Positions 1 to 62,778 of a DNA stretch of 62,778 bases are shown here, piece by piece; the first letter of the stretch is position 1; every line of letters begins with the position of its first letter. Source of the stretch: Bacteroidota bacterium (GTDB taxonomy: Bacteria > Bacteroidota > Bacteroidia > Chitinophagales > JADIYW01); the NCBI GenBank assembly GCA_020436225.1, contig JAGQYE010000049.1, positions 1 through 62,778 on the forward strand, given 5' to 3'. The notes beneath the pieces were generated by a model. It saw only the letters and a program-made list of their open reading frames with translations. It made no database searches and was not told the DNA's origin. The position numbers were made by a program, and so were the translations under genes.

Positions 1-1017
1 CGTGGTTCAGTGATGATTTTAGGTCCGCTTTTAGCTCGTTTCAAACGCGCGTATCTGCCTACGCCGGGCGGAGACAAAATTGGTCGAAGACGCTTAGACA
101 CACATTTCTTAGGTTTTGTAGAATTAGGAGCAAAATTCCATTTTGATAAAGTCAATTCTTTTTATTCTTTATCGGCAAAAAAGCTAATCGGGAAATATAT
201 TTTATTAGAAGAACCATCCGTAACTGGAACGGCAAACATCGTAATGGCAGCCGTTTTAGCCGAAGGAACAACTACCATTTTCAATGCAGCTTGTGAACCT
301 TATTTGCAACAACTTTGCACCATGCTCAACAAAATGGGCGCAAAAATTTCAGGCATCGGTTCAAATCTTTTAACAATTGAAGGTGTACAAAAATTGAGTG
401 GCACGCAACATCAGCTTTTGCCGGATATGATTGAAATAGGCAGTTTTATTGGCTTGGCTGCGATGACAAAATCCAACATTACCATCAAAAATTGTCGCTT
501 GGATATGCTTGGATTAATTCCAAAATATTTCCAAAAATTAGGCATACAATTAGAATTTAAAGGCGATGATATTGTAGTACACGGTCAAGAACCTTATGAA
601 ATACAAACGTTTATTGATGGCTCAATTCTAACTATATCTGACGGACCTTGGCCGCTTTTTACGCCGGATTTATTAAGCATTGTTTTAGTAACGGCAACAC
701 AAGCAGAAGGCAGCGTTTTAATCCACCAAAAAATGTTTGAATCAAGATTATTCTTCGTAGATAAATTGATTGACATGGGCGCAAAAATTATTCTTTGCGA
801 TCCGCACCGAGCCACTGTAATTGGCATCAACAGAGAATATGCATTACGTGGCATCAATATGAGTTCGCCGGATATTCGTGCCGGTGTTTCCTTGCTAATT
901 GCGGCACTTTCTGCCGAAGGCAAAAGCAGAATTTCCAACATTCACCAAATCGACAGAGGCTATCAATACATCGATACAAGATTACAAGCCTTAGGTGCCG
1001 AAATAAAGCGATTGTAA
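1..1017 (+). CDS. murA: UDP-N-acetylglucosamine 1-carboxyvinyltransferase MurA, 5' end missing
   Basis: MurA transfers enolpyruvate from PEP to UDP-GlcNAc, the first committed step of peptidoglycan synthesis, in the cytoplasm. The reading frame is open from the first base, so the gene begins upstream; about 338 codons are present against roughly 430 in the family. The conserved stretch GPLLARF is followed by PGGDKIGRRRLDTH, which matches the MurA active-site loop, but the PEP-binding Cys of the E. coli enzyme (Cys115) is Asp here (codon at 73-75). A TPD motif near 664-672 fits the catalytic Asp, and the C-terminal DIRAG...RGYQYID block closes the second domain. The next gene starts 19 bases downstream and may be cotranscribed. 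The Asp substitution is known from naturally fosfomycin-insensitive MurA enzymes. Confidence 0.96.
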   Translation, partial: RGSVMILGPLLARFKRAYLPTPGGDKIGRRRLDTHFLGFVELGAKFHFDKVNSFYSLSAKKLIGKYILLEEPSVTGTANIVMAAVLAEGTTTIFNAACEPYLQQLCTMLNKMGAKISGIGSNLLTIEGVQKLSGTQHQLLPDMIEIGSFIGLAAMTKSNITIKNCRLDMLGLIPKYFQKLGIQLEFKGDDIVVHGQEPYEIQTFIDGSILTISDGPWPLFTPDLLSIVLVTATQAEGSVLIHQKMFESRLFFVDKLIDMGAKIILCDPHRATVIGINREYALRGINMSSPDIRAGVSLLIAALSAEGKSRISNIHQIDRGYQYIDTRLQALGAEIKRL

Positions 1018-1036
1018 ACCAATTCAACTATAATTT

Positions 1037-1555
1037 ATGAAAATTATTTCCATTTTATTGCTTAGCTTTTTTTCATTTAAAAGTTGCATGCAAGAAAAAT
1101 CTGTTTTATATGTTAAGATGGATAATGCTTATGGATTAAAAGCAAATGATGCTGTTGTGTGTAAAGGTGTGGAAGTTGGAAATGTGGAAGACGTTCAAAT
1201 CAAGAATAACCAAGTAATCGCCACAATTGAACTGAAACAAGATTACAAGCCGACCAAAGGAACTATTGCACAAGTAAAAATGGAAAACTTCTTAGGTAAG
1301 AAAAATTTAGAATTATTTCCGACAGAAAATACAATTCTGCTTGCTAATGGAGATACTATTTCCGCAAAAAATAGTGATGCTATTTCTATTTTAGAAGATA
1401 TTATAAAATCAAACAACATTGATTCATTAAAGAACAGTCTCAACTTTGATGATTTCAACTTAGACTCTTTGCCTGTAAATATAGATTCGTTAGGAATTGA
1501 TAAGTATATAGAGAAAGCTAAGAAAATAATGGATTTAGACAAATTATTTCAATAA
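1037..1555 (+). CDS. MCE (MlaD-like) domain lipoprotein
   Basis: The 172-residue protein has a short hydrophobic N-terminus ending in a possible lipobox (FSFKSC, Cys17). An MCE/MlaD-like domain at about residues 22-95 shows the usual order: YGLKANDAVVCKGVEVGNV, then a beta-rich stretch ending in GKKNLELFP. MCE proteins bind and move lipids between membranes as hexameric rings. This copy is short, with one MCE domain and a tail rich in Asp, Leu and Ser instead of a long helical needle. It follows murA by 19 bases. No ABC permease or ATPase of an Mla-type transporter lies beside it, so its partners are unknown. The family assignment is fairly safe, the role is inferred. Confidence 0.75.
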   Translation: MKIISILLLSFFSFKSCMQEKSVLYVKMDNAYGLKANDAVVCKGVEVGNVEDVQIKNNQVIATIELKQDYKPTKGTIAQVKMENFLGKKNLELFPTENTILLANGDTISAKNSDAISILEDIIKSNNIDSLKNSLNFDDFNLDSLPVNIDSLGIDKYIEKAKKIMDLDKLFQ

Positions 1556-1614
1556 AAAATCCACTTAAAATATCACATTTATTTAATGGAAAAATGTGGA
1601 AAACTACCGTCGTT

Positions 1615-1649
1615 TTTGACTGATTTACCCATACATTTTCGTATCTTTG
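1615..1649 (+). promoter_or_regulatory. Bacteroidota-type promoter for gyrB
   Basis: TATCTTTG at 1642-1649 matches the -7 consensus TAnnTTTG exactly, with TTTG at 1615-1618 as a candidate -33 element 23 bases upstream. The predicted transcript start is near 1656, leaving a leader of about 90 bases before the gyrB ATG at 1744. Confidence 0.55.
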
Positions 1650-1731
1650 TTTGTCTGATTTTTGGCTAACAAAAACGTCCGTTTTTTATGTTGTTTTAGC
1701 TAAAAATTATACATCTCAAATCTCAACTTAG

Positions 1732-3711
<1,980 letters not shown>

Positions 3712-3722
3712 CGATTTCTAAA

Positions 3723-4418
3723 ATGAAGCACGCTCCATTTCCATTTCGTCTTTTATATGTCAGTTGTATTATTTTTATTACACTTACCACTATTGGTATG
3801 TTGTATTATCCGGGAGGCACATTAACCAACCATTACGCTCGTGGCTACGATTTTTTCAATAATTTCTTTTCTGATTTAGGTAGAACTAAAACATTTATTG
3901 GCGAAAGCAAATGGATTTCATTTTTCTGTTTCGAGTTTGCTTTGATTTTACATTCTACTGCCATTTTAATTTTCAATCTAAATTTTTTGAGAAATACCAA
4001 CAGCAAACAACTTAACAAAGTTGCTTATTATACAGCATTTGTTTGTGGTATTTTATTTCCTATTTTCTTAACAGGCATAGCACTTACACCTTGCGATTTG
4101 TATTTGCCTCAACATTTAGATTTTGTATTCGCAGCATTTGGCACATTAGTACCTTTAAGTTTTTCCTATTTTATTTTAATTCGCAAACACGATATTTTAC
4201 CTAATCGATATGGTAATGTATTATTGTTTATTGTAATTGCAATTGTAGTTTATATTGGTTTAATGAAATTCGGACCAAATCCAAAAGAAACACCTTATGT
4301 GCAACAAACTGCTCAAAAGGCAATTGTGTATACTATGATATTTAGTTTATTATACTTGGCAAAAGGTTGTATTGATTATTCAACTCAGCTATTAGAGCAC
4401 AAAAAATTCCAAGCATAA
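3723..4418 (+). CDS. DUF998-like integral membrane protein
   Basis: The 231-residue protein has about six or seven predicted hydrophobic segments starting at residue 8. The motif FFSDLGR near residues 48-54, just after the first membrane segment, resembles the N-terminal signature of DUF998-type membrane proteins. No catalytic motif is evident and the function is unknown. It starts 11 bases after gyrB, so it is probably read through from gyrB. It runs convergently into the next gene with only 14 bases between stop codons. Confidence 0.65.
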   Translation: MKHAPFPFRLLYVSCIIFITLTTIGMLYYPGGTLTNHYARGYDFFNNFFSDLGRTKTFIGESKWISFFCFEFALILHSTAILIFNLNFLRNTNSKQLNKVAYYTAFVCGILFPIFLTGIALTPCDLYLPQHLDFVFAAFGTLVPLSFSYFILIRKHDILPNRYGNVLLFIVIAIVVYIGLMKFGPNPKETPYVQQTAQKAIVYTMIFSLLYLAKGCIDYSTQLLEHKKFQA

Positions 4419-4432
4419 AATTTAGGTAAATT

Positions 4433-5122
4433 TTATTTTCCGCCAACACCAAATCCAAATCCCATATTTAATATTAATGGCAGTTCATCACTAAAAGTGC
4501 CTTGATAAATAGACTCGTCATTATCCAAAACATTATACAACAACGAAATATAAAATGAACCAATCTTTCCTATTGGTGCAGCATAACCGACACCTAACAA
4601 CAAGTGATGCACCCACAATCTCTTATTTAAGTCGAAATAAGATGGTTTATTTACAGGATCGAAACGCGCCTCTAAATATAGACCTTTATACAAGTAACCT
4701 TTAGCATATACATCAGCTCCATAAACAAAAAAACTAACAGCATAATTGCTCGAGTATCGATAACGCTGGTAAATAAGAATTGGACCTCCACCTAATTCCA
4801 AACGTTTTTTCGCCATCAAATAGCCAATAGTTGGCGATACATTTACATAAGTATAAGTACCAAATTGTAAACCGAAACTCCCGCCAATTCTAAGGTTGTT
4901 GAGTTTTTCTTTTTTCTTTTCTAATTTACTTAAGGCATCTTCATTTCCTGATTCTTCTTTTTTATCGCTTCTATCAACTTGCCTCGATTCCCGTGAATTT
5001 TGTGTGTTCGACAAAGTATCTATTATTCGTGCAGGTTCATCATAAATTTCGTCTTGCGCAAAAACAGAAATAGTTATTAGGCTGAAAACAAAACATAAAA
5101 GAAGATGAGAAATTGGTTTCAT
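4433..5122 (-). CDS. Secreted outer-membrane beta-barrel protein, unknown function
   Basis: The start at 5122 gives a clean signal peptide (FVFSLITISVFAQ) and is preferred to an upstream TTG at 5131. After the signal peptide comes a charged segment (about residues 40-75) rich in Lys, Glu and Ser, then alternating aromatic and glycine-rich strands that end in GFGFGVGG. This is the pattern of a small outer-membrane beta-barrel of 8 to 10 strands. No named family was recognised. It is divergent from the dipeptidyl peptidase gene and shares a roughly 60-base upstream region with it. Confidence 0.6.
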   Translation of the reverse strand: MKPISHLLLCFVFSLITISVFAQDEIYDEPARIIDTLSNTQNSRESRQVDRSDKKEESGNEDALSKLEKKKEKLNNLRIGGSFGLQFGTYTYVNVSPTIGYLMAKKRLELGGGPILIYQRYRYSSNYAVSFFVYGADVYAKGYLYKGLYLEARFDPVNKPSYFDLNKRLWVHHLLLGVGYAAPIGKIGSFYISLLYNVLDNDESIYQGTFSDELPLILNMGFGFGVGGK

Positions 5123-5156
5123 ATAGTTCAATTAATAGAAATTCTATACTAAAACG

Positions 5157-5164
5157 TACTTTTG
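5157..5164 (+). promoter_or_regulatory. -7 element upstream of dipeptidyl peptidase gene
   Basis: TACTTTTG matches TAnnTTTG exactly and lies 16 bases before the TTG start at 5181. No good -33 TTTG is seen. Its position supports the TTG start because transcription would begin around 5170. Confidence 0.45.
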
Positions 5165-5180
5165 TATAAAATAGTTTGCA

Positions 5181-7334
5181 TTGAATTTCTTCATAAAAAT
5201 ACTTGCAATTTTTATCATTTTCTCTACCGAATCTGAAGTATTTGCACAATTAAGTTTAAAAAATATCTTTTTAGAAAACAAATACTTAACCTATGGCATG
5301 AGTGGAATTTATATGTTGCATAATGAGGCAGCTTTTGCTCAAAAAAAAACAGGAAATAGCGAACCTTCTATTTGTGTTTATAATAAAAATAATGAATTGG
5401 AAAGTCAATATAAATTGGCAGATTTTACTTCAGAAAACAATGTCAATCAAACTAAACTTCGATTTCTTGGATTATCTAATACAGATAAATATTTCTTGTT
5501 TAGCTTAGATTGCAGTCAGCCTTACAGAAACTCTACAACTTGTACATATTATCTCGGCACAAAATCCGGAAAAATATTTCCTATTAGTAATGCATCACAA
5601 TATTTTCCAACCTTTTCATCAAAAGATAAATATGTTGCTTATGTAAAAGGCAATGATTTATTCTATAAAAATTTAGAAACTGAAACAGAAGTTCAGATAA
5701 CAAAAGACGGCGAATGGAATAAGATAATAAATGGAAAAAGTGATTGGGTTTATGAAGAAGAATTTTCGCTTACACATGTTTTCAAATGGAACGCACAAAG
5801 CAACAAAATTGCCTACTTAAAATTTGATGAGAGCAACGTAAAATCATATTCTATGTCGATGTATAATGGTGCAAATTATCCTTCATTATACACCTATAAA
5901 TACCCAAAGGTTGGCGAAGAAAATGCAAAAGTATCGTTGTGGTATTACGATTTAAAAAAGAAAAAAAACAAGCCAATAAAATTGACATTTTCGTATGAAT
6001 ATTTGCCGAGAATCTATTGGAATGGCGATGAAATTGTGGCGATGTTGCTCAACAGACATCAAGACACATTGCGTTTAGTAGCTTACTCTTTATCTACAAA
6101 AAAAACGAAATTACTTTATGAAGAAAGCAGTTCAACTTATATAGATATTCCAAGTGGCGTTCATTTTCTTTCTGATAAATCATTTTTTATAATTTCTGAA
6201 AAAAATGGCTTTTGGCATATTTATCATTATGATAAAAATGGAAATTTAATTCAACAAATTACAAACGGAAATTATGAAGTGAATAGAATGTATTTCGTGA
6301 ATGAAGGAACAAAGGAATTATATTTTCAAAGCAATGAAGGCAACGCAACAGAAACAAGCATTTATTGCATCAACTACAACACTTTGGAGAAGAAAAAAAT
6401 CTCTACACAAACCGGGAGCAATGATATCGCGTTTTCTCCAACCGGCGATTTCTATTTTCAAACCTATTCTTCGGATAGCATTGCACCAACAATTACATTA
6501 ATTCAAACCAAGACCAACAAGTCAATTAACTTTATTGATAATATAGTTATACAAGACAGTTTGCGCAATATTCCAAGAAAAACATTCTTTAAAATTCCAA
6601 CTAAAAACGACACACTTAATGCTTGGATTATCCAACCAAAAACAAGCGATACGATAACCAAATTACCTTTATTGATTTATGTTTATGGTGGTCCGCATAG
6701 TCAAACTGTGGTAAACAAATGGCAAAGTTCGAGAGATTTATTTTTTAATTTCTTAGCAGAAAATGGAATTGCTGTAGCCTGCATCGACAACAAAGGAACA
6801 GACGGCAGAGGCAGCACATTTAAAAAATCGACCTATTTGAATTTGGGAAAATTGGAAGTAGAAGACCAAACACAAAGTGCTAACTATTTAGGCAAATTGC
6901 CATTTATAGATAGCAATAGAATCGGCATTTTTGGTTGGAGTTACGGAGGATTTATGGCAGCCAATTGTTTGTTTGCTTCCAACGATATTTTTAAAGTCGG
7001 CATTGCTGTTGCGCCTGTTTCTGATTGGCGTTTTTACGACAATATTTATACAGAACGCTATATGCGCACACCGGAAGAAAATCCGAAAGGTTATCAAGCC
7101 TATAATCCAATTGCTTTAGCAAAAAATCTAATAGGAAAATTTTTACTTATTCACGGAACTGCCGACGATAATGTACATTTTCAACATTCAATAGAATTAG
7201 TAAACTCTCTTAATGAAGCCAACAAAACTTACCAATTTTATATGTATCCGGATAAAAATCACGGCATTGGCGGTGCAGAATCAAAATTTGATGTTTACAA
7301 TAAAATCTTTCAATTTTTAAAAGAGAACTTGTAG
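5181..7334 (+). CDS. S9 family dipeptidyl peptidase IV-type serine protease
   Basis: This is a prolyl-specific exopeptidase of the DPP IV/prolyl tripeptidyl peptidase group, probably periplasmic. Residues 1-23 form a signal peptide ending VFAQ. An eight-bladed beta-propeller region (about 60-450) carries WVYEEEF, the DPP IV double-Glu signature that holds the substrate N-terminus. The C-terminal alpha/beta hydrolase has GWSYGGF (Ser587), GTADDNVH (Asp about 662) and KNHGI (His about 694). The start is a TTG at 5181: the frame closes with a stop at 5172-5174, and the first ATG would remove the signal peptide. It is likely involved in peptide scavenging or envelope protein turnover. Confidence 0.92.
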   Translation: MNFFIKILAIFIIFSTESEVFAQLSLKNIFLENKYLTYGMSGIYMLHNEAAFAQKKTGNSEPSICVYNKNNELESQYKLADFTSENNVNQTKLRFLGLSNTDKYFLFSLDCSQPYRNSTTCTYYLGTKSGKIFPISNASQYFPTFSSKDKYVAYVKGNDLFYKNLETETEVQITKDGEWNKIINGKSDWVYEEEFSLTHVFKWNAQSNKIAYLKFDESNVKSYSMSMYNGANYPSLYTYKYPKVGEENAKVSLWYYDLKKKKNKPIKLTFSYEYLPRIYWNGDEIVAMLLNRHQDTLRLVAYSLSTKKTKLLYEESSSTYIDIPSGVHFLSDKSFFIISEKNGFWHIYHYDKNGNLIQQITNGNYEVNRMYFVNEGTKELYFQSNEGNATETSIYCINYNTLEKKKISTQTGSNDIAFSPTGDFYFQTYSSDSIAPTITLIQTKTNKSINFIDNIVIQDSLRNIPRKTFFKIPTKNDTLNAWIIQPKTSDTITKLPLLIYVYGGPHSQTVVNKWQSSRDLFFNFLAENGIAVACIDNKGTDGRGSTFKKSTYLNLGKLEVEDQTQSANYLGKLPFIDSNRIGIFGWSYGGFMAANCLFASNDIFKVGIAVAPVSDWRFYDNIYTERYMRTPEENPKGYQAYNPIALAKNLIGKFLLIHGTADDNVHFQHSIELVNSLNEANKTYQFYMYPDKNHGIGGAESKFDVYNKIFQFLKENL

Positions 7335-7433
7335 ATTTCAAATCTCCGACAACATTAATAGTTAATACTTAATCAAAAATATGTATTTCTGCTTCTAATT
7401 ATCAAATATATAATTTCGTTAACTTTTAGTTGA

Positions 7434-7441
7434 TATATTTG
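7434..7441 (+). promoter_or_regulatory. -7 element upstream of the DUF3078 gene
   Basis: TATATTTG matches TAnnTTTG. Transcription would start near 7448 and give a leader of about 50 bases before the ATG at 7499. Confidence 0.45.
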
Positions 7442-7498
7442 CCTTAGTTTTGCAAACTTATATTTCAAACACTATTTAATAGACAAATTTTAAATTTT

Positions 7499-8527
7499 AT
7501 GAAGAAATCAATTTTTATTTTATCACTATTTCTGTCATTAAGTTCAACAATAGTTGCACAAAGTGGAACGGCAATAACTTCAGAGGCAGTATCTACAGAT
7601 GAAAAGAAAAAATTAGCCGACACAACAGATGGTTGGAAATTCGGTGGCATTGGCGGTGTTACCTTCAACCAAGCAGGATTTAAAAACTGGGCTGCTGGTG
7701 GTACAAACTCCTTTTCACTTTTATTCAATATGCGTTTTAATGCCGATATGAAAAAGAAAAATCACTTATTGCAAATGTGGGCTGCGGCTGAATATGGCTT
7801 ACAATTTACTAAAGGTGACAAGTACAAATTTCGAAAAAACGCAGACAGATGGGAAATATTTGCTAAGTATGGATACAAAGTATATAAACCACTTTATGTA
7901 GCCATGTATGCCGATTTGCGTTCTCAATTCTCTAACTCATATAACTATACTGACAGTACAAAAAATATTATTTCTCGTGCCGCAGCACCATTAATTTTTG
8001 AAGGCGCTATCGGTTTAGATTATGTTCCTGCACCTTATTTTTCTTTATTCTTCTCGCCTATTGCTGCTAAAGTTACTTATGTTGGTGCAAATGATATCGC
8101 CATTCTAAACTCTTTTGGCAACGTTTTTCCATCAAAAGTTAAAAAAGAATTTGGTGCTGTTTTAATTGCAACCTACAAACAAGAATTTTGGAAACAAAAC
8201 ATCAGCATTTTGTCTGTTTTAAAAGCATACAAAAATTATTTGCGTTCTAATGCCGATCCATTCGATGCTACTTTACCACGAGAAAGTAAATCACATTACA
8301 GAAAAAATATTGACGTAGATTGGCAAACCACTTTAGGATTAAAAGTTAACAAGTTTTTATCTGCCAGCGTATTTATGCATTTAATTTGGGATAACGATGT
8401 TACTTTCCCAACAAACAATCCAAATTTCAAAACATCTAAAGTACAATTTAGAGACATCATTGGTGTTGGATTAACTTATCAAATGAATTATAGTAAGATG
8501 AAAGGAGAAAAAGCGAAAAAAATATAA
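7499..8527 (+). CDS. DUF3078 domain outer-membrane protein
   Basis: The 342-residue protein begins with a signal peptide (residues 1-20, ending STIVAQ). The conserved DUF3078 opening follows: WKFGGIGGVTFNQAGFKNWAAGG near residues 46-68. The rest is made of alternating beta strands with aromatic girdle residues, ending with GVGLTYQMNY, which suggests a beta-barrel. The family is common in Bacteroidota and has no assigned biochemical role. It stands alone between its own promoter and a strong terminator at 8549. Confidence 0.85.
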   Translation: MKKSIFILSLFLSLSSTIVAQSGTAITSEAVSTDEKKKLADTTDGWKFGGIGGVTFNQAGFKNWAAGGTNSFSLLFNMRFNADMKKKNHLLQMWAAAEYGLQFTKGDKYKFRKNADRWEIFAKYGYKVYKPLYVAMYADLRSQFSNSYNYTDSTKNIISRAAAPLIFEGAIGLDYVPAPYFSLFFSPIAAKVTYVGANDIAILNSFGNVFPSKVKKEFGAVLIATYKQEFWKQNISILSVLKAYKNYLRSNADPFDATLPRESKSHYRKNIDVDWQTTLGLKVNKFLSASVFMHLIWDNDVTFPTNNPNFKTSKVQFRDIIGVGLTYQMNYSKMKGEKAKKI

Positions 8528-8548
8528 TCTTTCAATTTAAATATTTTG

Positions 8549-8581
8549 AAAAGCCATAGCAACTCAGCTGTGGCTTTTTTA
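8549..8581 (+). terminator. Intrinsic terminator after the DUF3078 gene
   Basis: A 12-base stem (8549-8560 with 8567-8578, one G-T pair) closes a six-base loop and runs into a T tract. It lies 22 bases after the stop codon. Confidence 0.85.
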
Positions 8582-8648
8582 TTGTGAAGAAACATTAACG
8601 AGTAACATTATTTAACAATATATCCAAAGCCAACATAAGATTGGATTT

Positions 8649-8656
8649 TATTTTTG
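8649..8656 (+). promoter_or_regulatory. -7 element for the moxR-bat operon
   Basis: TATTTTTG matches TAnnTTTG and precedes the moxR ATG (8677) by 20 bases. Its location argues against any start upstream of 8677. Confidence 0.5.
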
Positions 8657-8676
8657 TAGCTGTACAAATTATAAAT

Positions 8677-9669
8677 ATGGAATCTATAGACATTAAAACA
8701 TTAAACGAGAAAATTCAACAAGATAGTGCCTTTTTAGAACTCTTAAATATAGAAATCGGGAAATCTATCGTAGGACAAAAATATATGTTGGAACGCTTAA
8801 TGATAGCACTCCTTTCGCAAGGTCATATTTTGTTAGAAGGTGTGCCTGGTTTAGCAAAAACATTAGCCATTAAATCGCTGTCTGATGCTATAGATACAAA
8901 ATTCTCGCGCATACAATTTACGCCCGATTTATTGCCGGCAGATATTTTAGGTACAATGATTTATAACCAAGCAAAAGGAAATTTTGAAGCAAAAAAAGGA
9001 CCTGTTTTTTCTAACTTCTTGTTGGCAGATGAAATCAACCGCGCACCAGCAAAAGTACAAAGTGCTTTATTACAAGCCATGCAAGAACGCGTTATTACTT
9101 TAGGCGACACGACTTATAAATTAGAAGAACCTTTTTTGGTAATGGCAACGCAAAATCCGATTGAACAGGAAGGAACCTACAATCTTCCGGAAGCACAAGT
9201 GGATCGTTTTATGTTGAAAGTAAAAATCGGCTATCCTGAATTTGAAGAAGAACGTCAAATTATGCGACAAAATGTTGCTGGTAAAAATCCAAACATTATG
9301 CCTGTTATTTCAGCACAAACTATTTTGCAAGCACGCGATACAGTTCGTCAAGTATATATGGATGAAAAAATTGAGAAATATATTTTGGATATTATTTTCG
9401 CTACGCGTGATGCATCAAAATATAAAATAGAAAATCTAAATCATCTTATTAGTTATGGCGGTTCGCCGCGTGCCAGCATCAGCTTGGCAATGGCATCTAA
9501 AGCATACGCATTTATTAAACGTCGCGGTTATGTCATTCCGGAAGATGTGCGCGCAGTTGCACACGACGTATTGCGCCATAGAATTGGCATTACCTACGAA
9601 GCTGAAGCCGAAAACATCACGCAAGAGCATATCATCGACACTATTTTAAATAGAGTGGAAGTTCCTTAG
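8677..9669 (+). CDS. MoxR family AAA+ ATPase
   Basis: MoxR ATPases act as chaperones that work with von Willebrand A-domain proteins. The 330-residue protein has Walker A GVPGLAKT at about residues 55-62, Walker B LLADEINRAP near 117, and an arginine-finger region after QEGTYNLPEAQVDRFMLK. The ATG at 8677 was chosen because an in-frame TTG at 8641 lies upstream of the predicted promoter element. It heads the Bat operon, the arrangement described for the Bacteroides fragilis aerotolerance locus. The general role is established for the family; the substrate here is unknown. Confidence 0.95.
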   Translation: MESIDIKTLNEKIQQDSAFLELLNIEIGKSIVGQKYMLERLMIALLSQGHILLEGVPGLAKTLAIKSLSDAIDTKFSRIQFTPDLLPADILGTMIYNQAKGNFEAKKGPVFSNFLLADEINRAPAKVQSALLQAMQERVITLGDTTYKLEEPFLVMATQNPIEQEGTYNLPEAQVDRFMLKVKIGYPEFEEERQIMRQNVAGKNPNIMPVISAQTILQARDTVRQVYMDEKIEKYILDIIFATRDASKYKIENLNHLISYGGSPRASISLAMASKAYAFIKRRGYVIPEDVRAVAHDVLRHRIGITYEAEAENITQEHIIDTILNRVEVP

Positions 9670-9727
9670 TAGAATTTTGAAATGAAAATTTCTAACATGC
9701 TCAATCTATAATATTCACTATCATTTT

Positions 9728-10594
9728 ATGGAAGTCAACGAATTGCTCAAAAAAGTACGGAAAATAGAAATCAAGACCAAAGGCTTGACCAACCATATAT
9801 TTTCCGGTGAGTATCAGTCAGCTTTCAAAGGTCGTGGTATGTCGTTCAGCGAAGTGCGCGAATATCAATACGGCGACGATGTACGTAATATTGATTGGAA
9901 TGTAACGGCACGCTTTCAACATCCTTATGTAAAAATATTTGAAGAAGAAAGAGAGCTGACAATAATGTTGTTGATTGATGTAAGTAAATCGACTTTCATT
10001 GGCACACAAACACAATTAAAAAACGAAATTATAGCAGAAATTGCCGGCGTCTTAGCTTTTTCAGCTATACAAAATAACGATAAAGTTGGCGTACTATTTT
10101 TTAGCGATACAGTAGAAATGTTTATTCCGCCTAAAAAAGGAAAATCGCATATTTTACGCATCATTCGAGAGATTCTCAACTTTGAACCTCAGAGCCACAA
10201 CACCAATATCGGCGGCGCTTTAGAGAACTTCAACAATATGGTAAAACGAAAAAGTATTGCTTTTGTAATTTCCGATTTTATTGATGATAAATATGAAGAT
10301 GAATTGCGTCACGTTGCCAAAAAACACGACGTAATTGGTGTAAAAGTATTCGACAATTTGGATATGAATTTACCTGAAATCGGTTTATTGCAAGTGCAAG
10401 ATGTAGAAACAGGAAATATCAAATGGATTGACACTAACGACAAAAAGAATAGAGCTGTTTATGCTGAACGCGCCGCTTTTTTTGACAAGAATTACGACCA
10501 TAGTTTTCTTAAATCCGGCGCTGATAAATTAAAAATAAATACATCAGCTTCTTATGTTCATATATTGATGAATTTCTTCAAAAAAAGAGCATAA
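9728..10594 (+). CDS. DUF58 domain protein (vWA-like) of the Bat operon
   Basis: The 288-residue protein carries the DUF58 core SGEYQSAFKGRGMSFSEVREYQYGDDVRNIDWNVTAR at about residues 26-60. A von Willebrand A-like fold follows with LLIDVSKS (about 86-93), which keeps the metal-site DxSxS pattern, and FVISDF near residue 180. DUF58 proteins are regularly found beside MoxR ATPases and are thought to act with them. The gene lies 58 bases after moxR and 33 bases before the next operon gene. No membrane segment is visible, so this member is probably cytoplasmic or peripheral. Confidence 0.92.
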   Translation: MEVNELLKKVRKIEIKTKGLTNHIFSGEYQSAFKGRGMSFSEVREYQYGDDVRNIDWNVTARFQHPYVKIFEEERELTIMLLIDVSKSTFIGTQTQLKNEIIAEIAGVLAFSAIQNNDKVGVLFFSDTVEMFIPPKKGKSHILRIIREILNFEPQSHNTNIGGALENFNNMVKRKSIAFVISDFIDDKYEDELRHVAKKHDVIGVKVFDNLDMNLPEIGLLQVQDVETGNIKWIDTNDKKNRAVYAERAAFFDKNYDHSFLKSGADKLKINTSASYVHILMNFFKKRA

Positions 10595-10627
10595 AAAAAT
10601 ATAGAAAGAGAAAAGAAGTATCAGAAA

Positions 10628-11641
10628 ATGAGAGAAATTTTACACAAAAATCCTTCTAACATCAGCTTATATCCAACATTGGGTAACTCATTTTTTTGGA
10701 TAAACACTATACTTATTTTTTTCATTCTGCTTTCGTATTCTTCATCTGCAAATGCGCAAACAGCATCTGCTTCAACCAAGGATAAAGAATTTCTTATCGG
10801 CGATTGGATTCCGGTTGACTTATTTATGTCAGCACCGACCAACAACAAAGTAGCATTTCCCAACCTAAACGATTCCATTTCCGAAACGATTGAAGTGGCC
10901 AACTACACACCTATCGACACTATAAAAAAAGGCAACCAAAACGAATATCATCAATTAGTAAATCTTATTGTTTTCGATACCGGAAAAATAAATCTGCCAC
11001 AATTTCAATTCTTAATTGAGAACAATGGCAAAATCGATTCTATTACATCACAACCCATTTTAGTTCATGTTGCCGGAGTGAAAATCGATACATCTAAAGA
11101 CATTAAAGATATTAAAGAACCGTTGAAAGTGCCACTTACTTTTAAAGAAATATTGCCTTACATTATTGGTGCATTAGTGGCTATTCTTATCATCGCATTG
11201 TTGATATGGTTCTTTAAGTATAGAAAAAAGAAAAAAGAAAAAATTGACGAGAAATATACTTTGCCACCTCACGTTTGGGCTTTAAAAGAACTCGACAAAC
11301 TGCAGCAGAAAAAACTTTGGCAAAGTGGCGATGTAAAAAATTACTATTCAGAATTAACAGACATAGCACGTACTTACATCGAACTACGTTACAAAATTCC
11401 GGCAATGGAAAAAACAACCGACGAGTTGATGGCATCTATGCACAAAGGAGTTTTAAAACAAAGTTTAAAAACTGATTTAAACGAAGTGCTTACTCTTAGC
11501 GATTTTGTAAAATTTGCCAAAGCGCAACCCGACTTTATGGAAAATGAAAATGCCATTAAAGTGGTGAAAGATTTTATCGACAAAACAAAAATTCTTGAAG
11601 AAGAAGCGAATAAAAACAAAAGCAAAAAAGGAATACAATAA
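10628..11641 (+). CDS. Bat-operon accessory membrane protein
   Basis: A hydrophobic N-terminal segment (about residues 23-44, ending ANAQ) is probably a signal peptide. A periplasmic beta-rich region follows, then one membrane helix at about 178-198, a basic RKKKKEK stretch and a cytoplasmic helical domain (about 215-330). The layout resembles the C-terminal half of BatD and DUF4381-type proteins, which sit in many moxR/vWA operons. Start and stop spacing to the neighbours is 33 and 2 bases, so it is part of the operon. The role is inferred from context only. Confidence 0.7.
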   Translation: MREILHKNPSNISLYPTLGNSFFWINTILIFFILLSYSSSANAQTASASTKDKEFLIGDWIPVDLFMSAPTNNKVAFPNLNDSISETIEVANYTPIDTIKKGNQNEYHQLVNLIVFDTGKINLPQFQFLIENNGKIDSITSQPILVHVAGVKIDTSKDIKDIKEPLKVPLTFKEILPYIIGALVAILIIALLIWFFKYRKKKKEKIDEKYTLPPHVWALKELDKLQQKKLWQSGDVKNYYSELTDIARTYIELRYKIPAMEKTTDELMASMHKGVLKQSLKTDLNEVLTLSDFVKFAKAQPDFMENENAIKVVKDFIDKTKILEEEANKNKSKKGIQ

Positions 11642-11643
11642 AC

Positions 11644-12651
11644 ATGAGCAAAATTTTTCCATATACATTTGCGCATCCTCACTTCTTATGGTTGTTGTTG
11701 GCTATTCCGTTGCTATTATATTGGTTTTATTATAAACGAAATGCCTATTATCCAACATTCAACATTCCACAAAAAGGCGGCATCTTCATGCATGCTGATA
11801 CATTTAAAGTTATCTTACTAAAATATTTACCCATTTTAAAAGTTGCAGCTTTCGGTTTTTTAGTCATCGCTTTAGCACGACCACAAAGTGCCTTATCAGA
11901 AAGTGAAATTAACACAGAAGGCATCGACATTGTGATGTCATTAGATATTTCAGGCTCTATGTTAGCGCGAGATTTTGAACCCGACCGATTAGAAGCAGCG
12001 AAGAAAGTGGCTATGCAATTTATTAAAGACAGAAAAAACGATAGAATTGGTTTAGTAGTTTTTTCAGGCGAAAGTTTTACGCAATGCCCAATTACTATCG
12101 ACCATCAAGTATTGTTGAATTTATTTAAAGACATCCACAGCGGCATGGTAGAAGATGGAACAGCCATAGGCATGGGTTTGGCAACGGCTGTTACACGTTT
12201 GAAAGAAAGTAAATCCAAATCGAAAGTAATTATTTTAATGACGGATGGTGTAAACAACATGGGCTACATCGACCCATACACAGCAATAAAAATTGCGAAA
12301 GCTTACAATGTTCGTGTTTATACTATAGGAGTAGGCAAAAACGGCATGGCACCTTATCCGGTTAAAGATCAAAACGGAAATACATTTTACCAAAATTTTC
12401 CGGTGCAAATAGATGAACCATTATTAAAGCAAATTGCTAACGAAACAGGTGGTATGTATTTTAGAGCAACCGGAAACAAATCGTTGAAAGAAGTGTATAA
12501 CAAGATAGATAAATTAGAAAAATCAAAAATAAAAATCAGCAATTACCATCGCAAAAGTGAGCATTACCATATTTTCTTGTGCTTGGCTTTGGTTTGCTTA
12601 TTAACAGAATTTATACTATCAAAAACTTATTTAAAAACGATTTTATCTTAA
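11644..12651 (+). CDS. batA: BatA, von Willebrand A-domain membrane protein
   Basis: The 335-residue protein has the BatA N-terminal pattern of two membrane helices (about residues 12-28 and 57-77) around a short basic loop. A vWA domain runs from about 93 to 275 with the metal-ion-dependent adhesion site motif DISGS near residue 99 and the TDGVNN segment near 201. A last membrane helix lies close to the C-terminus (about 302-320). BatA is thought to act with MoxR in envelope stress and oxygen tolerance. It is followed by batB after 9 bases. Confidence 0.93.
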   Translation: MSKIFPYTFAHPHFLWLLLAIPLLLYWFYYKRNAYYPTFNIPQKGGIFMHADTFKVILLKYLPILKVAAFGFLVIALARPQSALSESEINTEGIDIVMSLDISGSMLARDFEPDRLEAAKKVAMQFIKDRKNDRIGLVVFSGESFTQCPITIDHQVLLNLFKDIHSGMVEDGTAIGMGLATAVTRLKESKSKSKVIILMTDGVNNMGYIDPYTAIKIAKAYNVRVYTIGVGKNGMAPYPVKDQNGNTFYQNFPVQIDEPLLKQIANETGGMYFRATGNKSLKEVYNKIDKLEKSKIKISNYHRKSEHYHIFLCLALVCLLTEFILSKTYLKTILS

Positions 12652-12660
12652 TCAAAAATT

Positions 12661-13692
12661 ATGATACGTTTCGAACATAAAGAATTTTTATACCTATTGC
12701 TACTTATTCCGTTGGCAATTGGATTATATGCTTATGTTCATTTTCAAACCAAAAAACAACTCCAAAAAATCGGCAATATCGATTTGATAAAACGCTTAAT
12801 GCCGAATAGAAACGAAAAAAAATCGCTTGTAAAATTTATCGTCTTCAATTTGATTTTATGCTTTCTAATTCTTGCTTTAGCACAACCGCAAATGGGCACT
12901 AAATTAGAAAAAGTAGAACGCAAGGGAATTGATTTAATGATTTGCTTAGATGTGTCGAATAGTATGCTATCGCAAGATATCGTTCCATCTCGTTTACAAA
13001 AATCAAAATTATTAATTCAAAATTTACTACAAAAATTAGATGGCGACAGAGTGGGCTTAGTCATCTTTGCCGGCAAAGCCTATTTGCAAATGCCACTCAC
13101 GGTTGATTACTCTTCTTTGATGATGTATTTAGATGCCATCAGCACCAATTCCGTTCCAACACAAGGCACTATTATTACAGAAGCATTAGGTAAAGCAGAA
13201 AATGCATTTAAAGAAACTGATAAAAAATACAAAGCAATTGTGGTCATTACGGATGGCGAAGACCACGAAGAAAATGCCATTGATAAAGCTGAAGAATTAG
13301 CTTCTGATGGCACTAAAATTTTTACTGTTGGAGTTGGTACACCAAACGGCGGAACCATACCAATTTATAACCAAGCAGGAAAAATAATTGACGTAAAAAA
13401 AGATGGCGAAGGGCAACCAATTATTACGAAGATGAATCCAAATATGTTGCAAGCCTTAGCGAAAGCCGGAAATGGAAATTACTATGTGTTAGACAACAGC
13501 AAAACAGTCGCCGATTTATTGTCGAAAGACATTGCAAAAATGGAAACTAAAACTATCAATGATAAAGTATTTACTGATTTCGTAGAGCAATTTCAATACT
13601 TTTTAGCATTTGCATTTATCTTCTTATTGATAGATATTTTTACAACCTTTAGAAAACAATGGTTAGATATAAAGAATGAACAAGCTAATTAA
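12661..13692 (+). CDS. batB: BatB, von Willebrand A-domain membrane protein
   Basis: A paralogue of BatA with the same layout: two N-terminal membrane helices (about residues 8-26 and 58-77), a vWA domain with DVSNS (DxSxS metal site) near residue 98 and ITDGED near 197, and a C-terminal membrane helix (about 313-332). BatA and BatB are taken to form a membrane complex whose vWA domains face the periplasm. Its last 17 bases overlap the start of batC, so the two are probably translationally coupled. Confidence 0.93.
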   Translation: MIRFEHKEFLYLLLLIPLAIGLYAYVHFQTKKQLQKIGNIDLIKRLMPNRNEKKSLVKFIVFNLILCFLILALAQPQMGTKLEKVERKGIDLMICLDVSNSMLSQDIVPSRLQKSKLLIQNLLQKLDGDRVGLVIFAGKAYLQMPLTVDYSSLMMYLDAISTNSVPTQGTIITEALGKAENAFKETDKKYKAIVVITDGEDHEENAIDKAEELASDGTKIFTVGVGTPNGGTIPIYNQAGKIIDVKKDGEGQPIITKMNPNMLQALAKAGNGNYYVLDNSKTVADLLSKDIAKMETKTINDKVFTDFVEQFQYFLAFAFIFLLIDIFTTFRKQWLDIKNEQAN

Positions 13693-14476
13693 TCATATCA
13701 AATCGTTTATACAAAAACACAAAACGCTTTTCATTGTATTAGCTGTTTTAAAATTTCTGATAAAAGTCGGCATTATTCTTTTTTTATTTACCAAAGCTAA
13801 AAGTGCTACAGCACAAACAGCTAATCAACTCTTACGCGAAGGCAACAAATTATACAAACAAGAAAAATATAATAATGCCACAGAAAGCTATGCCAAAGCT
13901 TTACAAAAAGCACCTAAGGATGTTCGAGCTTATTTCAACCAAGGTGATGCATTTTATCGATTGAATGAATTAGATAAATCAAAAGAAATGTTTGATGCTG
14001 TTGCTAAATCATCAAAAGATATGGATATTCAAGCACGTGCATTTTATAATGTCGGCAATATTCAATACAAACAACAAAAATATAGTGAAAGTGCTAAATC
14101 CTATAAAGAATCTTTGAAACGCAATCCAAAAGATATGGATGCTAAATACAATTTGATGATGGCGTTAGCCAAGATAAAACAAAACAAAAATGGTGGTGGC
14201 GGAAACGATAAGAATCAAGACAAAAACAAGAACGATAAAAATCAACAACAGAATAAGAATCAACAAAACAAAAATCAAAATAATCAACAACAGCAACAAA
14301 ATAATCAGCAAGACAAAAATCAGCAACAAAAAAACCAACCTCAACAAGGACAAATGAGTAAGGAACAAGCCGAACAATTGCTGAAAGCCATGAGTGCAGA
14401 AGAAAGTAAATTGCAAAAAGAATTAGCTAAGAAAAAAGGGAAACCGGAAAACGTAAAAACACAAAAAGATTGGTAA
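13676..14476 (+). CDS. batC: BatC, TPR protein with Asn/Gln/Lys-rich tail
   Basis: The 266-residue protein has one N-terminal hydrophobic segment (about residues 18-38), then three tetratricopeptide repeats at about 55-165. A low-complexity tail of almost only Asn, Gln and Lys follows (about 175-232), and a short conserved-looking end with KEQAEQLLKAMSAEE. In other Bat operons BatC is a TPR protein that may assemble BatA and BatB. The tail is A-rich on the coding strand (14180-14350) and creates a Leu/Ile-rich false frame on the other strand. It starts inside batB. Confidence 0.88.
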   Translation: MNKLINHIKSFIQKHKTLFIVLAVLKFLIKVGIILFLFTKAKSATAQTANQLLREGNKLYKQEKYNNATESYAKALQKAPKDVRAYFNQGDAFYRLNELDKSKEMFDAVAKSSKDMDIQARAFYNVGNIQYKQQKYSESAKSYKESLKRNPKDMDAKYNLMMALAKIKQNKNGGGGNDKNQDKNKNDKNQQQNKNQQNKNQNNQQQQQNNQQDKNQQQKNQPQQGQMSKEQAEQLLKAMSAEESKLQKELAKKKGKPENVKTQKDW

Positions 14477-14494
14477 GTATTTTCATAGAGAAGA

Positions 14495-16360
14495 ATGCAT
14501 CAAACAAATCAACATAAAAAAAAACAAGCAATTTTTCCAACACATTGGAAGAAAGTTTGGCTCATTTTTTTGTTTGTCTTCATTTCTACATCAACTTTAT
14601 TTAGTCAGCAATTCACTGCCTCCACAGAGTATAATCAAATTCCAATTAATTATTCTTTTGATATAACATATACTATTGAAGGCGGAAAAGCTCAAAATTT
14701 TACGCCTCCTAATTTCGATGGATTTCAAGCGTATGGTCCGGCACAAGGAACCAACATTTCTATCATCAACGGAAGAATTTCCAAATCTACAACTATATCT
14801 TACACACTTCAAGCAAAAAAGCAAGGTACGTTCACGATTCCGCCGGCAACAGCCATCATTAACGGAAAAGAAATGAAAACGAACAGCGTTACGGTTACTA
14901 TTACTGCGCCACAAGAAAGACGACGCAGCAATAGCAATGACCCTTTTCAAGATATGATGGATCAGATGGAAGAAATGCAACGACAAATGATGCAGCAATT
15001 TCAACAACCTACCTACACAGAAGAAGAAATTAGAAATTACTTGAAGAAAAATTTATTTGTACTTGCTGTTCCTTCCAAAACAAACATTTATGAAGGCGAA
15101 CAAACAACATTATCTTACAAAATTTATGCGCGCGTTACGTGTAACGGAATTAGTGCCGATAAAATGCCAAGTTTTAAAGGTTTTTTAAATGAAGAATTCA
15201 AATTACCGGAACAACAAGAACCCAAAGTGGAAACTTATGATGGCGTACAATATCAAACATTAGAAGTAAAACGCGTAACACTTTTTCCTTTAGATAAAGG
15301 TGCAATTGCGATTGAACCAATGGAGTTAACCGCCAATGTTTATTTAAGTTATCAGCCTTATGAATACAAATTTAAAAGTAGTGCTGTAACTATAAATGTG
15401 TTGCCATTACCTGAAAAAAATAAACCTACAGCTTTCAGTGGTGCTGTCGGAAAATTTTCTTTTAGTGCCGATTACGACAAAACAAAAGTGAAAGTAGGCG
15501 AACCTATTACTTTAAAAATTACATATAACGGAACAGGAAATTTGAAATTAATAACTGCACCTAAATTAGAATTTCCTGAAGAATTTGAAGCCTATGAACC
15601 TAAAACTACTGACAATTATGCCAACAATGGCAATGTTGTTTCCGGCTCAAAAACTTTTGAATATGTAATAGTGCCACAAGATGGAGGTACGTTTAAAATG
15701 CCTAAATATGAGTTTGCTTATTTTGATGTAGATAAAAAAGATTATGTGAAATTTACTTTGCCTGAAACAACAATAGAAGTCAGCGGAAAAGCAAAACTCA
15801 GCGAGAATGTAATCAACTTTTTAAAACGCGAAAAAGAAAAACAGCCACGAGGAATTTATGGTATCAAAACGCAATATAACAAGAGCAAAGATTTTGTAGG
15901 TAGTTCAATATTTTGGACATTAACAACACTTCCATTCTTATTTTTATTGCTTGGATTTATTTTCCGAAAACGCGATTATTCTGAAACACAATTATTGTTA
16001 ATGCGAAGAAAGAAAGCCAACAAAATTGCATTGCGTAGAATGGCAATCGCCAAAAAATTATTAGCACAAAACAAAGAAAAAGAATTCTACAACGAAGTAA
16101 TTCGAGCTTTATGGCATTACCTTTCCGATAAATTGGAAATTCCACAAAGCGAATTGTCAAAAGAAAATATTGCAGAAAAATTACAAACTCGACAAGTTCA
16201 TGAAAACAAAATAAACGATTTGCATACTACTTTAGATACTTGCGAACAAGCTTTATTTTCGCCAATTGGGCAACAAATTGCTATGCAACAAACCTACAAC
16301 AAAGCCATAGAATTGATTATAGATTTAGAAGAAGAATTGAAAACAATAAAAAATGCTTAA
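14495..16360 (+). CDS. batD: BatD, oxygen-tolerance membrane protein
   Basis: The 621-residue protein begins with a signal peptide or anchor (about residues 25-38, ending LFSQ). Repeated immunoglobulin-like beta domains follow, with characteristic BatD features such as YTIEGGKAQNFTPP near residue 53 and VGEPITLKITYNGTGNLKLI near 336. A membrane helix lies at about 475-491, followed by a basic cytoplasmic helical region. A Met/Gln-rich insert (DQMEEMQRQMMQQFQQ, about 155-170) interrupts the first third. It is the large periplasmic component of the Bat system. Its end overlaps batE by eight bases. Confidence 0.92.
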   Translation: MHQTNQHKKKQAIFPTHWKKVWLIFLFVFISTSTLFSQQFTASTEYNQIPINYSFDITYTIEGGKAQNFTPPNFDGFQAYGPAQGTNISIINGRISKSTTISYTLQAKKQGTFTIPPATAIINGKEMKTNSVTVTITAPQERRRSNSNDPFQDMMDQMEEMQRQMMQQFQQPTYTEEEIRNYLKKNLFVLAVPSKTNIYEGEQTTLSYKIYARVTCNGISADKMPSFKGFLNEEFKLPEQQEPKVETYDGVQYQTLEVKRVTLFPLDKGAIAIEPMELTANVYLSYQPYEYKFKSSAVTINVLPLPEKNKPTAFSGAVGKFSFSADYDKTKVKVGEPITLKITYNGTGNLKLITAPKLEFPEEFEAYEPKTTDNYANNGNVVSGSKTFEYVIVPQDGGTFKMPKYEFAYFDVDKKDYVKFTLPETTIEVSGKAKLSENVINFLKREKEKQPRGIYGIKTQYNKSKDFVGSSIFWTLTTLPFLFLLLGFIFRKRDYSETQLLLMRRKKANKIALRRMAIAKKLLAQNKEKEFYNEVIRALWHYLSDKLEIPQSELSKENIAEKLQTRQVHENKINDLHTTLDTCEQALFSPIGQQIAMQQTYNKAIELIIDLEEELKTIKNA

Positions 16361-17132
16361 GCTATTTCAACATATCAAATTAAGAAGCACAACAAAACAG
16401 TTGTTGCTATTGGTTTGTTTGTTTTTGTTTATTTCTGTTCAGGCACAAAATGCAAAATCGATGTTTGAAACGGCAAATTCGTATTACAAAAACAAACAAT
16501 ACGAAGAAGCAGAAAAAATGTATCAATTAATAATAAGCAAAGAAAAACAAAACGCTGCAGTTTATTTCAATTTGGGCAATACTTATTATCATCTAAAACA
16601 ATATGCAAACGCTGTTTTATATTACGAGAAAGCCAAGAAAATCCATCCGGACGACAAAACTATTCAGCATAATATAAACTTGACGAACAACATTCTTTTT
16701 AAACAAATTGAACTAAGTAAAGGCTTTTTTGTAACGAAAAAAATTGAAGGTTTTGTGCATCGCACTTCATCATATCGATGGAGTATTTATTTGCTAATCA
16801 GTTTTTGGTTAGGAAGTATTTTAATTGTCATCTACTTTTTTACTTCCAATTCAACCTCTTTAAAAATTGGTTTCATTACTTTAATCTTGGCAATTGTTTT
16901 TGCAGGATTTACCTATTCGGCTTTTAAAAACGAACACCGACAAGATTTTGCCATTGTAATGCAAGCTAATTCATCCTTAAGAAAATCTCCGGTGGAAAGT
17001 GCCACAACAACTGTAGCAGTTTCAGCAGGTATGAAAGTGCAAATTTTAGACAGCGATAAAAATTGGCGCAAAGTAAAATTGCCAAACGACAAAATCGGCT
17101 GGATAGAAGTTAATCAAATTACCTTTATTTAA
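16353..17132 (+). CDS. batE: BatE, TPR and SH3-domain membrane protein
   Basis: The 259-residue protein has a signal peptide (residues about 1-31, ending VQAQ), two TPR units (about 32-110), two membrane helices (about 143-163 and 172-190) and a C-terminal bacterial SH3 domain (about 201-257, with SLRKSP, WRKVKL and GWIEV). BatE completes the operon. It overlaps batD, which implies coupled translation. The stop codon overlaps that of the convergent gene by a few bases, and no terminator hairpin is visible here. Confidence 0.9.
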   Translation: MLKLFQHIKLRSTTKQLLLLVCLFLFISVQAQNAKSMFETANSYYKNKQYEEAEKMYQLIISKEKQNAAVYFNLGNTYYHLKQYANAVLYYEKAKKIHPDDKTIQHNINLTNNILFKQIELSKGFFVTKKIEGFVHRTSSYRWSIYLLISFWLGSILIVIYFFTSNSTSLKIGFITLILAIVFAGFTYSAFKNEHRQDFAIVMQANSSLRKSPVESATTTVAVSAGMKVQILDSDKNWRKVKLPNDKIGWIEVNQITFI

Positions 17133-17797
17133 AAAGTAACGCCCAACACTATTGGCACATAATGCTTAATAGTAATAACAGTTGTTCTATTTGGAATTCC
17201 TGTTCCGTTAAAAAGCAAATCCAACTTCCTTTGCAAATGTTGTAATCGATAACCAACTCCAAAATGTATGGCTAATTTTTTTCCGGAAGTTACATAGCGA
17301 CCGCCAACTTGAAATGCTCCAAAAAAGCCGGAATATTTCCCATTATTATAACCACCTTGCGAATATGAATCGATGAAAAAAGCCGCACCAACACGTTGGG
17401 AAAGAAATACATTAAAATTTCCTTTTAAAAAATACTCACGGCATTCAATAAAAATCGGGAAAGTAAAATTAGAATTTCGATTTCCTGAATTACCAATCGC
17501 CGTGTAATCAATACCGACACCTGCTCCAATAAAAAATTTAGGATTGATAAGCGCACCATGAACTGAACGGAAAATAAAACTCGGTTTTTCTAAATCCATT
17601 TTTCGCTTCTGCGGATTGGCCGAAAATTTGCTGATTCTTTTTCCGGCAACATGGATACCAATGCCGACTTCATTAATAGAAGAATAGCGCGTTGTCTTTA
17701 TATTTTTAATCGAATCTAAAGAAAGTACAAATTCATCTTGTGCGTTGACATATCGGAAACAAAAACAAAAAAGAAAAACAAAAATGGTAAATCGCAT
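17129..17797 (-). CDS. Secreted beta-barrel protein, unknown function
   Basis: A 222-residue protein with a signal peptide (residues 1-19, ending YVNAQ) and a series of alternating strands rich in Gly, Phe and Tyr, ending with YVPIVLGVTF. This is typical of a small outer-membrane barrel. No family name can be assigned from the sequence. It converges on batE with a four-base overlap and is divergent from the TPR gene at 17867. Confidence 0.55.
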   Translation of the reverse strand: MRFTIFVFLFCFCFRYVNAQDEFVLSLDSIKNIKTTRYSSINEVGIGIHVAGKRISKFSANPQKRKMDLEKPSFIFRSVHGALINPKFFIGAGVGIDYTAIGNSGNRNSNFTFPIFIECREYFLKGNFNVFLSQRVGAAFFIDSYSQGGYNNGKYSGFFGAFQVGGRYVTSGKKLAIHFGVGYRLQHLQRKLDLLFNGTGIPNRTTVITIKHYVPIVLGVTF

Positions 17798-17866
17798 TTT
17801 ATTAATTTAGTTGATTAAATATTATTGCTAAATTCTATGCTAAATTACTTATTTTAACGCTTATAA

Positions 17867-19348
17867 ATGAAATTTTTTAACTGGATATGCTTGTTTTTAG
17901 GCTTGATGTTTTTCTCAAACATTCAAGCACAAACATTCGATTTTAATCAGCAATGTCAACAAGCCTATCAAGCTATTTTTAAATTAAAACTCGATGAAGG
18001 ATTAGCCATTTTAGAAAAAGAAAAGGAAAATAATCCTAGCAATTATATGCCTTATTTTATTGAGAATTATGCCGATATTTTAAAACTTTTTATCAATGAT
18101 AATCAAGCCTTATACGATGCAATTGAACCCAAAGTGGAAGCGCGTTTAGCAAAGCTTAAAAGTGCCAATTCCAATTCGCCATATTATTTATATACACAAG
18201 CCGACATCCATTTGCAATGGGCATTTTGTAAAACAAAATTTGGCAATACGTTGAGTGCCGTTTTTGAAGTTAAGAAAGCACATGGTTTGTTGTTAGAAAA
18301 TCAAAAAAAATATCCTGATTTTAAACCCAACATCAAGAGCTTAGGTTTGTTGCATACTTTATTTGGCGCCATTCCGGATAAATATAAATTCGCCGCCAAG
18401 ATGTTAGGCTTTAAAGGTTCGATTGATGAAGGCTTGCAAGAAATTCATTCTGTTTTGAAAGATGAGCATTTCCAATTTAAAGAGGAAACAGTCATCATGT
18501 ACACACTTTTGATTTTGCATTTAAAGAAAGACGAAAAAAATGCGTGGAATATGATTAATCAATCTGATATTCCTTTAGGCGATAATTTATTGAACCATTT
18601 TATTGCAGCAACCGTTGCGGCGCACACCGGAAAAAATGACAATGTAATTTCCATTTTATCCAACCGTCCGAATAGCAAAGAATATTATCCGTTTCCTTAC
18701 TTAGATTTTATGATGGGTTGTGCCAAGCTCAATAATCTCAGCAATAATGCCGATGTATATTTCAAGAAATTCTTGGCACAAAACAGAGGTCGTTCTTATC
18801 AAAAAGAAGCCTATAGAAAGTTGGCTTGGTTTTATTTAATTCATGGAAATGCAGATGCGTACAACAAATATATGTCGGCTGTTTTAAAAATAAAATCGGC
18901 ACCAACCGATGAAGATAAATCAGCACAAAAAGAAGCTACGTCTAATTTAATTCCAAATAAAATATTACTTACTGCACGTGTGTTGAGCGATGGAGCGTAT
19001 TACAATACAGCATTAAAATACTTAAACAATTTAGATGCCGAAACATTAAAACAAGCACGAGATAAAATAGAATATTATTATCGAAAAGCCAGCATTTTAG
19101 ATGCTTTAAATCAAACCGATGATGCTATTAAAAATTATTTAGTGGCTATTCAAAAAGGCAGTAATTACGATTATTATTTTGCAGCCAACGCCAGCCTTAA
19201 ATTGGCTTCTGTTTACGAAAAACAAAAACAATATAGCAATGCTATTTTCTATTTTAAAAAAGCAATAGATTTAGATAAAGATGAATATGCAGACAGCATT
19301 GACGCCGAAGCAAAGGCCGGCTTAAACCGATTGAAAAAGTATAATTAA
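17867..19348 (+). CDS. Secreted TPR-repeat protein
   Basis: The 493-residue protein has a signal peptide (residues 1-22, ending NIQAQ). The rest is helical with several degenerate tetratricopeptide repeats; the clearest are near the C-terminus at about 400-490 (KIEYYYRKASILDAL..., ASLKLASVYEKQKQYSNAIFYFKKAIDLD). It resembles uncharacterised Bacteroidota periplasmic TPR proteins. The function is unknown. murB follows after 61 bases. Confidence 0.7.
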   Translation: MKFFNWICLFLGLMFFSNIQAQTFDFNQQCQQAYQAIFKLKLDEGLAILEKEKENNPSNYMPYFIENYADILKLFINDNQALYDAIEPKVEARLAKLKSANSNSPYYLYTQADIHLQWAFCKTKFGNTLSAVFEVKKAHGLLLENQKKYPDFKPNIKSLGLLHTLFGAIPDKYKFAAKMLGFKGSIDEGLQEIHSVLKDEHFQFKEETVIMYTLLILHLKKDEKNAWNMINQSDIPLGDNLLNHFIAATVAAHTGKNDNVISILSNRPNSKEYYPFPYLDFMMGCAKLNNLSNNADVYFKKFLAQNRGRSYQKEAYRKLAWFYLIHGNADAYNKYMSAVLKIKSAPTDEDKSAQKEATSNLIPNKILLTARVLSDGAYYNTALKYLNNLDAETLKQARDKIEYYYRKASILDALNQTDDAIKNYLVAIQKGSNYDYYFAANASLKLASVYEKQKQYSNAIFYFKKAIDLDKDEYADSIDAEAKAGLNRLKKYN

Positions 19349-19409
19349 AGGATTATCTTCACGATTGCATTTTCTTTTTTAATCAGATAAAAAAATCGGT
19401 GTTTCTTTT

Positions 19410-20429
19410 ATGGATATTCTTGAACAGATTTCTTTAAAATCATACAATACATTCGGACTTGATGTTAAGGCTCAACATTTTTGTGCTATCACTTCAAAAG
19501 AAGATATAGAACAGTTGATTAAAAAGGAATGGAAAAATTTTCATCGACATCTTATTCTTGGTGGCGGAAGCAATGTTTTATTGTGTAAAGATGTGGAAGG
19601 ATTAGTCATTAAAAATAATATTGTAGGAATTGAAATTTTGAAAGAAGATGAAAACAATGTTTGGGTAAAAAGTTATTCCGGCACTACTTGGCATGATGTT
19701 GTTTTATTTTGTGTTGATAAAGGTTGGTATGGTATTGAAAATTTATCTTTAATTCCTGGCACAATTGGTGCCGCACCGATACAAAATATTGGAGCTTATG
19801 GTGCAGAATTAAAAGATGTTTTTGTTGAGTTAGAAGCTATAGATTTAGAAACCGCATCAACTAAAATTTTCACAAAAGAACAATGCCAATTTGGTTATAG
19901 AGACAGCATTTTTAAACACGAAGCCAAAGGAAAATATTTTATCTTTTCAGTTACGCTTAAACTAAGTAAACAACCAAACATCAACATTGCTTACGGAGAC
20001 ATTCAAAAAGTTTTAGAAGAAAAAAACATTCAATCGCCCAATGCAAAAAATATTTCAGATGCAGTCATACAAATACGAGAAAGTAAATTGCCAAATCCGA
20101 AAGACTTGGGCAATGCCGGAAGTTTCTTTAAAAATCCGGAAATAACGACGACTGAATTTAATCGCATACAACAAGTATTTCCGCAAATCCCTAAATACGA
20201 TTTAGCTAATGGAAATAAAAAAATTCCTGCTGCCTGGTTGATAGAACAATGTGGCTGGAAAGGCAAACGCATAGGCGAAACCGGCAACCATGCTAAACAA
20301 GCATTAGTGCTGGTAAATTATGGCAATGCAAAAGGGAATGAAATTTGGCAACATGCCTTGCACGTACAACAATCGGTACAAGAAAAATTTGGGATTTTGT
20401 TAGAACCCGAAGTGAATGTAATTCAGTAA
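19410..20429 (+). CDS. murB: UDP-N-acetylenolpyruvoylglucosamine reductase MurB
   Basis: MurB reduces UDP-GlcNAc-enolpyruvate to UDP-MurNAc with FAD and NADPH, the step after MurA. The 339-residue length matches the E. coli-like type I enzyme. The FAD-binding domain shows NTFGLDVKAQ, GGGSNVLL near residue 51 and IPGTIGAAPIQNIGAYG near 115. The substrate domain has YRDSIFK near 171 and the catalytic GNAGSFFKNP near 232. The last residues, LLEPEVNVIQ, are also typical. Seven bases after its stop codon begins the left copy of a 46-bp direct repeat. Confidence 0.97.
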   Translation: MDILEQISLKSYNTFGLDVKAQHFCAITSKEDIEQLIKKEWKNFHRHLILGGGSNVLLCKDVEGLVIKNNIVGIEILKEDENNVWVKSYSGTTWHDVVLFCVDKGWYGIENLSLIPGTIGAAPIQNIGAYGAELKDVFVELEAIDLETASTKIFTKEQCQFGYRDSIFKHEAKGKYFIFSVTLKLSKQPNINIAYGDIQKVLEEKNIQSPNAKNISDAVIQIRESKLPNPKDLGNAGSFFKNPEITTTEFNRIQQVFPQIPKYDLANGNKKIPAAWLIEQCGWKGKRIGETGNHAKQALVLVNYGNAKGNEIWQHALHVQQSVQEKFGILLEPEVNVIQ

Positions 20430-20435
20430 CAGAAG

Positions 20436-20481
20436 ATTATCTGTATTTATTTTTTACACCTAAGCGTTTTTTAGTGGACTT
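20436..20481. repeat. 46-bp direct repeat, left copy (detached 3' end of the 23233-24195 gene)
   Basis: This 46-base block is identical to 23232-23277. Read on the minus strand it encodes the last 14 codons and stop of the beta-barrel gene at 23233-24195, but no gene body is attached. It marks the left edge of a 2,750-base segment. Confidence 0.93.
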
Positions 20482-20540
20482 CGCCCTCGACGGATCTTCT
20501 GACCCAATTGATTTCCCTCGCACTCGACGGGTCTTGTGAC
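20479..20540. repeat. Two copies of a short GC-rich intergenic repeat
   Basis: Two related 25-base units lie at 20479-20503 and 20516-20540, sharing CTCGACGG, TCTT and TGAC in the same order. A third copy is at 21958-21982. They stand out from the AT-rich surroundings. Confidence 0.6.
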
Positions 20541-20601
20541 GATCGATTTCTCTCTCTTCTATTTTTAAAAAAAACAAAATGGGAGCAATTAAATAAATTA
20601 T

Positions 20602-21909
20602 TTAATTTCCACCATCAAAAGTTGACCATTCGCCAATTATTTTTTTGTTTTTATAGAGCAAAACATTCCTAAAACACAGAATACCATCGCCTTCCCAAGA
20701 TTGTGTAAAAACATAATCATCAATTTTTAAAGTTGATTGTTTGGAACTGCTTAATATACTTTGATTAGGCAACAAGTTTTTATAAGAATTTTCATCGCCA
20801 TCCCAAAATGTATTGTGTTGTATGCCCTTTGGCTCAACTACATTGCCCGGCCAACCTCCGCCCAACATAAAATAGGAAACAGACAAATTTGGATTCCACC
20901 AATTAATAATAGGCGAAATAGATTCTACAAGAGGTAATTTTGCAGTTTCAATTTTCTTTAAAACACAAGATGCTAAAAATGATGCCGGTTGATGTCCATA
21001 GTTATATAATTCCGGAAAAAGATTGGGAGTTAAAAATCCTGAACCTATGGCAATATCATTAACCCTCATTTTGCCACTATAGTTTTTATAATAGAAATAA
21101 GTTCTAGTGCCACCACTATTGAAAATCATTGAATCAAGTATTTGTTTTGAATAATTTTTTTCCAATATATCTACAAAAGCGTTATATCTATTTTGTGCAT
21201 CAGCAAATGCTTTTTCAATTTGTTTATTTTTATTGATGTAAAAAGGCACATACGGCACATGACCATCGTAGCCCATTAATCCTTTTAATTCTAAATAGTT
21301 TGGATTAGCTTTTATTTGGTTTACAATTTGTTCTATTTGTTCAGCGTTGTCAAATCCGCCACGTTGCAAGCCAATATTGATTTCTAAAGCAATTTTTAAT
21401 TTTGTTTGTGTAGATTTTGCCAAAGCTAAGTACTCGTTTAATCGTTTTTCTGTATCGATTAACCAACAAACAGAATTCCATTTTTTTAGATTTGACAAAC
21501 GATAAACAGCATCAACAGGCAATGGTTTTCCTAATAAAATATCCAGCGTATCAGCCGAATACTTGTTTAATATTTCAGCAATAAAAGGTTCAGAAAATAC
21601 CATTAAACTTTTGGTATTTGCATTTTTCATTAGGTAGTCTAAAAGTTCAAATGAAGGCAAGGATTTTGTAACTAACCGCAAATTAAAACGATTACCTAAA
21701 TGATTTTTTATAGTAGCAATATTATTGTCTAATCTGTTTAAATCTATTATGGCATGGCTTGCTCCTTTGGCTTGTCTTTGTAATGCCAAATTGAGTTCTA
21801 TGAAGTAACTATCAGAATAATAGCATTTTTCAAGTTTTGGTTTCTTGAAAAACAGAAACAAAAAGCATAAAAGAATAATTATAATAAATGCTTTTAAAAA
21901 TCTTTTCAT
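20602..21909 (-). CDS. Membrane-anchored alanine racemase-like (fold III PLP) protein
   Basis: The start at 21909 gives an N-terminal membrane anchor (about residues 4-22) and agrees with a promoter element only five bases upstream. The main domain resembles the alanine racemase N-terminal/D-serine dehydratase-like PLP barrel: IDLNRLDNNIATIKNHLG, then RLVTKS with the likely PLP lysine near residue 79, EINIGLQRGG near 185, and LMGYDGHV near 215. The C-terminal part contains a GGGWPGNVVEPKG stretch and ends in a beta domain. Substrate and reaction are unknown. An anchored, probably periplasm-facing PLP enzyme would be unusual. It lies in the bracketed segment but has normal AT-rich composition. 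Confidence 0.7.
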   Translation of the reverse strand: MKRFLKAFIIIILLCFLFLFFKKPKLEKCYYSDSYFIELNLALQRQAKGASHAIIDLNRLDNNIATIKNHLGNRFNLRLVTKSLPSFELLDYLMKNANTKSLMVFSEPFIAEILNKYSADTLDILLGKPLPVDAVYRLSNLKKWNSVCWLIDTEKRLNEYLALAKSTQTKLKIALEINIGLQRGGFDNAEQIEQIVNQIKANPNYLELKGLMGYDGHVPYVPFYINKNKQIEKAFADAQNRYNAFVDILEKNYSKQILDSMIFNSGGTRTYFYYKNYSGKMRVNDIAIGSGFLTPNLFPELYNYGHQPASFLASCVLKKIETAKLPLVESISPIINWWNPNLSVSYFMLGGGWPGNVVEPKGIQHNTFWDGDENSYKNLLPNQSILSSSKQSTLKIDDYVFTQSWEGDGILCFRNVLLYKNKKIIGEWSTFDGGN

Positions 21910-21914
21910 TAGCA

Positions 21915-21922
21915 CAAATATA
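21915..21922 (-). promoter_or_regulatory. -7 element immediately before the racemase-like gene
   Basis: The minus strand reads TATATTTG here, an exact TAnnTTTG match. Only five bases separate it from the ATG at 21909, which predicts a leaderless or near-leaderless transcript. Confidence 0.45.
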
Positions 21923-21957
21923 AGCATCAAAAAGTTGACTCTAAAAAATTAAATGAT

Positions 21958-21986
21958 CTTCGCCCTCTACGAGTCTTATGACTCGT
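21958..21986. repeat. Third copy of the short intergenic repeat, with perfect hairpin
   Basis: This copy matches the units at 20479 and 20516. It contains a perfect seven-base stem (21969-21975 with 21980-21986) around TTAT. Confidence 0.6.
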
Positions 21987-22076
21987 TCAACTAACAAGAT
22001 ATTTTTTCATTTTATAATACGCACCTATTGTTGGATAAAATTTGCCACGCTGCGCTCGCTATGACGGGAAATTATG

Positions 22077-23096
22077 TTACCACTTATTAAACACATCTTC
22101 TGCAAAGCCTAAAAATCTGTTCAGTTTTATCGGAGTACCATCATCCAGAATCACCGTCCCTGTAAAATAGCCGAACACCTGATGTTGTTTGGATTGCAGC
22201 AGTATTAGGTTTGTATTGGAATAACGGTCAATCGCGGGTTCAAAGTCGAGTTCGAAACGGCCGTCGTTGCTCGTAAACTTCCACGGCTGCATATAATCAC
22301 TGGTGTTGATGACGAATTTTATTTCATCCAGTTTGTGTGCCACGCCCTTATAAAACAACATATTTTCCGTTGCAGCCGAGGTATCACCGAAACCATAGCC
22401 GATATTAAACCCAAAGGGTTTACCATCCACATAACCTGAAGCGGAGCCCCAGTACCAGCGGTTTTGATAGGTCCACACGCCGCGTCCCCAGTCCAGCACA
22501 CCTAATGCCTGATGAGGTTCAAAGGTGTATTTCTTTTTGTCATAGATAAATTCACCGCTTGCTGCCAGGCAATTTATTTTCTGGTTGTAGTAAAACGCCA
22601 ATTTGTCTTCTTTCCACGGCGTGGCTATCACCATGGAATCTTTGTTCAGCGCTTCCAGTTCAATATGACCTTTAATACCTTTCCCCTTATTAAATCCTGG
22701 AAAATTAAAATCTAGTACCCGCTTGCCGTCCACATGCCTGAACTGCATCTGCACTTTCTTATGCTGAACAACCGTATCGCCCACAGCTGAATGCTCCGGC
22801 AGGTGCAGTTTGCCCATGGTAAAAGGCACCATCACCATATCGGTGATTTCCTTGTTCTGTTTAAAATCAAACACATTGATAGCATACAAGGCCATATAGG
22901 AATTATCCGCCACGGTGAGTGCAATACCGTAGTCTTTCTGCAGGATGCAATAATAATCCCATTCCTTGATTCTTAGTGGTGACGCCTTTATGTCGCTGCG
23001 TTTATAGGTCAGCATTAAACTTCTAGCCCAGCCTTTCTGCGCAAGATTGCCATCTGCATTCAATAAAGGACCTGCCTTAGTAATTTCATGTTGCAT
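22077..23096 (-). CDS. DUF2804 family protein, GC-rich relative to neighbours
   Basis: The 339-residue protein has no signal peptide or membrane segment. It shows the DUF2804 pattern: an N-terminal block (ITKAGPLLNADGNLAQKGWARS), a middle region with DKKKYTFEPHQALGVLDWGRGVW near residues 180-200, and FGFNIGYGFGD near 228. The ends are beta-rich. The family has no established biochemical function. Base composition is clearly higher in GC than in the flanking genes: sampled 60-base lines give 43% and 65% here against 28% in the adjacent racemase-like gene. This, with the flanking repeats, suggests acquisition from another genome. Confidence 0.8.
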   Translation of the reverse strand: MQHEITKAGPLLNADGNLAQKGWARSLMLTYKRSDIKASPLRIKEWDYYCILQKDYGIALTVADNSYMALYAINVFDFKQNKEITDMVMVPFTMGKLHLPEHSAVGDTVVQHKKVQMQFRHVDGKRVLDFNFPGFNKGKGIKGHIELEALNKDSMVIATPWKEDKLAFYYNQKINCLAASGEFIYDKKKYTFEPHQALGVLDWGRGVWTYQNRWYWGSASGYVDGKPFGFNIGYGFGDTSAATENMLFYKGVAHKLDEIKFVINTSDYMQPWKFTSNDGRFELDFEPAIDRYSNTNLILLQSKQHQVFGYFTGTVILDDGTPIKLNRFLGFAEDVFNKW

Positions 23097-23099
23097 ACG

Positions 23100-23164
23100 T
23101 GAGAGTCTTCTTCAAGAGATTCTGCTAAGAAAATTTTTCTTTATCGGTCGGTGTCCTCACCGAC
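23100..23164. repeat. Dispersed intergenic repeat with hairpins
   Basis: Bases 23102-23133 align with the complement of 52736-52766, sharing GAGTC, eight variable bases, then GAGA and TCTGCT in the same spacing. It is followed by a perfect seven-base hairpin (23147-23153 with 23158-23164, loop TCCT). Confidence 0.55.
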
Positions 23165-23205
23165 AGAAAAATTAAATCAGAAAGATTATTCAAATACAAA
23201 TTAAC

Positions 23206-23234
23206 GAGATTTCCGCTTCTGCGGGAATGACATT
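23206..23234. repeat. 29-base intergenic repeat unit at the right edge of the segment
   Basis: The unit starts GAGATTTCC and ends GGGAATGACATT with a short inverted repeat between. A second copy of the same length is at 52822-52850. Its last three bases overlap the right copy of the 46-bp repeat. Confidence 0.65.
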
Positions 23235-23277
23235 ATCTGTATTTATTTTTTACACCTAAGCGTTTTTTAGTGGACTT
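23232..23277. repeat. 46-bp direct repeat, right copy
   Basis: Identical to 20436-20481. Here it forms the genuine 3' end (last 14 codons plus stop) of the beta-barrel gene on the minus strand. Confidence 0.93.
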
Positions 23278-24195
23278 ATCCACTTCATCTACACGTTTAT
23301 TCAAATCTATTCCCGGAACTTTTGATTTTTTCAATTTTGCTTCTTCTGCTTTTTTTGCTTTTTTCTTTTCAGCCATTGCAGTCATCTTAGCACGTTGGAA
23401 ATTGTAACCAATCTCCAAATTCAAGCCTAAGAAATAATTTTTAGATTTTTTATATTCAGGATGTACTTTATATTCAGCAGCATTGATATCGTTTAATCCA
23501 AATTTAGTTTCTAAGGCAAAGCCCATATACATATTATTTTTGAAGATGTAATCCAATCCAAATTTTATAACACCAACTCCTTGAACTTTCTTAAAATAAG
23601 ATTTATAATTATCACTTTGATTTGGATAATATGAGGCATATCCACCCAATGCTGGATCTATTGGGTAACCCATAACTGTAGTATTACCATTATTAGGCGT
23701 AATCTTATACGTCATTTGTGCGTTGATTAAAAAATCTGTTTCGATACCTACCAATAATTTCATTCGAACAGGGAAATTATCTGAAGCAACTCTAATATGT
23801 TCTTTTTGTCCGCGCAATAATGGTGCAAAACGATATAACAGGCCGGCACCCATATATTTGAAATCTACATTTTTTTCGTGTGTACCAATTAATGCCGGAT
23901 ATTTCAACCATTTGAATTCATCTTTATAACGCTGCCCTTCTTGGCAATAGTTGGCATAAACTACAAAACCGTGTTGTTCTTTAAAATTATAGCCACCTTG
24001 CATAAAAACATGGTAACTGAATTTTGGTTTGTAATCTAATTCTTTGCTGTTTTCTGCTAAATAGTATGTGTTTTGTGCCAACATATATGACAATCCCGGC
24101 GTAACACCTACACTTAAACTTCCACCTTTTTGTGCATAAGTAAAACTTATGGTAAAAAATATGGTAAAAATGCTGCCAAAAATTCTTAGTTTCAT
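23233..24195 (-). CDS. Outer-membrane beta-barrel protein
   Basis: The ATG at 24195 gives a signal peptide (residues 1-21, ending SFTYAQ) and was chosen over an upstream TTG at 24210. The 320-residue protein has glycine- and aromatic-rich strands throughout (for example YMGAGLLYRFAP and YFLGLNLEIGYNFQR), so it is probably an outer-membrane barrel. The C-terminus is a highly basic Lys/Ala tail (about 265-320). No family name was recognised. Its final codons are duplicated next to murB, which suggests that murB and this gene were adjacent and convergent before the 2.75-kb segment arrived. Confidence 0.7.
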   Translation of the reverse strand: MKLRIFGSIFTIFFTISFTYAQKGGSLSVGVTPGLSYMLAQNTYYLAENSKELDYKPKFSYHVFMQGGYNFKEQHGFVVYANYCQEGQRYKDEFKWLKYPALIGTHEKNVDFKYMGAGLLYRFAPLLRGQKEHIRVASDNFPVRMKLLVGIETDFLINAQMTYKITPNNGNTTVMGYPIDPALGGYASYYPNQSDNYKSYFKKVQGVGVIKFGLDYIFKNNMYMGFALETKFGLNDINAAEYKVHPEYKKSKNYFLGLNLEIGYNFQRAKMTAMAEKKKAKKAEEAKLKKSKVPGIDLNKRVDEVDKSTKKRLGVKNKYR

Positions 24196-24248
24196 TGCGA
24201 AAAAATTCAATTTAAAAATAGGTATTTATTTTTCATTAACCAGAACAT

Positions 24249-24256
24249 CAAAGATA
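24249..24256 (-). promoter_or_regulatory. -7 element for the beta-barrel gene
   Basis: The minus strand reads TATCTTTG, an exact TAnnTTTG match, about 54 bases before the ATG at 24195. Confidence 0.45.
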
Positions 24257-24289
24257 ATGAATTATACGTACTAATTGACATAAAAACTA

Positions 24290-25777
24290 ATGCGCATCAA
24301 AAAAAACTCCCTAAGCAAATCAACGTTAATCCGAAGTATTCAGTGTCCGAAATCCTTATATCTTTATAAAAATTATTTTCATTTACGCGAAAAACCTGAC
24401 ACACCACAACAACAGCGTTTTGATCGTGGACATCGAGTTGGCAAATTAGCACAACAATTATTTCCAAACGGAAAAGATTGTTCTCCGCCTAATCCTTATA
24501 GTTATGACGCATCTATTGCTGCAACAAAAGCGTTGATTCAGCAACAATTTCCGGCAATTTATGAAGCAGCGTTTAAGTACAACGGAATATTGGTTGCTTT
24601 AGATATATTGAGTTTTAAAGATGGGAAATGGTATGCGCACGAAGTAAAAAGTTCCATACGAATTTCTAATACGTATTTGTTAGATGCCACAATACAATAT
24701 TATATCATCACTAAAAGTGGAATTGCTTTAGAAGATTTTTCTATCATCACCATTAACAGCGACTATATATTTGATAAACAGCTCGACGTTCAGCAATTGT
24801 TTTGTTCTACATCTGTTTTGCAAGAAATAAAAGAGCGAATTCCGTTTGTAGAAAATGCTATTGAGAAGGCTATTGATACATTAAGTCAAGAAAAAATTCC
24901 TGAAGTTAGTATTGGCGCGCATTGCACTAAGCCTTATCCGTGCGACTTTCAGCAATATTGTTGGACTGATATTGCACCTGATTCGGTTTGGTATTTGCCG
25001 GGTTTGTCGATGCAAGAAAAAAGTACGTTAATAGAAACAGGCATTGAAAAAATTCAAGACATAGTTATAACTGATGCATTAAATGCTCGACAGAAAGTAA
25101 TTATCGATGCTTATCAATCTAAAAAGATACATCTCGACAAACAAGCATTAACAGCATTTGTTTCAACACTTCAATTTCCTGCTTATTATTTTGATATCGA
25201 AGCTTTCCAACCTGCAATTCCTTTATTTAAAGGTACAAAATCGTATGAGCGTATTCCATTTTTATATTCGTTGCATTATAAAGAGAATTCGGAAAGTGAG
25301 TTAGAGCATGTTAGTTATATTTCTCCTGTTGGCGAAGATAATAGATTGGCTTTTATTGAACATTTTTTGCGTGCGACTGAAAAACCCGGACAAATTTTGG
25401 TATTTAATACGCTGTTAGAAAAAGGAATTTTATCGAAATTAATGAAAGAATTTCCTGCCTATAAAAAGCAATTAATGGAACGCATCAATAGAATTGTTGA
25501 TATTGAAATTCCATTTAAAGAATTACAGATTTATCATCCGGAGCAACAAGGTAGTTTTTCGCTAAAAGCAATTGGCAAAGCTCTTTTGCCTAAAGATGAA
25601 TTTTCAAATAGTGCCGTAAAAACAGGTGAAGAAGCCATGGCAATTTACAATGAGCTTTTTTATTGTAATGATGAAATAGAAATCAAACAGAAATTGGAAC
25701 ATCTGAAGACGTATTGCTATTTCGATACTTTTGTTCTATTTAAAGTTGTGGAAGTTTTAAAGAAAATTGTAAAATAA
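24290..25777 (+). CDS. DUF2779 protein: Cas4/RecB-like nuclease domain plus exonuclease-like domain
   Basis: The 495-residue protein combines two regions. The N-terminal half looks like a Cas4/RecB-type nuclease: one early Cys (Cys19 in SIQCPKS), Asp105, an E-x-K motif at Glu118-Lys120, and three late cysteines (212, 218, 224) that together could hold an iron-sulfur cluster. The C-terminal half (DUF2779, about 295-495) has YYFDIEAF near 302 and YCYFDTFVLFKVVEVL at the end, as in DEDDy 3'-5' exonucleases. Such proteins are widespread and uncharacterised; a role in DNA or RNA processing is inferred. No CRISPR array or other cas gene is nearby. Confidence 0.8.
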   Translation: MRIKKNSLSKSTLIRSIQCPKSLYLYKNYFHLREKPDTPQQQRFDRGHRVGKLAQQLFPNGKDCSPPNPYSYDASIAATKALIQQQFPAIYEAAFKYNGILVALDILSFKDGKWYAHEVKSSIRISNTYLLDATIQYYIITKSGIALEDFSIITINSDYIFDKQLDVQQLFCSTSVLQEIKERIPFVENAIEKAIDTLSQEKIPEVSIGAHCTKPYPCDFQQYCWTDIAPDSVWYLPGLSMQEKSTLIETGIEKIQDIVITDALNARQKVIIDAYQSKKIHLDKQALTAFVSTLQFPAYYFDIEAFQPAIPLFKGTKSYERIPFLYSLHYKENSESELEHVSYISPVGEDNRLAFIEHFLRATEKPGQILVFNTLLEKGILSKLMKEFPAYKKQLMERINRIVDIEIPFKELQIYHPEQQGSFSLKAIGKALLPKDEFSNSAVKTGEEAMAIYNELFYCNDEIEIKQKLEHLKTYCYFDTFVLFKVVEVLKKIVK

Positions 25778-25803
25778 AAAAACTCACGTCTCCGTGAGTT
25801 TTT
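25778..25803. terminator. Bidirectional intrinsic terminator
   Basis: A perfect 11-base stem (25778-25788 with 25793-25803) closes a TCTC loop, with A and T tracts on both sides. It sits between two convergent genes and can end both. Confidence 0.88.
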
Positions 25804-25822
25804 AAAATGTTGATTTTTTTAG

Positions 25823-26299
25823 TTAGCCTAATTCCGGAATTACTAATGTTTGTCCAGGATAAATCTTGTCCGGATCGGTTAGCATTGGTCGGTTGGCTTC
25901 GAAGATTTTTGGATATTTATTAGCATCTCCGTAAACTTCTCTCGCAATCTTAGATAATGTATCTCCTGATTTCACTTGATAAAATTGTTTTTCTGCGCCG
26001 GTGGCAGCTTGTTCTGTAGGTACTTCTTGTTGATTGATAACTACTACTAATTGATCGTTTACGGACTCAACGCCTTCGATATTGGCAACAGTGGCGATTA
26101 ATCTTTGACGAGCTTCTAAGCTATCTACTTGACCGGATAAAGTAACTTGCTGATCTTCGTTAACGCTCACACTTACGCCTTCTTGTAATAAGCCAAATTT
26201 GTTTAAATGGTCGATTACTTTTTGTTGTTTTTCTGCTGGCGTCTCGCTATGTCCGAAAACTTTTTCGCCTACGCCTTTAATAAATGAAAATAAACCCAT
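25823..26299 (-). CDS. BON and LysM domain protein (Kbp/YgaU-like)
   Basis: The 158-residue protein has a short N-terminal helix (MGLFSFIKGVGEKVFG), a BON domain at about residues 25-90 (VSVNEDQQVTLSGQV, VANIEGVESVNDQLVV) and a LysM domain at about 106-156 (YQVKSGDTLSKIAREVYGDANKYPKIFEAN). Length and domain order match E. coli YgaU/Kbp, a cytoplasmic potassium-binding protein. No signal peptide is present, consistent with that location. Function by analogy; potassium binding is not shown by the sequence itself. Confidence 0.92.
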   Translation of the reverse strand: MGLFSFIKGVGEKVFGHSETPAEKQQKVIDHLNKFGLLQEGVSVSVNEDQQVTLSGQVDSLEARQRLIATVANIEGVESVNDQLVVVINQQEVPTEQAATGAEKQFYQVKSGDTLSKIAREVYGDANKYPKIFEANRPMLTDPDKIYPGQTLVIPELG

Positions 26300-26408
26300 G
26301 TTTTTTGTTTTAAAGATTTAAAAATAATAGTATTGGTAAGGTAAACATTATTTTTTACATCTTAGTTCCTTTTATAAAATACATATCTATCAAAAAGGCA
26401 AAATCTTG

Positions 26409-28739
26409 TTAATGCATTAAGATAAATTTCAGTTTTGCTTTTGCTTTTTTATCGCTGCCTTTGCATAATACATAATAAACTCCTGTAGCTGCTCGTTCGC
26501 CAGAAATTAAATTTCCATCCCAAGTGGCTTGTCCGCCATTCGCTGTTGTTTCATAAACTAAGTTGCCACTTACATCAACAATTTTCACATTGCAATTATT
26601 TGGTATGCCTTTAAATGCAATTAATCCTGTATAGTTTTCTCTCACAGGATTTGGATAAACAAAAGGCTTCTCAGTTGCGTCTGTCGTTTCGGTTGCATCT
26701 GCACGATACGAACAAATACCTTTGTCTGTTCCAATATATACATCGCCATTTTCTGGTTGTATGGTAATAGAACGAATAACGTTCGACAACAAAGGCGAAT
26801 TATCTTCATTAAAATAAGAAATAGTTTCTGTACCATCAGGGCTTACCAAAAAGATACCATTATTAGTGCCTATCCATTTTCTATTAGCTGCATCGACAGT
26901 AATACAATTTATTATTTCATCTTCTAAAAGATTATCACAAAATCCACTTCCATCATTTCTATCAATACAAATTTGTTCTGCTTCACACGCATAATCGGTA
27001 ACATAAGCAGCACAAGCAATTACAGCAATACCTTGTGTGGTGCCCAACCATATTGTGCCATCGGCATCTTTTGCCATGCAGATAACATTATTTACAGGCA
27101 GATTTCCATTCCCACTTCCTGCTGCCAAATTATAAAATTGATCATCCGATTTATCGTCAATATCATTTCCGTAATTCAACATAACCAAGCCTCCACTTGC
27201 ATCTTCTTTAGCTATCCATATTTGGTTGTAATCATCAACTAAAACATCTTTTACTAATTTTCCATTTAGAAAAGAAGAATTGAAAAAGAGATAGCTACCA
27301 TCAGCCTTTCTGCAAATCAGAGGTGCGCCGGAATATGTATTAGAAAACCAAACATTTCCTGAAGCGTCCATATCTGCACCTGTAATACGAAACGATTCCG
27401 GAACATTTGGTGCGTATTTAATTGTCTTAAATGAATTATCTGTAGGATTAAATTCTATGATGCCACCATCAGCATAACCTGCTGCTCCGAAAATGACTTT
27501 ATTTTCTTGTGGCAAGGTTTTTACTACTGCAATCTGTGCAAATGTATCTAAAACGGGAAATTGATATTGATTATAGGTTTGCCATGTGTAATCTTTACAT
27601 CTATAAAAATAGTTGGCAGCTGATAATCCTGTTGGATTCCATCCACTTGTAATGGTGGAGCTTGCCACCCAAATTGTGCCATCCATATAATCCATTTCTT
27701 TACAAGATATTCTATCTGGTCCGTTTGGCACAATGGCATTAAAATTCCCACCATCCTGATAAACCAAACCTTTATAATAATCGGCATGCCAAAGTTTTCC
27801 GTTTTGATCTTGTATAAGTTGCAAAGGTCGTTCAATATTTGGGCTATTATCGTAAAACGTAAAACCACTTCCATTCCAAACTCCTAATCGGCTATCAACT
27901 ACATTTCCGCTCACTTCTTTTTGTTGTGCTATCAACAAATTGCCGTTTGAATTATTTAAGTGTTTGGTTATCCAATTAGCTTCAGAAAAGAATGTTGTCC
28001 AATTTGTTCCATCGTATTGATAAAATGTATTGCCAATTGCTGTTATAATCTTATTTTGGAAATATGTTATTGCTGATGCACTTGATGTTGGAATGCCAAT
28101 TGAATGTTGTTGCCAATTATTAAAATTCAACAAATTGATGTTTGACGCAATTTTTCCGCTATAAATGCCCATTTGAGTAGCGCAGTAAATTATCGAATCG
28201 TTTGCCCAAACAGCGTTTACATTTATCGTAGAACCTCCATTATCAAAAATGTAGGTTTCTTTAATTTCTTTTTGCAATAAATCAATCTTTACTAATCCAA
28301 AGCCCGTTGCCAAGTAAGCAAATCCATTATTACAATAGATGTAATTGATGGTTTTATTACTAAAATTGGATGAGTTTTTCAAATAAGGAATATTCGTAAT
28401 CTTGCCGTTGTGAATTAAATCAATGTTTGAGTTAGTGTAAGCAATGACCAAAGTCGAACTTACTGTATCATATCCTACTTGAGCCACCATCACTTCTGCC
28501 AATCCGCTTACTTTAGTATATTTTTCTACCAAAAAATTATCCTTATTAACGCCAACTACACCATATTCACATGCGCCATAAACATAATCTTTACTTTGAC
28601 ATACAGACAAAGCATTTAGAAATGGAAGATGTGCTGTCCATGTGCCCAACGCAACGTTTTGTGCCCGAATGGAATTCGATGCAATCTCTATAATCAAAAT
28701 AATAAAATAGACAAAATAGCTCTTCACACTTTTACACAT
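26409..28739 (-). CDS. porZ: PorZ-like type IX secretion system surface protein
   Basis: The 776-residue protein has a signal peptide (residues 1-27, ending SIRAQ), two beta-propeller regions made of two-component-regulator-type repeats (about 30-690), and a C-terminal type IX sorting domain (about 695-776: VYPNPVRENYTG, then GERAATGVYYVL). The opening GTWTAHLPFLNA, followed by KVSGLAEVMVAQVGYD and NSNIDLI, is the pattern of PorZ, a component of the type IX attachment complex that handles anionic lipopolysaccharide in Porphyromonas gingivalis. A free-standing propeller protein exported by the same route is the alternative. No other por/spr gene was recognised in the window. Confidence 0.82.
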   Translation of the reverse strand: MCKSVKSYFVYFIILIIEIASNSIRAQNVALGTWTAHLPFLNALSVCQSKDYVYGACEYGVVGVNKDNFLVEKYTKVSGLAEVMVAQVGYDTVSSTLVIAYTNSNIDLIHNGKITNIPYLKNSSNFSNKTINYIYCNNGFAYLATGFGLVKIDLLQKEIKETYIFDNGGSTINVNAVWANDSIIYCATQMGIYSGKIASNINLLNFNNWQQHSIGIPTSSASAITYFQNKIITAIGNTFYQYDGTNWTTFFSEANWITKHLNNSNGNLLIAQQKEVSGNVVDSRLGVWNGSGFTFYDNSPNIERPLQLIQDQNGKLWHADYYKGLVYQDGGNFNAIVPNGPDRISCKEMDYMDGTIWVASSTITSGWNPTGLSAANYFYRCKDYTWQTYNQYQFPVLDTFAQIAVVKTLPQENKVIFGAAGYADGGIIEFNPTDNSFKTIKYAPNVPESFRITGADMDASGNVWFSNTYSGAPLICRKADGSYLFFNSSFLNGKLVKDVLVDDYNQIWIAKEDASGGLVMLNYGNDIDDKSDDQFYNLAAGSGNGNLPVNNVICMAKDADGTIWLGTTQGIAVIACAAYVTDYACEAEQICIDRNDGSGFCDNLLEDEIINCITVDAANRKWIGTNNGIFLVSPDGTETISYFNEDNSPLLSNVIRSITIQPENGDVYIGTDKGICSYRADATETTDATEKPFVYPNPVRENYTGLIAFKGIPNNCNVKIVDVSGNLVYETTANGGQATWDGNLISGERAATGVYYVLCKGSDKKAKAKLKFILMH

Positions 28740-28906
28740 AAATTAGTTTGTATATACAGTAAAAATAATGTTTTTAGCAACATCCAATCGTTGTAAACCA
28801 TATTTTATAAGAAATAATCGAAAAAAGATGACTTGAATTAGTAGGAAAAAGTTGTAAATACCTATTTAATAAAGGTTAATAAGCAAATTAAATAAATTAA
28901 AAAGTT

Positions 28907-28914
28907 TATTTTTG
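28907..28914 (+). promoter_or_regulatory. -7 element upstream of beta-barrel gene
   Basis: TATTTTTG matches TAnnTTTG and lies 29 bases before the ATG at 28944. Confidence 0.45.
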
Positions 28915-28943
28915 CGTTCTTATTTATCAAACAAAATATATTT

Positions 28944-29711
28944 ATGCGTTCAAGTATTCTAAGTTTTCTTGTTTTATTATGTTCAACAAGTTTTTTATTT
29001 GCCAATGATAGTATTCCTCCAGTAGGAATTTCTCCTCAAGTAAAAAAACGCATAAACACAGCTAAAGATAGAATCGTTATCGATTTAGCTATGATGAATG
29101 CTATCATAAAAAAAGACGGTGGCGTTACTGTTCCTGATGATTTTAAATTACAAGCATTCAACCGAGGTATCAATGTATATTTTATGTATGACTTCTTATT
29201 AGGAAAGAAGAATACCGGAAAAGACAGACACTTTAGTATTGCTCCCGGACTTGGTGTAAGTTCAGAGAACTATTATTTTAAAAGCTATGGTATGAGTTGG
29301 CATCGCGATACTGTTACTCGCTTTTATGCTTTAGGAGATTCAGTTAGTTCCAAAAAATCTAAGCTCAATATGACCTACATTGATATTCCTATCGAATTTA
29401 GATATCGTTCAACACCTAACAAAAAAACAGGTATGAGTTGGAAAGTAGCCTTAGGTTTTAAATTAGGATTTTTAGTCGGTAGTAAATGGAAATATAAAGG
29501 TGAAGATCCTTATGCCAAAGATGGCGAATCTATTACTTTCAAAGATATTAAAGTTGCCAATATGAGCAAATTCAGATATGGACCAACCATCAGAGGTGGC
29601 TATGGACCTGTTAGCTTATTCTGTTATTACTCTATCGGAAGCGCTTTCTCTTCGGGCAAAGGACCAAAATTCAATCCAATTGTATTTGGACTTTCTATTA
29701 ATGGCTTATAA
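28944..29711 (+). CDS. Outer-membrane beta-barrel protein (PorT-like fold)
   Basis: The 255-residue protein has a signal peptide (residues 1-20, ending FLFAND) and about eight amphipathic strands. Recognisable barrel features are HFSIAPGLGVSSENYYF near 96, LNMTYIDIPIEFRYR near 142 and WKVALGFKLGFLVGSKW near 166. The IPIEFRYR/PGLGVS combination is common to the outer-membrane beta-barrel family that includes PorT, but the match is to the fold and not to a specific function. It stands alone, 55 bases before mvaD. Confidence 0.65.
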   Translation: MRSSILSFLVLLCSTSFLFANDSIPPVGISPQVKKRINTAKDRIVIDLAMMNAIIKKDGGVTVPDDFKLQAFNRGINVYFMYDFLLGKKNTGKDRHFSIAPGLGVSSENYYFKSYGMSWHRDTVTRFYALGDSVSSKKSKLNMTYIDIPIEFRYRSTPNKKTGMSWKVALGFKLGFLVGSKWKYKGEDPYAKDGESITFKDIKVANMSKFRYGPTIRGGYGPVSLFCYYSIGSAFSSGKGPKFNPIVFGLSINGL

Positions 29712-29765
29712 AATTGTTCTGTAAATAATGCCGACAATTTAGCGTAATGTATTATTTTACATATC

Positions 29766-30827
29766 ATGGCTAATCCATTTAAAAATATACAAGGCGTAAC
29801 GGCATGGCGCGCTCCATCTAACATTGCTTTAGTAAAATATTGGGGAAAATTCGGACAACAATATCCTCGCAATGCATCTATCAGTTTTACCTTAAATAAT
29901 GCATTTACCGAAACTTCGATTCAATATACAGCGAAAGAAAGTTCAGATAAAAACATCGACCTGAATTTTTATTTTGAAGGAAAAGAAAACCCAAAATTTG
30001 CCGAAAAAATCCAACGATTTTTAGAGAGTTTGGTACAACAATTTCCATTTTTACCTTACTTTTCTTTAGAAATTCATTCTCAAAATTCATTTCCACATTC
30101 CACAGGTATTGCCAGCTCCGCATCATCAATGGCAGCTTTAGCCTTATGCTTAACTTCAATAGAAAATGAGTTGGACGGCGGTATGTATCCATCTTTATTT
30201 TTTGAGAAAGCCAGCACCATTGCGCGTTTAGGTTCAGGCAGTGCATGTCGTTCCGTGTATCCGTTTTTAGCTGTTTGGGGTAAGCATAATCATGTTCAAT
30301 TTTCGAGTAATGAGCACGCTATTCCATTCGCCGATAATGTGCATCCTGTTTTTAAAACCTTCAAAGATGCTATCTTGATTGTTTCGAGTGAAGAAAAATC
30401 TGTTTCCAGCAGAGCCGGTCATGCGCTTATGGACAACAATCCGTTCGCAGATGCACGCTACCAACAAGCCAACAATAACCTCGATTTGCTGATAAACGCT
30501 ATGAAAGATGGTAATATTGCTAAATTTGGCGAAATTATTGAAAACGAGGCACTTACCTTACATGCTTTAATGATGTGTAGTTCGCCATCGTATATGCTGA
30601 TGCAACCTAACACACTCAAAATTATTGATTTAATAAAAACCTACCGAACCGAAAAAGATGTACCTTTGTATTATACTTTAGACGCTGGCCCGAATGTCCA
30701 TCTCTTGTATCCTTCGGAAAATGCAGACGAAGTAGAGAACTTTATCAAGCATACACTTTTGGATTTTTGTGAAAATCAGAAAGTTATTTTTGATGAAGTG
30801 GGCAAAGGACCAATAAAATTGAAGTAA
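29766..30827 (+). CDS. mvaD: Diphosphomevalonate decarboxylase
   Basis: The enzyme makes isopentenyl diphosphate from diphosphomevalonate with ATP, the last step of the mevalonate pathway. The 353-residue protein shows APSNIALVKYWGK near residue 17, the typical N-terminal signature; HSTGIASSASSMAALALCL near 116, the GHMP phosphate-binding loop; and ARLGSGSACRSVY near 156. Near 311 it has YYTLDAGPNVHLLY, holding the conserved Asp and Asn of the active site. The start at 29766 is an ATG. It is followed 12 bases later by another GHMP kinase, so the two form an operon. Confidence 0.94.
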   Translation: MANPFKNIQGVTAWRAPSNIALVKYWGKFGQQYPRNASISFTLNNAFTETSIQYTAKESSDKNIDLNFYFEGKENPKFAEKIQRFLESLVQQFPFLPYFSLEIHSQNSFPHSTGIASSASSMAALALCLTSIENELDGGMYPSLFFEKASTIARLGSGSACRSVYPFLAVWGKHNHVQFSSNEHAIPFADNVHPVFKTFKDAILIVSSEEKSVSSRAGHALMDNNPFADARYQQANNNLDLLINAMKDGNIAKFGEIIENEALTLHALMMCSSPSYMLMQPNTLKIIDLIKTYRTEKDVPLYYTLDAGPNVHLLYPSENADEVENFIKHTLLDFCENQKVIFDEVGKGPIKLK

Positions 30828-30839
30828 ATCTTTCGAGGT

Positions 30840-31793
30840 TTGAAAATGAAACAGAAAGAACAATCTTTTAACTCTAAAATTCTTCTTTTCGGAGAATACA
30901 GCATCATTCAAGACTCAATGGGCTTGACTTTGCCATATACTGAGTTTAAAGGCAAATTGACTTTCGACAAAAATGAACAAAACGAAAAATTTGTTTCAGA
31001 ATCTAACGAGCATTTATCCGATTTCGCTCAATATCTTCAAACATTATTAGGCAATAAACAATTAGATATTCTTTTTGATATTGATGCTTTCAAACAAGAT
31101 ATCGAACAAGGAATGTATTTCCAGTCGAGCATTCCACAAGGATTTGGCGTTGGCAGTAGCGGCGCATTAGTAGCAGCTGTTTACGAGAAATATACCAAGA
31201 ACAAAATCAGTTTTGAAACGACTCCAAAGAAGAAAGATATACTACAACTTAAACAAATATTTGCTAAAATGGAATCTTATTTCCATGGCAATAGTTCAGG
31301 AGTAGATCCATTAATTTGCTACTTAAATCTCCCACTTTTAATCAACGGAAAAAATGGTGTTGAGCCTGTTCATGTTGAATTAAACAACGAAGGTAAAGGT
31401 GCTATTTTCTTAATAGATACAGGCATTTCGCGCAGCACAGAGCCATTAGTAAAATACTATATGCAAAAAATGGAAGAGCCGACATTCCGAGAATTCGTGG
31501 ACAAGCAATTAAAGCCTTTTGCCAACAACTGTATACAAGCATTTTTAGAAGGAGACAAAGAAACCTTGTTTGCTTATATGAAGTTGCTTTCCAATTTCCA
31601 ATTTGAACATTTCAGACCAATGATTCCAAAATTATTTAATAAGATGTGGAAACGCGGTTTAGATAGTGGTGAATACTACTTAAAATTATGTGGTGCCGGC
31701 GGTGGCGGTTTTATTTTGGGTTTCACAAAAAACTACGAACACACGAAGAAACAACTTAAAGGACAAACTTTAGAGTTGTTGTGTAGCATCTAA
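30840..31793 (+). CDS. GHMP kinase, probable mevalonate kinase
   Basis: A 317-residue GHMP-family kinase with LLFGEYSII near residue 16 (typical of mevalonate and phosphomevalonate kinases), the ATP loop PQGFGVGSSGALVAAVY near 99, GNSSGVDPLICYLN near 147 and a C-terminal CGAGGGGFILGF glycine loop near 282. Next to mvaD, mevalonate kinase is the most economical call. Phosphomevalonate kinase cannot be excluded by sequence reading alone. Its product would feed mvaD after one more phosphorylation. The start could be 30840 or the ATG at 30846. Confidence 0.82.
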   Translation: MKMKQKEQSFNSKILLFGEYSIIQDSMGLTLPYTEFKGKLTFDKNEQNEKFVSESNEHLSDFAQYLQTLLGNKQLDILFDIDAFKQDIEQGMYFQSSIPQGFGVGSSGALVAAVYEKYTKNKISFETTPKKKDILQLKQIFAKMESYFHGNSSGVDPLICYLNLPLLINGKNGVEPVHVELNNEGKGAIFLIDTGISRSTEPLVKYYMQKMEEPTFREFVDKQLKPFANNCIQAFLEGDKETLFAYMKLLSNFQFEHFRPMIPKLFNKMWKRGLDSGEYYLKLCGAGGGGFILGFTKNYEHTKKQLKGQTLELLCSI

Positions 31794-31900
31794 TTTCTCG
31801 TTGGCTGTAATGCAGGTAGGCAAAAATTCCAAACAAATTATAGATAAAAACGGGGTAAGCCGAAAACTGAATTAGAGTAGGCGCTAATTACGGAAAGCAA

Positions 31901-32413
31901 ATGAAAAAACTTTTTTCTCTAACGATTACATTTTTGATTTTACTTGTATTTTTTGTGGGTTGTTCACAACCAGAAATGGTAAAATCCGACACAGCAGTTG
32001 ATAACACAGAAACTTCAAAGAACGCAGTTGACAGTGCGTTTAAAAAAATGTGGCAGAATGTTACTTTGACAAACCTTGCCAATTATATGAAGACAGATGT
32101 TGCCGACGATTTTTTTGCCATTGACGCAGATGGAGTAACTGCTAATATGGAAGAAACTCTTGCAGATACCACTCGATTAAAAATGCTTGAGTCTTTAAAG
32201 TTTAAATTTTTTGACGAACAAATAAAAGTCTATGACAATGTTGCTATTATTAATGGACGAACGCAGGCGTTTGCAAATGATAAATATGCTGCAGAAGTAT
32301 TGTACACGGCAATTTTTGTAAAGCAAGGTGGGGTTTGGAAGTATAAGAACTGGCAAGGGACATGGTCAAAAAATTCACCACCTCCTCCAACTTTTAAGGA
32401 TACTAAAAAATAA
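31901..32413 (+). CDS. NTF2-like (DUF4440-type) lipoprotein
   Basis: The 170-residue protein has a lipoprotein signal (LVFFVGC, Cys21) and then a small alpha+beta domain. The ending VLYTAIFVKQGGVWKYKNWQGTW (about 131-154) is the usual last strand pair of NTF2-like/DUF4440 proteins. This fold is often a ligand-binding or enzymatic scaffold; no active-site set is evident. It is a single gene flanked by about 100 and 65 bases of non-coding DNA and converges on nhaA. Confidence 0.65.
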   Translation: MKKLFSLTITFLILLVFFVGCSQPEMVKSDTAVDNTETSKNAVDSAFKKMWQNVTLTNLANYMKTDVADDFFAIDADGVTANMEETLADTTRLKMLESLKFKFFDEQIKVYDNVAIINGRTQAFANDKYAAEVLYTAIFVKQGGVWKYKNWQGTWSKNSPPPPTFKDTKK

Positions 32414-32478
32414 AGGAGCAGTTTGGCGACTAAAGAATATTGCCAACATCATCTTATTTTAATAAAAAATTGATTGTC

Positions 32479-33654
32479 TTATGAAGGCAAATTATTGTCT
32501 TTTATTGTACGTGACAAAAGCAACATTCCAAACACAGCCGACAACGTTGAGCCTATCAAAATTGCCAACCTTGCAATGTTGGCACTTTCAACATCTTTGA
32601 ATGATAAAGCTGTAAAAAACAAAGCTACAGTAAATCCGATACCAGCTAACAAACTAACAGCAAAAATATCTTTGATATCTGAATTGTCTTGCAAGGCGCC
32701 TAATTTAAACTTTAAACTCAAATAGACAAAACAAGAAATGCCAAGTGGTTTTCCAAGCAATAATGCCAGGATTATTCCCAAACTAACCGGCATAAAAATA
32801 TGTTGTAAACTATCTGCCGACAAGGCAATTGTAGTATTGGCTAAAGCAAAAATGGGCAAAATTAAATAGTTGACCGGTTGATGTAAAACGCGTTCGTATT
32901 TTTCAATTTTTCCTAAAGGAATAAACATCGCGGATAACACGCCGGCAATGGTTGCATGCACACCGGATTTATAAACGAAATACCATAACACCAACATCGG
33001 AATAAAATAAATGATGAATGATTTTGTTTTCAGTTGATTTAATATCAACAACAATAACAACACGATGGCTGATAACAATAAATAATTCAAATGAATATCA
33101 TTGGTATAAAAAACTGCAATGATGATGATACCGCCTAAATCATCTATGATTGCTAAGGCTGTTAAAAAAACCTTCAACGACATTGGCACTCTACTTCCTA
33201 ACAACGATAACACACCTAAAGAAAATGCAATATCTGTTGCTGTTGGAATTGCCCAACCGTGCACATATTCTGTATTGTGATTAAACAAGAAATATATTAA
33301 TGCCGGAAACAACATACCACCTAAAGCAGCAAAAATGGGCAATAAACTTTTCTTTATAGACGACAATTCGCCTATCATCATTTCACGTTTTATTTCCATG
33401 CCAACCATAAAAAAGAAAATCGCCATCAACAAATCGTTTACCCAATGTTCAACATGCATCGACAAAAATGCATTGCCAATTTCCTTGTGCCAGAAATGCA
33501 AATAGCTTTCTCCAAAACGGCTGTTAGTAATACATATAGAAAGTATCGTTGCCAATACCAATAACACACCACCTAATCTACCACTATCGGAAAGTTTGCG
33601 TATAGTGCCTAAAATTGGTTGAATTAAAACAGGGCGTTTCAGGAATTTTGCCAT
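32479..33654 (-). CDS. nhaA: Na+/H+ antiporter NhaA
   Basis: NhaA exports sodium in exchange for protons and controls cytoplasmic pH. The 391-residue protein has 10 to 12 hydrophobic helices and the family motifs FFFMVGMEIKRE near residue 80 and PTATDIAFSLGVLSLLG near 137. ALAIIDDLGGIIIIA near 166 has the paired Asp residues that bind sodium in the E. coli enzyme. PVNYLILPIFALANT near 261 also fits. It is transcribed alone; a near-consensus -7 element (one mismatch) lies about 50 bases upstream. Confidence 0.97.
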   Translation of the reverse strand: MAKFLKRPVLIQPILGTIRKLSDSGRLGGVLLVLATILSICITNSRFGESYLHFWHKEIGNAFLSMHVEHWVNDLLMAIFFFMVGMEIKREMMIGELSSIKKSLLPIFAALGGMLFPALIYFLFNHNTEYVHGWAIPTATDIAFSLGVLSLLGSRVPMSLKVFLTALAIIDDLGGIIIIAVFYTNDIHLNYLLLSAIVLLLLLILNQLKTKSFIIYFIPMLVLWYFVYKSGVHATIAGVLSAMFIPLGKIEKYERVLHQPVNYLILPIFALANTTIALSADSLQHIFMPVSLGIILALLLGKPLGISCFVYLSLKFKLGALQDNSDIKDIFAVSLLAGIGFTVALFFTALSFKDVESANIARLAILIGSTLSAVFGMLLLSRTIKDNNLPS

Positions 33655-33710
33655 GATAAATTTTAAGATAAAATGAACATTTTATGCTCACTTTTAATAG
33701 GCGAATATAA

Positions 33711-34358
33711 CTATAATTGAAGTAAGATATTAGTCAAATCTTGAACATCATTTGCAAGAAATGTTGGCTGACAATTTTTTAATTCTTCTACACTTCCAAA
33801 GCCATAAGCTACGGCAACACTTTTGATTTGATGAAAATGAGCAGCCTCAATATCGCTGTGCCTGTCGCCTATCATTACCACTTCATTTTTATCTTGAACA
33901 TTTTCAGCTTCCAAAATTAAGGCTATCATTTTTTCTTTCGTGATGATATTTTTTTCTTCGTTATAATGTTGAATGTGCGTAAAGTATTGGTCAATTTCAA
34001 AATGATGTAAAATCTTATCAGCCATTGCACCTTTATGTGTGGCAATATGCATTTGCTTGTTTTCTTTTGCTAAAGAATGAAGCAAATTTTTTATGCCATC
34101 GTATAATTGATTTTCATACGCGCCACCTAACTCATTATAATAATGGCGATAAGTTTCTATGGCGAAATCGGCTTCGGAAGAAGTTAAACCATAAAAATTT
34201 TCAAAGATGATTCGCAATGGCGGACCAATTAATGTTTTTAATTTTTCATCAGAAGGAATTGGCATTCCCAATTTTTCAAATGTATAACGATAACCATTTA
34301 AAATGCCAATTTCCGGATTGGATAAAGTGCCGTCTAAATCAAAAATAAAATGTTGCAT
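33711..34358 (-). CDS. HAD-superfamily hydrolase, phosphoglycolate phosphatase-like
   Basis: The 215-residue protein opens with the HAD motif I FDLDGTL (Asp7 and Asp9). It has a helical cap, motif II THKG near residue 108, motif III lysine region, and motif IV MIGDRHSDIEAA near 171. The closest families are PGP/Gph-like and pyrophosphatase-like phosphatases that act on small phosphorylated metabolites. The exact substrate cannot be told. It begins 11 bases after the typA stop and is probably cotranscribed with typA. Confidence 0.88.
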   Translation of the reverse strand: MQHFIFDLDGTLSNPEIGILNGYRYTFEKLGMPIPSDEKLKTLIGPPLRIIFENFYGLTSSEADFAIETYRHYYNELGGAYENQLYDGIKNLLHSLAKENKQMHIATHKGAMADKILHHFEIDQYFTHIQHYNEEKNIITKEKMIALILEAENVQDKNEVVMIGDRHSDIEAAHFHQIKSVAVAYGFGSVEELKNCQPTFLANDVQDLTNILLQL

Positions 34359-34369
34359 AAATGTTGCAA

Positions 34370-36169
34370 TTATTTCCCGCTTTTGCGTTTGCGCTCATTT
34401 TCATCTAAGTAAATTTTGCGCAAGCGAATTGATTTTGGTGTTAATTCAACATACTCATCGCCTTGAATATATTCTAAGGCTTCTTCTAAAGAAAATTTTG
34501 TAACAGGAATTAATCTCGCTTTGTCATCTGTACCGGAAGCACGAACATTAGTTAATTGCTTTTTAATAGTAACATTTACCACTAAATCATCTTGTCGTGA
34601 ATTTTCACCAATTACCATTCCACTATAAACCTGGTCGCCAGACTCAACGAAGAAACGACCTCTATCTTGCAATTTATCTAAAGAATAAGCAATTGCTTCA
34701 CCAGTTTCTTTTGAAATCATAGAACCATTGATACGACCTTTGATTTCACCTCTATGTTTGTCATATTTAATAAAACGGTGTGCCATTACAGCTTGTCCTG
34801 AAGTAGCTGTAATTATTTCCGTTCTCAAACCAATTAAACCACGTGAAGGAATCTCAAACTCCATAATAGAACGCGTGCCTTTTAACAACATATTTTTCAT
34901 GTCGCCTTTTCTTTGTGTAATCATTTCAATCGCTGTGCCTGCTTTTTCTTCAGGTAAGTCGATCGTTAATTCTTCAATAGGTTCGCATTTGTGTCCGTCA
35001 ATTTCTTTAAAGATTACTTGTGGCTGACCAACTTGCAATTCATATCCTTCGCGACGCATGGTTTCAATTAAAACGGATAAGTGTAATACACCACGTCCAA
35101 ATACTAAAAATGAATCTGCTGTTTCGCCTTGTTGCACGCGCAACGCCAAGTTTTTTTCTAATTCTTTATTTAATCTGTCTTTAATATGCCTTGATGTAAC
35201 AAATTTTCCTTCTTTACCAAAAAACGGAGAATCGTTAATCGTAAATAACATACTCATCGTTGGCTCATCAATGGAGATGGCAGCCATTGCTTCCGGATTT
35301 TCCGCATCAGCAATCGTATCGCCAATCTCAAATCCTTCAACACCTACAATGGCACAAATCTCACCGGCTGGCACTTCGTCTACTTTTATTTTTGCCATAC
35401 CTTCAAACAACATCAAGTCTTTAATACGTGATTTTGTAATCGTTCCATCGCGCTTAATTAAAGCAACAGGCATGTTTGTTTTAAGTGTTCCTCTAAAAAC
35501 ACGACCCACAGCAATACGTCCAACAAATGAAGAGAAATCTAAAGAAGTAACCTGCATTTGTGCGGCACCTTCTGCTGTTTTGGGTGCAGGAATATGTTCG
35601 ATAATACAATCTAATAAGTCAACAACATTCGTCGTCGGTTTTTTATAATCGGTACTCATCCAACCATTTTTTGCAGAACCATATATAGTCGGAAAGTCCA
35701 ATTGATCTTCTGTTGCATCTAATTGAAACATTAAATCAAACACTTTTTCGTGTACTTCATCGGGTGTGCAATTATCTTTATCTACTTTATTGATAACAAC
35801 TATGGGTTTTAATCCTAATTGCAAAGCTTTTTGTAATACAAAGCGTGTTTGTGGCATTGGTCCTTCAAAAGCATCTACTAACAACAACACGCCATCTGCC
35901 ATTTTTAATACACGCTCCACTTCTCCTCCGAAATCGGCGTGACCAGGTGTATCAATAATATTAATTTTGTAATCTTTATATTTTACGGCAGCATTCTTTG
36001 CTGTAATTGTAATTCCGCGCTCACGTTCTAATTCATTATTATCTAATATCAAAACGCCGGTATTCTCATGTTCGGAAAAAGTTTTACATTCCCATAAAAT
36101 CTTATCAACTAATGTTGTTTTTCCGTGGTCAACGTGTGCGATAATAGCAATATTTCTAATGTTTTTCAT
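34370..36169 (-). CDS. typA: Ribosome-associated GTPase TypA/BipA
   Basis: BipA is a translational GTPase that helps 50S subunit assembly and stress adaptation. The 599-residue protein has the G1 motif AHVDHGKTTL near residue 11, DTPGHADFGGEV (G3) near 75, NKVD (G4) near 132, and the BipA C-terminal domain with TEIITATSGQAVMAHRF near 453 and SLEEALEYIQGDEYVELTP near 561. Length and C-terminus match the family. A -7 element is placed about 30 bases upstream. The HAD hydrolase gene follows on the same strand. Confidence 0.98.
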   Translation of the reverse strand: MKNIRNIAIIAHVDHGKTTLVDKILWECKTFSEHENTGVLILDNNELERERGITITAKNAAVKYKDYKINIIDTPGHADFGGEVERVLKMADGVLLLVDAFEGPMPQTRFVLQKALQLGLKPIVVINKVDKDNCTPDEVHEKVFDLMFQLDATEDQLDFPTIYGSAKNGWMSTDYKKPTTNVVDLLDCIIEHIPAPKTAEGAAQMQVTSLDFSSFVGRIAVGRVFRGTLKTNMPVALIKRDGTITKSRIKDLMLFEGMAKIKVDEVPAGEICAIVGVEGFEIGDTIADAENPEAMAAISIDEPTMSMLFTINDSPFFGKEGKFVTSRHIKDRLNKELEKNLALRVQQGETADSFLVFGRGVLHLSVLIETMRREGYELQVGQPQVIFKEIDGHKCEPIEELTIDLPEEKAGTAIEMITQRKGDMKNMLLKGTRSIMEFEIPSRGLIGLRTEIITATSGQAVMAHRFIKYDKHRGEIKGRINGSMISKETGEAIAYSLDKLQDRGRFFVESGDQVYSGMVIGENSRQDDLVVNVTIKKQLTNVRASGTDDKARLIPVTKFSLEEALEYIQGDEYVELTPKSIRLRKIYLDENERKRKSGK

Positions 36170-36197
36170 TGAGTTCTATTTCTGAAAAATTAAGGTG

Positions 36198-36205
36198 CAA
36201 AAGTA
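36198..36205 (-). promoter_or_regulatory. -7 element for typA
   Basis: The minus strand reads TACTTTTG, an exact TAnnTTTG match, 28 bases before the typA ATG. Confidence 0.45.
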
Positions 36206-36368
36206 CGGAGATAATCGTACAAATATGTTGGACTAAGAATAAGAAAAGATTAACAGAAAATGGAGATTTGTATGTTACTCATTAATAGAATGAGATTATC
36301 ACAATAAGTTGATGCTAATTAATGCTCAATTTTCAAAAAACTTTGATATGTTTATAATGTTAAATAAT

Positions 36369-39248
36369 ATGTCTGCCCAAACTTTACCACCAATTGCCGA
36401 AGAAGAAATTACGCATATCAATGTATATGGAGCGAAAGAGCACAACCTAAAAAATATCGATGTACATATTCCAAGAAATCAATTTGTTGTTATTACAGGC
36501 TTGAGTGGAAGCGGCAAATCGTCTTTAGCTTTCGATACCATTTTTGCTGAAGGACAACGCCGATATATGGAAAGTTTTGGTTCATACGTTCGGCAATTTA
36601 TTGGCAATTTAGAACGACCAAATGTCGAAAAAATTTCCGGGTTATCGCCTGTCATTTCTATTGAACAAAAAACAACCAGTAGAAACCCACGAAGTACCGT
36701 TGGCACCACAACCGAAATTTATGATTTCTTACGCTTGCTTTATGCACGTATCGGTGAAGCCTATTCGTACAACACAGGCAAAAAAATGGTGCGCTTTTCT
36801 GAAGAGCAAATTATCGAAGATATACTTCAAAAATTTCAAGATAAAAAAATTTCCATTTTAGCACCTTTGGTGCGCGGACGAAAAGGACATTATCGCGAAT
36901 TGTTTGAAGACATAAGAAAACAAGGCTATTTACGTGTGCGTGTTGATGGCGAAACCAAAGAAATCCAAGCAAAAATGCAAGTCGATCGCTACAAAATACA
37001 CGATATCGAAGTTCTGATTGATAGACTAAAAGTAAACACAAATGATATTCAACGCTTGCGTGCATCGATTCAGAAAGCATTGAAAGCCGGCAAAGACCTT
37101 TTATTTATTGAAGATTTAGAACAAGCAATAGCAACACAAAATCAAATTACAACCTATAGTAAAACGTTGATGTGTATTGATACTGGCATTTCTTATGAAG
37201 AACCTTCGCCGAATTCTTTTTCTTTCAATTCGCCTTATGGTGCTTGTCCGAAATGCAAAGGATTAGGTACTTTAAAAACAGCTGACCTTTCTAAGGTTAT
37301 TCCTGACGATACAAAATCTATTAAAGAACAAGGCATTGCTGCACTTGGCGAATATCGCGACACTTATACTTATAAAATCATCGAGCAAATTTTAAAATCT
37401 TTTAAAGTCAATAACAAAACACCTATTAATAAATTGCCAAAAGAATGTTTGGATATTATTTTATATGGAACTGACGAAAAATTTAAAATCGAAGCGCGCG
37501 AAAATCCAACAAGAAAATCAACCAACACACATTGGAGTTTGTCGTATGATGGTGTCATCAATCAAATCAACAGAACTTTAGAAGAAAGTAGTAGCGATGC
37601 GTTGATGAATTGGGCGAATAATTATGTTAGCGAAGTGGATTGTCCGGATTGCAATGGTGCGCGACTAAAAAAAGAATCTTTGTGGTTTAAGTTAGACAAA
37701 AAAAACATCAGCGAAATTGCTCATTTAGATTTGAATGAATTAGCCGATTGGATAAAAAATTTAGATAAAAAATTAAACAACAACCAACGCATTATTGCCA
37801 AAGATATTTTAAAAGAATTAGAAGCTAGAATCAACTTCTTGTTGAATGTAGGCTTGAATTATTTATCACTCAATCGTCCAACCGGTACGCTTTCCGGCGG
37901 TGAATCGCAGCGCATTCGATTAGCCACACAAATAGGCTCTGAACTGCAAGGCATCACATATATTTTAGATGAACCCAGCATTGGTTTACATCAACGCGAC
38001 AACCATCGTTTAATTGATGCTTTGCGGAATCTATCAGATATTGGAAATACTGTAATTGTAGTGGAACACGACAAAGACATTATGTTGGCATCTGATTATC
38101 TAATCGATATGGGACCGCGTGCCGGCATTCACGGCGGCGAAATTGTAGCACAAGGAAAACCCAAAGATTTTATTCGGTTTAATACCATCACTTCCAAATA
38201 TTTAGCCAATCAACTTTCTATCGAAATTCCCAAAAATAGAAGAAAAGGAAATGGGCATTTTCTGCGATTAAAAGGTGCAAGTGGCAACAATCTTAAAAAT
38301 GTAAATATTGATATTCCATTAGGAACTTTTGTTTGTGTGAGTGGCGTTTCGGGTTCCGGAAAATCAACGCTTATCAACGATACTTTATATCCGATTTTAA
38401 ATCAACATTTTTATCGTTCGCCATTTAATCCGATGCCATACAAAAGTATCGAAGGCTTAGAGTTTATTGATAAAGTGATTGAGATAGACCAGCAACCTAT
38501 CGGACGAACACCACGCAGCAACCCAGCAACGTATATCAAACTATTTGATAAAATCAGAGAGTTGTATGCCAATATTCCGGAATCAAAAATTCGTGGTTAT
38601 AAAAATGGACGTTTTTCATTTAATGTAATTGGCGGTAGATGCGAGGAATGTCAAGGTGGCGGTATGAAATTAATTGAGATGAATTTCTTGCCGGATGTTT
38701 ATGTTGAATGTCCGAAATGCTTGGGTAAACGCTATAACCGAGAAACATTGGAAATAAAATACAAAGGCAAAAATATTTATGATGTTTTAGATATGTCGAT
38801 AGAAGAAGCTTTGCATTTTTTTGAACATATTCCTTCTATTCATCGGAAAATACAAACTTTATATGATGTTGGTTTAGGCTATGTTCGTTTAGGGCAATCG
38901 GCGACAACATTAAGTGGCGGAGAAGCGCAACGTGTAAAACTTTCGGAGGAATTAAGCAAACGCGACACCGGTAAAACGGTTTATATTTTAGATGAACCAA
39001 CAACCGGATTACACTTTGAAGATATTCGTGTGTTATTAGATGTCTTGCAAAAGTTGGTGGAAAAAGGCAATACTATTATTGTTATTGAACACAATTTAGA
39101 TGTGATAAAAGTGGCAGATTATATTATCGACCTTGGACCGGAAGGCGGACGAGGTGGCGGCGAAATTGTTGCGTGTGGCACACCGGAAGAAATTGCTAAA
39201 AACAAAAAAAGTATTACCGGAAAATTTTTGAAAGAAGAATTGAAATAA
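36369..39248 (+). CDS. uvrA: Excinuclease ABC subunit A
   Basis: UvrA recognises DNA lesions with UvrB in nucleotide excision repair. It has two ABC ATPase modules: Walker A GLSGSGKSS near the N-terminus and GVSGSGKST in the second half, each with an LSGGE signature (LSGGESQRIRLA and LSGGEAQRVKLS). Zinc-binding cysteines appear as CPKCKGLG and as the CEECQGGG/CPKCLGKRYN pair. The ATG at 36369 was chosen because the conserved HINVYGAKEHNLKN begins 18 residues later. The frame is open to an earlier ATG at 36309, so the start is not certain. The length of 959 residues is normal. Confidence 0.97.
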   Translation: MSAQTLPPIAEEEITHINVYGAKEHNLKNIDVHIPRNQFVVITGLSGSGKSSLAFDTIFAEGQRRYMESFGSYVRQFIGNLERPNVEKISGLSPVISIEQKTTSRNPRSTVGTTTEIYDFLRLLYARIGEAYSYNTGKKMVRFSEEQIIEDILQKFQDKKISILAPLVRGRKGHYRELFEDIRKQGYLRVRVDGETKEIQAKMQVDRYKIHDIEVLIDRLKVNTNDIQRLRASIQKALKAGKDLLFIEDLEQAIATQNQITTYSKTLMCIDTGISYEEPSPNSFSFNSPYGACPKCKGLGTLKTADLSKVIPDDTKSIKEQGIAALGEYRDTYTYKIIEQILKSFKVNNKTPINKLPKECLDIILYGTDEKFKIEARENPTRKSTNTHWSLSYDGVINQINRTLEESSSDALMNWANNYVSEVDCPDCNGARLKKESLWFKLDKKNISEIAHLDLNELADWIKNLDKKLNNNQRIIAKDILKELEARINFLLNVGLNYLSLNRPTGTLSGGESQRIRLATQIGSELQGITYILDEPSIGLHQRDNHRLIDALRNLSDIGNTVIVVEHDKDIMLASDYLIDMGPRAGIHGGEIVAQGKPKDFIRFNTITSKYLANQLSIEIPKNRRKGNGHFLRLKGASGNNLKNVNIDIPLGTFVCVSGVSGSGKSTLINDTLYPILNQHFYRSPFNPMPYKSIEGLEFIDKVIEIDQQPIGRTPRSNPATYIKLFDKIRELYANIPESKIRGYKNGRFSFNVIGGRCEECQGGGMKLIEMNFLPDVYVECPKCLGKRYNRETLEIKYKGKNIYDVLDMSIEEALHFFEHIPSIHRKIQTLYDVGLGYVRLGQSATTLSGGEAQRVKLSEELSKRDTGKTVYILDEPTTGLHFEDIRVLLDVLQKLVEKGNTIIVIEHNLDVIKVADYIIDLGPEGGRGGGEIVACGTPEEIAKNKKSITGKFLKEELK

Positions 39249-39343
39249 GTTATATCTCAAATTAAAAAAGAAATACTAATTTTCCTTAATTCACTTTCAT
39301 ATCAATAAACACAAAAGAATAAATCTTTATCTTTACGCATAAG

Positions 39344-41362
39344 ATGGGTTTTGTTTTTTCTTGGTTCTTACTCGCACTTTTTGCCTTAGCTATTCCTATT
39401 CTTATTCATTTATTTTATTTCCGAAGATTTAAGAAAGTTTATTTCTCCGATATCCGATTTTTAAAACAAATTCAAGAAGAAAAATCAACTTTAGAAAAAC
39501 TAAAAAAACGTTTGATTCTAGCATCGCGTTTGTTAGCAATATTCTTTTTAATATTAGCTTTTGCTCAACCTTTTATCGGCAAAAACAAGCAACAACATCA
39601 ACAAGGAAGTGCTGCTGTTGCTGTATATATCGACAATTCGTATTCGATGGGTTTAAAATATGCCGGCGAATCTGCATTAGCTATTGCACAACAAAAAGCT
39701 AAAGAAATTGCACAAGCATTTCAAACCGATGATAAATTTATTTTACTGACCAATGATTTTGATGGCACACATCAACATTGGATGCAACAACAAGATTTCT
39801 TAGATGCCGTAGATAAAATTACGTTGTCGTCTGCAACAAGAAAAATAGATGCAATCAGCAAAAAACAATCAGCATTATTTCAAACAATTGGCGCTAAAAA
39901 TAAACTCGGTTTTTTCATTTCCGATTTTCAAAAAAATACTTTAGCAAAAAGCGAAGACACCAATTTTATAGCACATTTTTTGCCGATTCTATCCAATCCT
40001 AAAAAAAATATTTTTGTGGATTCTTGTTGGTTCGAGCAACCTGTTTTTACCAAAAACACCAACAATAAACTCTTAGTTCGTTTAAAAAATTCAGGAAATG
40101 CTACAGCTGAGAAAGTGCGTGTTTCCGTAAAAATAAATGATGTTGTAAAAGCGATTGACGATGTAACCATCCAAGCACAAAGTGCCGTTATCGATTCGTT
40201 TACAATTTCTATCGCACAAGCCGGTTGGCAACGCGGCGAAATTTCTTTCAACGATTATCCAATTACGTTTGACGATCAATTTTATTTCGCGTTTAATATT
40301 TTAGGACAAGAAAAAATTTTGTCGATTGATGATGCTGAAACACCGAACAACATCGCTTCTATTTTTAGTAACGATGCGCATTTTGTTTTAGATAAAAACA
40401 ACAAAGGTCAAGTCGATTATTCCGCTTTTTCAAATTATGCATTAATCGTCATCAATCAAGTGCAAGAAATCAGTTCAGGTTTGTCGGCATCGCTGAAAAC
40501 CTATATAGAAAATGGTGGAAACGTATTACTCATACCGGCAAGTCAAGCCAATATCACTTCGTACAATACATTTTTATCGAATTGCCAAGCCGGAAATTTT
40601 GGTGAATTAAAAACACAAACCAACGAAGTAACGCAACTCAATTTGAATGAAGATGTGTTTAAAGGTGTGTTTAGCCAAGTTCCGAAAAATGTAGCGCTTC
40701 CAAAAATATCTAAATTCTATCCAATTTCTTCAAGCAACCAAGCGAATGCCAGAACGATAATGTCAACAAATTTAGGTTCGCCTTTTGTGGCAAAATATCT
40801 CGTTGGTAAAGGTTATATTTATTTATTGTCTGTTCCGTTAAATTCCGAGTTTTCTAATTTCCAATCCAATGCTATCATTGTGCCTTTGGTGTATAATATG
40901 GCTGTGTATAAGAAAAATTATCCGGCATTATATTATTATATGGGTCGAGATAATTTGATAGAGTTAAACAATACGACAAGCGGAAATGAAAGCATTTATA
41001 AACTTACTAATGGGAAATATGAATTTATTCCTGAAAATAGAAGCATTGGTACATCAACCTTATTGCGTATCAACACGACCTTACCAGCAGACGGTATTTA
41101 TGCGATAAGTTCTCAAAATAAAACATTCGGATTGGCGGCATTCAACTTTGACAGAACAGAATCCGTTTTAGATTTTGCATCCAAAGAAACTTTAAAAAAA
41201 TACTATTCAGGCAAAAACCAATTGGTATTAGACAACACGCAAGCCAACTTAGCAGCCGAAGTAAAACAAATTAAAGACGACATTTTATTATGGAAAGTTT
41301 GCGTAATTTTGTCTTTATTATTTTTGTTGATAGAAATTCTATTAATCCGATTTTGGAAATGA
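39344..41362 (+). CDS. BatA-domain / vWA-like membrane protein
   Basis: The 672-residue protein starts with the BatA-type pair of membrane segments (about residues 5-24 and 57-77, with PILIHLFYFRRFKKVYFSDIRFL between). A vWA-like domain follows with VYIDNSYSMG near residue 96, which keeps the DxSxS metal pattern. The periplasmic middle part has an Ig-like region and a type 1 glutamine amidotransferase-like segment (YIENGGNVLLIPA near 387). A final membrane helix ends the protein (about 645-668). It is separate from the Bat operon at 8.7-17 kb but probably similar in topology. It precedes the dihydroorotase-like gene by 38 bases. Confidence 0.8.
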   Translation: MGFVFSWFLLALFALAIPILIHLFYFRRFKKVYFSDIRFLKQIQEEKSTLEKLKKRLILASRLLAIFFLILAFAQPFIGKNKQQHQQGSAAVAVYIDNSYSMGLKYAGESALAIAQQKAKEIAQAFQTDDKFILLTNDFDGTHQHWMQQQDFLDAVDKITLSSATRKIDAISKKQSALFQTIGAKNKLGFFISDFQKNTLAKSEDTNFIAHFLPILSNPKKNIFVDSCWFEQPVFTKNTNNKLLVRLKNSGNATAEKVRVSVKINDVVKAIDDVTIQAQSAVIDSFTISIAQAGWQRGEISFNDYPITFDDQFYFAFNILGQEKILSIDDAETPNNIASIFSNDAHFVLDKNNKGQVDYSAFSNYALIVINQVQEISSGLSASLKTYIENGGNVLLIPASQANITSYNTFLSNCQAGNFGELKTQTNEVTQLNLNEDVFKGVFSQVPKNVALPKISKFYPISSSNQANARTIMSTNLGSPFVAKYLVGKGYIYLLSVPLNSEFSNFQSNAIIVPLVYNMAVYKKNYPALYYYMGRDNLIELNNTTSGNESIYKLTNGKYEFIPENRSIGTSTLLRINTTLPADGIYAISSQNKTFGLAAFNFDRTESVLDFASKETLKKYYSGKNQLVLDNTQANLAAEVKQIKDDILLWKVCVILSLLFLLIEILLIRFWK

Positions 41363-41400
41363 AAATAAAAACACACTTGTAAATTTACATAGCTAAAAAC

Positions 41401-42651
41401 ATGCATTATCTACTCAAAAATATTATAGTCTTAGATGCTTCTTCGAATTTCTATCAAAAGCAAGTAGATGTTTTGCTTAAAAATGGAAAAATAGAAAATA
41501 TCGATTTCTCAATTGACGACAAACAAGCAGAAGCATTAGATTTTTCGGGTTGTTATTTAGCGCAAGGTTTTTGTGATCTCTATGTAAATACTAATGATCC
41601 GGGTTTTGAGTATCGCGATGACATCAACACGATTGCACAGTCAGCGCTTGCAGGTGGTTTTACTACAATTTGTGCCATACCAAATAATTTTCCTATCACA
41701 CAAACCAAAGCACAAGTAGATTATATTCTCAATAAAGCAAAAAATACAGCGATAACTATTTTGCCGATTGGAGCTGTAACGGAAAACTTTGATGGTAAAT
41801 CGCCGACAGAAATGTTGGATATGCATCACGCCGGAGCTATCGCTTTTTCTGATATTCCACATAGCATAAATAATAGTGGTGTGCTGCTGCGCGCCTTACA
41901 ATATGTTCAACCTTTTGATGGTTTGGTAATCAATATGCCGTTCGACCAAACATTAGTTGGCGAAGGTATCATTAATGAAAGTGAAATTTCGGTACGAATG
42001 GGCATGAAAGGCATTACCAACTTATCGGAATATACTGCTGTGCAACGCAATATAGAAATTCTGCAATATGCAGGCGGCAAGTTGCATCTTGTTGGCATTT
42101 CTACGAAAGAAAGTGTTGAGATTATCCGACAAGCAAAAGCAAAAAATTTGAATCTTAGTTGCTCAGTTTTTGTGCATCATCTTATTAGCAATGAAAACGA
42201 TGTAAAAAACTTTGATTCTAATTATAAAGTATTTCCGCCATTGCGTAGCAACGCCGACCAGCAAGCATTAATTGATGGATTGAAAGATGGAACGATTGAT
42301 TGCATTTCTACACAACATACACCGTTAAATATTGACGAAAAAAATGTTGAATTTGAACAAGCATTAAACGGCATTATCGGATTAGAAACAGCATTTGGTT
42401 TATTAAATAAAAAATTGGAAAAAGAAATCTCTAAAGAGAAATTGGTTGATTTGTTATCCAAAAATCCAAAAAACATTATTCAACCTAAGCAATCAACAAC
42501 AGATTTTGTAATTCTCAATTTTGATGAAACTTATACATTTACTGAAAAACATATTCGTTCAAAATCGAAAAACACACCTTATCTTCAACAAACCTTAAAA
42601 GGAAAAGTGAAAGCTGTTTTTTCTAAAGGTCAACTGGTGATTAATAAATAA
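41401..42651 (+). CDS. Dihydroorotase homologue lacking catalytic residues
   Basis: The 416-residue protein aligns over its length with dihydroorotase (PyrC/PyrX type): GFCDLYVNTNDPG at residues 56-68, ALAGGFTTICAIPNN near 82-96, VFPPLRSNADQQALIDGLKDGTID near 277-300. The residues needed for zinc binding and catalysis have changed. The HxH motif is Tyr61-Val-Asn63, the substrate Arg is Asn65, and the catalytic Asp before the late His is Gln305. It is therefore probably not a dihydroorotase; noncatalytic homologues elsewhere serve as structural partners of aspartate carbamoyltransferase, but no pyrB is in the window. Its TAA overlaps the next ATG by one base. Confidence 0.85.
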   Translation: MHYLLKNIIVLDASSNFYQKQVDVLLKNGKIENIDFSIDDKQAEALDFSGCYLAQGFCDLYVNTNDPGFEYRDDINTIAQSALAGGFTTICAIPNNFPITQTKAQVDYILNKAKNTAITILPIGAVTENFDGKSPTEMLDMHHAGAIAFSDIPHSINNSGVLLRALQYVQPFDGLVINMPFDQTLVGEGIINESEISVRMGMKGITNLSEYTAVQRNIEILQYAGGKLHLVGISTKESVEIIRQAKAKNLNLSCSVFVHHLISNENDVKNFDSNYKVFPPLRSNADQQALIDGLKDGTIDCISTQHTPLNIDEKNVEFEQALNGIIGLETAFGLLNKKLEKEISKEKLVDLLSKNPKNIIQPKQSTTDFVILNFDETYTFTEKHIRSKSKNTPYLQQTLKGKVKAVFSKGQLVINK

Positions 42652-43058
42652 TGGAAATCAACATTCAGCATATCGAAGAAAAAATAATTAACGCTTTAGA
42701 AAATGAAGATGTAAAAGCTATCTATTTGTATGGAAGCATTATTACAGAATATTATAATGTAGAAAGTGATATAGATATAGCGGTTTTATTTAATCAAAAG
42801 AAAAGTGCGATGCAAGTATTTGATGTGCAAGTAAAATTATCTTCCATTTTCGATAGAGACATAGATTTGGTGCAATTAGATACAGTTTCAACAGTTTTAC
42901 AATTTCAAGTAATACAAACAGGCAAACGCATTTTCTGTAAAGATGAGAAATTTTGCAATAAATATGAGTCGCAAATTTTTTGTGATTATGTAGAGTTAAA
43001 TGAATTGAGAAAACCTTATTTAGATGAAATTTCTAAAACAGGAAAAGTTTTGCGTTGA
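42651..43058 (+). CDS. MNT-domain nucleotidyltransferase, MntA-like antitoxin
   Basis: The 135-residue protein is a minimal nucleotidyltransferase with the signature GS-x10-DxD (Gly28-Ser29, Asp40 and Asp42). In MntA/HepT modules this enzyme transfers AMP from ATP to a tyrosine of the HEPN toxin and so neutralises it. The gene starts within the TAATG that ends the dihydroorotase-like gene and its own TGA overlaps the HEPN ATG. Order and pairing fit a type VII-like toxin-antitoxin module. The function is inferred from motifs and the neighbour. Confidence 0.88.
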   Translation: MEINIQHIEEKIINALENEDVKAIYLYGSIITEYYNVESDIDIAVLFNQKKSAMQVFDVQVKLSSIFDRDIDLVQLDTVSTVLQFQVIQTGKRIFCKDEKFCNKYESQIFCDYVELNELRKPYLDEISKTGKVLR

Positions 43059-43462
43059 TGGACGATGTATTAATATATAAAGCACAAACCATAGAGCGAT
43101 GTATCAATCGCGTACAAGAAATGTATGCCGTTTCAAAAGAAGAGATCGACACAAATTTTTTATATCAAGATGCTATTATATTGAATATAGAACGAGCTTG
43201 TCAGGCAGCAATAGATATGGGCAGTCATTTTGTAAAAACACATAAATTAGGTATTCCACAGAGTAGCAAAGATGTCTTTCAAATTTTACATTCAAACAAA
43301 ATAATAGATGAATCGTTAAACTTGAAGCTTCAAGCTATGGTTGGTTTCAGAAAGATTGCTGTGCATGATTATTCTAACTTAAATTTGGAAATTTTACACA
43401 GCATCATTCAAAAAGATATAGATGACATTTTAACTTTTTCAAAAACAATCTTGTTAAAATAA
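43058..43462 (+). CDS. HEPN-domain ribonuclease, HepT-like toxin
   Basis: The 134-residue all-helical protein (DUF86/HepT family) has the catalytic R-x4-H-x-Y motif at Arg98, His103 and Tyr105. HepT proteins cut RNA, and the Tyr is the residue that MntA-type enzymes modify. The ATG at 43058 overlaps the TGA of the antitoxin gene by one base; an in-frame TTG one codon upstream is a less likely start. Its TAA overlaps the ATG of the DUF4199 gene in the same way. All catalytic residues are present, so the toxin should be active if released. Confidence 0.88.
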   Translation: MDDVLIYKAQTIERCINRVQEMYAVSKEEIDTNFLYQDAIILNIERACQAAIDMGSHFVKTHKLGIPQSSKDVFQILHSNKIIDESLNLKLQAMVGFRKIAVHDYSNLNLEILHSIIQKDIDDILTFSKTILLK

Positions 43463-43893
43463 TGGAAAATAATTCTCTACCAGATAATAATCCTCGCGGA
43501 GTTTTAAGTGGCTTAGCCATTACTATTGTTTCAGCATTGTTTTCTACCATTTTCTATGTGGCATTTACGCTATTAGCTTATTACAAAAAAATGCCGTTTA
43601 GTGAAGCTAAAGTTGTATTTACGCAAATCATCTCAATTGTAATGTCTGTTTTTTTAGCTTTATACTTAGCAAGAAAAATACAAGGAAATAAACTTAGTTT
43701 AATTCAAGGCATTCTTACCGGCTGGATGGCAAGTATGATGCTGGCAATATTTATTTCGACTTATTATACGATATTTTTTAAAGCAACTAACCAATTTATG
43801 CCTGAAGGTGCTTTTGCCCGTTTGTTGTTTTTATACAATGGCATCGGTTTGATTTGGTCTATTATTTTTGCCATTTTTTTAAGAAAAGAATAA
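43462..43893 (+). CDS. DUF4199 membrane protein
   Basis: A 143-residue protein with four hydrophobic helices (about residues 15-37, 48-67, 75-98 and 117-139), matching the DUF4199 family of Bacteroidota. Function is unknown. The start codon overlaps the HEPN stop by one base (TAATG), so its translation may depend on the upstream genes. A glycosyltransferase follows 61 bases later; DUF4199 genes are often next to such GT2 genes. Confidence 0.78.
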   Translation: MENNSLPDNNPRGVLSGLAITIVSALFSTIFYVAFTLLAYYKKMPFSEAKVVFTQIISIVMSVFLALYLARKIQGNKLSLIQGILTGWMASMMLAIFISTYYTIFFKATNQFMPEGAFARLLFLYNGIGLIWSIIFAIFLRKE

Positions 43894-43930
43894 AAGCCAA
43901 AATACTATTGGCAACAAGCGCGAATAAAAC

Positions 43931-43938
43931 TATTTTTG
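43931..43938 (+). promoter_or_regulatory. -7 element for the GT2 gene
   Basis: TATTTTTG matches TAnnTTTG and lies 16 bases before the TTG start at 43955, so the transcript would have a leader of only about 10 bases. Confidence 0.45.
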
Positions 43939-43954
43939 CATAAACAAAGAATAT

Positions 43955-44896
43955 TTGGATATCTCAATCATCATACCATTATTAAACGAAGCCGAATCGC
44001 TGCCGGAATTATTTTCTTGGATAGAAAAAGTAATGAAAGACAACAATTTTTCGTATGAGATTATTGCTGTAGATGATGGAAGCAAAGACGATTCTTGGAA
44101 AGTAATTGAACAAGCAGCACAAAAAAATCCAAGCATAAAAGGTATTCGATTTCAGCGAAATTACGGCAAATCTGCGGCTTTACAAGTTGCCTTTGAAGCA
44201 GCTCAAGGCGATGTTGTTATCACCATGGATGCCGATTTACAGGATTCACCTGACGAAATTCCGGAGTTGTATAAGATGATAAAAAATGATGGGTTTCATT
44301 TGGTTTCCGGCTGGAAAAAGAAACGTTACGACCCATTGACTAAAACTATTCCGACTAAATTATTTAATGCCGTTACGCGTTCTGTTTCGGGCATACACAA
44401 CCTCCACGATTTTAATTGCGGATTGAAAGCTTACCAAAAAAATGTGGTAAAAAATATAGAAGTATATGGCGAAATGCATCGCTATATTCCGGTGATTGCC
44501 AAGTGGAATGGATTTGATAAAATAACAGAAAAACCGGTTCAACATCAAGAACGTAAATACGGCAAAACAAAGTTTGGCTTAGAGCGATTTATTTATGGTT
44601 TTTTAGATTTAATGAGCATTACTTTTGTCAGTAAATATGGCAAAAGACCGATGCATATTTTCGGTACTTTAGGCGTGCTTTCTTTCTTTTTTGGTTTGTT
44701 GATTTTGATTTATCTAACCGTAACTAAATTATTTTTTGGCGTAATCGGCATGACAGACCGACCTATATTTTATCTTGGTATTTTAACGGTAATTGTTGGA
44801 ACGCAATTATTTGTTGCCGGATTTTTAGGCGAATTAGTAGCGCGCAACAGCAACGAAAGAAATGCCTATTCTATTAAGGAAAAAGTTAATCTGTAA
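43955..44896 (+). CDS. GT2 family glycosyltransferase (polyprenyl-phosphate sugar transferase type)
   Basis: The 313-residue protein begins DISIIIPLLNEAESLPELF, the family's N-terminal strand. It has the DXD-type MDADLQDSPDE near residue 91, and the GMHRYIP/ERKYGKTKFG blocks of dolichyl-phosphate mannose synthase/ArnC-like enzymes. Two C-terminal membrane helices lie at about 230-255 and 270-295. It probably moves a sugar from a nucleotide donor to a lipid carrier on the cytoplasmic face. The start is TTG: a stop lies at 43925-43927 and there is no ATG before the conserved region. Confidence 0.88.
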   Translation: MDISIIIPLLNEAESLPELFSWIEKVMKDNNFSYEIIAVDDGSKDDSWKVIEQAAQKNPSIKGIRFQRNYGKSAALQVAFEAAQGDVVITMDADLQDSPDEIPELYKMIKNDGFHLVSGWKKKRYDPLTKTIPTKLFNAVTRSVSGIHNLHDFNCGLKAYQKNVVKNIEVYGEMHRYIPVIAKWNGFDKITEKPVQHQERKYGKTKFGLERFIYGFLDLMSITFVSKYGKRPMHIFGTLGVLSFFFGLLILIYLTVTKLFFGVIGMTDRPIFYLGILTVIVGTQLFVAGFLGELVARNSNERNAYSIKEKVNL

Positions 44897-44902
44897 AGTA
44901 TT

Positions 44903-46018
44903 TTATTCTAAAGAAAATTCTCCGTACAACGGATAATGATCGGAAATTTTGTTGTTGATTATCTCAAATTTCTGTACGTTGAAATTCGGCGTAGTCAACA
45001 TATAATCAATGCGAATAAAAGGAATATTTCCGTTGTACGTATGTCCAACTCCAAAACCATAATCAATAAAGGCATCTTTTAATCCTTTTGATATTTTATT
45101 CATCGCATACGAATTCGGCAAGTCGTTAAAATCACCGCATAAAATTATGGGAACATTTTGTTTTTGTAAAAATGCACTCAACTCATTAGCTTGTTTTGCT
45201 CGACGCATAAAACCTCTTTTCAATTTGGCTAAAATGCTTTTGGTGCCATGTTCATTAAGGTCTTGTGTCTCTTTAAAATCGGCAATGGTTTCGTATTCTA
45301 CTTTTCCAAAATACAACGATTGTAAATGCACATTTACAAAACAAATCAAAGTGTCGTACATCTTGATGTAAGTATAAATTCCTTTAAATGGTTTCTTGCC
45401 ATAGCCTGTATTGAAAGGTTGTTTCATAATATTGCCTTGCTCAAGAATGGGAAATTTAGAAAAGGTAGCAATGCCCCATTCATCCGTTCCGCGCAACTTC
45501 ACTTCTCTGGTAAAAAAATGATAATTATAACCAATAGCTTGCAATTGTTTTATGGTATTAAAAGCTTTGCTGGTGTCTGTATAAAATTCTTGGAAACAAA
45601 TAATATCCGGATTTTTTTCTTGTAAGGTTTTAAAAATTTCTTGTTTCGAATTCTTGTTTTCACTCCAATTATACAAATCAAAATCACGAACATTATAGCT
45701 CATAATTTTTATTTTTTTTGTGGAAGATGAGATTTCATTATGTCCGAGATTGGTGGCAAACAAACGCATAATTTGTGGCAAACAAACTGCAATCGCCAAT
45801 AAAGAAACAACAGCAAAGTAGCGTTTGCGCAAAATCCAAATAATAGAAAATAGAAGATGGATAAAAATTAGCAATGGCAATAACAATCCAAAAAACGGAA
45901 TAAACCAAAATTTTTCCGGACTAATATACGATGCTGAAAGACTTATCATCAACAGCGCAACAAAAAATAAATTTACTGTTCTGGAGGTAAACGATAAAAA
46001 CCATTTCAAAAATCTCAT
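44903..46018 (-). CDS. Membrane-anchored endonuclease/exonuclease/phosphatase-family protein
   Basis: The 371-residue protein has three N-terminal membrane helices (about residues 10-30, 36-60, 67-88) and then an EEP-fold domain: KIMSYNVRDFDLY near 105, IICFQEFY near 137, ILCGDFNDLPNSYA near 292 and ISDHYPLYGEF at the end. These hold the metal ligands and the catalytic Asp/His. Family members cut nucleic acids or phosphodiesters of lipids; the substrate here is unknown. It is the last gene of the mutL operon on this strand, 31 bases after a rhomboid gene. Confidence 0.88.
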   Translation of the reverse strand: MRFLKWFLSFTSRTVNLFFVALLMISLSASYISPEKFWFIPFFGLLLPLLIFIHLLFSIIWILRKRYFAVVSLLAIAVCLPQIMRLFATNLGHNEISSSTKKIKIMSYNVRDFDLYNWSENKNSKQEIFKTLQEKNPDIICFQEFYTDTSKAFNTIKQLQAIGYNYHFFTREVKLRGTDEWGIATFSKFPILEQGNIMKQPFNTGYGKKPFKGIYTYIKMYDTLICFVNVHLQSLYFGKVEYETIADFKETQDLNEHGTKSILAKLKRGFMRRAKQANELSAFLQKQNVPIILCGDFNDLPNSYAMNKISKGLKDAFIDYGFGVGHTYNGNIPFIRIDYMLTTPNFNVQKFEIINNKISDHYPLYGEFSLE

Positions 46019-46049
46019 TGGGCAAAATAAATCAAAATAAATGGTTTGG

Positions 46050-46970
46050 TTAATCTTCTTGACTAATTTTAAACAAGAAATCTTTTTCTTCTTTAGTCAA
46101 ACTATCATAGCTGGAACGATTAATCTTATCTAATATATCGTCCAATTGTTCTTGTTTGGTTTTATTTTCTTTTTGTATTTTGGTATTCGCCTTTTTATTT
46201 TGATTGGAAGTATTGGTGTTTGTATAAACATATTCTCTTTTGTATTCCACTTTCATTTTATTTTTCTTCTTAAAAAGATTCGAAACAAAATCCGATACTT
46301 TAAAAAAAGGAGTTGCTAAGTCTGTTCCGTTTTGTAAAAGTTTGATGTACATAAATCCAAAAAACGCACCACCTAAATGAGCAATATGTCCGCCGGCATT
46401 TCCATGTTGCATATTTATCAAATCTAAAACAACATAAGCCAATGCTATCCATTTTATTTTTATAACACCAAAAAACAATAATCCCATTTCATATTCAGGC
46501 GCAATGGTAGCAGCAGCTAACACTATTGCCATCACAGCAGCCGAAGCACCAATACAAGTAGCCATTGGAAGTGCTGAAGAAAAAACGGGAAATAAGTTAT
46601 ACGCTAACATATACAACACGCCACCAAAAATTCCACCTAAAATATATATCGGTAAAATTTTAGGTTTGCCAATCATATCTTGTGCAATGATGCCAAACCA
46701 ATATAAACCGAGCATATTAAACAAAATATGGAAAAACCCTTCGTGTACAAATTGATAAGTAATTATCGACCAAGGATGAAATAAAAAGTTAGAAAAAGAT
46801 GCCGGCAATGCCAAGAAATGCACAATATCAAACGGCAGTGATTTTGCCATTAACGCAAAAGGCAATTGAATAAGATTAACCAAAATAAACACCGCACAAT
46901 TGATGATAATCAGCTTAATCAAATCTGAGCCGTAGCGATACTGCCATTTTATATCTTGCCAAATATTCAT
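46050..46970 (-). CDS. Rhomboid intramembrane serine protease (longer, with cytosolic tail)
   Basis: The 306-residue protein has six predicted membrane helices. The catalytic Ser is in CIGASAAVMA near residue 140 (the G-x-S motif) and the His is in GGHIAHLGGAFFG near 196. The loop HEGFFHILFNMLGLYWFG near 76 is the conserved rhomboid L1/TM2 segment. A hydrophilic Lys/Asn-rich C-terminal tail (about 225-306) is additional and probably cytosolic. It lies two bases after the other rhomboid gene. Substrates are unknown. Confidence 0.92.
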   Translation of the reverse strand: MNIWQDIKWQYRYGSDLIKLIIINCAVFILVNLIQLPFALMAKSLPFDIVHFLALPASFSNFLFHPWSIITYQFVHEGFFHILFNMLGLYWFGIIAQDMIGKPKILPIYILGGIFGGVLYMLAYNLFPVFSSALPMATCIGASAAVMAIVLAAATIAPEYEMGLLFFGVIKIKWIALAYVVLDLINMQHGNAGGHIAHLGGAFFGFMYIKLLQNGTDLATPFFKVSDFVSNLFKKKNKMKVEYKREYVYTNTNTSNQNKKANTKIQKENKTKQEQLDDILDKINRSSYDSLTKEEKDFLFKISQED

Positions 46971-46972
46971 TT

Positions 46973-47659
46973 TTAATAAAACGATTTTTTGTTGGTTTTA
47001 TTCCAATATAAAACTAATAAAAATCCAAAAATTGCGCCACCGATATGCGCAGTATGAGCGATGTTTCCAATGCCTGTTTGGGCAAACATAATATCAAATC
47101 CGATAATTACTAAAGGAATCATATATTTTGCTTTTACGGCAACCGGAATAAAAATAAACATCAACGGCGCATTTGGAAATAAATACCCGAAAGCTGTTAA
47201 TAAGCCATATACAGCGCCACTGGCTCCTACTAAACCGGAATAATAAATTTGAGAAAGACTTTTTACAGCATCCGTGCTCAAGGTTGCCGGCAAAGTTGTT
47301 GTATTTGTAAAGTTAATTTGTCCGATATAATAATAAGCAACTCCTGCATTCACTGCAACATAAAAGGCAATAGCACCTAACCCTGAAAACAAATACAAAA
47401 AGGCAAAACGCTTGCTTCCTAAAACGCGTTCATTTTCTAATATCACACCAAAACTATACAAGGCATACATATTAAATAGAATATGAAAAAAACCGCCATG
47501 TGTAAACATGTGCGTAATAATTTGCCAAGGTCGAAATGCAGGATTGGTAGGATAATGCATTGCCAACAAATCGGTCAAATCCGGATATAACAAACAAGCA
47601 ACAAAAACAAGAATGTTTAATAAGATGATATTTTTGACAACCGGCGTTAGATTCTGCAT
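46973..47659 (-). CDS. Rhomboid intramembrane serine protease (short)
   Basis: A 228-residue rhomboid with six membrane helices, GLVGASGAVYG (catalytic Ser) near residue 143, HTAHIGGAIFGF (catalytic His) near 203, and the THGGFFHILFNMYALYSFG loop near 52. It overlaps nothing but is only two bases from the second rhomboid gene and 37 bases after mutL. Both rhomboids keep the Ser-His dyad, so both should be active. Confidence 0.93.
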   Translation of the reverse strand: MQNLTPVVKNIILLNILVFVACLLYPDLTDLLAMHYPTNPAFRPWQIITHMFTHGGFFHILFNMYALYSFGVILENERVLGSKRFAFLYLFSGLGAIAFYVAVNAGVAYYYIGQINFTNTTTLPATLSTDAVKSLSQIYYSGLVGASGAVYGLLTAFGYLFPNAPLMFIFIPVAVKAKYMIPLVIIGFDIMFAQTGIGNIAHTAHIGGAIFGFLLVLYWNKTNKKSFY

Positions 47660-47696
47660 AATATTTTTTTTGTCAGATAGAAATGCTTGATATTTT

Positions 47697-49577
47697 TTAT
47701 ATTTTTTGGTCGAATTTTCTTTCTATATCGTCAAAGTTATATTGTACAAACGTCAACCAACCTGATGGATTAATCGTAGGTTGCTCGCAAGCAAATAATT
47801 CGTCGATGAGCAACTGCATCGATTTTTTATCTAAAAATTGTCCGGCTTTTATCGCTGTTTGATAAGCCAATGCTTTTGCAATTTGTTGTTGATGTTCATT
47901 CGTTTCTATATCGGCACTATTTTTATATGCTTCCAACAATTTTTCTATTAAAATTGTTTCGTTTTCGTTGCACAATTCAGGTGGCATGCCATGAATAACA
48001 AATGTATTACCACCAAAAAATTCAATATGTAATCCAAGCACTAATAAATCAGGTAAAAGTAATTTTAATAGTTCGGCATCGCTACTATTCAGCTCAATTG
48101 ATTTTGGAAACAATAATTGTTGCGTACTTGCAGATTGAATAGCAAAATTTCGTAAGTAACGTTCAAACAAAATTCGTTGATGAGCTTTGTTTTGGTCGAT
48201 GAGAATAATGCCACTTTTTATTTGCGTTAAGATATAACGGTTGTGCAACTGAATCGGCTCAAACTGTTCTCCTTCAAAATCAGAAAATGATTGTTCTTCT
48301 TCCTGTTGAAATAAATCCATTTTACTTTTTAGCGTAATGGCTCTTTCTTCCGTTTGTTCGTCTAATTCATACAATTGTTTCCAATCTTCAAAATTCTTTC
48401 CTTTTAAAAATTCATCTTGTTGCGTGGGCGGAACATCTTTATCAAATGGCGAATAATAAGAACCTTTCGAAGCATTTTCATTATTCATTTTGGATGTTAC
48501 TACTTTAAAAGGTTGCTCTGTATAAATGCGTTCATCTACTAATTGACCAAAAGTAGCTTCGTGTTCAAAATCTATGGTTGGCGTAACGCTGTATTGTGAA
48601 AGTCCGTGTTTTGCAGCCGCATTCAACAAAAGGTAAATCGATTTCTCATCTTCAAATTTTATTTCTTGTTTGGTCGGATGTACATTGATGTCGATAGCGC
48701 CAGGTTCTATCGTAATAAATAAGCAATAAAACGGGAAATTCTTTTCTGCCAGCAAGCCTTCATATGCTTTGGTAATGGCATAATTCAAGAAATTATTTTT
48801 GATAAATCGATTGTTGACAAAGAAAAATTGTTCGCCACGCGTTTTCTTACTGATTTCCGGCTTGCCAATAAAACCACGCACACTCACGTAATCGGTTAGT
48901 TCTTCTATCGGCACTAATTTCTCGTTGTAATTTTTCCCAAAAATACTGACGATACGCTGACGAATATTTCCTGCTTTTAAATGATAAACCTCCACGCCAT
49001 TGTGATGAAACGAAAAAAAGATTTCCGGATTAGCTAAGGCAACGTGAATAAATTCATCGATGATATGCTTGGTTTCAATGGCATTTGATTTCAAGAAATT
49101 TCGGCGCGCCGGAACATTATAAAATAAATTCTTAACCGAAATAGAAGTTCCGGGATTTGTTGCTGTGGGTTCTTGCAAAATTACTTTCGAACCCTCAATC
49201 AAAAGAATTGTTCCTAATTCTTTGTCGTGCAATTGTGTTTTTAATTCTACTTGTGCCACCGCTGCAATACTTGCCATGGCTTCACCGCGAAAACCAAATG
49301 TATAAAGTGAAAATAAATCTTCAATCTTTTTGATCTTGGAAGTTGCGTGTCGTTCAAAACACATACGTGCATCCGTGTCGCTCATACCGCAACCATCATC
49401 AACCACTTGCACTAAAGTTCTACCTGCATCTTTAATGATAAGTTTGATATTTTTTGCACCGGAATCAACGCTATTTTCCAATAATTCTTTCACAACAGAT
49501 GCCGGCCGTTGTATGACCTCACCTGCCGCAATTTGATTGGCAATAGCATCCGGTAAAAGTTGAATTAAATCAGACAT
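47697..49577 (-). CDS. mutL: DNA mismatch repair protein MutL
   Basis: MutL links mismatch recognition by MutS to downstream strand removal. The 626-residue protein has the GHKL ATPase motifs IAAGEVIQRPASVVKELLENS (near residue 15), DDGCGM (near 58) and TFGFRGEAMASIAAV (near 92). It also has GTSISVKNLFYNVPARRNF near 141 and a C-terminal dimerisation domain (about 430-620). The typical DQHA-type endonuclease motif of many MutL proteins reads DQNKAHQR here (near 462), and the usual DQHAxxExxxYE pattern is absent, so endonuclease activity is doubtful. It is first in an operon with two rhomboids and an EEP protein. Confidence 0.97.
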   Translation of the reverse strand: MSDLIQLLPDAIANQIAAGEVIQRPASVVKELLENSVDSGAKNIKLIIKDAGRTLVQVVDDGCGMSDTDARMCFERHATSKIKKIEDLFSLYTFGFRGEAMASIAAVAQVELKTQLHDKELGTILLIEGSKVILQEPTATNPGTSISVKNLFYNVPARRNFLKSNAIETKHIIDEFIHVALANPEIFFSFHHNGVEVYHLKAGNIRQRIVSIFGKNYNEKLVPIEELTDYVSVRGFIGKPEISKKTRGEQFFFVNNRFIKNNFLNYAITKAYEGLLAEKNFPFYCLFITIEPGAIDINVHPTKQEIKFEDEKSIYLLLNAAAKHGLSQYSVTPTIDFEHEATFGQLVDERIYTEQPFKVVTSKMNNENASKGSYYSPFDKDVPPTQQDEFLKGKNFEDWKQLYELDEQTEERAITLKSKMDLFQQEEEQSFSDFEGEQFEPIQLHNRYILTQIKSGIILIDQNKAHQRILFERYLRNFAIQSASTQQLLFPKSIELNSSDAELLKLLLPDLLVLGLHIEFFGGNTFVIHGMPPELCNENETILIEKLLEAYKNSADIETNEHQQQIAKALAYQTAIKAGQFLDKKSMQLLIDELFACEQPTINPSGWLTFVQYNFDDIERKFDQKI

Positions 49578-49712
49578 AAATCAGACACAAAATACAAAAT
49601 ACTCATCGTTCTATCTTGTTAAATGCTGTTATTTGATGCATTAAATTTTTATCAAACTATCGATTTCCACGCACGTTTAGAGTTTATAACATTCATCGGC
49701 AAATATTTTTAG

Positions 49713-49720
49713 TATGTTTG
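49713..49720 (+). promoter_or_regulatory. -7 element for the GH3/beta-lactamase gene
   Basis: TATGTTTG matches TAnnTTTG and lies 35 bases before the ATG at 49756. Confidence 0.45.
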
Positions 49721-49755
49721 GAAAAATTAGGTTTAATTTTTGATAAAGTGATTGT

Positions 49756-52683
49756 ATGATAATGAACAAAAGATTTTTCAAGTTAATTCTCATTTCTTGC
49801 TACTTGCTACTTACAACTTATTATTCTAAAGCAGCCGAACCTCCATATCTAATATATAGCCACAATAATTGGGTAGATTCAATAATAGATTCTATGTCAT
49901 TAGATGAAAAAATTGGTCAGCTTTTTATGATTGCAGCTTATTCTAATAAAGACGAAACAAGCTACAAAAAAATCGATCAATATATCAAAGATTATAAAAT
50001 TGGAGGATTAATTTTCTTTCAAGGTACAGCACAAAAGCAAGCCGAATTAACTAATCGATATCAAGCAATAAGTAAAACGCCACTTTGGATAGGATTCGAT
50101 GGCGAATGGGGTTTAGGTATGCGTTTAGACAATACTATTTCTTATCCACGACAATTGACATTGGGTGCCATCGATAATCCTGATTTAATTTATGAAATGG
50201 GCGAAGAAATTGCTCGACAAATGCATCGCATCGGCATACATATCAATTTTGCTCCGGTGATTGACGTAAACAGCAATCCTAATAATCCGGTGATAAATGA
50301 CCGCGCATTCGGCGATAATAAATTTGGCGTAACAAGAAAAGGGTTGGCTTATATGTTTGGATTACAAGACCACAAAATATTAGCCAGCGCTAAGCATTTT
50401 CCGGGACATGGCGACACAGATGTGGACTCACACAAAGATTTGCCTGTTGTGAAACACGACTTACAACGCTTGGAATCTGTTGAGCTATATCCTTTTAAAC
50501 AACTCATTCGATATGGCGTGGGCAGTATTATGGTTTCGCATTTGAATGTGTTGGCATTAGACAGTACACCAAATTTTCCGGCTACTTTATCACCAAAAAT
50601 TATTCAACAAAAATTAAAAGACGAGATGGGCTTTAAGGGTTTAGTATTTACAGATGCCATGAATATGAAAGGTGTTTCAAAATATTATCCTTCAGGCATT
50701 GCAGAAGTGAAAGCAATTTTAGCAGGAAACGATGTGTTATTGTTTCCGGAAGATGTGGATTCCGCAATTAAAGGTGTAAGAAAAGCCGTTGAACAAGATT
50801 CTATTATTCCGGAAGAATGGATAAATCAAAGAGTGAGAAAAATTTTGGCTGCAAAATATTGGTTGGGTTTAAATCACTATCAATCTATCAACCTAGAAAA
50901 TATTGACGAAGACATCAACAACGAGCAAGCAAAATTTTTAAAATTCAAATTATATGAACATGCCATTACTGTTGCAAAAGATTCAGCTAAGTTAATTCCA
51001 ATCATCAACCTACAAAAAAATATTGTGCATGTTAGTATTGGTGGAAAAGCAGATGATGTATTCTCATCAACCTTAGATAAATATACTTCCATTACGCATT
51101 ATTATGTGTCGAAAAATGCAACTGCAAAAGAATCAGATTCCGTTTTAAAACAAATAAAAGATGCACATTTAGTCATTATTGATGTTCAAGATATGAGTCG
51201 ATTTGCGTCAAAAAATTACGGACTCAATGAAACAATTGTTACTTTCTTAAAACAAATCAATCAACAAAATCCAAGCATTCTTACTGTTTTTGGTTCGCCT
51301 TATAGTTTAAAATATTTCCAAGCATTTAATTCTGTCATGGTGGCTTTTGGTGCTGATGAAGAAGCACAATCTATTGCGGCACAAATTATTTTTGGAGCTC
51401 GTGGTGCAAAAGGTACGATGCCAATTTCTGTCGGGAAATTTGAATATGGCGACGGCATTAATACCACTTCCAATTTGCGTTTAAAATATGGAATGCCGAT
51501 TGAAGTAAACATCGACAGCAAAAAATTAAACAAGATTGACAATATTGTACAAAAAGCAATTGAAGATAAAGTTTTTCCGGGCGCACAGGTGTTGGTGGCA
51601 AAAGACAATGAAGTGATTTTCAATAAAGCGTATGGCTTTCATACATACGACAAAAAAATAGCCACAAAGGCGAATGATTTGTTTGACATTGCTTCCGTAA
51701 CCAAAGTTACTGCTACTGTTCCATTGATTATGAAAATGCAAGAGCAAGGAAAGATTGACGTGAACAAAACTTTAGGCGATTATATGGATTATCCGGAAAA
51801 TTGCAACAAGAAAGATTTAGTAATTAAAGAAATTCTATGTCATCAAGCCGGCTTGCAAGCCTGGATTCCTTTCTATAAAAAAACATTAAATACTTTTGGA
51901 AAACCTGATTCATTGTGGTATTCAAAAACGCAAGATTCCATTTTCTCTGTACGAATTTTAGACAGTTTATATCTGAAAAAATCCTTTCAAGATACTTTAT
52001 GGAAGATGCTTTACGACAGCGATTTGTTGCCGACAAAAAAATATAAATACAGTGATTTAGGTTATTATCTTTTAAAGCAAATTATAGAAAAAACTTATCA
52101 TGATTCCTTACAAAATATTGCACATCGTTATTTGTATGCGCCATTGGGCATGAACTACACACAATACAATCCGAAGTGGAATGGCTATGATTTAAATAAA
52201 ATTATGCCGACTGAAGTAGAAAAAGAATTTAGAATGTCGGAAATTTTAGGAACCGTGCACGACCAAGGTGCTGCGTTGTTGGGTGGCGTCGGCGGACATG
52301 CCGGAATTTTTACCAATGCAAACGATTTAGCAAAATATTTCCAAATGCTATTGAATGGCGGCAACTACGGCGGTTTTAAATATTACGACAAACGCACAAT
52401 AGACAGATTTACTTCTAAGCAATATGCTAATAATAGACGCGGCATTGGCTTCGATAAGCCTACACCAAACGGTCAAGATGGTCCAACTTGTGATGCTGCA
52501 TCAGATGCTTCGTTTGGACATTCGGGATTTACGGGCACTATTGCTTGGGCTGATCCTGAAAATGGATTGATATATATTTTCTTGAGTAATCGTGTTTATC
52601 CAAGTGCTGAAGTCAATTGGTTAGCCAAACTCAACATCCGACCAAAAATTCAGCAAGTTATTTATGATGCGATAATAAAGTAA
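49756..52683 (+). CDS. Glycoside hydrolase family 3 / beta-lactamase-family fusion protein
   Basis: The 975-residue protein has a signal peptide (about residues 1-26), a GH3 N-terminal domain (about 40-370) with SAKHFPGHGDTDVDSHKDLPVV near 211 and the catalytic Asp in GLVFTDAMNMKG near 296, and a GH3 C-terminal region (about 390-585). A class C beta-lactamase/penicillin-binding-protein-like serine hydrolase follows (about 600-975) with SVTK (catalytic Ser and Lys) near 643, YSDLGYY and GHSGFTGT. Bacterial GH3 enzymes of this type are often N-acetylglucosaminidases acting on muropeptides, so a role in cell-wall recycling is likely but inferred. The ATG could be 49756 or 49762. Confidence 0.92.
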   Translation: MIMNKRFFKLILISCYLLLTTYYSKAAEPPYLIYSHNNWVDSIIDSMSLDEKIGQLFMIAAYSNKDETSYKKIDQYIKDYKIGGLIFFQGTAQKQAELTNRYQAISKTPLWIGFDGEWGLGMRLDNTISYPRQLTLGAIDNPDLIYEMGEEIARQMHRIGIHINFAPVIDVNSNPNNPVINDRAFGDNKFGVTRKGLAYMFGLQDHKILASAKHFPGHGDTDVDSHKDLPVVKHDLQRLESVELYPFKQLIRYGVGSIMVSHLNVLALDSTPNFPATLSPKIIQQKLKDEMGFKGLVFTDAMNMKGVSKYYPSGIAEVKAILAGNDVLLFPEDVDSAIKGVRKAVEQDSIIPEEWINQRVRKILAAKYWLGLNHYQSINLENIDEDINNEQAKFLKFKLYEHAITVAKDSAKLIPIINLQKNIVHVSIGGKADDVFSSTLDKYTSITHYYVSKNATAKESDSVLKQIKDAHLVIIDVQDMSRFASKNYGLNETIVTFLKQINQQNPSILTVFGSPYSLKYFQAFNSVMVAFGADEEAQSIAAQIIFGARGAKGTMPISVGKFEYGDGINTTSNLRLKYGMPIEVNIDSKKLNKIDNIVQKAIEDKVFPGAQVLVAKDNEVIFNKAYGFHTYDKKIATKANDLFDIASVTKVTATVPLIMKMQEQGKIDVNKTLGDYMDYPENCNKKDLVIKEILCHQAGLQAWIPFYKKTLNTFGKPDSLWYSKTQDSIFSVRILDSLYLKKSFQDTLWKMLYDSDLLPTKKYKYSDLGYYLLKQIIEKTYHDSLQNIAHRYLYAPLGMNYTQYNPKWNGYDLNKIMPTEVEKEFRMSEILGTVHDQGAALLGGVGGHAGIFTNANDLAKYFQMLLNGGNYGGFKYYDKRTIDRFTSKQYANNRRGIGFDKPTPNGQDGPTCDAASDASFGHSGFTGTIAWADPENGLIYIFLSNRVYPSAEVNWLAKLNIRPKIQQVIYDAIIK

Positions 52684-52735
52684 TTTTTTGAATTAGCTGA
52701 TTAGTGAATGTGCTAATTAGCGAATGAAAAATTGC

Positions 52736-52770
52736 TTCTCAGCAGAGTCTCACATAGTGGACTCTGCGTA
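52736..52770. repeat. Dispersed intergenic repeat, hairpin copy
   Basis: A perfect eight-base inverted repeat (52742-52749 with 52760-52767) with further pairing inside the loop. The sequence is related to 23102-23133 and to 54054-54074. It sits between convergent genes and could also end transcription, although it has no T tract. Confidence 0.6.
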
Positions 52771-52821
52771 AAATTTAATAAGAAAGCATCCTTTTAAGAG
52801 ACACTGCTAAAAATTGAAAAT

Positions 52822-52850
52822 GAGATTTCCTATTTCGTGGGAATGACATT
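52822..52850. repeat. Second copy of the 29-base intergenic unit
   Basis: Same length as 23206-23234, with identical ends GAGATTTCC and GGGAATGACATT and a variable middle of eight bases. Confidence 0.65.
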
Positions 52851-52894
52851 GCTTCCTTTGTGTAAAATCTTAGCATGCATTGCGGTATAAATAA

Positions 52895-53926
52895 TCATTC
52901 AGCATCAAAATTTACTTTGCAGCCTTCGCTACAATTTCTGCAGATGTCTATTTCCTTTCTACCTTTTACTAATTGTGCTCGAAAATTTTTATACAAATCA
53001 TTATTCCAAATTTGCTGAAAAGTATGCGAATTCAAATCGCCTAATTGATGACTTGCATCTTTATCAAAGCAACAAGGCACTACTTTGCCGTCCCAAGTAA
53101 TTACGCAACTGTGCCACAATTTCCAGCAACTATTTTCCAATTCATTTTTGATAGAATACGTGCCATCCGCATTTTTCTTATAGCGCGAATATTTTTCATT
53201 TTCCGGTATCAAACTATTCCCATTTTCGTAATCGTACACTTGAGCAGTTTTTAAAATAATATCATCTACACCAATTTCTTTTGCCAACTTTTTCAAATCT
53301 TCAATTTGATGTTCATTGTGTCGAACTACCAAAAATTGAAAAATAACATACGGCGTTGGAGAATTTAATTTCTGTTTCCAATGCACAATATTTTTAGCAC
53401 CTTCAATCACTTTGCTCAATTGTCCGCCAACACGATATTGCTGATACGTTTCTTGTGTTGTGCCATCAATAGAAATAATCAATCTATCTAAACCGCTTTC
53501 AATGGTTTTCTTGGATGTTTCATCATTTAAATAATGCGCATTTGTGGATGTAGAAGTATAAATATTCTTGGATTTAGCATAAGCCACCATGTCCAAAAAA
53601 TTTTTATTCAAATAAGGTTCGCCTTGAAAATAAAAAGTAAGATAAATTAAATGCGATGAAAGTTCATCAATTGTTTTTCTGAAAAATTTTGGTTCTAACA
53701 TGCCAATCGGTCGCGTAAAAGAACGCAATCCACTCGGACATTCCGGACAGCGTAAATTACAGGATGTTGTCGGCTCTAATGAAATCGAAAATGGTTTGCC
53801 AAATTGAATCGGCTTCTTTAAATATTTAGTGATATAGAATGAAACATACACCAATAACATATTCCAAACTCGCCGAAACGTAAGCTTAGAAATAAAATTG
53901 AATGTATTAGAAAATGAAAATTTCAT
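52895..53926 (-). CDS. Radical SAM/SPASM domain protein
   Basis: The 343-residue protein has the radical SAM motif CNLRCPEC (Cys56, Cys60, Cys63) that holds the S-adenosylmethionine iron-sulfur cluster. The C-terminal SPASM region is cysteine-rich: CWKLWHSC and VVPCCFDKD near 262-285 and CRNCSEGC near 330, for extra clusters. The DGTTQETYQQYR segment near 155 is typical of SPASM enzymes. Members mature peptides or act on carbohydrates or cofactors. The substrate cannot be told, and no small precursor-peptide gene was recognised nearby. Confidence 0.88.
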   Translation of the reverse strand: MKFSFSNTFNFISKLTFRRVWNMLLVYVSFYITKYLKKPIQFGKPFSISLEPTTSCNLRCPECPSGLRSFTRPIGMLEPKFFRKTIDELSSHLIYLTFYFQGEPYLNKNFLDMVAYAKSKNIYTSTSTNAHYLNDETSKKTIESGLDRLIISIDGTTQETYQQYRVGGQLSKVIEGAKNIVHWKQKLNSPTPYVIFQFLVVRHNEHQIEDLKKLAKEIGVDDIILKTAQVYDYENGNSLIPENEKYSRYKKNADGTYSIKNELENSCWKLWHSCVITWDGKVVPCCFDKDASHQLGDLNSHTFQQIWNNDLYKNFRAQLVKGRKEIDICRNCSEGCKVNFDAE

Positions 53927-54053
53927 CTAAATATCTTAAATATCTATGCAAACGAAGATACAATGCTATAGAGGTTTATTCAAACAAAAATGCTTGATTA
54001 AATTAAAACCATTAAATGAAAGTAAAGTTTTACTTATTGTTGTTCATCTATAG

Positions 54054-54074
54054 ACGCAGAGTCCTTTCAGGAAA
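54054..54074. repeat. Degenerate copy of the dispersed intergenic repeat
   Basis: ACGCAGAGTCC at 54054-54064 matches the complement of 52760-52770 exactly, and TGAGAAG follows at nearly the same distance (16 against 17 bases) in both places. The inner arm of the hairpin is not conserved. Confidence 0.45.
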
Positions 54075-54088
54075 AGCTATTGAGAAGT

Positions 54089-54742
54089 TTATTTTCCGGA
54101 AACTAATGCCGGTTTTGTTTTTGGTATGCGTTTCTTAAAATATCGAATCATAAAAAACAAGAAAACAACAATAACTAAACAAACAATAGCAGCAATAATA
54201 AACGGCACAATAAGACTAAATATGCTACCTACTATTGCCAAGATATGCTCAACTGTGGCAACAATCGGGTTGGCTGTTCCTGCAGTTGTTGCTGTAGAAG
54301 TTGCACGCGTTAATGCCGTTCCTGCCTGGATTATGCCGGCACTTCCACCGCCAACAATAATACCCAAACCCCATTTCAACATCGGATCTAAATCGGGAAT
54401 AATGGCTGAAGCGGTCAGCAACGTTCCTGCAATTACGGATGCCGGCGTCATTATCGTATCTAAAATATTATCAATAAATGGAATATAATATCCGGCAATC
54501 TCAAAAATAGTAGCGGCTCCAAAACAGATGATTGCAGGTGTGCTGCTCATCCAAGCAAAGCTTTCGCCCAAATGCAAAATGCCCATTTTAGAGGCAACAC
54601 TTGCAGCCAACAAAGGCACAAAAACTCTAAATCCGCAACAGGCGCTTAATCCTAAGCCCATCACTAAACTTAGTAAAACTTTATTATCGCTGAAAAAATG
54701 CAAAGCATCTTTAGAAACAAATTGCATAATTGTTGTATCCAT
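54089..54742 (-). CDS. DUF4126 membrane protein
   Basis: The 217-residue protein has about five hydrophobic segments. It shows the DUF4126 pattern: GLGLSACCGFRVFVPLLAASVASKMG near residue 30, TAIMPDLDP-like ASAIIPDLDPMLKWGLGIIVGGGSAG near 112, and a Thr/Ala-rich stretch (ALTRATSTATTAGTANP) near 142. It ends with a membrane helix and a basic tail. Function is unknown. It is divergent from the DUF3127 gene. Confidence 0.82.
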   Translation of the reverse strand: MDTTIMQFVSKDALHFFSDNKVLLSLVMGLGLSACCGFRVFVPLLAASVASKMGILHLGESFAWMSSTPAIICFGAATIFEIAGYYIPFIDNILDTIMTPASVIAGTLLTASAIIPDLDPMLKWGLGIIVGGGSAGIIQAGTALTRATSTATTAGTANPIVATVEHILAIVGSIFSLIVPFIIAAIVCLVIVVFLFFMIRYFKKRIPKTKPALVSGK

Positions 54743-54886
54743 AGTTAAATGTACAATTTTTTCAATAGAACATCAAAACGAGTTCCAAAATTCCCAATTT
54801 GAGGTTTTGGTGGCAAAAAAGAAAAATAATGCTTGTTTTTTGTTGGCAAATTCGTTGTTCGTGTATAAAAAATGAAACACAAATTT

Positions 54887-54915
54887 TTGTCTGCGTACTA
54901 CTTTCCGTATTTTTG
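54887..54915 (+). promoter_or_regulatory. Promoter for the DUF3127 gene
   Basis: TTTG at 54887-54890 (-33) and TATTTTTG at 54908-54915 (-7) are separated by 17 bases. Transcription would begin near 54922, which supports the ATG at 54932 over a TTG at 54923. Confidence 0.6.
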
Positions 54916-54931
54916 AGGAAAATTGAATGTA

Positions 54932-55297
54932 ATGGAATTAAGCGGAAAAATTTACAAGGTGATGCCGATAGAAACTGGCGAAGGCAAAAATGGAACTTGG
55001 TCAAAACAATCTATTATTATAGAAACTCCACACGAACGATTTCCTAAAAAAGTTTGTGTGATATTTTGGGGCGATTTAACCAACAACGCAGCGTTTATAG
55101 AAGGTGCAGATATATCGGTAGAGGCAGATGTGGAAAGTCGCGAATTTAATGGTAGATGGTACACCGACGTGAAAGCTTGGAGAATAAATACATCAGCATC
55201 AAACAATACAAAATCTACTTCAACAGCAACAAATACTGTTGTTGAACAAACAACATCAGAAAGTGCTTCTGTAGCTGAAGACGATTTACCGTTTTAA
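54932..55297 (+). CDS. DUF3127 single-stranded DNA-binding-fold-like protein
   Basis: The 121-residue protein begins MELSGKIYKVMPIETGEGKNGTWSKQ and continues with IIETPHERFPKKVCVIFWGD and ISVEADVESREFNGRWYTDVKAWRI. This is the conserved DUF3127 domain of Bacteroidota, with the short beta-strand pattern of an OB fold. A Ser/Thr-rich linker (about 91-115) and an acidic end EDDLPF follow. That end resembles the C-terminal tip of single-stranded DNA-binding proteins (SSB, ...DDIPF), which recruits repair partners. Function unknown; a nucleic-acid role is inferred from the fold and tail. Confidence 0.82.
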   Translation: MELSGKIYKVMPIETGEGKNGTWSKQSIIIETPHERFPKKVCVIFWGDLTNNAAFIEGADISVEADVESREFNGRWYTDVKAWRINTSASNNTKSTSTATNTVVEQTTSESASVAEDDLPF

Positions 55298-55299
55298 GT

Positions 55300-55974
55300 T
55301 TACCAAGGATTTCTTTGGTAATACGTAACATACGCTTCGCCATCAATCACTATCATAGGTTCTCCTGTTTTAGGATGATTCTTCTTTTGAAAAGATAGCA
55401 TTTGCGAACCTTCATTTTGAGAAACGATACTAATAGTATTGCCATTTAATTTCCATGTGCCGTTATCTGAACTTTGAGAAGTTGAACCACCATAATAATC
55501 ACCTCCATAACCACTTATCGAACCTTCATAAGTATATTGATATGTGCCGTTTCCATTGATAACAATACATTTTGAATTGCTGGAACTGGATGTATAAGTA
55601 GATGATGCGTTTGTCCAACACCAAGTTCCAACTATAGAGTTATCTATAGTACCTGACGAAGATTTATTAATTGAATTGATTGTTTTAGTATTTGCCGAAA
55701 CGAATACGACTGTGCCATTAAAAATTCCTCCAGACAAAATCAATTGGTTGTTGCTAATCTTATACGTGTAATAAAAATTCTCTCCATTTTCGTCAGTTGC
55801 AATTAATTTAGAAGCTGTCTTTGTAAAAGAAAAACCAATTCCATCTAAAGAACCTTCACCATTAGAATTTAGAGTAAGCGTTCCATAATCACTATTGTTC
55901 CATGTGCCGAACAAACTTTGGGCAAAAGTTGACTGTATGAATATTATTAGAATTGTGCTAAGTATAAGTTTCAT
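55300..55974 (-). CDS. Secreted lipocalin-like protein with two GTW modules
   Basis: The 224-residue protein has a signal peptide (residues 1-18, ending STFAQ). Two beta modules follow, each opening with a G-T-W motif (SLFGTWNNSDYGTL near 19, and SIVGTWCWTNASS near 114). This start is typical of lipocalin-like domains of Bacteroidota. The second module has a Ser/Tyr/Gly-rich loop. The function is unknown. It converges on the DUF3127 gene two bases away. Confidence 0.6.
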   Translation of the reverse strand: MKLILSTILIIFIQSTFAQSLFGTWNNSDYGTLTLNSNGEGSLDGIGFSFTKTASKLIATDENGENFYYTYKISNNQLILSGGIFNGTVVFVSANTKTINSINKSSSGTIDNSIVGTWCWTNASSTYTSSSSNSKCIVINGNGTYQYTYEGSISGYGGDYYGGSTSQSSDNGTWKLNGNTISIVSQNEGSQMLSFQKKNHPKTGEPMIVIDGEAYVTYYQRNPW

Positions 55975-56118
55975 AATTCTATGTATTTTAAATTAAAATT
56001 ATAGTATTTATAGAAAGAAGTCAATAAGGGAAATGAGATTTTTAAATCTTTTTTGAACTTAAAACATTTTGAATATCAGAAGTAAAATGCTTGGATGTAT
56101 CTGAAAATTACATAACAT

Positions 56119-57582
56119 CTAATCCATTCTTTTAAATGGAAATATTTTACTAGGAACATGTGCTTGTTGTAGAATATTCTTTAGTTCTTCAACAATTTCC
56201 GGGAATTTTGAAGAAACATCAATTTTTTCTGATGGATCATTTTCTAAATCATATAATTCAAACCGAGTTTTTAATGGATGTTGCACATTTAACTTTATTC
56301 CTTTCCATTTTCCCATTCGAACGGCTTGCTTGCCACCTTGTTCGTGAAATTCCCAATACAAATAAGGATGTTGCTGCTGTTGAGCTGTATGTAATAAAGT
56401 TGGCAATAAAGAAATTCCATCTATTTTTTCGGGCGGTCGCACTTTTATAATTTCTGATAGTGTTGGTAATAAATCCCAATTGGCTGAAATAATATCCGAT
56501 TTTCCGGCTTGAATTTTATTTGCCCAATGCACGATAAGTGGCACACGAATACCACCTTCATACACATCTCTTTTGTATCCTCTAAAATTTGCGTCGCTGT
56601 TAAAATAATCAGGTTGTGCGCCACCTTCTTTATGTGCGCCGTTATCAGAAGTGAAGATGATAATGGTGTTATCATAGATGCCTTCTTGTTTTAATTTGGT
56701 TACAATCTCTCCAACTTGTTTATCTAACAATTCTATCATAGTTGCAAAGGCTGCCTTGGGATTTTTTTGTACACCATAAGCACCAAAACGCGTTGCAAAA
56801 TTCATCGTCTTAATACCTTTATATGGTCTTTCTTGTCCGAATTTTCCTATATTTTCTGTCAATAAAGTATCCGGTGGCACCAACTCCGCATGCGGAATAA
56901 TAGTTGGAACAAATAAAAAGAAAGGTTGATGTTTATTCCTATCAATAAATTGGATGATGCTGTCTTGTATCATCATGGGTGCATAAATCGTATTTCTATA
57001 TCTTTTATTTTCCGAAATAGGCACTTGTTGATTATTGCTCCATAACATTTCGGGATAATAATTATGTGCAGCAAGTTGACCATAATATCCAAAAAAAACG
57101 TCAAATCCTTTTTTAATAATATCGCCGGAAGAATTGGGCACACCCAAACCCCATTTACCGAAAATTCCGGTGGCATAGCCTTTCTCCTTAAATAATTGAG
57201 CTAAAGTGGAATCCGTTACAGAAATAGGATAATCGCCGTATTTATTTGCTTTTTTATTTCCTCTAATCGTTGCATGTCCTGTATTTTTTCCGGTTAATAA
57301 TGCACAACGTGAAGGAGCGCAAACCGGTGCACCGGCATAATGTTGAGTAAAGCGCATGCCGGATGCCGCCAACGCATCTATATTCGGTGTTTGAAAATAT
57401 TTTTGTCCGTAGCAACTCAAATCGCCGTAGCCTAAATCATCAGCTAAAATCAATACTACATTTGGTGGACGGAAATTAGGATTATTTTCTTGAGCAAAAC
57501 CTTTAGAGCCAAACAACATCACAAAAATTGACAATATTTTTATCCGGTTAAGAAGTTGCATCTTGATTTTAATTGCTTGCAT
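56119..57582 (-). CDS. Secreted type I sulfatase (arylsulfatase family)
   Basis: The 487-residue protein hydrolyses sulfate esters if active. A signal peptide ends about residue 30 (GSKGFAQ). LADDLGYGDLSCYG near 46-59 supplies metal-binding Asp residues, and CAPSRCALLTG at 88-98 is the C-x-P-S-R motif whose Cys88 must be converted to formylglycine. Later IIFTSDNGAHKEGG near 310 and the C-terminal ENDPSEKIDV block are typical. No maturase gene is recognised nearby. The two ATG codons at 57582 and 57561 are both possible starts. Confidence 0.93.
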   Translation of the reverse strand: MQAIKIKMQLLNRIKILSIFVMLFGSKGFAQENNPNFRPPNVVLILADDLGYGDLSCYGQKYFQTPNIDALAASGMRFTQHYAGAPVCAPSRCALLTGKNTGHATIRGNKKANKYGDYPISVTDSTLAQLFKEKGYATGIFGKWGLGVPNSSGDIIKKGFDVFFGYYGQLAAHNYYPEMLWSNNQQVPISENKRYRNTIYAPMMIQDSIIQFIDRNKHQPFFLFVPTIIPHAELVPPDTLLTENIGKFGQERPYKGIKTMNFATRFGAYGVQKNPKAAFATMIELLDKQVGEIVTKLKQEGIYDNTIIIFTSDNGAHKEGGAQPDYFNSDANFRGYKRDVYEGGIRVPLIVHWANKIQAGKSDIISANWDLLPTLSEIIKVRPPEKIDGISLLPTLLHTAQQQQHPYLYWEFHEQGGKQAVRMGKWKGIKLNVQHPLKTRFELYDLENDPSEKIDVSSKFPEIVEELKNILQQAHVPSKIFPFKRMD

Positions 57583-57618
57583 TATTAGGTTAATTCAAGG
57601 ATTGATGAATATCTGCAA

Positions 57619-57626
57619 CAAATTTA
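57619..57626 (-). promoter_or_regulatory. -7 element for the sulfatase gene
   Basis: The minus strand reads TAAATTTG, an exact TAnnTTTG match, 36 bases before the ATG at 57582. Confidence 0.4.
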
Positions 57627-57667
57627 CTTTTATAAAGTAATCCAAGCAAATAATATAGAATTGATAT

Positions 57668-57708
57668 AAAAAAAAGAACGCTTGTCATCCTCTGATAATC
57701 AAGCGTTC
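57668..57708 (-). terminator. Intrinsic terminator of tRNA-Lys
   Basis: A perfect nine-base stem (57676-57684 with 57700-57708) closes a 15-base loop. On the minus strand it is followed by eight T residues. It lies 15 bases after the 3' end of the tRNA. Confidence 0.88.
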
Positions 57709-57723
57709 GTGGTTTGGCACCTG

Positions 57724-57796
57724 TGATCCCGCTGGGATTCGAACCCAGGACCCATACATTAAAAGTGTATTGCTCTACCAGCTGAGCTACGGAATC
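57724..57796 (-). tRNA. tRNA-Lys (anticodon UUU)
   Basis: A 73-base cloverleaf can be folded by hand. The acceptor stem is GATTCCG with CGGGATC (one G-T pair), the D stem GCTC with GAGC, and the anticodon stem ATACA with TGTAT around CTTTTAA. The T arm is CTGGG with CCCAG around TTCGAAT, and the discriminator base is A. The three bases after it read CAG, so CCA is not encoded and must be added; the CCA-adding enzyme begins at 61648. It has its own promoter element and terminator. Confidence 0.98.
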
Positions 57797-57820
57797 ATTG
57801 CTTTTTTACAAAAGCGAGTG

Positions 57821-57828
57821 CAAAGATA
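57821..57828 (-). promoter_or_regulatory. -7 element for tRNA-Lys
   Basis: The minus strand reads TATCTTTG, an exact TAnnTTTG match, 24 bases before the 5' end of the tRNA. Confidence 0.5.
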
Positions 57829-57866
57829 GTTTTTTTTCCTTAAATGACAATAAATGAATGGATTTT

Positions 57867-58259
57867 TTAATGTGTTAACGCTTTTTTAAACATTAAACCT
57901 TTCACCAAAACAGCAACACCTTGCTCCGAACTTGTATCTTTTTGTACATCAGCCAGCAAAACAACTGTTTTTCCTGCACTATTTGTAGGTAAGCGAAACT
58001 TTTTGTCTTTCACATCTAAATAAATTTCATTTCCATCTTTATTCTTGATAGTGAACCAACAGCCTTCACTCATACAGCTTTTCTCTACTTTTCCACTAAT
58101 TTGAACGTTGCTAATAATTGGATTTGTTTGCAACTGGTTCAAAGCTTCATCAATTGAAATTGGATTTTGTTCTTTGAACTGTTCGCCAAATTGTTGGGAA
58201 GAACTCGTACAGGCTGTCAAAAACAAGCAAAATACTATGGAAGAAAAAATAAATTTCAT
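57867..58259 (-). CDS. DUF4920 lipoprotein
   Basis: The ATG at 58259 gives a 130-residue lipoprotein with the lipobox FLTAC (Cys17); starts further upstream would bury the signal. The mature part has ISGKVEKSCMSEGCWFTIKNKDGNEIYLDVKD near 55-86. Its two cysteines (CMSEGCW) and the OB-like strands are typical of DUF4920 proteins. The role is unknown; the cysteine pair suggests metal or redox chemistry. It starts four bases after the stop of the YwqK-like gene and is probably cotranscribed. Confidence 0.75.
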   Translation of the reverse strand: MKFIFSSIVFCLFLTACTSSSQQFGEQFKEQNPISIDEALNQLQTNPIISNVQISGKVEKSCMSEGCWFTIKNKDGNEIYLDVKDKKFRLPTNSAGKTVVLLADVQKDTSSEQGVAVLVKGLMFKKALTH

Positions 58260-58263
58260 ACGT

Positions 58264-58914
58264 TTATTTAATTGTTTCTTTTTTAATCTGCTTGCCATTC
58301 TCATAAAATAATTTCTCTACAAGTTTATTATTTACAGCTGAATCATAAACTAAAACTTCGCCATCAAATACGTCAAGGTTTTCCATAATTTCTTTCTTAT
58401 TTCCAGACACATAAATATTTCCATTCGGCAAAAATTCTTTGTAAGGTCCATCAACATGATTTTCTTTTAATGTATATTCTTCTTTTACAACGTTTTTAGG
58501 TGATGTGTAATAATTTTTCCAAGTGCCGACCATCATATTATCTTTGTATTCGCCTTCTTGTTGTAAACTTCCGCCTTCATTATATGCAACAAATTTGCCG
58601 TTAAATTTATTATCTGTATAATTTTCTTCTTGCATTATTTTTCCGGAAGCATAATATAAAGTTCTTTTTCCATTCAATCGTCCATCAGCATAGTTTGCAA
58701 CTTCTAAGATTTTACCATCATCATAAAATTTTTTGTACTCTCCGATTTTATTATCCGGATTTTTCTTTTCTACAAAATAACTTTCGATGACAATACCACT
58801 ATTATTTTTAACTTCTACTTTCTTTTTATTAGAACATGCTGTAAAAGTTGCCAACACCAACAACCATAAAAGCCATTTTGTGCCAACATTTAATTCAAGA
58901 TTAATCTTATTCAT
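58264..58914 (-). CDS. YwqK-family MORN-repeat lipoprotein
   Basis: The start at 58914 gives a 216-residue lipoprotein (signal LVLATFTAC, Cys27). It then has at least four MORN-type units, each about 20 residues, of the form Y-x-D/N-G-x-x-x-x-x-x-Y-x-x-G-x-x-N-G (for example YADGRLNGKRTLYYASGKIM and YTDNKFNGKFVAYNEGGSLQ). Databases often label this family as YwqK antitoxin, but there is no toxin partner here. Its function is unknown. It is divergent from dapD and forms an operon with the DUF4920 gene. Confidence 0.8.
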   Translation of the reverse strand: MNKINLELNVGTKWLLWLLVLATFTACSNKKKVEVKNNSGIVIESYFVEKKNPDNKIGEYKKFYDDGKILEVANYADGRLNGKRTLYYASGKIMQEENYTDNKFNGKFVAYNEGGSLQQEGEYKDNMMVGTWKNYYTSPKNVVKEEYTLKENHVDGPYKEFLPNGNIYVSGNKKEIMENLDVFDGEVLVYDSAVNNKLVEKLFYENGKQIKKETIK

Positions 58915-58926
58915 TTTTAATTTGGT

Positions 58927-58934
58927 TATTTTTG
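58927..58934 (+). promoter_or_regulatory. -7 element for dapD
   Basis: TATTTTTG matches TAnnTTTG and lies 21 bases before the ATG at 58956, which supports that start. Confidence 0.45.
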
Positions 58935-58955
58935 AAAACAAATTTCGGAATTTTT

Positions 58956-59771
58956 ATGCATGATTTAAAACAAATAATAGAAAATGCTTGGGAAGACAGA
59001 AGTCTATTGCAAGACGGAACTACTTTAAATGCCATTAATGAAATTATAACACAATTAGACAATGGAAAGTTGCGAGTTGCTGAACCAACAGAAAATGGAT
59101 GGCAAGTGAATGAATGGGTGAAGAAAGCCGTTATCTTATATTTCCCGACACAAAAAATGGAAACTATAGAAGCCGGTCCATTTGAATTTCATGATAAAAT
59201 TCCTTTGAAAAAACATTTCTCTGAATTAGGCGTGCGTGTTGTGCCGCATGCTTTAGCACGCAAAGGTGCTTTCTTAGAAAAAGGAGTTGTGATGATGCCT
59301 TCGTATGTAAATATAGGTGCTTATGTTGCCAGCGGAACCATGGTGGACACTTGGGCAACGGTTGGTAGCTGTGCGCAGATTGGAAAAAATGTACACTTAA
59401 GTGGCGGCGTTGGCATTGGAGGCGTTTTAGAGCCGGTGCAAGCAGCTCCGGTTATTATCGAAGATAATTGTTTTATTGGCTCAAGATGTATTGTTGTGGA
59501 AGGTGTTTTAATAGAAAAAGAAGCTGTATTAGGTGCTAATGTAGTGCTGACTAAATCAACAAAAATAATTGACGTTTCGGGTGCTGAACCGAAAGAATAT
59601 CGCGGTGTTGTGCCGACAAGAAGTGTAGTAATTCCTGGAACGATTCCTAAAGAATTTCCGGCAGGAACATATCAAGTGCCTTGTGCTTTAATTATCGGAC
59701 AAAGAAAAGAATCGACAGATACCAAAACTTCACTAAACGATGCATTGAGAGAATTTAATGTCGCTGTTTAA
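58956..59771 (+). CDS. dapD: Tetrahydrodipicolinate N-succinyltransferase
   Basis: DapD transfers a succinyl group to tetrahydrodipicolinate in the lysine/diaminopimelate pathway, which supplies peptidoglycan. The 271-residue protein has the N-terminal helical domain (HDLKQIIENAWEDRSLL) and a left-handed beta-helix of hexapeptide repeats. GVVMMPSYVNIGAYV, GTMVDTWATVGSCAQIGKNVHLSGGVGIGG and ILEPVQAAPVIIEDNCFIGSRCIVVEGV (here with VLEP) cover about 108-200. These are the family signatures. The ATG at 58956 is preferred to an upstream TTG at 58932, which lies in the promoter element. Confidence 0.97.
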   Translation: MHDLKQIIENAWEDRSLLQDGTTLNAINEIITQLDNGKLRVAEPTENGWQVNEWVKKAVILYFPTQKMETIEAGPFEFHDKIPLKKHFSELGVRVVPHALARKGAFLEKGVVMMPSYVNIGAYVASGTMVDTWATVGSCAQIGKNVHLSGGVGIGGVLEPVQAAPVIIEDNCFIGSRCIVVEGVLIEKEAVLGANVVLTKSTKIIDVSGAEPKEYRGVVPTRSVVIPGTIPKEFPAGTYQVPCALIIGQRKESTDTKTSLNDALREFNVAV

Positions 59772-59844
59772 TTAAAGCGAATTAAATAATGAAATAATAA
59801 ATTTCATCTTACTACTTACTACTAAATACTTAAGACTAAGAAAA

Positions 59845-60954
59845 ATGATTATCGGATTTGACGGGAAAAGGTTGTACGACAATAAAACCGGATTAGGCAA
59901 CTATTCCAGAACTTTATTGCATCGACTCTTAAATTATTTTCCGGATGAAACGTATAAAATTTTTGTGCATCAAAAATATTTTCAAGACAGTCCTTACAAG
60001 TATCCTTATTTTGTACAAAACACAGTTATTTCAGATGCTTTCAGTTCTGATTTGTGGCGATTTAAAGGTGTTGAAGATGATATTTCTGAACAGAATATCC
60101 AACTTTACCACGGTTTGAGTAACGAAGTGCCTGATTTACCTGAAACTATAAAAAAAGTAGTTACTATTCACGATGTCATCTACCATAAATTGCCTAAAAC
60201 GTTTCCGTTTATAGACAGACAAATGTATGCTTACAAAACAAAAAAAGCATGTCATATTGCCGATGCTATCATTGCAGTTAGCGAACAAACAAAACAAGAT
60301 TTAATAGAATTAACCAAAGTGCCGGAAGAAAAAATTCATGTGATTTATCCAACTTGGAATAAAGAATACGAACATGAATGTACGATCATTTTAAAAGAAG
60401 AATATTTTGAACGCTATGGTTTGCCAAGAGATTTTGTGTTGTATGTTGGTGCGTTAAGTAAAAGAAAGAATTTCTTGCGTTTGTTGGAAGCGATGACTTT
60501 ACCCGAAAATCAAGATAAACATTTAGTAGCGGTTTCTAATGGTGGCGATGAGTATGAACGCGCCGAAGAATTTATCTATAATAAACATTTAGAAGGTCGA
60601 GTTTTCTTCTTAAAAAATTTGCCTTGGTACGAGTTGCCCATTATTTATCACATGTCGCAAGGTTTGGTGTATCCAAGTTTATACGAAGGTTTTGGTTTAC
60701 CAATTTTAGAAGCTTTGCGTTGTGGCAAGCCGGTTATCACAAGCAATCTTTCATCAATGCCGGAAGTTGGCGGCGATGCTTGCATTTTCATCGACCCAAC
60801 GAATGTTGAAGAAATTTCTGCAGCGATTAATTTCATATATTATAATGTTGATTTAGCTAAAGAAATTCAACTAAAAGCCATGCAACAAATTCAAAAATTT
60901 AATCCGGAAAAAATGACGGAAAAAATGATGAATGTATATCGTCAGTTGGTTTAA
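59845..60954 (+). CDS. Glycosyltransferase family 4 (GT-B) protein
   Basis: The 369-residue protein has the two-domain GT-B pattern. The N-terminal half opens MIIGFDGKRLYDNKTGLGNYSRTLL (nucleotide-sugar enzyme glycine turn), VTIHDVIYHKLP near 107, and AIIAVSEQTKQDL near 144. The C-terminal half has FVLYVGALSKRKNFLRLLEA near 196 and YPSLYEGFGLPILEALRCGKPVI near 276, with the E-x7-E motif. It probably extends an exopolysaccharide, lipopolysaccharide or glycoprotein sugar chain. Donor and acceptor are unknown. Thirty-four bases separate it from the Sua5 gene. Confidence 0.92.
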   Translation: MIIGFDGKRLYDNKTGLGNYSRTLLHRLLNYFPDETYKIFVHQKYFQDSPYKYPYFVQNTVISDAFSSDLWRFKGVEDDISEQNIQLYHGLSNEVPDLPETIKKVVTIHDVIYHKLPKTFPFIDRQMYAYKTKKACHIADAIIAVSEQTKQDLIELTKVPEEKIHVIYPTWNKEYEHECTIILKEEYFERYGLPRDFVLYVGALSKRKNFLRLLEAMTLPENQDKHLVAVSNGGDEYERAEEFIYNKHLEGRVFFLKNLPWYELPIIYHMSQGLVYPSLYEGFGLPILEALRCGKPVITSNLSSMPEVGGDACIFIDPTNVEEISAAINFIYYNVDLAKEIQLKAMQQIQKFNPEKMTEKMMNVYRQLV

Positions 60955-60988
60955 TCTTTTAGAAAAATTTCATCTTCAAAAATAAAAA

Positions 60989-61555
60989 TTGAATAAAATC
61001 TATTCTGATATTACAACAATAGTTGAAGGTTTGCAACAAGGAAAAACCATCTTATATCCAACGGATACCATTTATGGAATTGGTGGCGATGCAACAAACG
61101 AAACAACCGTAGAAAAGATTTTTGAAATTAAAAATCGACCAAAATCAAAATCTTTGATTGTATTAGTAAGTGATATTGCGATGCTGAAACAATATATTAC
61201 CATAAATAATGAGTTGGAAAATCTAATTTCAAGTTTTGATGTGCCAACTACTGTAATTTATTCCAATCCAAAAAACATAGCACATAATGCAATTAATGCC
61301 GACCAAACTATTGCCATAAGAATTCCCAAACACGAATTCTGTCATGCTTTGATTTCAGCATTTGGCAAGCCAATCATCTCAACATCTGCGAATATTTCCG
61401 GCGAAAAAAATCCAAGCACATTTAATAAAATTAATGCTGAAATAAAAGAAAAAGTAGATATTATCATTAATGAAAAATTCGACACTTCAACATACAAACA
61501 AGCATCCAAACTAATAAAAATCAATCCTGATTTTTCTATTGAATATTTAAGATAA
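60989..61555 (+). CDS. L-threonylcarbamoyladenylate synthase (Sua5/YrdC/TsaC)
   Basis: The enzyme makes threonylcarbamoyl-AMP for the t6A37 modification of tRNAs that read ANN codons. The 188-residue protein has ILYPTDTIYGIGGDATN near residue 21, KIFEIKNRPKSKSLIVLVS near 44, and GKPIISTSANISGEKNPST near 130, the usual YrdC set. It lacks the extra Sua5 C-terminal domain, so it is the short TsaC type. The start is a TTG: a stop lies at 60983-60985, with no ATG before the conserved region. The tRNA nucleotidyltransferase gene is downstream. Confidence 0.92.
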   Translation: MNKIYSDITTIVEGLQQGKTILYPTDTIYGIGGDATNETTVEKIFEIKNRPKSKSLIVLVSDIAMLKQYITINNELENLISSFDVPTTVIYSNPKNIAHNAINADQTIAIRIPKHEFCHALISAFGKPIISTSANISGEKNPSTFNKINAEIKEKVDIIINEKFDTSTYKQASKLIKINPDFSIEYLR

Positions 61556-61634
61556 TTTTCATCTCTCGATATTCATAAGCATAGAAAATACTGTGATACT
61601 TTGTGTTTAATAAAAAATAATTATCCTTAATCTC

Positions 61635-61642
61635 TATCTTTG
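61635..61642 (+). promoter_or_regulatory. -7 element immediately before the CCA-adding enzyme gene
   Basis: TATCTTTG matches TAnnTTTG. Five bases separate it from the ATG at 61648, the same spacing as at the racemase-like gene, so the transcript may be leaderless. Confidence 0.45.
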
Positions 61643-61647
61643 CACCA

Positions 61648-62778
61648 ATGCAATTTCAATTTACTAAAAGAGAAGAAGAATTGTTACAACTTGTAGCACA
61701 AAGTGCTAATGAACTAAACATCCAAGCTTATGCTGTTGGTGGTTTTGTGCGTGATAAAATCTTGCAACGTCCATGTAAAGATATCGACATCGTTTGTATT
61801 GGTTCAGGAATTGAATTAGCAAAAAAAGTAGCTGAAAAAATTCAACCAAAACCGCCTGTTTCTTATTTCAAAAATTTTGGAACGGCACAAATAAAATTGC
61901 ATGATATCGAATTGGAATTTGTTGGCGCAAGGAAAGAATCTTACAGACGAGAAAGTCGCAAACCTATTGTAGAAGATGGCACTTTGGAAGATGACCAAAA
62001 CCGAAGAGATTTTACAATTAACGCACTTGCCATCCAACTTGATAAAGAAAATTTCGGCAACATCATCGACCCATTTAACGGTTTAGCCGATTTAGAAAAT
62101 AAAATTATTCGCACTCCATTAAACCCGGAAATTACATTTGATGACGACCCATTGCGCATGTTGCGCGCCATTCGTTTTGCTACGCAATTGCAATTTAAAA
62201 TCGAAGAAAACACATACAACGCCATTGCACCATTGTCAAAAAGATTAAGCATTATTTCGCAAGAAAGAATTACAGACGAATTGCAAAAAATTATTCAAAC
62301 ACCCAAACCATCTGTTGGTTTCAAATTACTATTTAATACAAATATTTTACATCAATTTTTTCCGGAAATGGTTAAACTACATGGCGTTTCCGTGCAAGAT
62401 AATTATGGGCACAAAGATAATTTCTATCATACTTTAAAAGTGTTAGACAACCTTGCTGAAAACAGCAATAATTTGTGGTTGCGTTGGGCTGCCATTTTAC
62501 ATGATATTGCCAAGCCGGCAACACAACGATTTGAAGAAGGTCATGGTTGGACGTTTCACGGACATGAAGTTGTTGGCGCACGTTGGGTGCCTAAAATTTT
62601 CACTCGATTGAAATTGCCTTTAGATGAGAAAATGAAATTCGTGCAAAAAATGGTGACGCTACATTTGCGTCCAATTTCATTGACCAAAGAAAATATTACC
62701 GACAGCGCCATTCGACGTTTAATTTTTGATGCCGGCGATGATATCGAAAGTTTGATGTTGTTGTGCGATGCGGACATC
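61648..62778 (+). CDS. CCA-adding tRNA nucleotidyltransferase, 3' end missing
   Basis: The frame is open from the ATG at 61648 to the last base, 377 codons without a stop, so the gene continues beyond the window. The N-terminal head domain has AVGGFVRD near residue 33 and the metal-binding DIDIV near 50. RRDFTINALAI near 118 and DPLRMLRAIRFA near 165 are the nucleotidyltransferase/PolA-type signatures. An HD domain follows (LHDIAKPAT near 288 and HGHEVVGARW). The enzyme adds or repairs the CCA end of tRNAs, needed because tRNA-Lys in this window has no encoded CCA. The family name (CCA-adding or poly(A) polymerase) rests on the tRNA-type motifs. Confidence 0.93.
   Translation, partial: MQFQFTKREEELLQLVAQSANELNIQAYAVGGFVRDKILQRPCKDIDIVCIGSGIELAKKVAEKIQPKPPVSYFKNFGTAQIKLHDIELEFVGARKESYRRESRKPIVEDGTLEDDQNRRDFTINALAIQLDKENFGNIIDPFNGLADLENKIIRTPLNPEITFDDDPLRMLRAIRFATQLQFKIEENTYNAIAPLSKRLSIISQERITDELQKIIQTPKPSVGFKLLFNTNILHQFFPEMVKLHGVSVQDNYGHKDNFYHTLKVLDNLAENSNNLWLRWAAILHDIAKPATQRFEEGHGWTFHGHEVVGARWVPKIFTRLKLPLDEKMKFVQKMVTLHLRPISLTKENITDSAIRRLIFDAGDDIESLMLLCDADI

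Follow-up and report, generated by a model that had tools for sequence, protein, structure and literature searches.

A 2,750-bp segment carrying two genes lies directly behind the stop codon of a beta-barrel outer-membrane protein gene in a Bacteroidota genome, between two identical 46-bp copies of that gene's 3' end. We propose that it is a gene islet bordered by REP palindromes, inserted behind the stop codon with a long target duplication through a REP-linked process that also acted at three other loci of the same genome (contigs C50, C10 and C69). We put the probability of this reading at roughly 0.55.

An exact repeat of a gene end brackets two genes

The window (the whole 62,778-nucleotide stretch of DNA that was analysed) contains the following features in and around the segment.

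19410..20429, + strand: murB (Pfam MurB_C, 4e-30), left partner of the convergent junction that preceded the insertion
20436..20481, - strand: detached duplicate of the final 46 bp of the barrel gene, an exact repeat and a unique pair in the genome
20602..21930, - strand: cargo gene 1, a membrane-anchored alanine-racemase-N-like protein with an N-terminal hydrophobic stretch (PF01168, 5.8e-16)
22077..23096, - strand: cargo gene 2, a DUF2804 protein (PF10974, 1.7e-144)
23232..23277, - strand: authentic 3' end of the barrel gene (14 codons, TAA and 1 nt); the insertion point is 1 nt past the stop
23233..24210, - strand: beta-barrel outer-membrane protein gene (PF13568), the target gene, 81% identical in G005

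Sequence comparison within the window shows that 20436-20481 and 23232-23277 agree letter for letter over 46 bp. A 101-bp query spanning the left copy found two places only in the 2.69-Mb genome, and a chance match of this kind is effectively impossible. The exact direct repeat around 2,750 bp that a reading of the sequence alone had reported (hereafter the sequence-only reading) is thus real. The reading frame likewise agrees with its view that the right copy is the true barrel-gene end, 14 codons plus stop, and the left copy a detached duplicate behind murB. The left copy begins at the seventh base past the murB stop, with six bases intervening. The spacer (20482-23231, 2,750 bp) holds the Ala_racemase_N gene, the DUF2804 gene and several palindromic repeats. 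These two genes are its whole gene content, so the sequence-only reading was also correct that an anchored racemase-like gene and a DUF2804 gene lie inside and that no recombinase does. Dispersed intergenic repeats are indeed present at both borders, which it had described as touched by repeats.

Relatives carry the junction without the insert

In six genomes of the same genus (G001-G006), murB and the barrel gene adjoin each other convergently, about 7-60 bp apart. The insert is, by this sequence comparison, derived, because all six have the murB/barrel junction without it. The sequence-only reading had taken a single convergent junction to be ancestral and had proposed looking for relatives with one copy and no insert; these six genomes are such relatives.

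The nearest relative, G005 (record KLAP121), is collinear with window positions 1-31,796, and the sole large break is the insert. DNA near the insert is 72-74% identical to G005, differing at about one quarter of bases, and the barrel 3' end in G005 matches the 46-bp stretch at 87% over 39 bp. The duplication most likely arose recently and within this lineage, since its two copies are letter-identical while G005 has diverged nearby.

The DUF2804 gene occupies three loci within the genus

Between the genome that holds the window (G000) and G005, the DUF2804 protein is 96% identical and its coding DNA 93% identical. Synonymous divergence (dS) between the same two genomes is 0.33 for the DUF2804 gene and 1.79 for the barrel gene, and GC3 is 0.50 versus 0.25. 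Moreover, DUF2804 occupies three different loci within one genus. In G003 and G006 it sits at a shared locus that is empty in G000 and G005, between two genes that we take, from our own reading of the sequences, to be epoxide-hydrolase-like and PhoD-like. In G005 it is placed between a histidine kinase gene and an aminotransferase gene; in G000, G004, G006, G002 and G001 that junction is empty. Low dS, deviating GC3 and the three loci together identify the DUF2804 gene, on sequence grounds, as foreign and horizontally acquired. Relatives of the racemase-like gene are more distant and patchy in distribution, at other, unrelated loci in G003 and G012.

The homologous block common to G000 and G005 runs from inside a REP of the family that we call D to 5 bp before the DUF2804 ATG. 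REP families were defined by eye and with fuzzy patterns, so counts are approximate; D REP matches are common in G000 (17) and rare in G005 (3). This scarcity in G005 and frequency in G000 hint at transfer from a D-rich lineage. At the G005 locus (contig C12, stretch L077, 7886-7950 and 9071-9135), DUF2804 is bracketed by a 65-bp direct repeat, 80% identical, that includes D-REP sequence. Relatives of either cargo gene were not found in viral contigs, and on this basis a phage origin of the insert was rejected.

REP palindromes lie at and within the insert

Palindromes of several families occupy both edges of the insert and the spaces between its genes.

20479..20542, - strand: pair of decayed D-family REPs of the GTAG type, whose terminus GGGCGAAG runs 3 nt into the 46-bp repeat
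20518..20578, - strand: match to the upstream end of the RAYT element on contig C50 of the same genome (86% over 62 bp)
21949..22076, - strand: D-family REP and CGCTCGC-type palindrome downstream of DUF2804, common to G005 (84% over 122 bp with contig C12)
23102..23134, + strand: A-family REP, the REP of the RAYT on contig C37, by sequence matches to dispersed copies
23130..23173, + strand: B-family palindrome TCGGTCGGTG..CACCGACAG, a predicted DNA hairpin
23200..23234, + strand: C-family (CGTC/dRS3-like) palindrome touching the right border, with dispersed copies, 0 bp from the 46-bp repeat

The left-border REPs, at 20483-20505 and 20520-20542, have 2 and 3 mismatches in 23 to GGGTCACAAGACCCGTCGAGGGC. 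The left border belongs to family D and the right border to family C; the insert is not bounded by inverted REPs of one family. Family C has the CGTC/TGTC tag, an 8-9 bp stem starting with AT and the dispersed occurrence by which CGTC-tagged REPs are defined (PMC3733652). Another, more diverged family C palindrome lies at 52819-52850 of the window.

Inverted copies of family D (GGTAGTCGAACGGGTCACAAGACCCGTCGAGGGCGA) lie on either side of a gene on contig C50 that scores above the NCBIfam NF047646 cut-off for REP-associated tyrosine transposases (RAYTs), and family A flanks a second RAYT on contig C37. Of the border palindromes, only those at the left are REPs that flank a RAYT in the same genome. 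The C50 RAYT has the motifs NHLH, WQ and YIHNNP of subclass 2.6, which is found mostly in Bacteroidetes (PMC6006769). Close relatives of this RAYT lie on contigs C50 of G000, C373 of G006 and C39 of G004, and their neighbour genes differ by species. That closely related RAYT genes adjoin different genes in different species suggests that the RAYT unit itself has moved. On contig C37 (stretch L314, 10153-11900), the RAYT 3' end plus its REP recurs at about 0.9 kb and again at about 1.1 kb downstream, a 166-aa ORF lying in between.

Gene-end duplications recur at REPs

Gene-end duplications with a REP at the border recur in this genome. On contig C50, 25 bp of a gene 3' end stand on both sides of the RAYT element; from its translated end, the gene looks to us like dtd (D-Tyr-tRNA deacylase). 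Both there and in the window, the D terminus GGGCGAA abuts the detached copy. On contig C10, a 24-bp end of a PLP-enzyme gene occurs in three copies with A-family REP pairs interspersed between them; G005 has the bare junction, an empty site. On contig C69, about 45 bp of an ORF end is duplicated around A-family REPs; with only 34 codons in the frame read, this ORF is less surely a gene. Each of the four gene-end insertions lies 1-5 nt past TAA. The duplications vary in length (24, 25, about 45 and 46 bp) and are unrelated in sequence between sites. A further duplication, around a D REP on contig C82, is intergenic.

We scanned about 1.1 Mb of sampled genome stretches for exact direct repeats of at least 18 bp in non-REP, non-CRISPR sequence. 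At 8 of 20 such loci a REP lies no more than 40 bp from an inner edge, versus 0.8% of random positions, an enrichment that may partly reflect a sample rich in stretches with known REPs and the tandem duplication of REP clusters with their flanks (PMC3116915). Long flanking duplications are absent from most of the 51 REP clusters sampled; with only a few having long ones right at their edges, we rejected a universal target duplication by REPs.

The nearest relative offers a comparable case. In G005 (contig C7, stretch L241, 11505-11570 and 12533-12598), an exact 66-bp duplication of the 3' end of an Lrp-like regulator gene, with weaker similarity continuing upstream, surrounds a 294-codon gene without a Pfam match, and no obvious REP lies at the borders. 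G004 lacks the 294-codon gene, and its regulator still adjoins the following gene. With its 66-bp duplication and lack of an obvious REP, this gene-bearing insert suggests that repair may duplicate gene ends more widely.

The genome also has a CRISPR-like array of 46-47 bp repeats at 76-bp spacing, on contigs C2 (stretch L303, 19027-19606) and C25 (stretch L310, 40-161). We rejected off-target integration by CRISPR Cas1-Cas2: the array has no similarity to the 46-bp repeat, the insert far exceeds spacer length and other duplications are 24-25 bp.

How the insert may have arisen

We infer that the window, C50, C10 and C69 cases share one process. In the islet reading, a 2.75-kb unit comprising the racemase-like gene and the foreign DUF2804 gene, with REP palindromes between them and at the edges, would have landed one base past the barrel-gene stop codon. 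Insertion, or the repair of it, would have placed a copy of the last 46 bp of the target on the far side, so that the barrel gene keeps an intact end and a detached 3'-end copy is left beside murB. The unit may have arrived whole or have grown within an earlier REP insertion. Most likely, the REP terminus was where a strand became joined, and copying then resumed a few dozen bases further upstream in the target, by repair synthesis or by template switching. The same REP-linked process would have produced the 24-45 bp gene-end duplications at the C50 RAYT element and at the C10 and C69 REP pairs.

It is plausible that a RAYT cuts or joins the ends. The D terminus common to the window and C50 and the insertion of the RAYT element itself count for such a role. 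Against it, one RAYT would not obviously recognise both a D-family and a C-family REP, the two types found at the borders, and for CGTC-type REPs a transposase is not known (PMC3733652). IS200/IS605 elements, moreover, are stated to make no larger target duplications (PMC2817692). The D REPs of the window carry 2-3 mismatches in 23, whereas the 46-bp copies show none, so these REPs look older than the insertion; they may be passengers, and their decay argues against RAYT catalysis. A stronger claim would be that subclass 2.6 RAYT systems of Bacteroidota move REP-edged gene cassettes within and between genomes, placing them just behind stop codons and preserving the target gene by duplicating 24-46 bp of its end; we consider it improbable.

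If the REPs are indeed passengers, a chromosomal or incoming block could have been captured at a broken fork by RecA-independent repair (template switching or end capture), a backward slip giving the 46-bp duplication and the REPs marking fragile, hairpin-forming sites where blocks break. Decayed border REPs of two families, duplications that differ in length (24, 25, about 45 and 46 bp) and the comparable G005 gene-end duplication without an obvious REP all fit this account. Against it count the D-REP terminus that abuts the detached copy both in the window and at C50 and the RAYT element that is itself among the inserted units, and we regard it as a possible but somewhat unlikely explanation. 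Site-specific integration is much harder to reconcile with the data. The sequence-only reading had likened the repeat to attachment-site duplications, and a restored gene 3' end with direct repeats at both ends is what integrase elements leave; a defective mobile element could then have been integrated in trans at a 46-bp att core. Yet the insert has no integrase and no recognisable phage or plasmid gene, neither cargo gene has a viral relative, REP palindromes, not an att core, form the borders, and the pattern recurs in the genome at 24, 25 and about 45 bp in unrelated sequence. Furthermore, the two copies agree letter for letter, although the site has diverged among relatives and the G005 stretch matches at only 87% over 39 bp, which makes an imported attP copy unlikely. 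The likeness to attachment sites is not supported, and we judge integration of this kind very unlikely.

A Campbell-type single crossover of a circle carrying the cargo and a barrel 3'-end fragment would predict exactly one attached and one detached 3'-end copy, and recombination between REPs could circularise the cargo. Such a circle requires a donor with the cargo already beside a barrel 3' end, however, and none was found in the genomes searched; 46 bp, or 24-25 bp elsewhere, is also short for RecA, which leaves this route with little credibility. An assembly artefact that joined two loci through a common 46-bp word is least credible of all. The assembly is fragmented and MAG-like (141 contigs), but a false join would still require a second real 46-bp copy, collinearity with G005 holds on both sides, and similar duplications exist elsewhere in the genome and in the independent G005 assembly.

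Significance

The literature consulted describes RAYTs as domesticated, without evidence of gene movement (PMC8266576), and says that related elements do not produce larger target duplications (PMC2817692). Here, at least four duplicated gene ends with a REP at the edge occur in one genome; of these, one encloses a RAYT itself and another a pair of cargo genes. These are insertion products, two with empty sites in relatives, that can be used to test what RAYTs do. The islet reading suggests a route by which single genes such as DUF2804 could enter genomes without an integrase, the gene at the landing site remaining unbroken. Were RAYTs to move cassettes in this way, genes could be gained without an integrase or a classical transposase.

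Comparison with known systems

Genomic islets of the integrase type also insert at gene 3' ends, leave an intact end and a detached copy, and have an empty site in relatives, as here in G001-G006. Unlike them, the insert has no integrase, its borders are REPs and the duplication differs in sequence and length between sites. Composite transposons and IS-bounded islands resemble it in carrying cargo genes between repeats with a target duplication. The target duplications known for DDE transposases are short, up to about 14 bp; the duplication here is far longer, and no IS is present.

IS200/IS605 transposons are said to produce no larger target duplication (PMC2817692), in contrast to the 46 bp seen here and the 25 bp around the C50 RAYT element. 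REPINs and REPtrons (REPs with a RAYT, an IS200/IS605-like Y1 HUH transposase) are alike in having palindromes dispersed genome-wide, some of which flank a RAYT gene in inverted orientation. Pseudomonas fluorescens is described as having tandem REPIN clusters whose flanks are duplicated (PMC3116915), and the mobility of tnpAREP is said to lack evidence (PMC8266576). What sets the present case apart is a 2.75-kb two-gene segment between REPs and a duplicated target-gene end of 24-46 bp. Finally, family C (TGTCATTCCCGC..GCGGGAATCTCATT) fits the CGTC-tagged REPs and Neisseria dRS3 in tag, stem length and AT start, and CGTC repeats have been reported in Bacteroidetes (PMC3733652). Unlike in those systems, one such repeat here forms the right edge of a gene-bearing insert.

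Follow-up and report, generated by a model that had tools for sequence, protein, structure and literature searches.

How can a mobile toxin-antitoxin pair come to sit inside a housekeeping operon with the chain of stop/start overlaps unbroken, and what becomes of its toxin there? The question is raised by a 62,778-nucleotide stretch of a Bacteroidota genome (GCA_020436225.1, contig JAGQYE010000049.1; hereafter the window), in which an MNT antitoxin gene and a HEPN toxin gene lie between a dihydroorotase-like gene and a DUF4199-like gene. The original prediction, made from the letters of the DNA, held that the pair had been inserted with one-base overlaps into a housekeeping operon, that both proteins keep their catalytic motifs, and that translation of toxin and antitoxin appears to depend on the upstream gene.

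Results

Organization of the locus

The genes all lie on the + strand, in the order BatA-like, dihydroorotase-like, MNT, HEPN, DUF4199-like and family 2 glycosyltransferase, with the following coordinates in the window:

39344-41362, + strand: BatA-like gene (aerotolerance regulator N-terminal; PF07584, E 8.8e-20), the first gene of the conserved cluster
41401-42651, + strand: dihydroorotase-like gene without the HxH metal site (TIGR00857, E 1.1e-86; CDLYVN replaces DxHxH)
42649-42653, + strand: TAATG overlap of the dihydroorotase-like stop and the MNT start, read from the sequence
42651-43058, + strand: MntA-like antitoxin (MNT, 135 aa; NF047752, E 7.3e-31, above cut-off; PDB 5yep_A, E 1.2e-10)
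43056-43060, + strand: TGATG overlap of the MNT stop and the HEPN start, read from the sequence
43058-43462, + strand: HepT-like toxin (HEPN, 134 aa; NF047751, E 1e-44; PF01934, E 1e-30; PDB 6m6u_B and 5yep_B, E ~8e-32)
43460-43464, + strand: TAATG overlap of the HEPN stop and the DUF4199-like start, read from the sequence
43462-43893, + strand: DUF4199-like membrane gene (own Pfam score below cut-off, E 0.0064; syntenic relatives PF13858)
43955-44896, + strand: family 2 glycosyltransferase, a conserved neighbour (PF00535, E 1.7e-31; syntenic in 27 of 29 related loci)

All three of the predicted one-base junctions were found where they had been placed. Across the window and 20 sampled stretches of the same genome, with neighbours delimited by a simple codon-based gene caller, a -1 gap separates 7 of 166 same-strand pairs, and three of the seven are the junctions of this locus, as against 4 of 163 for the other pairs; within the window, these three are the only -1 gaps among 36 pairs. 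In this family MNT and HEPN commonly overlap: the MNT stop lies beyond the first aligned HEPN base in many surveyed loci, and an overlap is annotated in all five plasmid records examined. It is therefore the two outer junctions that are unusual.

The names given to the flanking genes proved sound. The dihydroorotase-like gene scores above the cut-off of TIGR00857, with the metal-binding HxH absent, and the DUF4199 label is right by synteny although the gene itself falls under the Pfam cut-off, its syntenic relatives being clear members of PF13858 (E 3e-23 and 2e-21). The HxH site is also absent from the dihydroorotase-like proteins of the relatives inspected, and the place of this gene beside DUF4199 and the glycosyltransferase is conserved across the order; the protein is an old, probably non-catalytic paralogue.

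Family membership of the pair

Type VII HepT/MntA systems are defined by two motifs in neighbouring genes, with MNT first (PMC7641770, PMC3710099), and this is the layout found here, a GS-x10-DxD MNT gene being followed directly by an R-x4-H-x-Y HEPN gene:

42732-42776, + strand: GS-x10-DxD motif of MNT (G28 to D42), read from the sequence
43349-43372, + strand: R-x4-H-x-Y motif of HEPN (R98 to Y105), read from the sequence

Against the curated models, each with a cut-off of 60 bits, MNT scores 106.2 bits (MntA, NF047752) and HEPN 151.3 bits (HepT, NF047751), and over almost their entire length the two proteins match the solved pair of Shewanella oneidensis. The predicted identity as an MNT/HEPN toxin-antitoxin pair is thus supported by family profiles and by matches to solved structures alike. 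The catalytic residues of the antitoxin are intact: G28, S29, D40 and D42 agree with 50 of 50 homologues and D72 with 42 of 50, and MNT departs from columns conserved at 80% or more at two sites, Val59 and Phe110, both conservatively. The AMP-acceptor Tyr105 of HEPN is also kept. By every sequence test applied, save for the residue that follows the catalytic arginine, the pair fits the type VII HepT/MntA family.

A lysine beside the catalytic arginine

That residue, position 99 of HEPN, next to catalytic Arg98, is Lys in this locus. In an alignment with 56 other HEPN sequences, one of which has no residue in that column, the remaining 55 of 55 have Asn, and this is the sole place where the HEPN of the locus departs from columns conserved at 80% or more. 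Asn also stands at this position in eight further Bacteroidota copies, in five plasmid copies and in the solved S. oneidensis toxin, and the codon found here is a single base away from one for Asn:

43352-43354, + strand: codon AAG for Lys99, replacing the Asn of 55 of 55 scored homologues

The statement that both proteins keep their catalytic motifs therefore stands for the short patterns, which are present in both, and falls short at the residue adjoining the arginine. N, D or H most often fills this place, and in KEN domains the residue seems to take part in catalysis (PMC3710099); its counterpart in Ire1, a related RNase of HEPN type, is N1057, for which a role in holding or coordinating the scissile phosphate has been proposed (PMC3149027). 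Lys99 lies outside this set, a departure from what is typical and not from what is strictly defining. Because the Asn of its relatives is replaced by Lys, HepT of this locus may be a weakened RNase. On the other hand, a Legionella HEPN in which R98A and H103A hardly matter, and whose active site is formed by Q44 and E47, has been described (PMC11586414), so the toxin could stay active despite Lys99. The change is known from one genome, in one draft assembly.

Empty sites and the direct repeat

The surrounding cluster is well preserved among relatives: the dihydroorotase-like gene is present in 54 of 60 (E 1e-20), the glycosyltransferase is syntenic in all but two of the 29 related loci fetched besides the window's own, and BatA lies upstream in 19 of the 29, several of which end early. 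Neither MNT nor HEPN occurs at this site in any of the 29, no toxin gene was found anywhere in the seven congeners, and the other 394 of the 395 class genomes searched held no toxin match at E 1e-8. The predicted insertion into the operon is thus upheld by empty sites in relatives and by synteny on both sides.

The junction comparison that had been proposed with the prediction was run: in G005 and G006, the closest two relatives (74% and 72% protein identity, respectively), the stop/start junction without the pair reads TAATG. It is likewise TAATG in G010, and it is TAAATG in G004, a gap of +4 in G003 and longer in G002, G007 and G001. When the 811 bp separating the TAATG copies were removed in silico, the joined flanks aligned across the seam to G005 (281 bp, 69%), G004 (306 bp, 74%) and G003 (314 bp, 71%); for G006, the BLAST piece ends ahead of the seam and a global alignment carries TAATG through. 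Since the empty junction of the two closest relatives is itself TAATG, the 811-bp insert entered an existing one-base overlap, which was recreated on both sides.

Both seams are spanned by a 12-bp direct repeat:

42646-42657, + strand: left copy of AAATAATGGAAA
43457-43468, + strand: right copy of AAATAATGGAAA

Given TAATG at both seams, the chance of a repeat this long is between about 0.3% (positional model) and 0.6% (real start pairs). The repeat suggests either microhomology or duplication at the ancestral start, and similar start contexts at the seams could also have converged. Compared with the pairs behind pgi described below, the spacing from the MNT start to the GS motif is the usual one, so the ATGGAAA at the seam may be MNT's own; as the repeat may equally be shared microhomology, we did not retain transposition with target-site duplication as the explanation.

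A second case behind pgi

In a survey of 296 genomes of the phylum, 43 of which carry a toxin above the cut-off, the best-scoring toxins were those of G290 and G133, each 47% identical to the toxin of this locus. In both, the MNT start overlaps the stop of the glucose-6-phosphate isomerase gene (pgi) as ATGA, and a DUF350 gene follows the toxin at 34 and 19 nt, respectively. Nine genomes of the family concerned (f48) were searched and the junction was readable in seven; three of these (G133, G290 and G694, three species of genus g110) have the pgi-MNT-HEPN arrangement, while in a congener, G693, the pair is missing and the space from pgi to DUF350 contains weak MNT-like remnants (best protein E 0.009, DNA E 8e-5), and the three other readable genomes lack the arrangement. 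Between G133 and G290, dN/dS is 0.18 for MNT and 0.13 for HEPN; between G290 and G694 it is 0.20 for HEPN, the MNT genes being identical.

The pgi insertion is an event separate from that between the dihydroorotase-like and DUF4199-like genes, so such pairs have come to overlap with a housekeeping gene at least twice. Overlap of this sort is rare: among 50 other surveyed pairs, overlap with the upstream gene is certain in two, both of the pgi case, and doubtful in one. Set aside from this count were L069 (-4, with a 94-aa low-complexity frame), L043, L062, L048, L058 and L038 (small or negative gaps resting on alternative starts or unverified frames), L092 (no tblastn match) and six loci with no MNT near the toxin (L042, L050, L054, L056, L087 and L090). 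The Asn after the catalytic Arg is intact in the G133 and G290 toxins; embedding thus does not require disarming, and we rejected the notion that it brings disarming about as a rule.

Promoters and coupling

With the Bacteroidetes-type promoter consensus, we found two matches within 150 nt upstream of the dihydroorotase-like gene and none within the 300 nt preceding MNT. A candidate with spacing at the short end of the scanned range is the following:

41298-41326, + strand: candidate Bacteroidetes-type promoter, TTTG-17-TATTTTTG (consensus match only), located about 75 nt upstream of the dihydroorotase-like gene

Of 114 genes with open space upstream, the motif precedes just 36, and it also turns up in 94 of 1313 slices of coding sequence, so its absence before the pair is weak evidence. 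Sigma-70-like matches in 41200-44000 numbered 16, against 13.4 expected from shuffles, and nothing bearing on the pair in the sigma-70 and terminator scans clearly exceeds the shuffled sequences. The proposed dependence of toxin and antitoxin translation on the upstream gene is therefore favored indirectly, by where the Bacteroidetes-type matches do and do not fall, and is tempered by a motif that misses most true upstream regions.

Translational coupling commonly takes the form of re-initiation at overlaps of -4 or -1 nt (PMC10666635), and the three -1 overlaps of this locus are of that kind; the tests in the cited work were made in E. coli and Haloferax, and Bacteroidetes seem to re-initiate without a Shine-Dalgarno sequence (PMC6728339). 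Because the overlaps leave the pair no intergenic space in which its own promoter could lie, it is probably made from the operon transcript, and we infer that it is probably coupled to the operon in translation as well.

Origin of the pair

Candidate donors were sought and none was retained. Phage origin found no match in annotated phages, nor in viral contigs with the peptide patterns used. Relatives occur in 52 plasmid records, mostly of Bacillaceae, and the best is only 51% identical, which argues against a plasmid donor; none of 28 toxin loci exceeds 49% identity, which leaves no close genomic donor among them. In a tree the toxin clusters weakly with L035, L063 and L064 (81/35). Three of the five plasmid records examined (L134, L136 and L137, Bacillaceae plasmids) place MNT-HEPN just ahead of an annotated tyrosine recombinase XerS gene, separated from it by no more than one small gene. 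The genome of the window holds a second MNT-like frame with two internal stops (L002; G000:C53:6257-6526, - strand), probably a decayed pair, whose neighbor we take by eye to be a seryl-tRNA synthetase gene.

Discussion

The account that we consider fairly probable is that a type VII MntA/HepT pair, most likely a recent acquisition of this species, arrived as an 811-bp block and landed in the one-base TAATG overlap that already joined the dihydroorotase-like and DUF4199-like genes. Because that overlap now stands on both sides, inside the 12-bp repeat, no link in the operon's series of stop/start overlaps is broken. Ribosomes would re-initiate at each overlap, producing the antitoxin first, the toxin next and the housekeeping gene last, the DUF4199-like gene now being reached through the toxin. 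MntA would AMPylate Tyr105 of HepT, as in Shewanella, and the toxin so made with the operon may be a weakened one.

Alternatively, one could envision a fully active type VII pair driven by a promoter hidden towards the 3' end of the dihydroorotase-like gene; Lys99 would then be neutral and the overlaps mere packing. We hold this to be somewhat unlikely. The independence of the Legionella HEPN from its R/H motif (PMC11586414) would accommodate a neutral Lys99, sigma-70-like matches do exist in the region, though near the shuffled rate, and the Bacteroidetes motif passes over most true upstream regions; yet no match to that motif precedes the pair, and the Asn does not vary in the scored homologues.

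We are more doubtful that the pair has been domesticated, HEPN serving as a substrate or regulator instead of a toxin and its frame being kept since translation of DUF4199 passes through it. The overlaps at both ends, and the presence of Lys99 alongside an intact AMP acceptor and intact MNT residues, speak for this reading, but it draws on the sequence of one genome, too few to measure selection. A related speculation, to which we give little credence, is that the toxin persists by its place in the translation chain and not by addiction. If DUF4199 were reached mainly by ribosomes that had finished antitoxin and toxin, nonsense and frameshift mutations would be selected against, so the toxin could be disarmed by missense only, and Lys99 would be such a change.

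An ancestral presence of the pair in the genus, followed by clean loss from the other species, is highly improbable. The direct repeat would permit precise loss, and such loss does happen, as the remnants at the pgi locus of G693 indicate, but it would be needed in the seven congeners and in four other family members with the dihydroorotase-like gene, and the toxin finds no match in the rest of the class genomes searched. An assembly artefact, in which a foreign 811-bp piece was joined into the contig, is hardly credible: the genome is in 141 contigs and from a single strain, but the stop/start frames are kept at both seams, the flanks are syntenic with relatives, and the insert is AT-rich like its host, if somewhat more so (GC 0.277 and 0.299 versus 0.340 for the window).

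Retaining the reading of a pair acquired into an existing overlap, we see in this locus a clean before-and-after case of a mobile pair entering a conserved operon while its overlaps remain unbroken, the sister species providing the empty-site controls. Two questions thereby become testable: do insertions favor one-base overlaps as places to land, and is missense the only route by which a toxin in a coupled chain is disarmed?

An MNT-HEPN insertion in a biosynthesis operon was described as early as 2009, so the kind of event is already known. That module, inserted in a lysine biosynthesis operon of Thermus thermophilus HB8 and absent in HB27 (Makarova 2009, PMC2701414), resembles this locus in that such a pair was inserted into a biosynthesis operon and the site is empty in a close relative; the junctions of that module are not described in the section devoted to it, whereas here an ancestral stop/start overlap is recreated on both sides. 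A listing-level search of the literature on toxin-antitoxin pairs inserted in coupled operons, and on overlaps, returned no description of this junction. What is added here is an empty site resolved at the ancestral overlap, the repeat, a second overlapped case and Lys99. The pgi-linked pairs of G133, G290 and G694 share overlap with an upstream housekeeping gene, and the toxins of the first two are the 47% matches noted above, but they lie in another operon, keep the Asn (G133 and G290) and have DUF350 19-34 nt away without overlap. The Legionella pneumophila HEPN-MNT pair, as described in PMC11586414, is likewise type VII with the same motifs as this locus, its RNase center being Q44/E47 with Mg and not the R-x4-H motif. 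A further close relation is HepT/MntA of S. oneidensis (SO_3166/SO_3165; PDB 5yep, 6m6u and 7aer), which has full-length toxin similarity (E 8e-32), the same GS-x10-DxD and R-x4-H-x-Y motifs and the same AMP-acceptor Tyr; unlike that pair, the one described here has Lys after the catalytic Arg and is joined to housekeeping genes on both sides by one-base overlaps.
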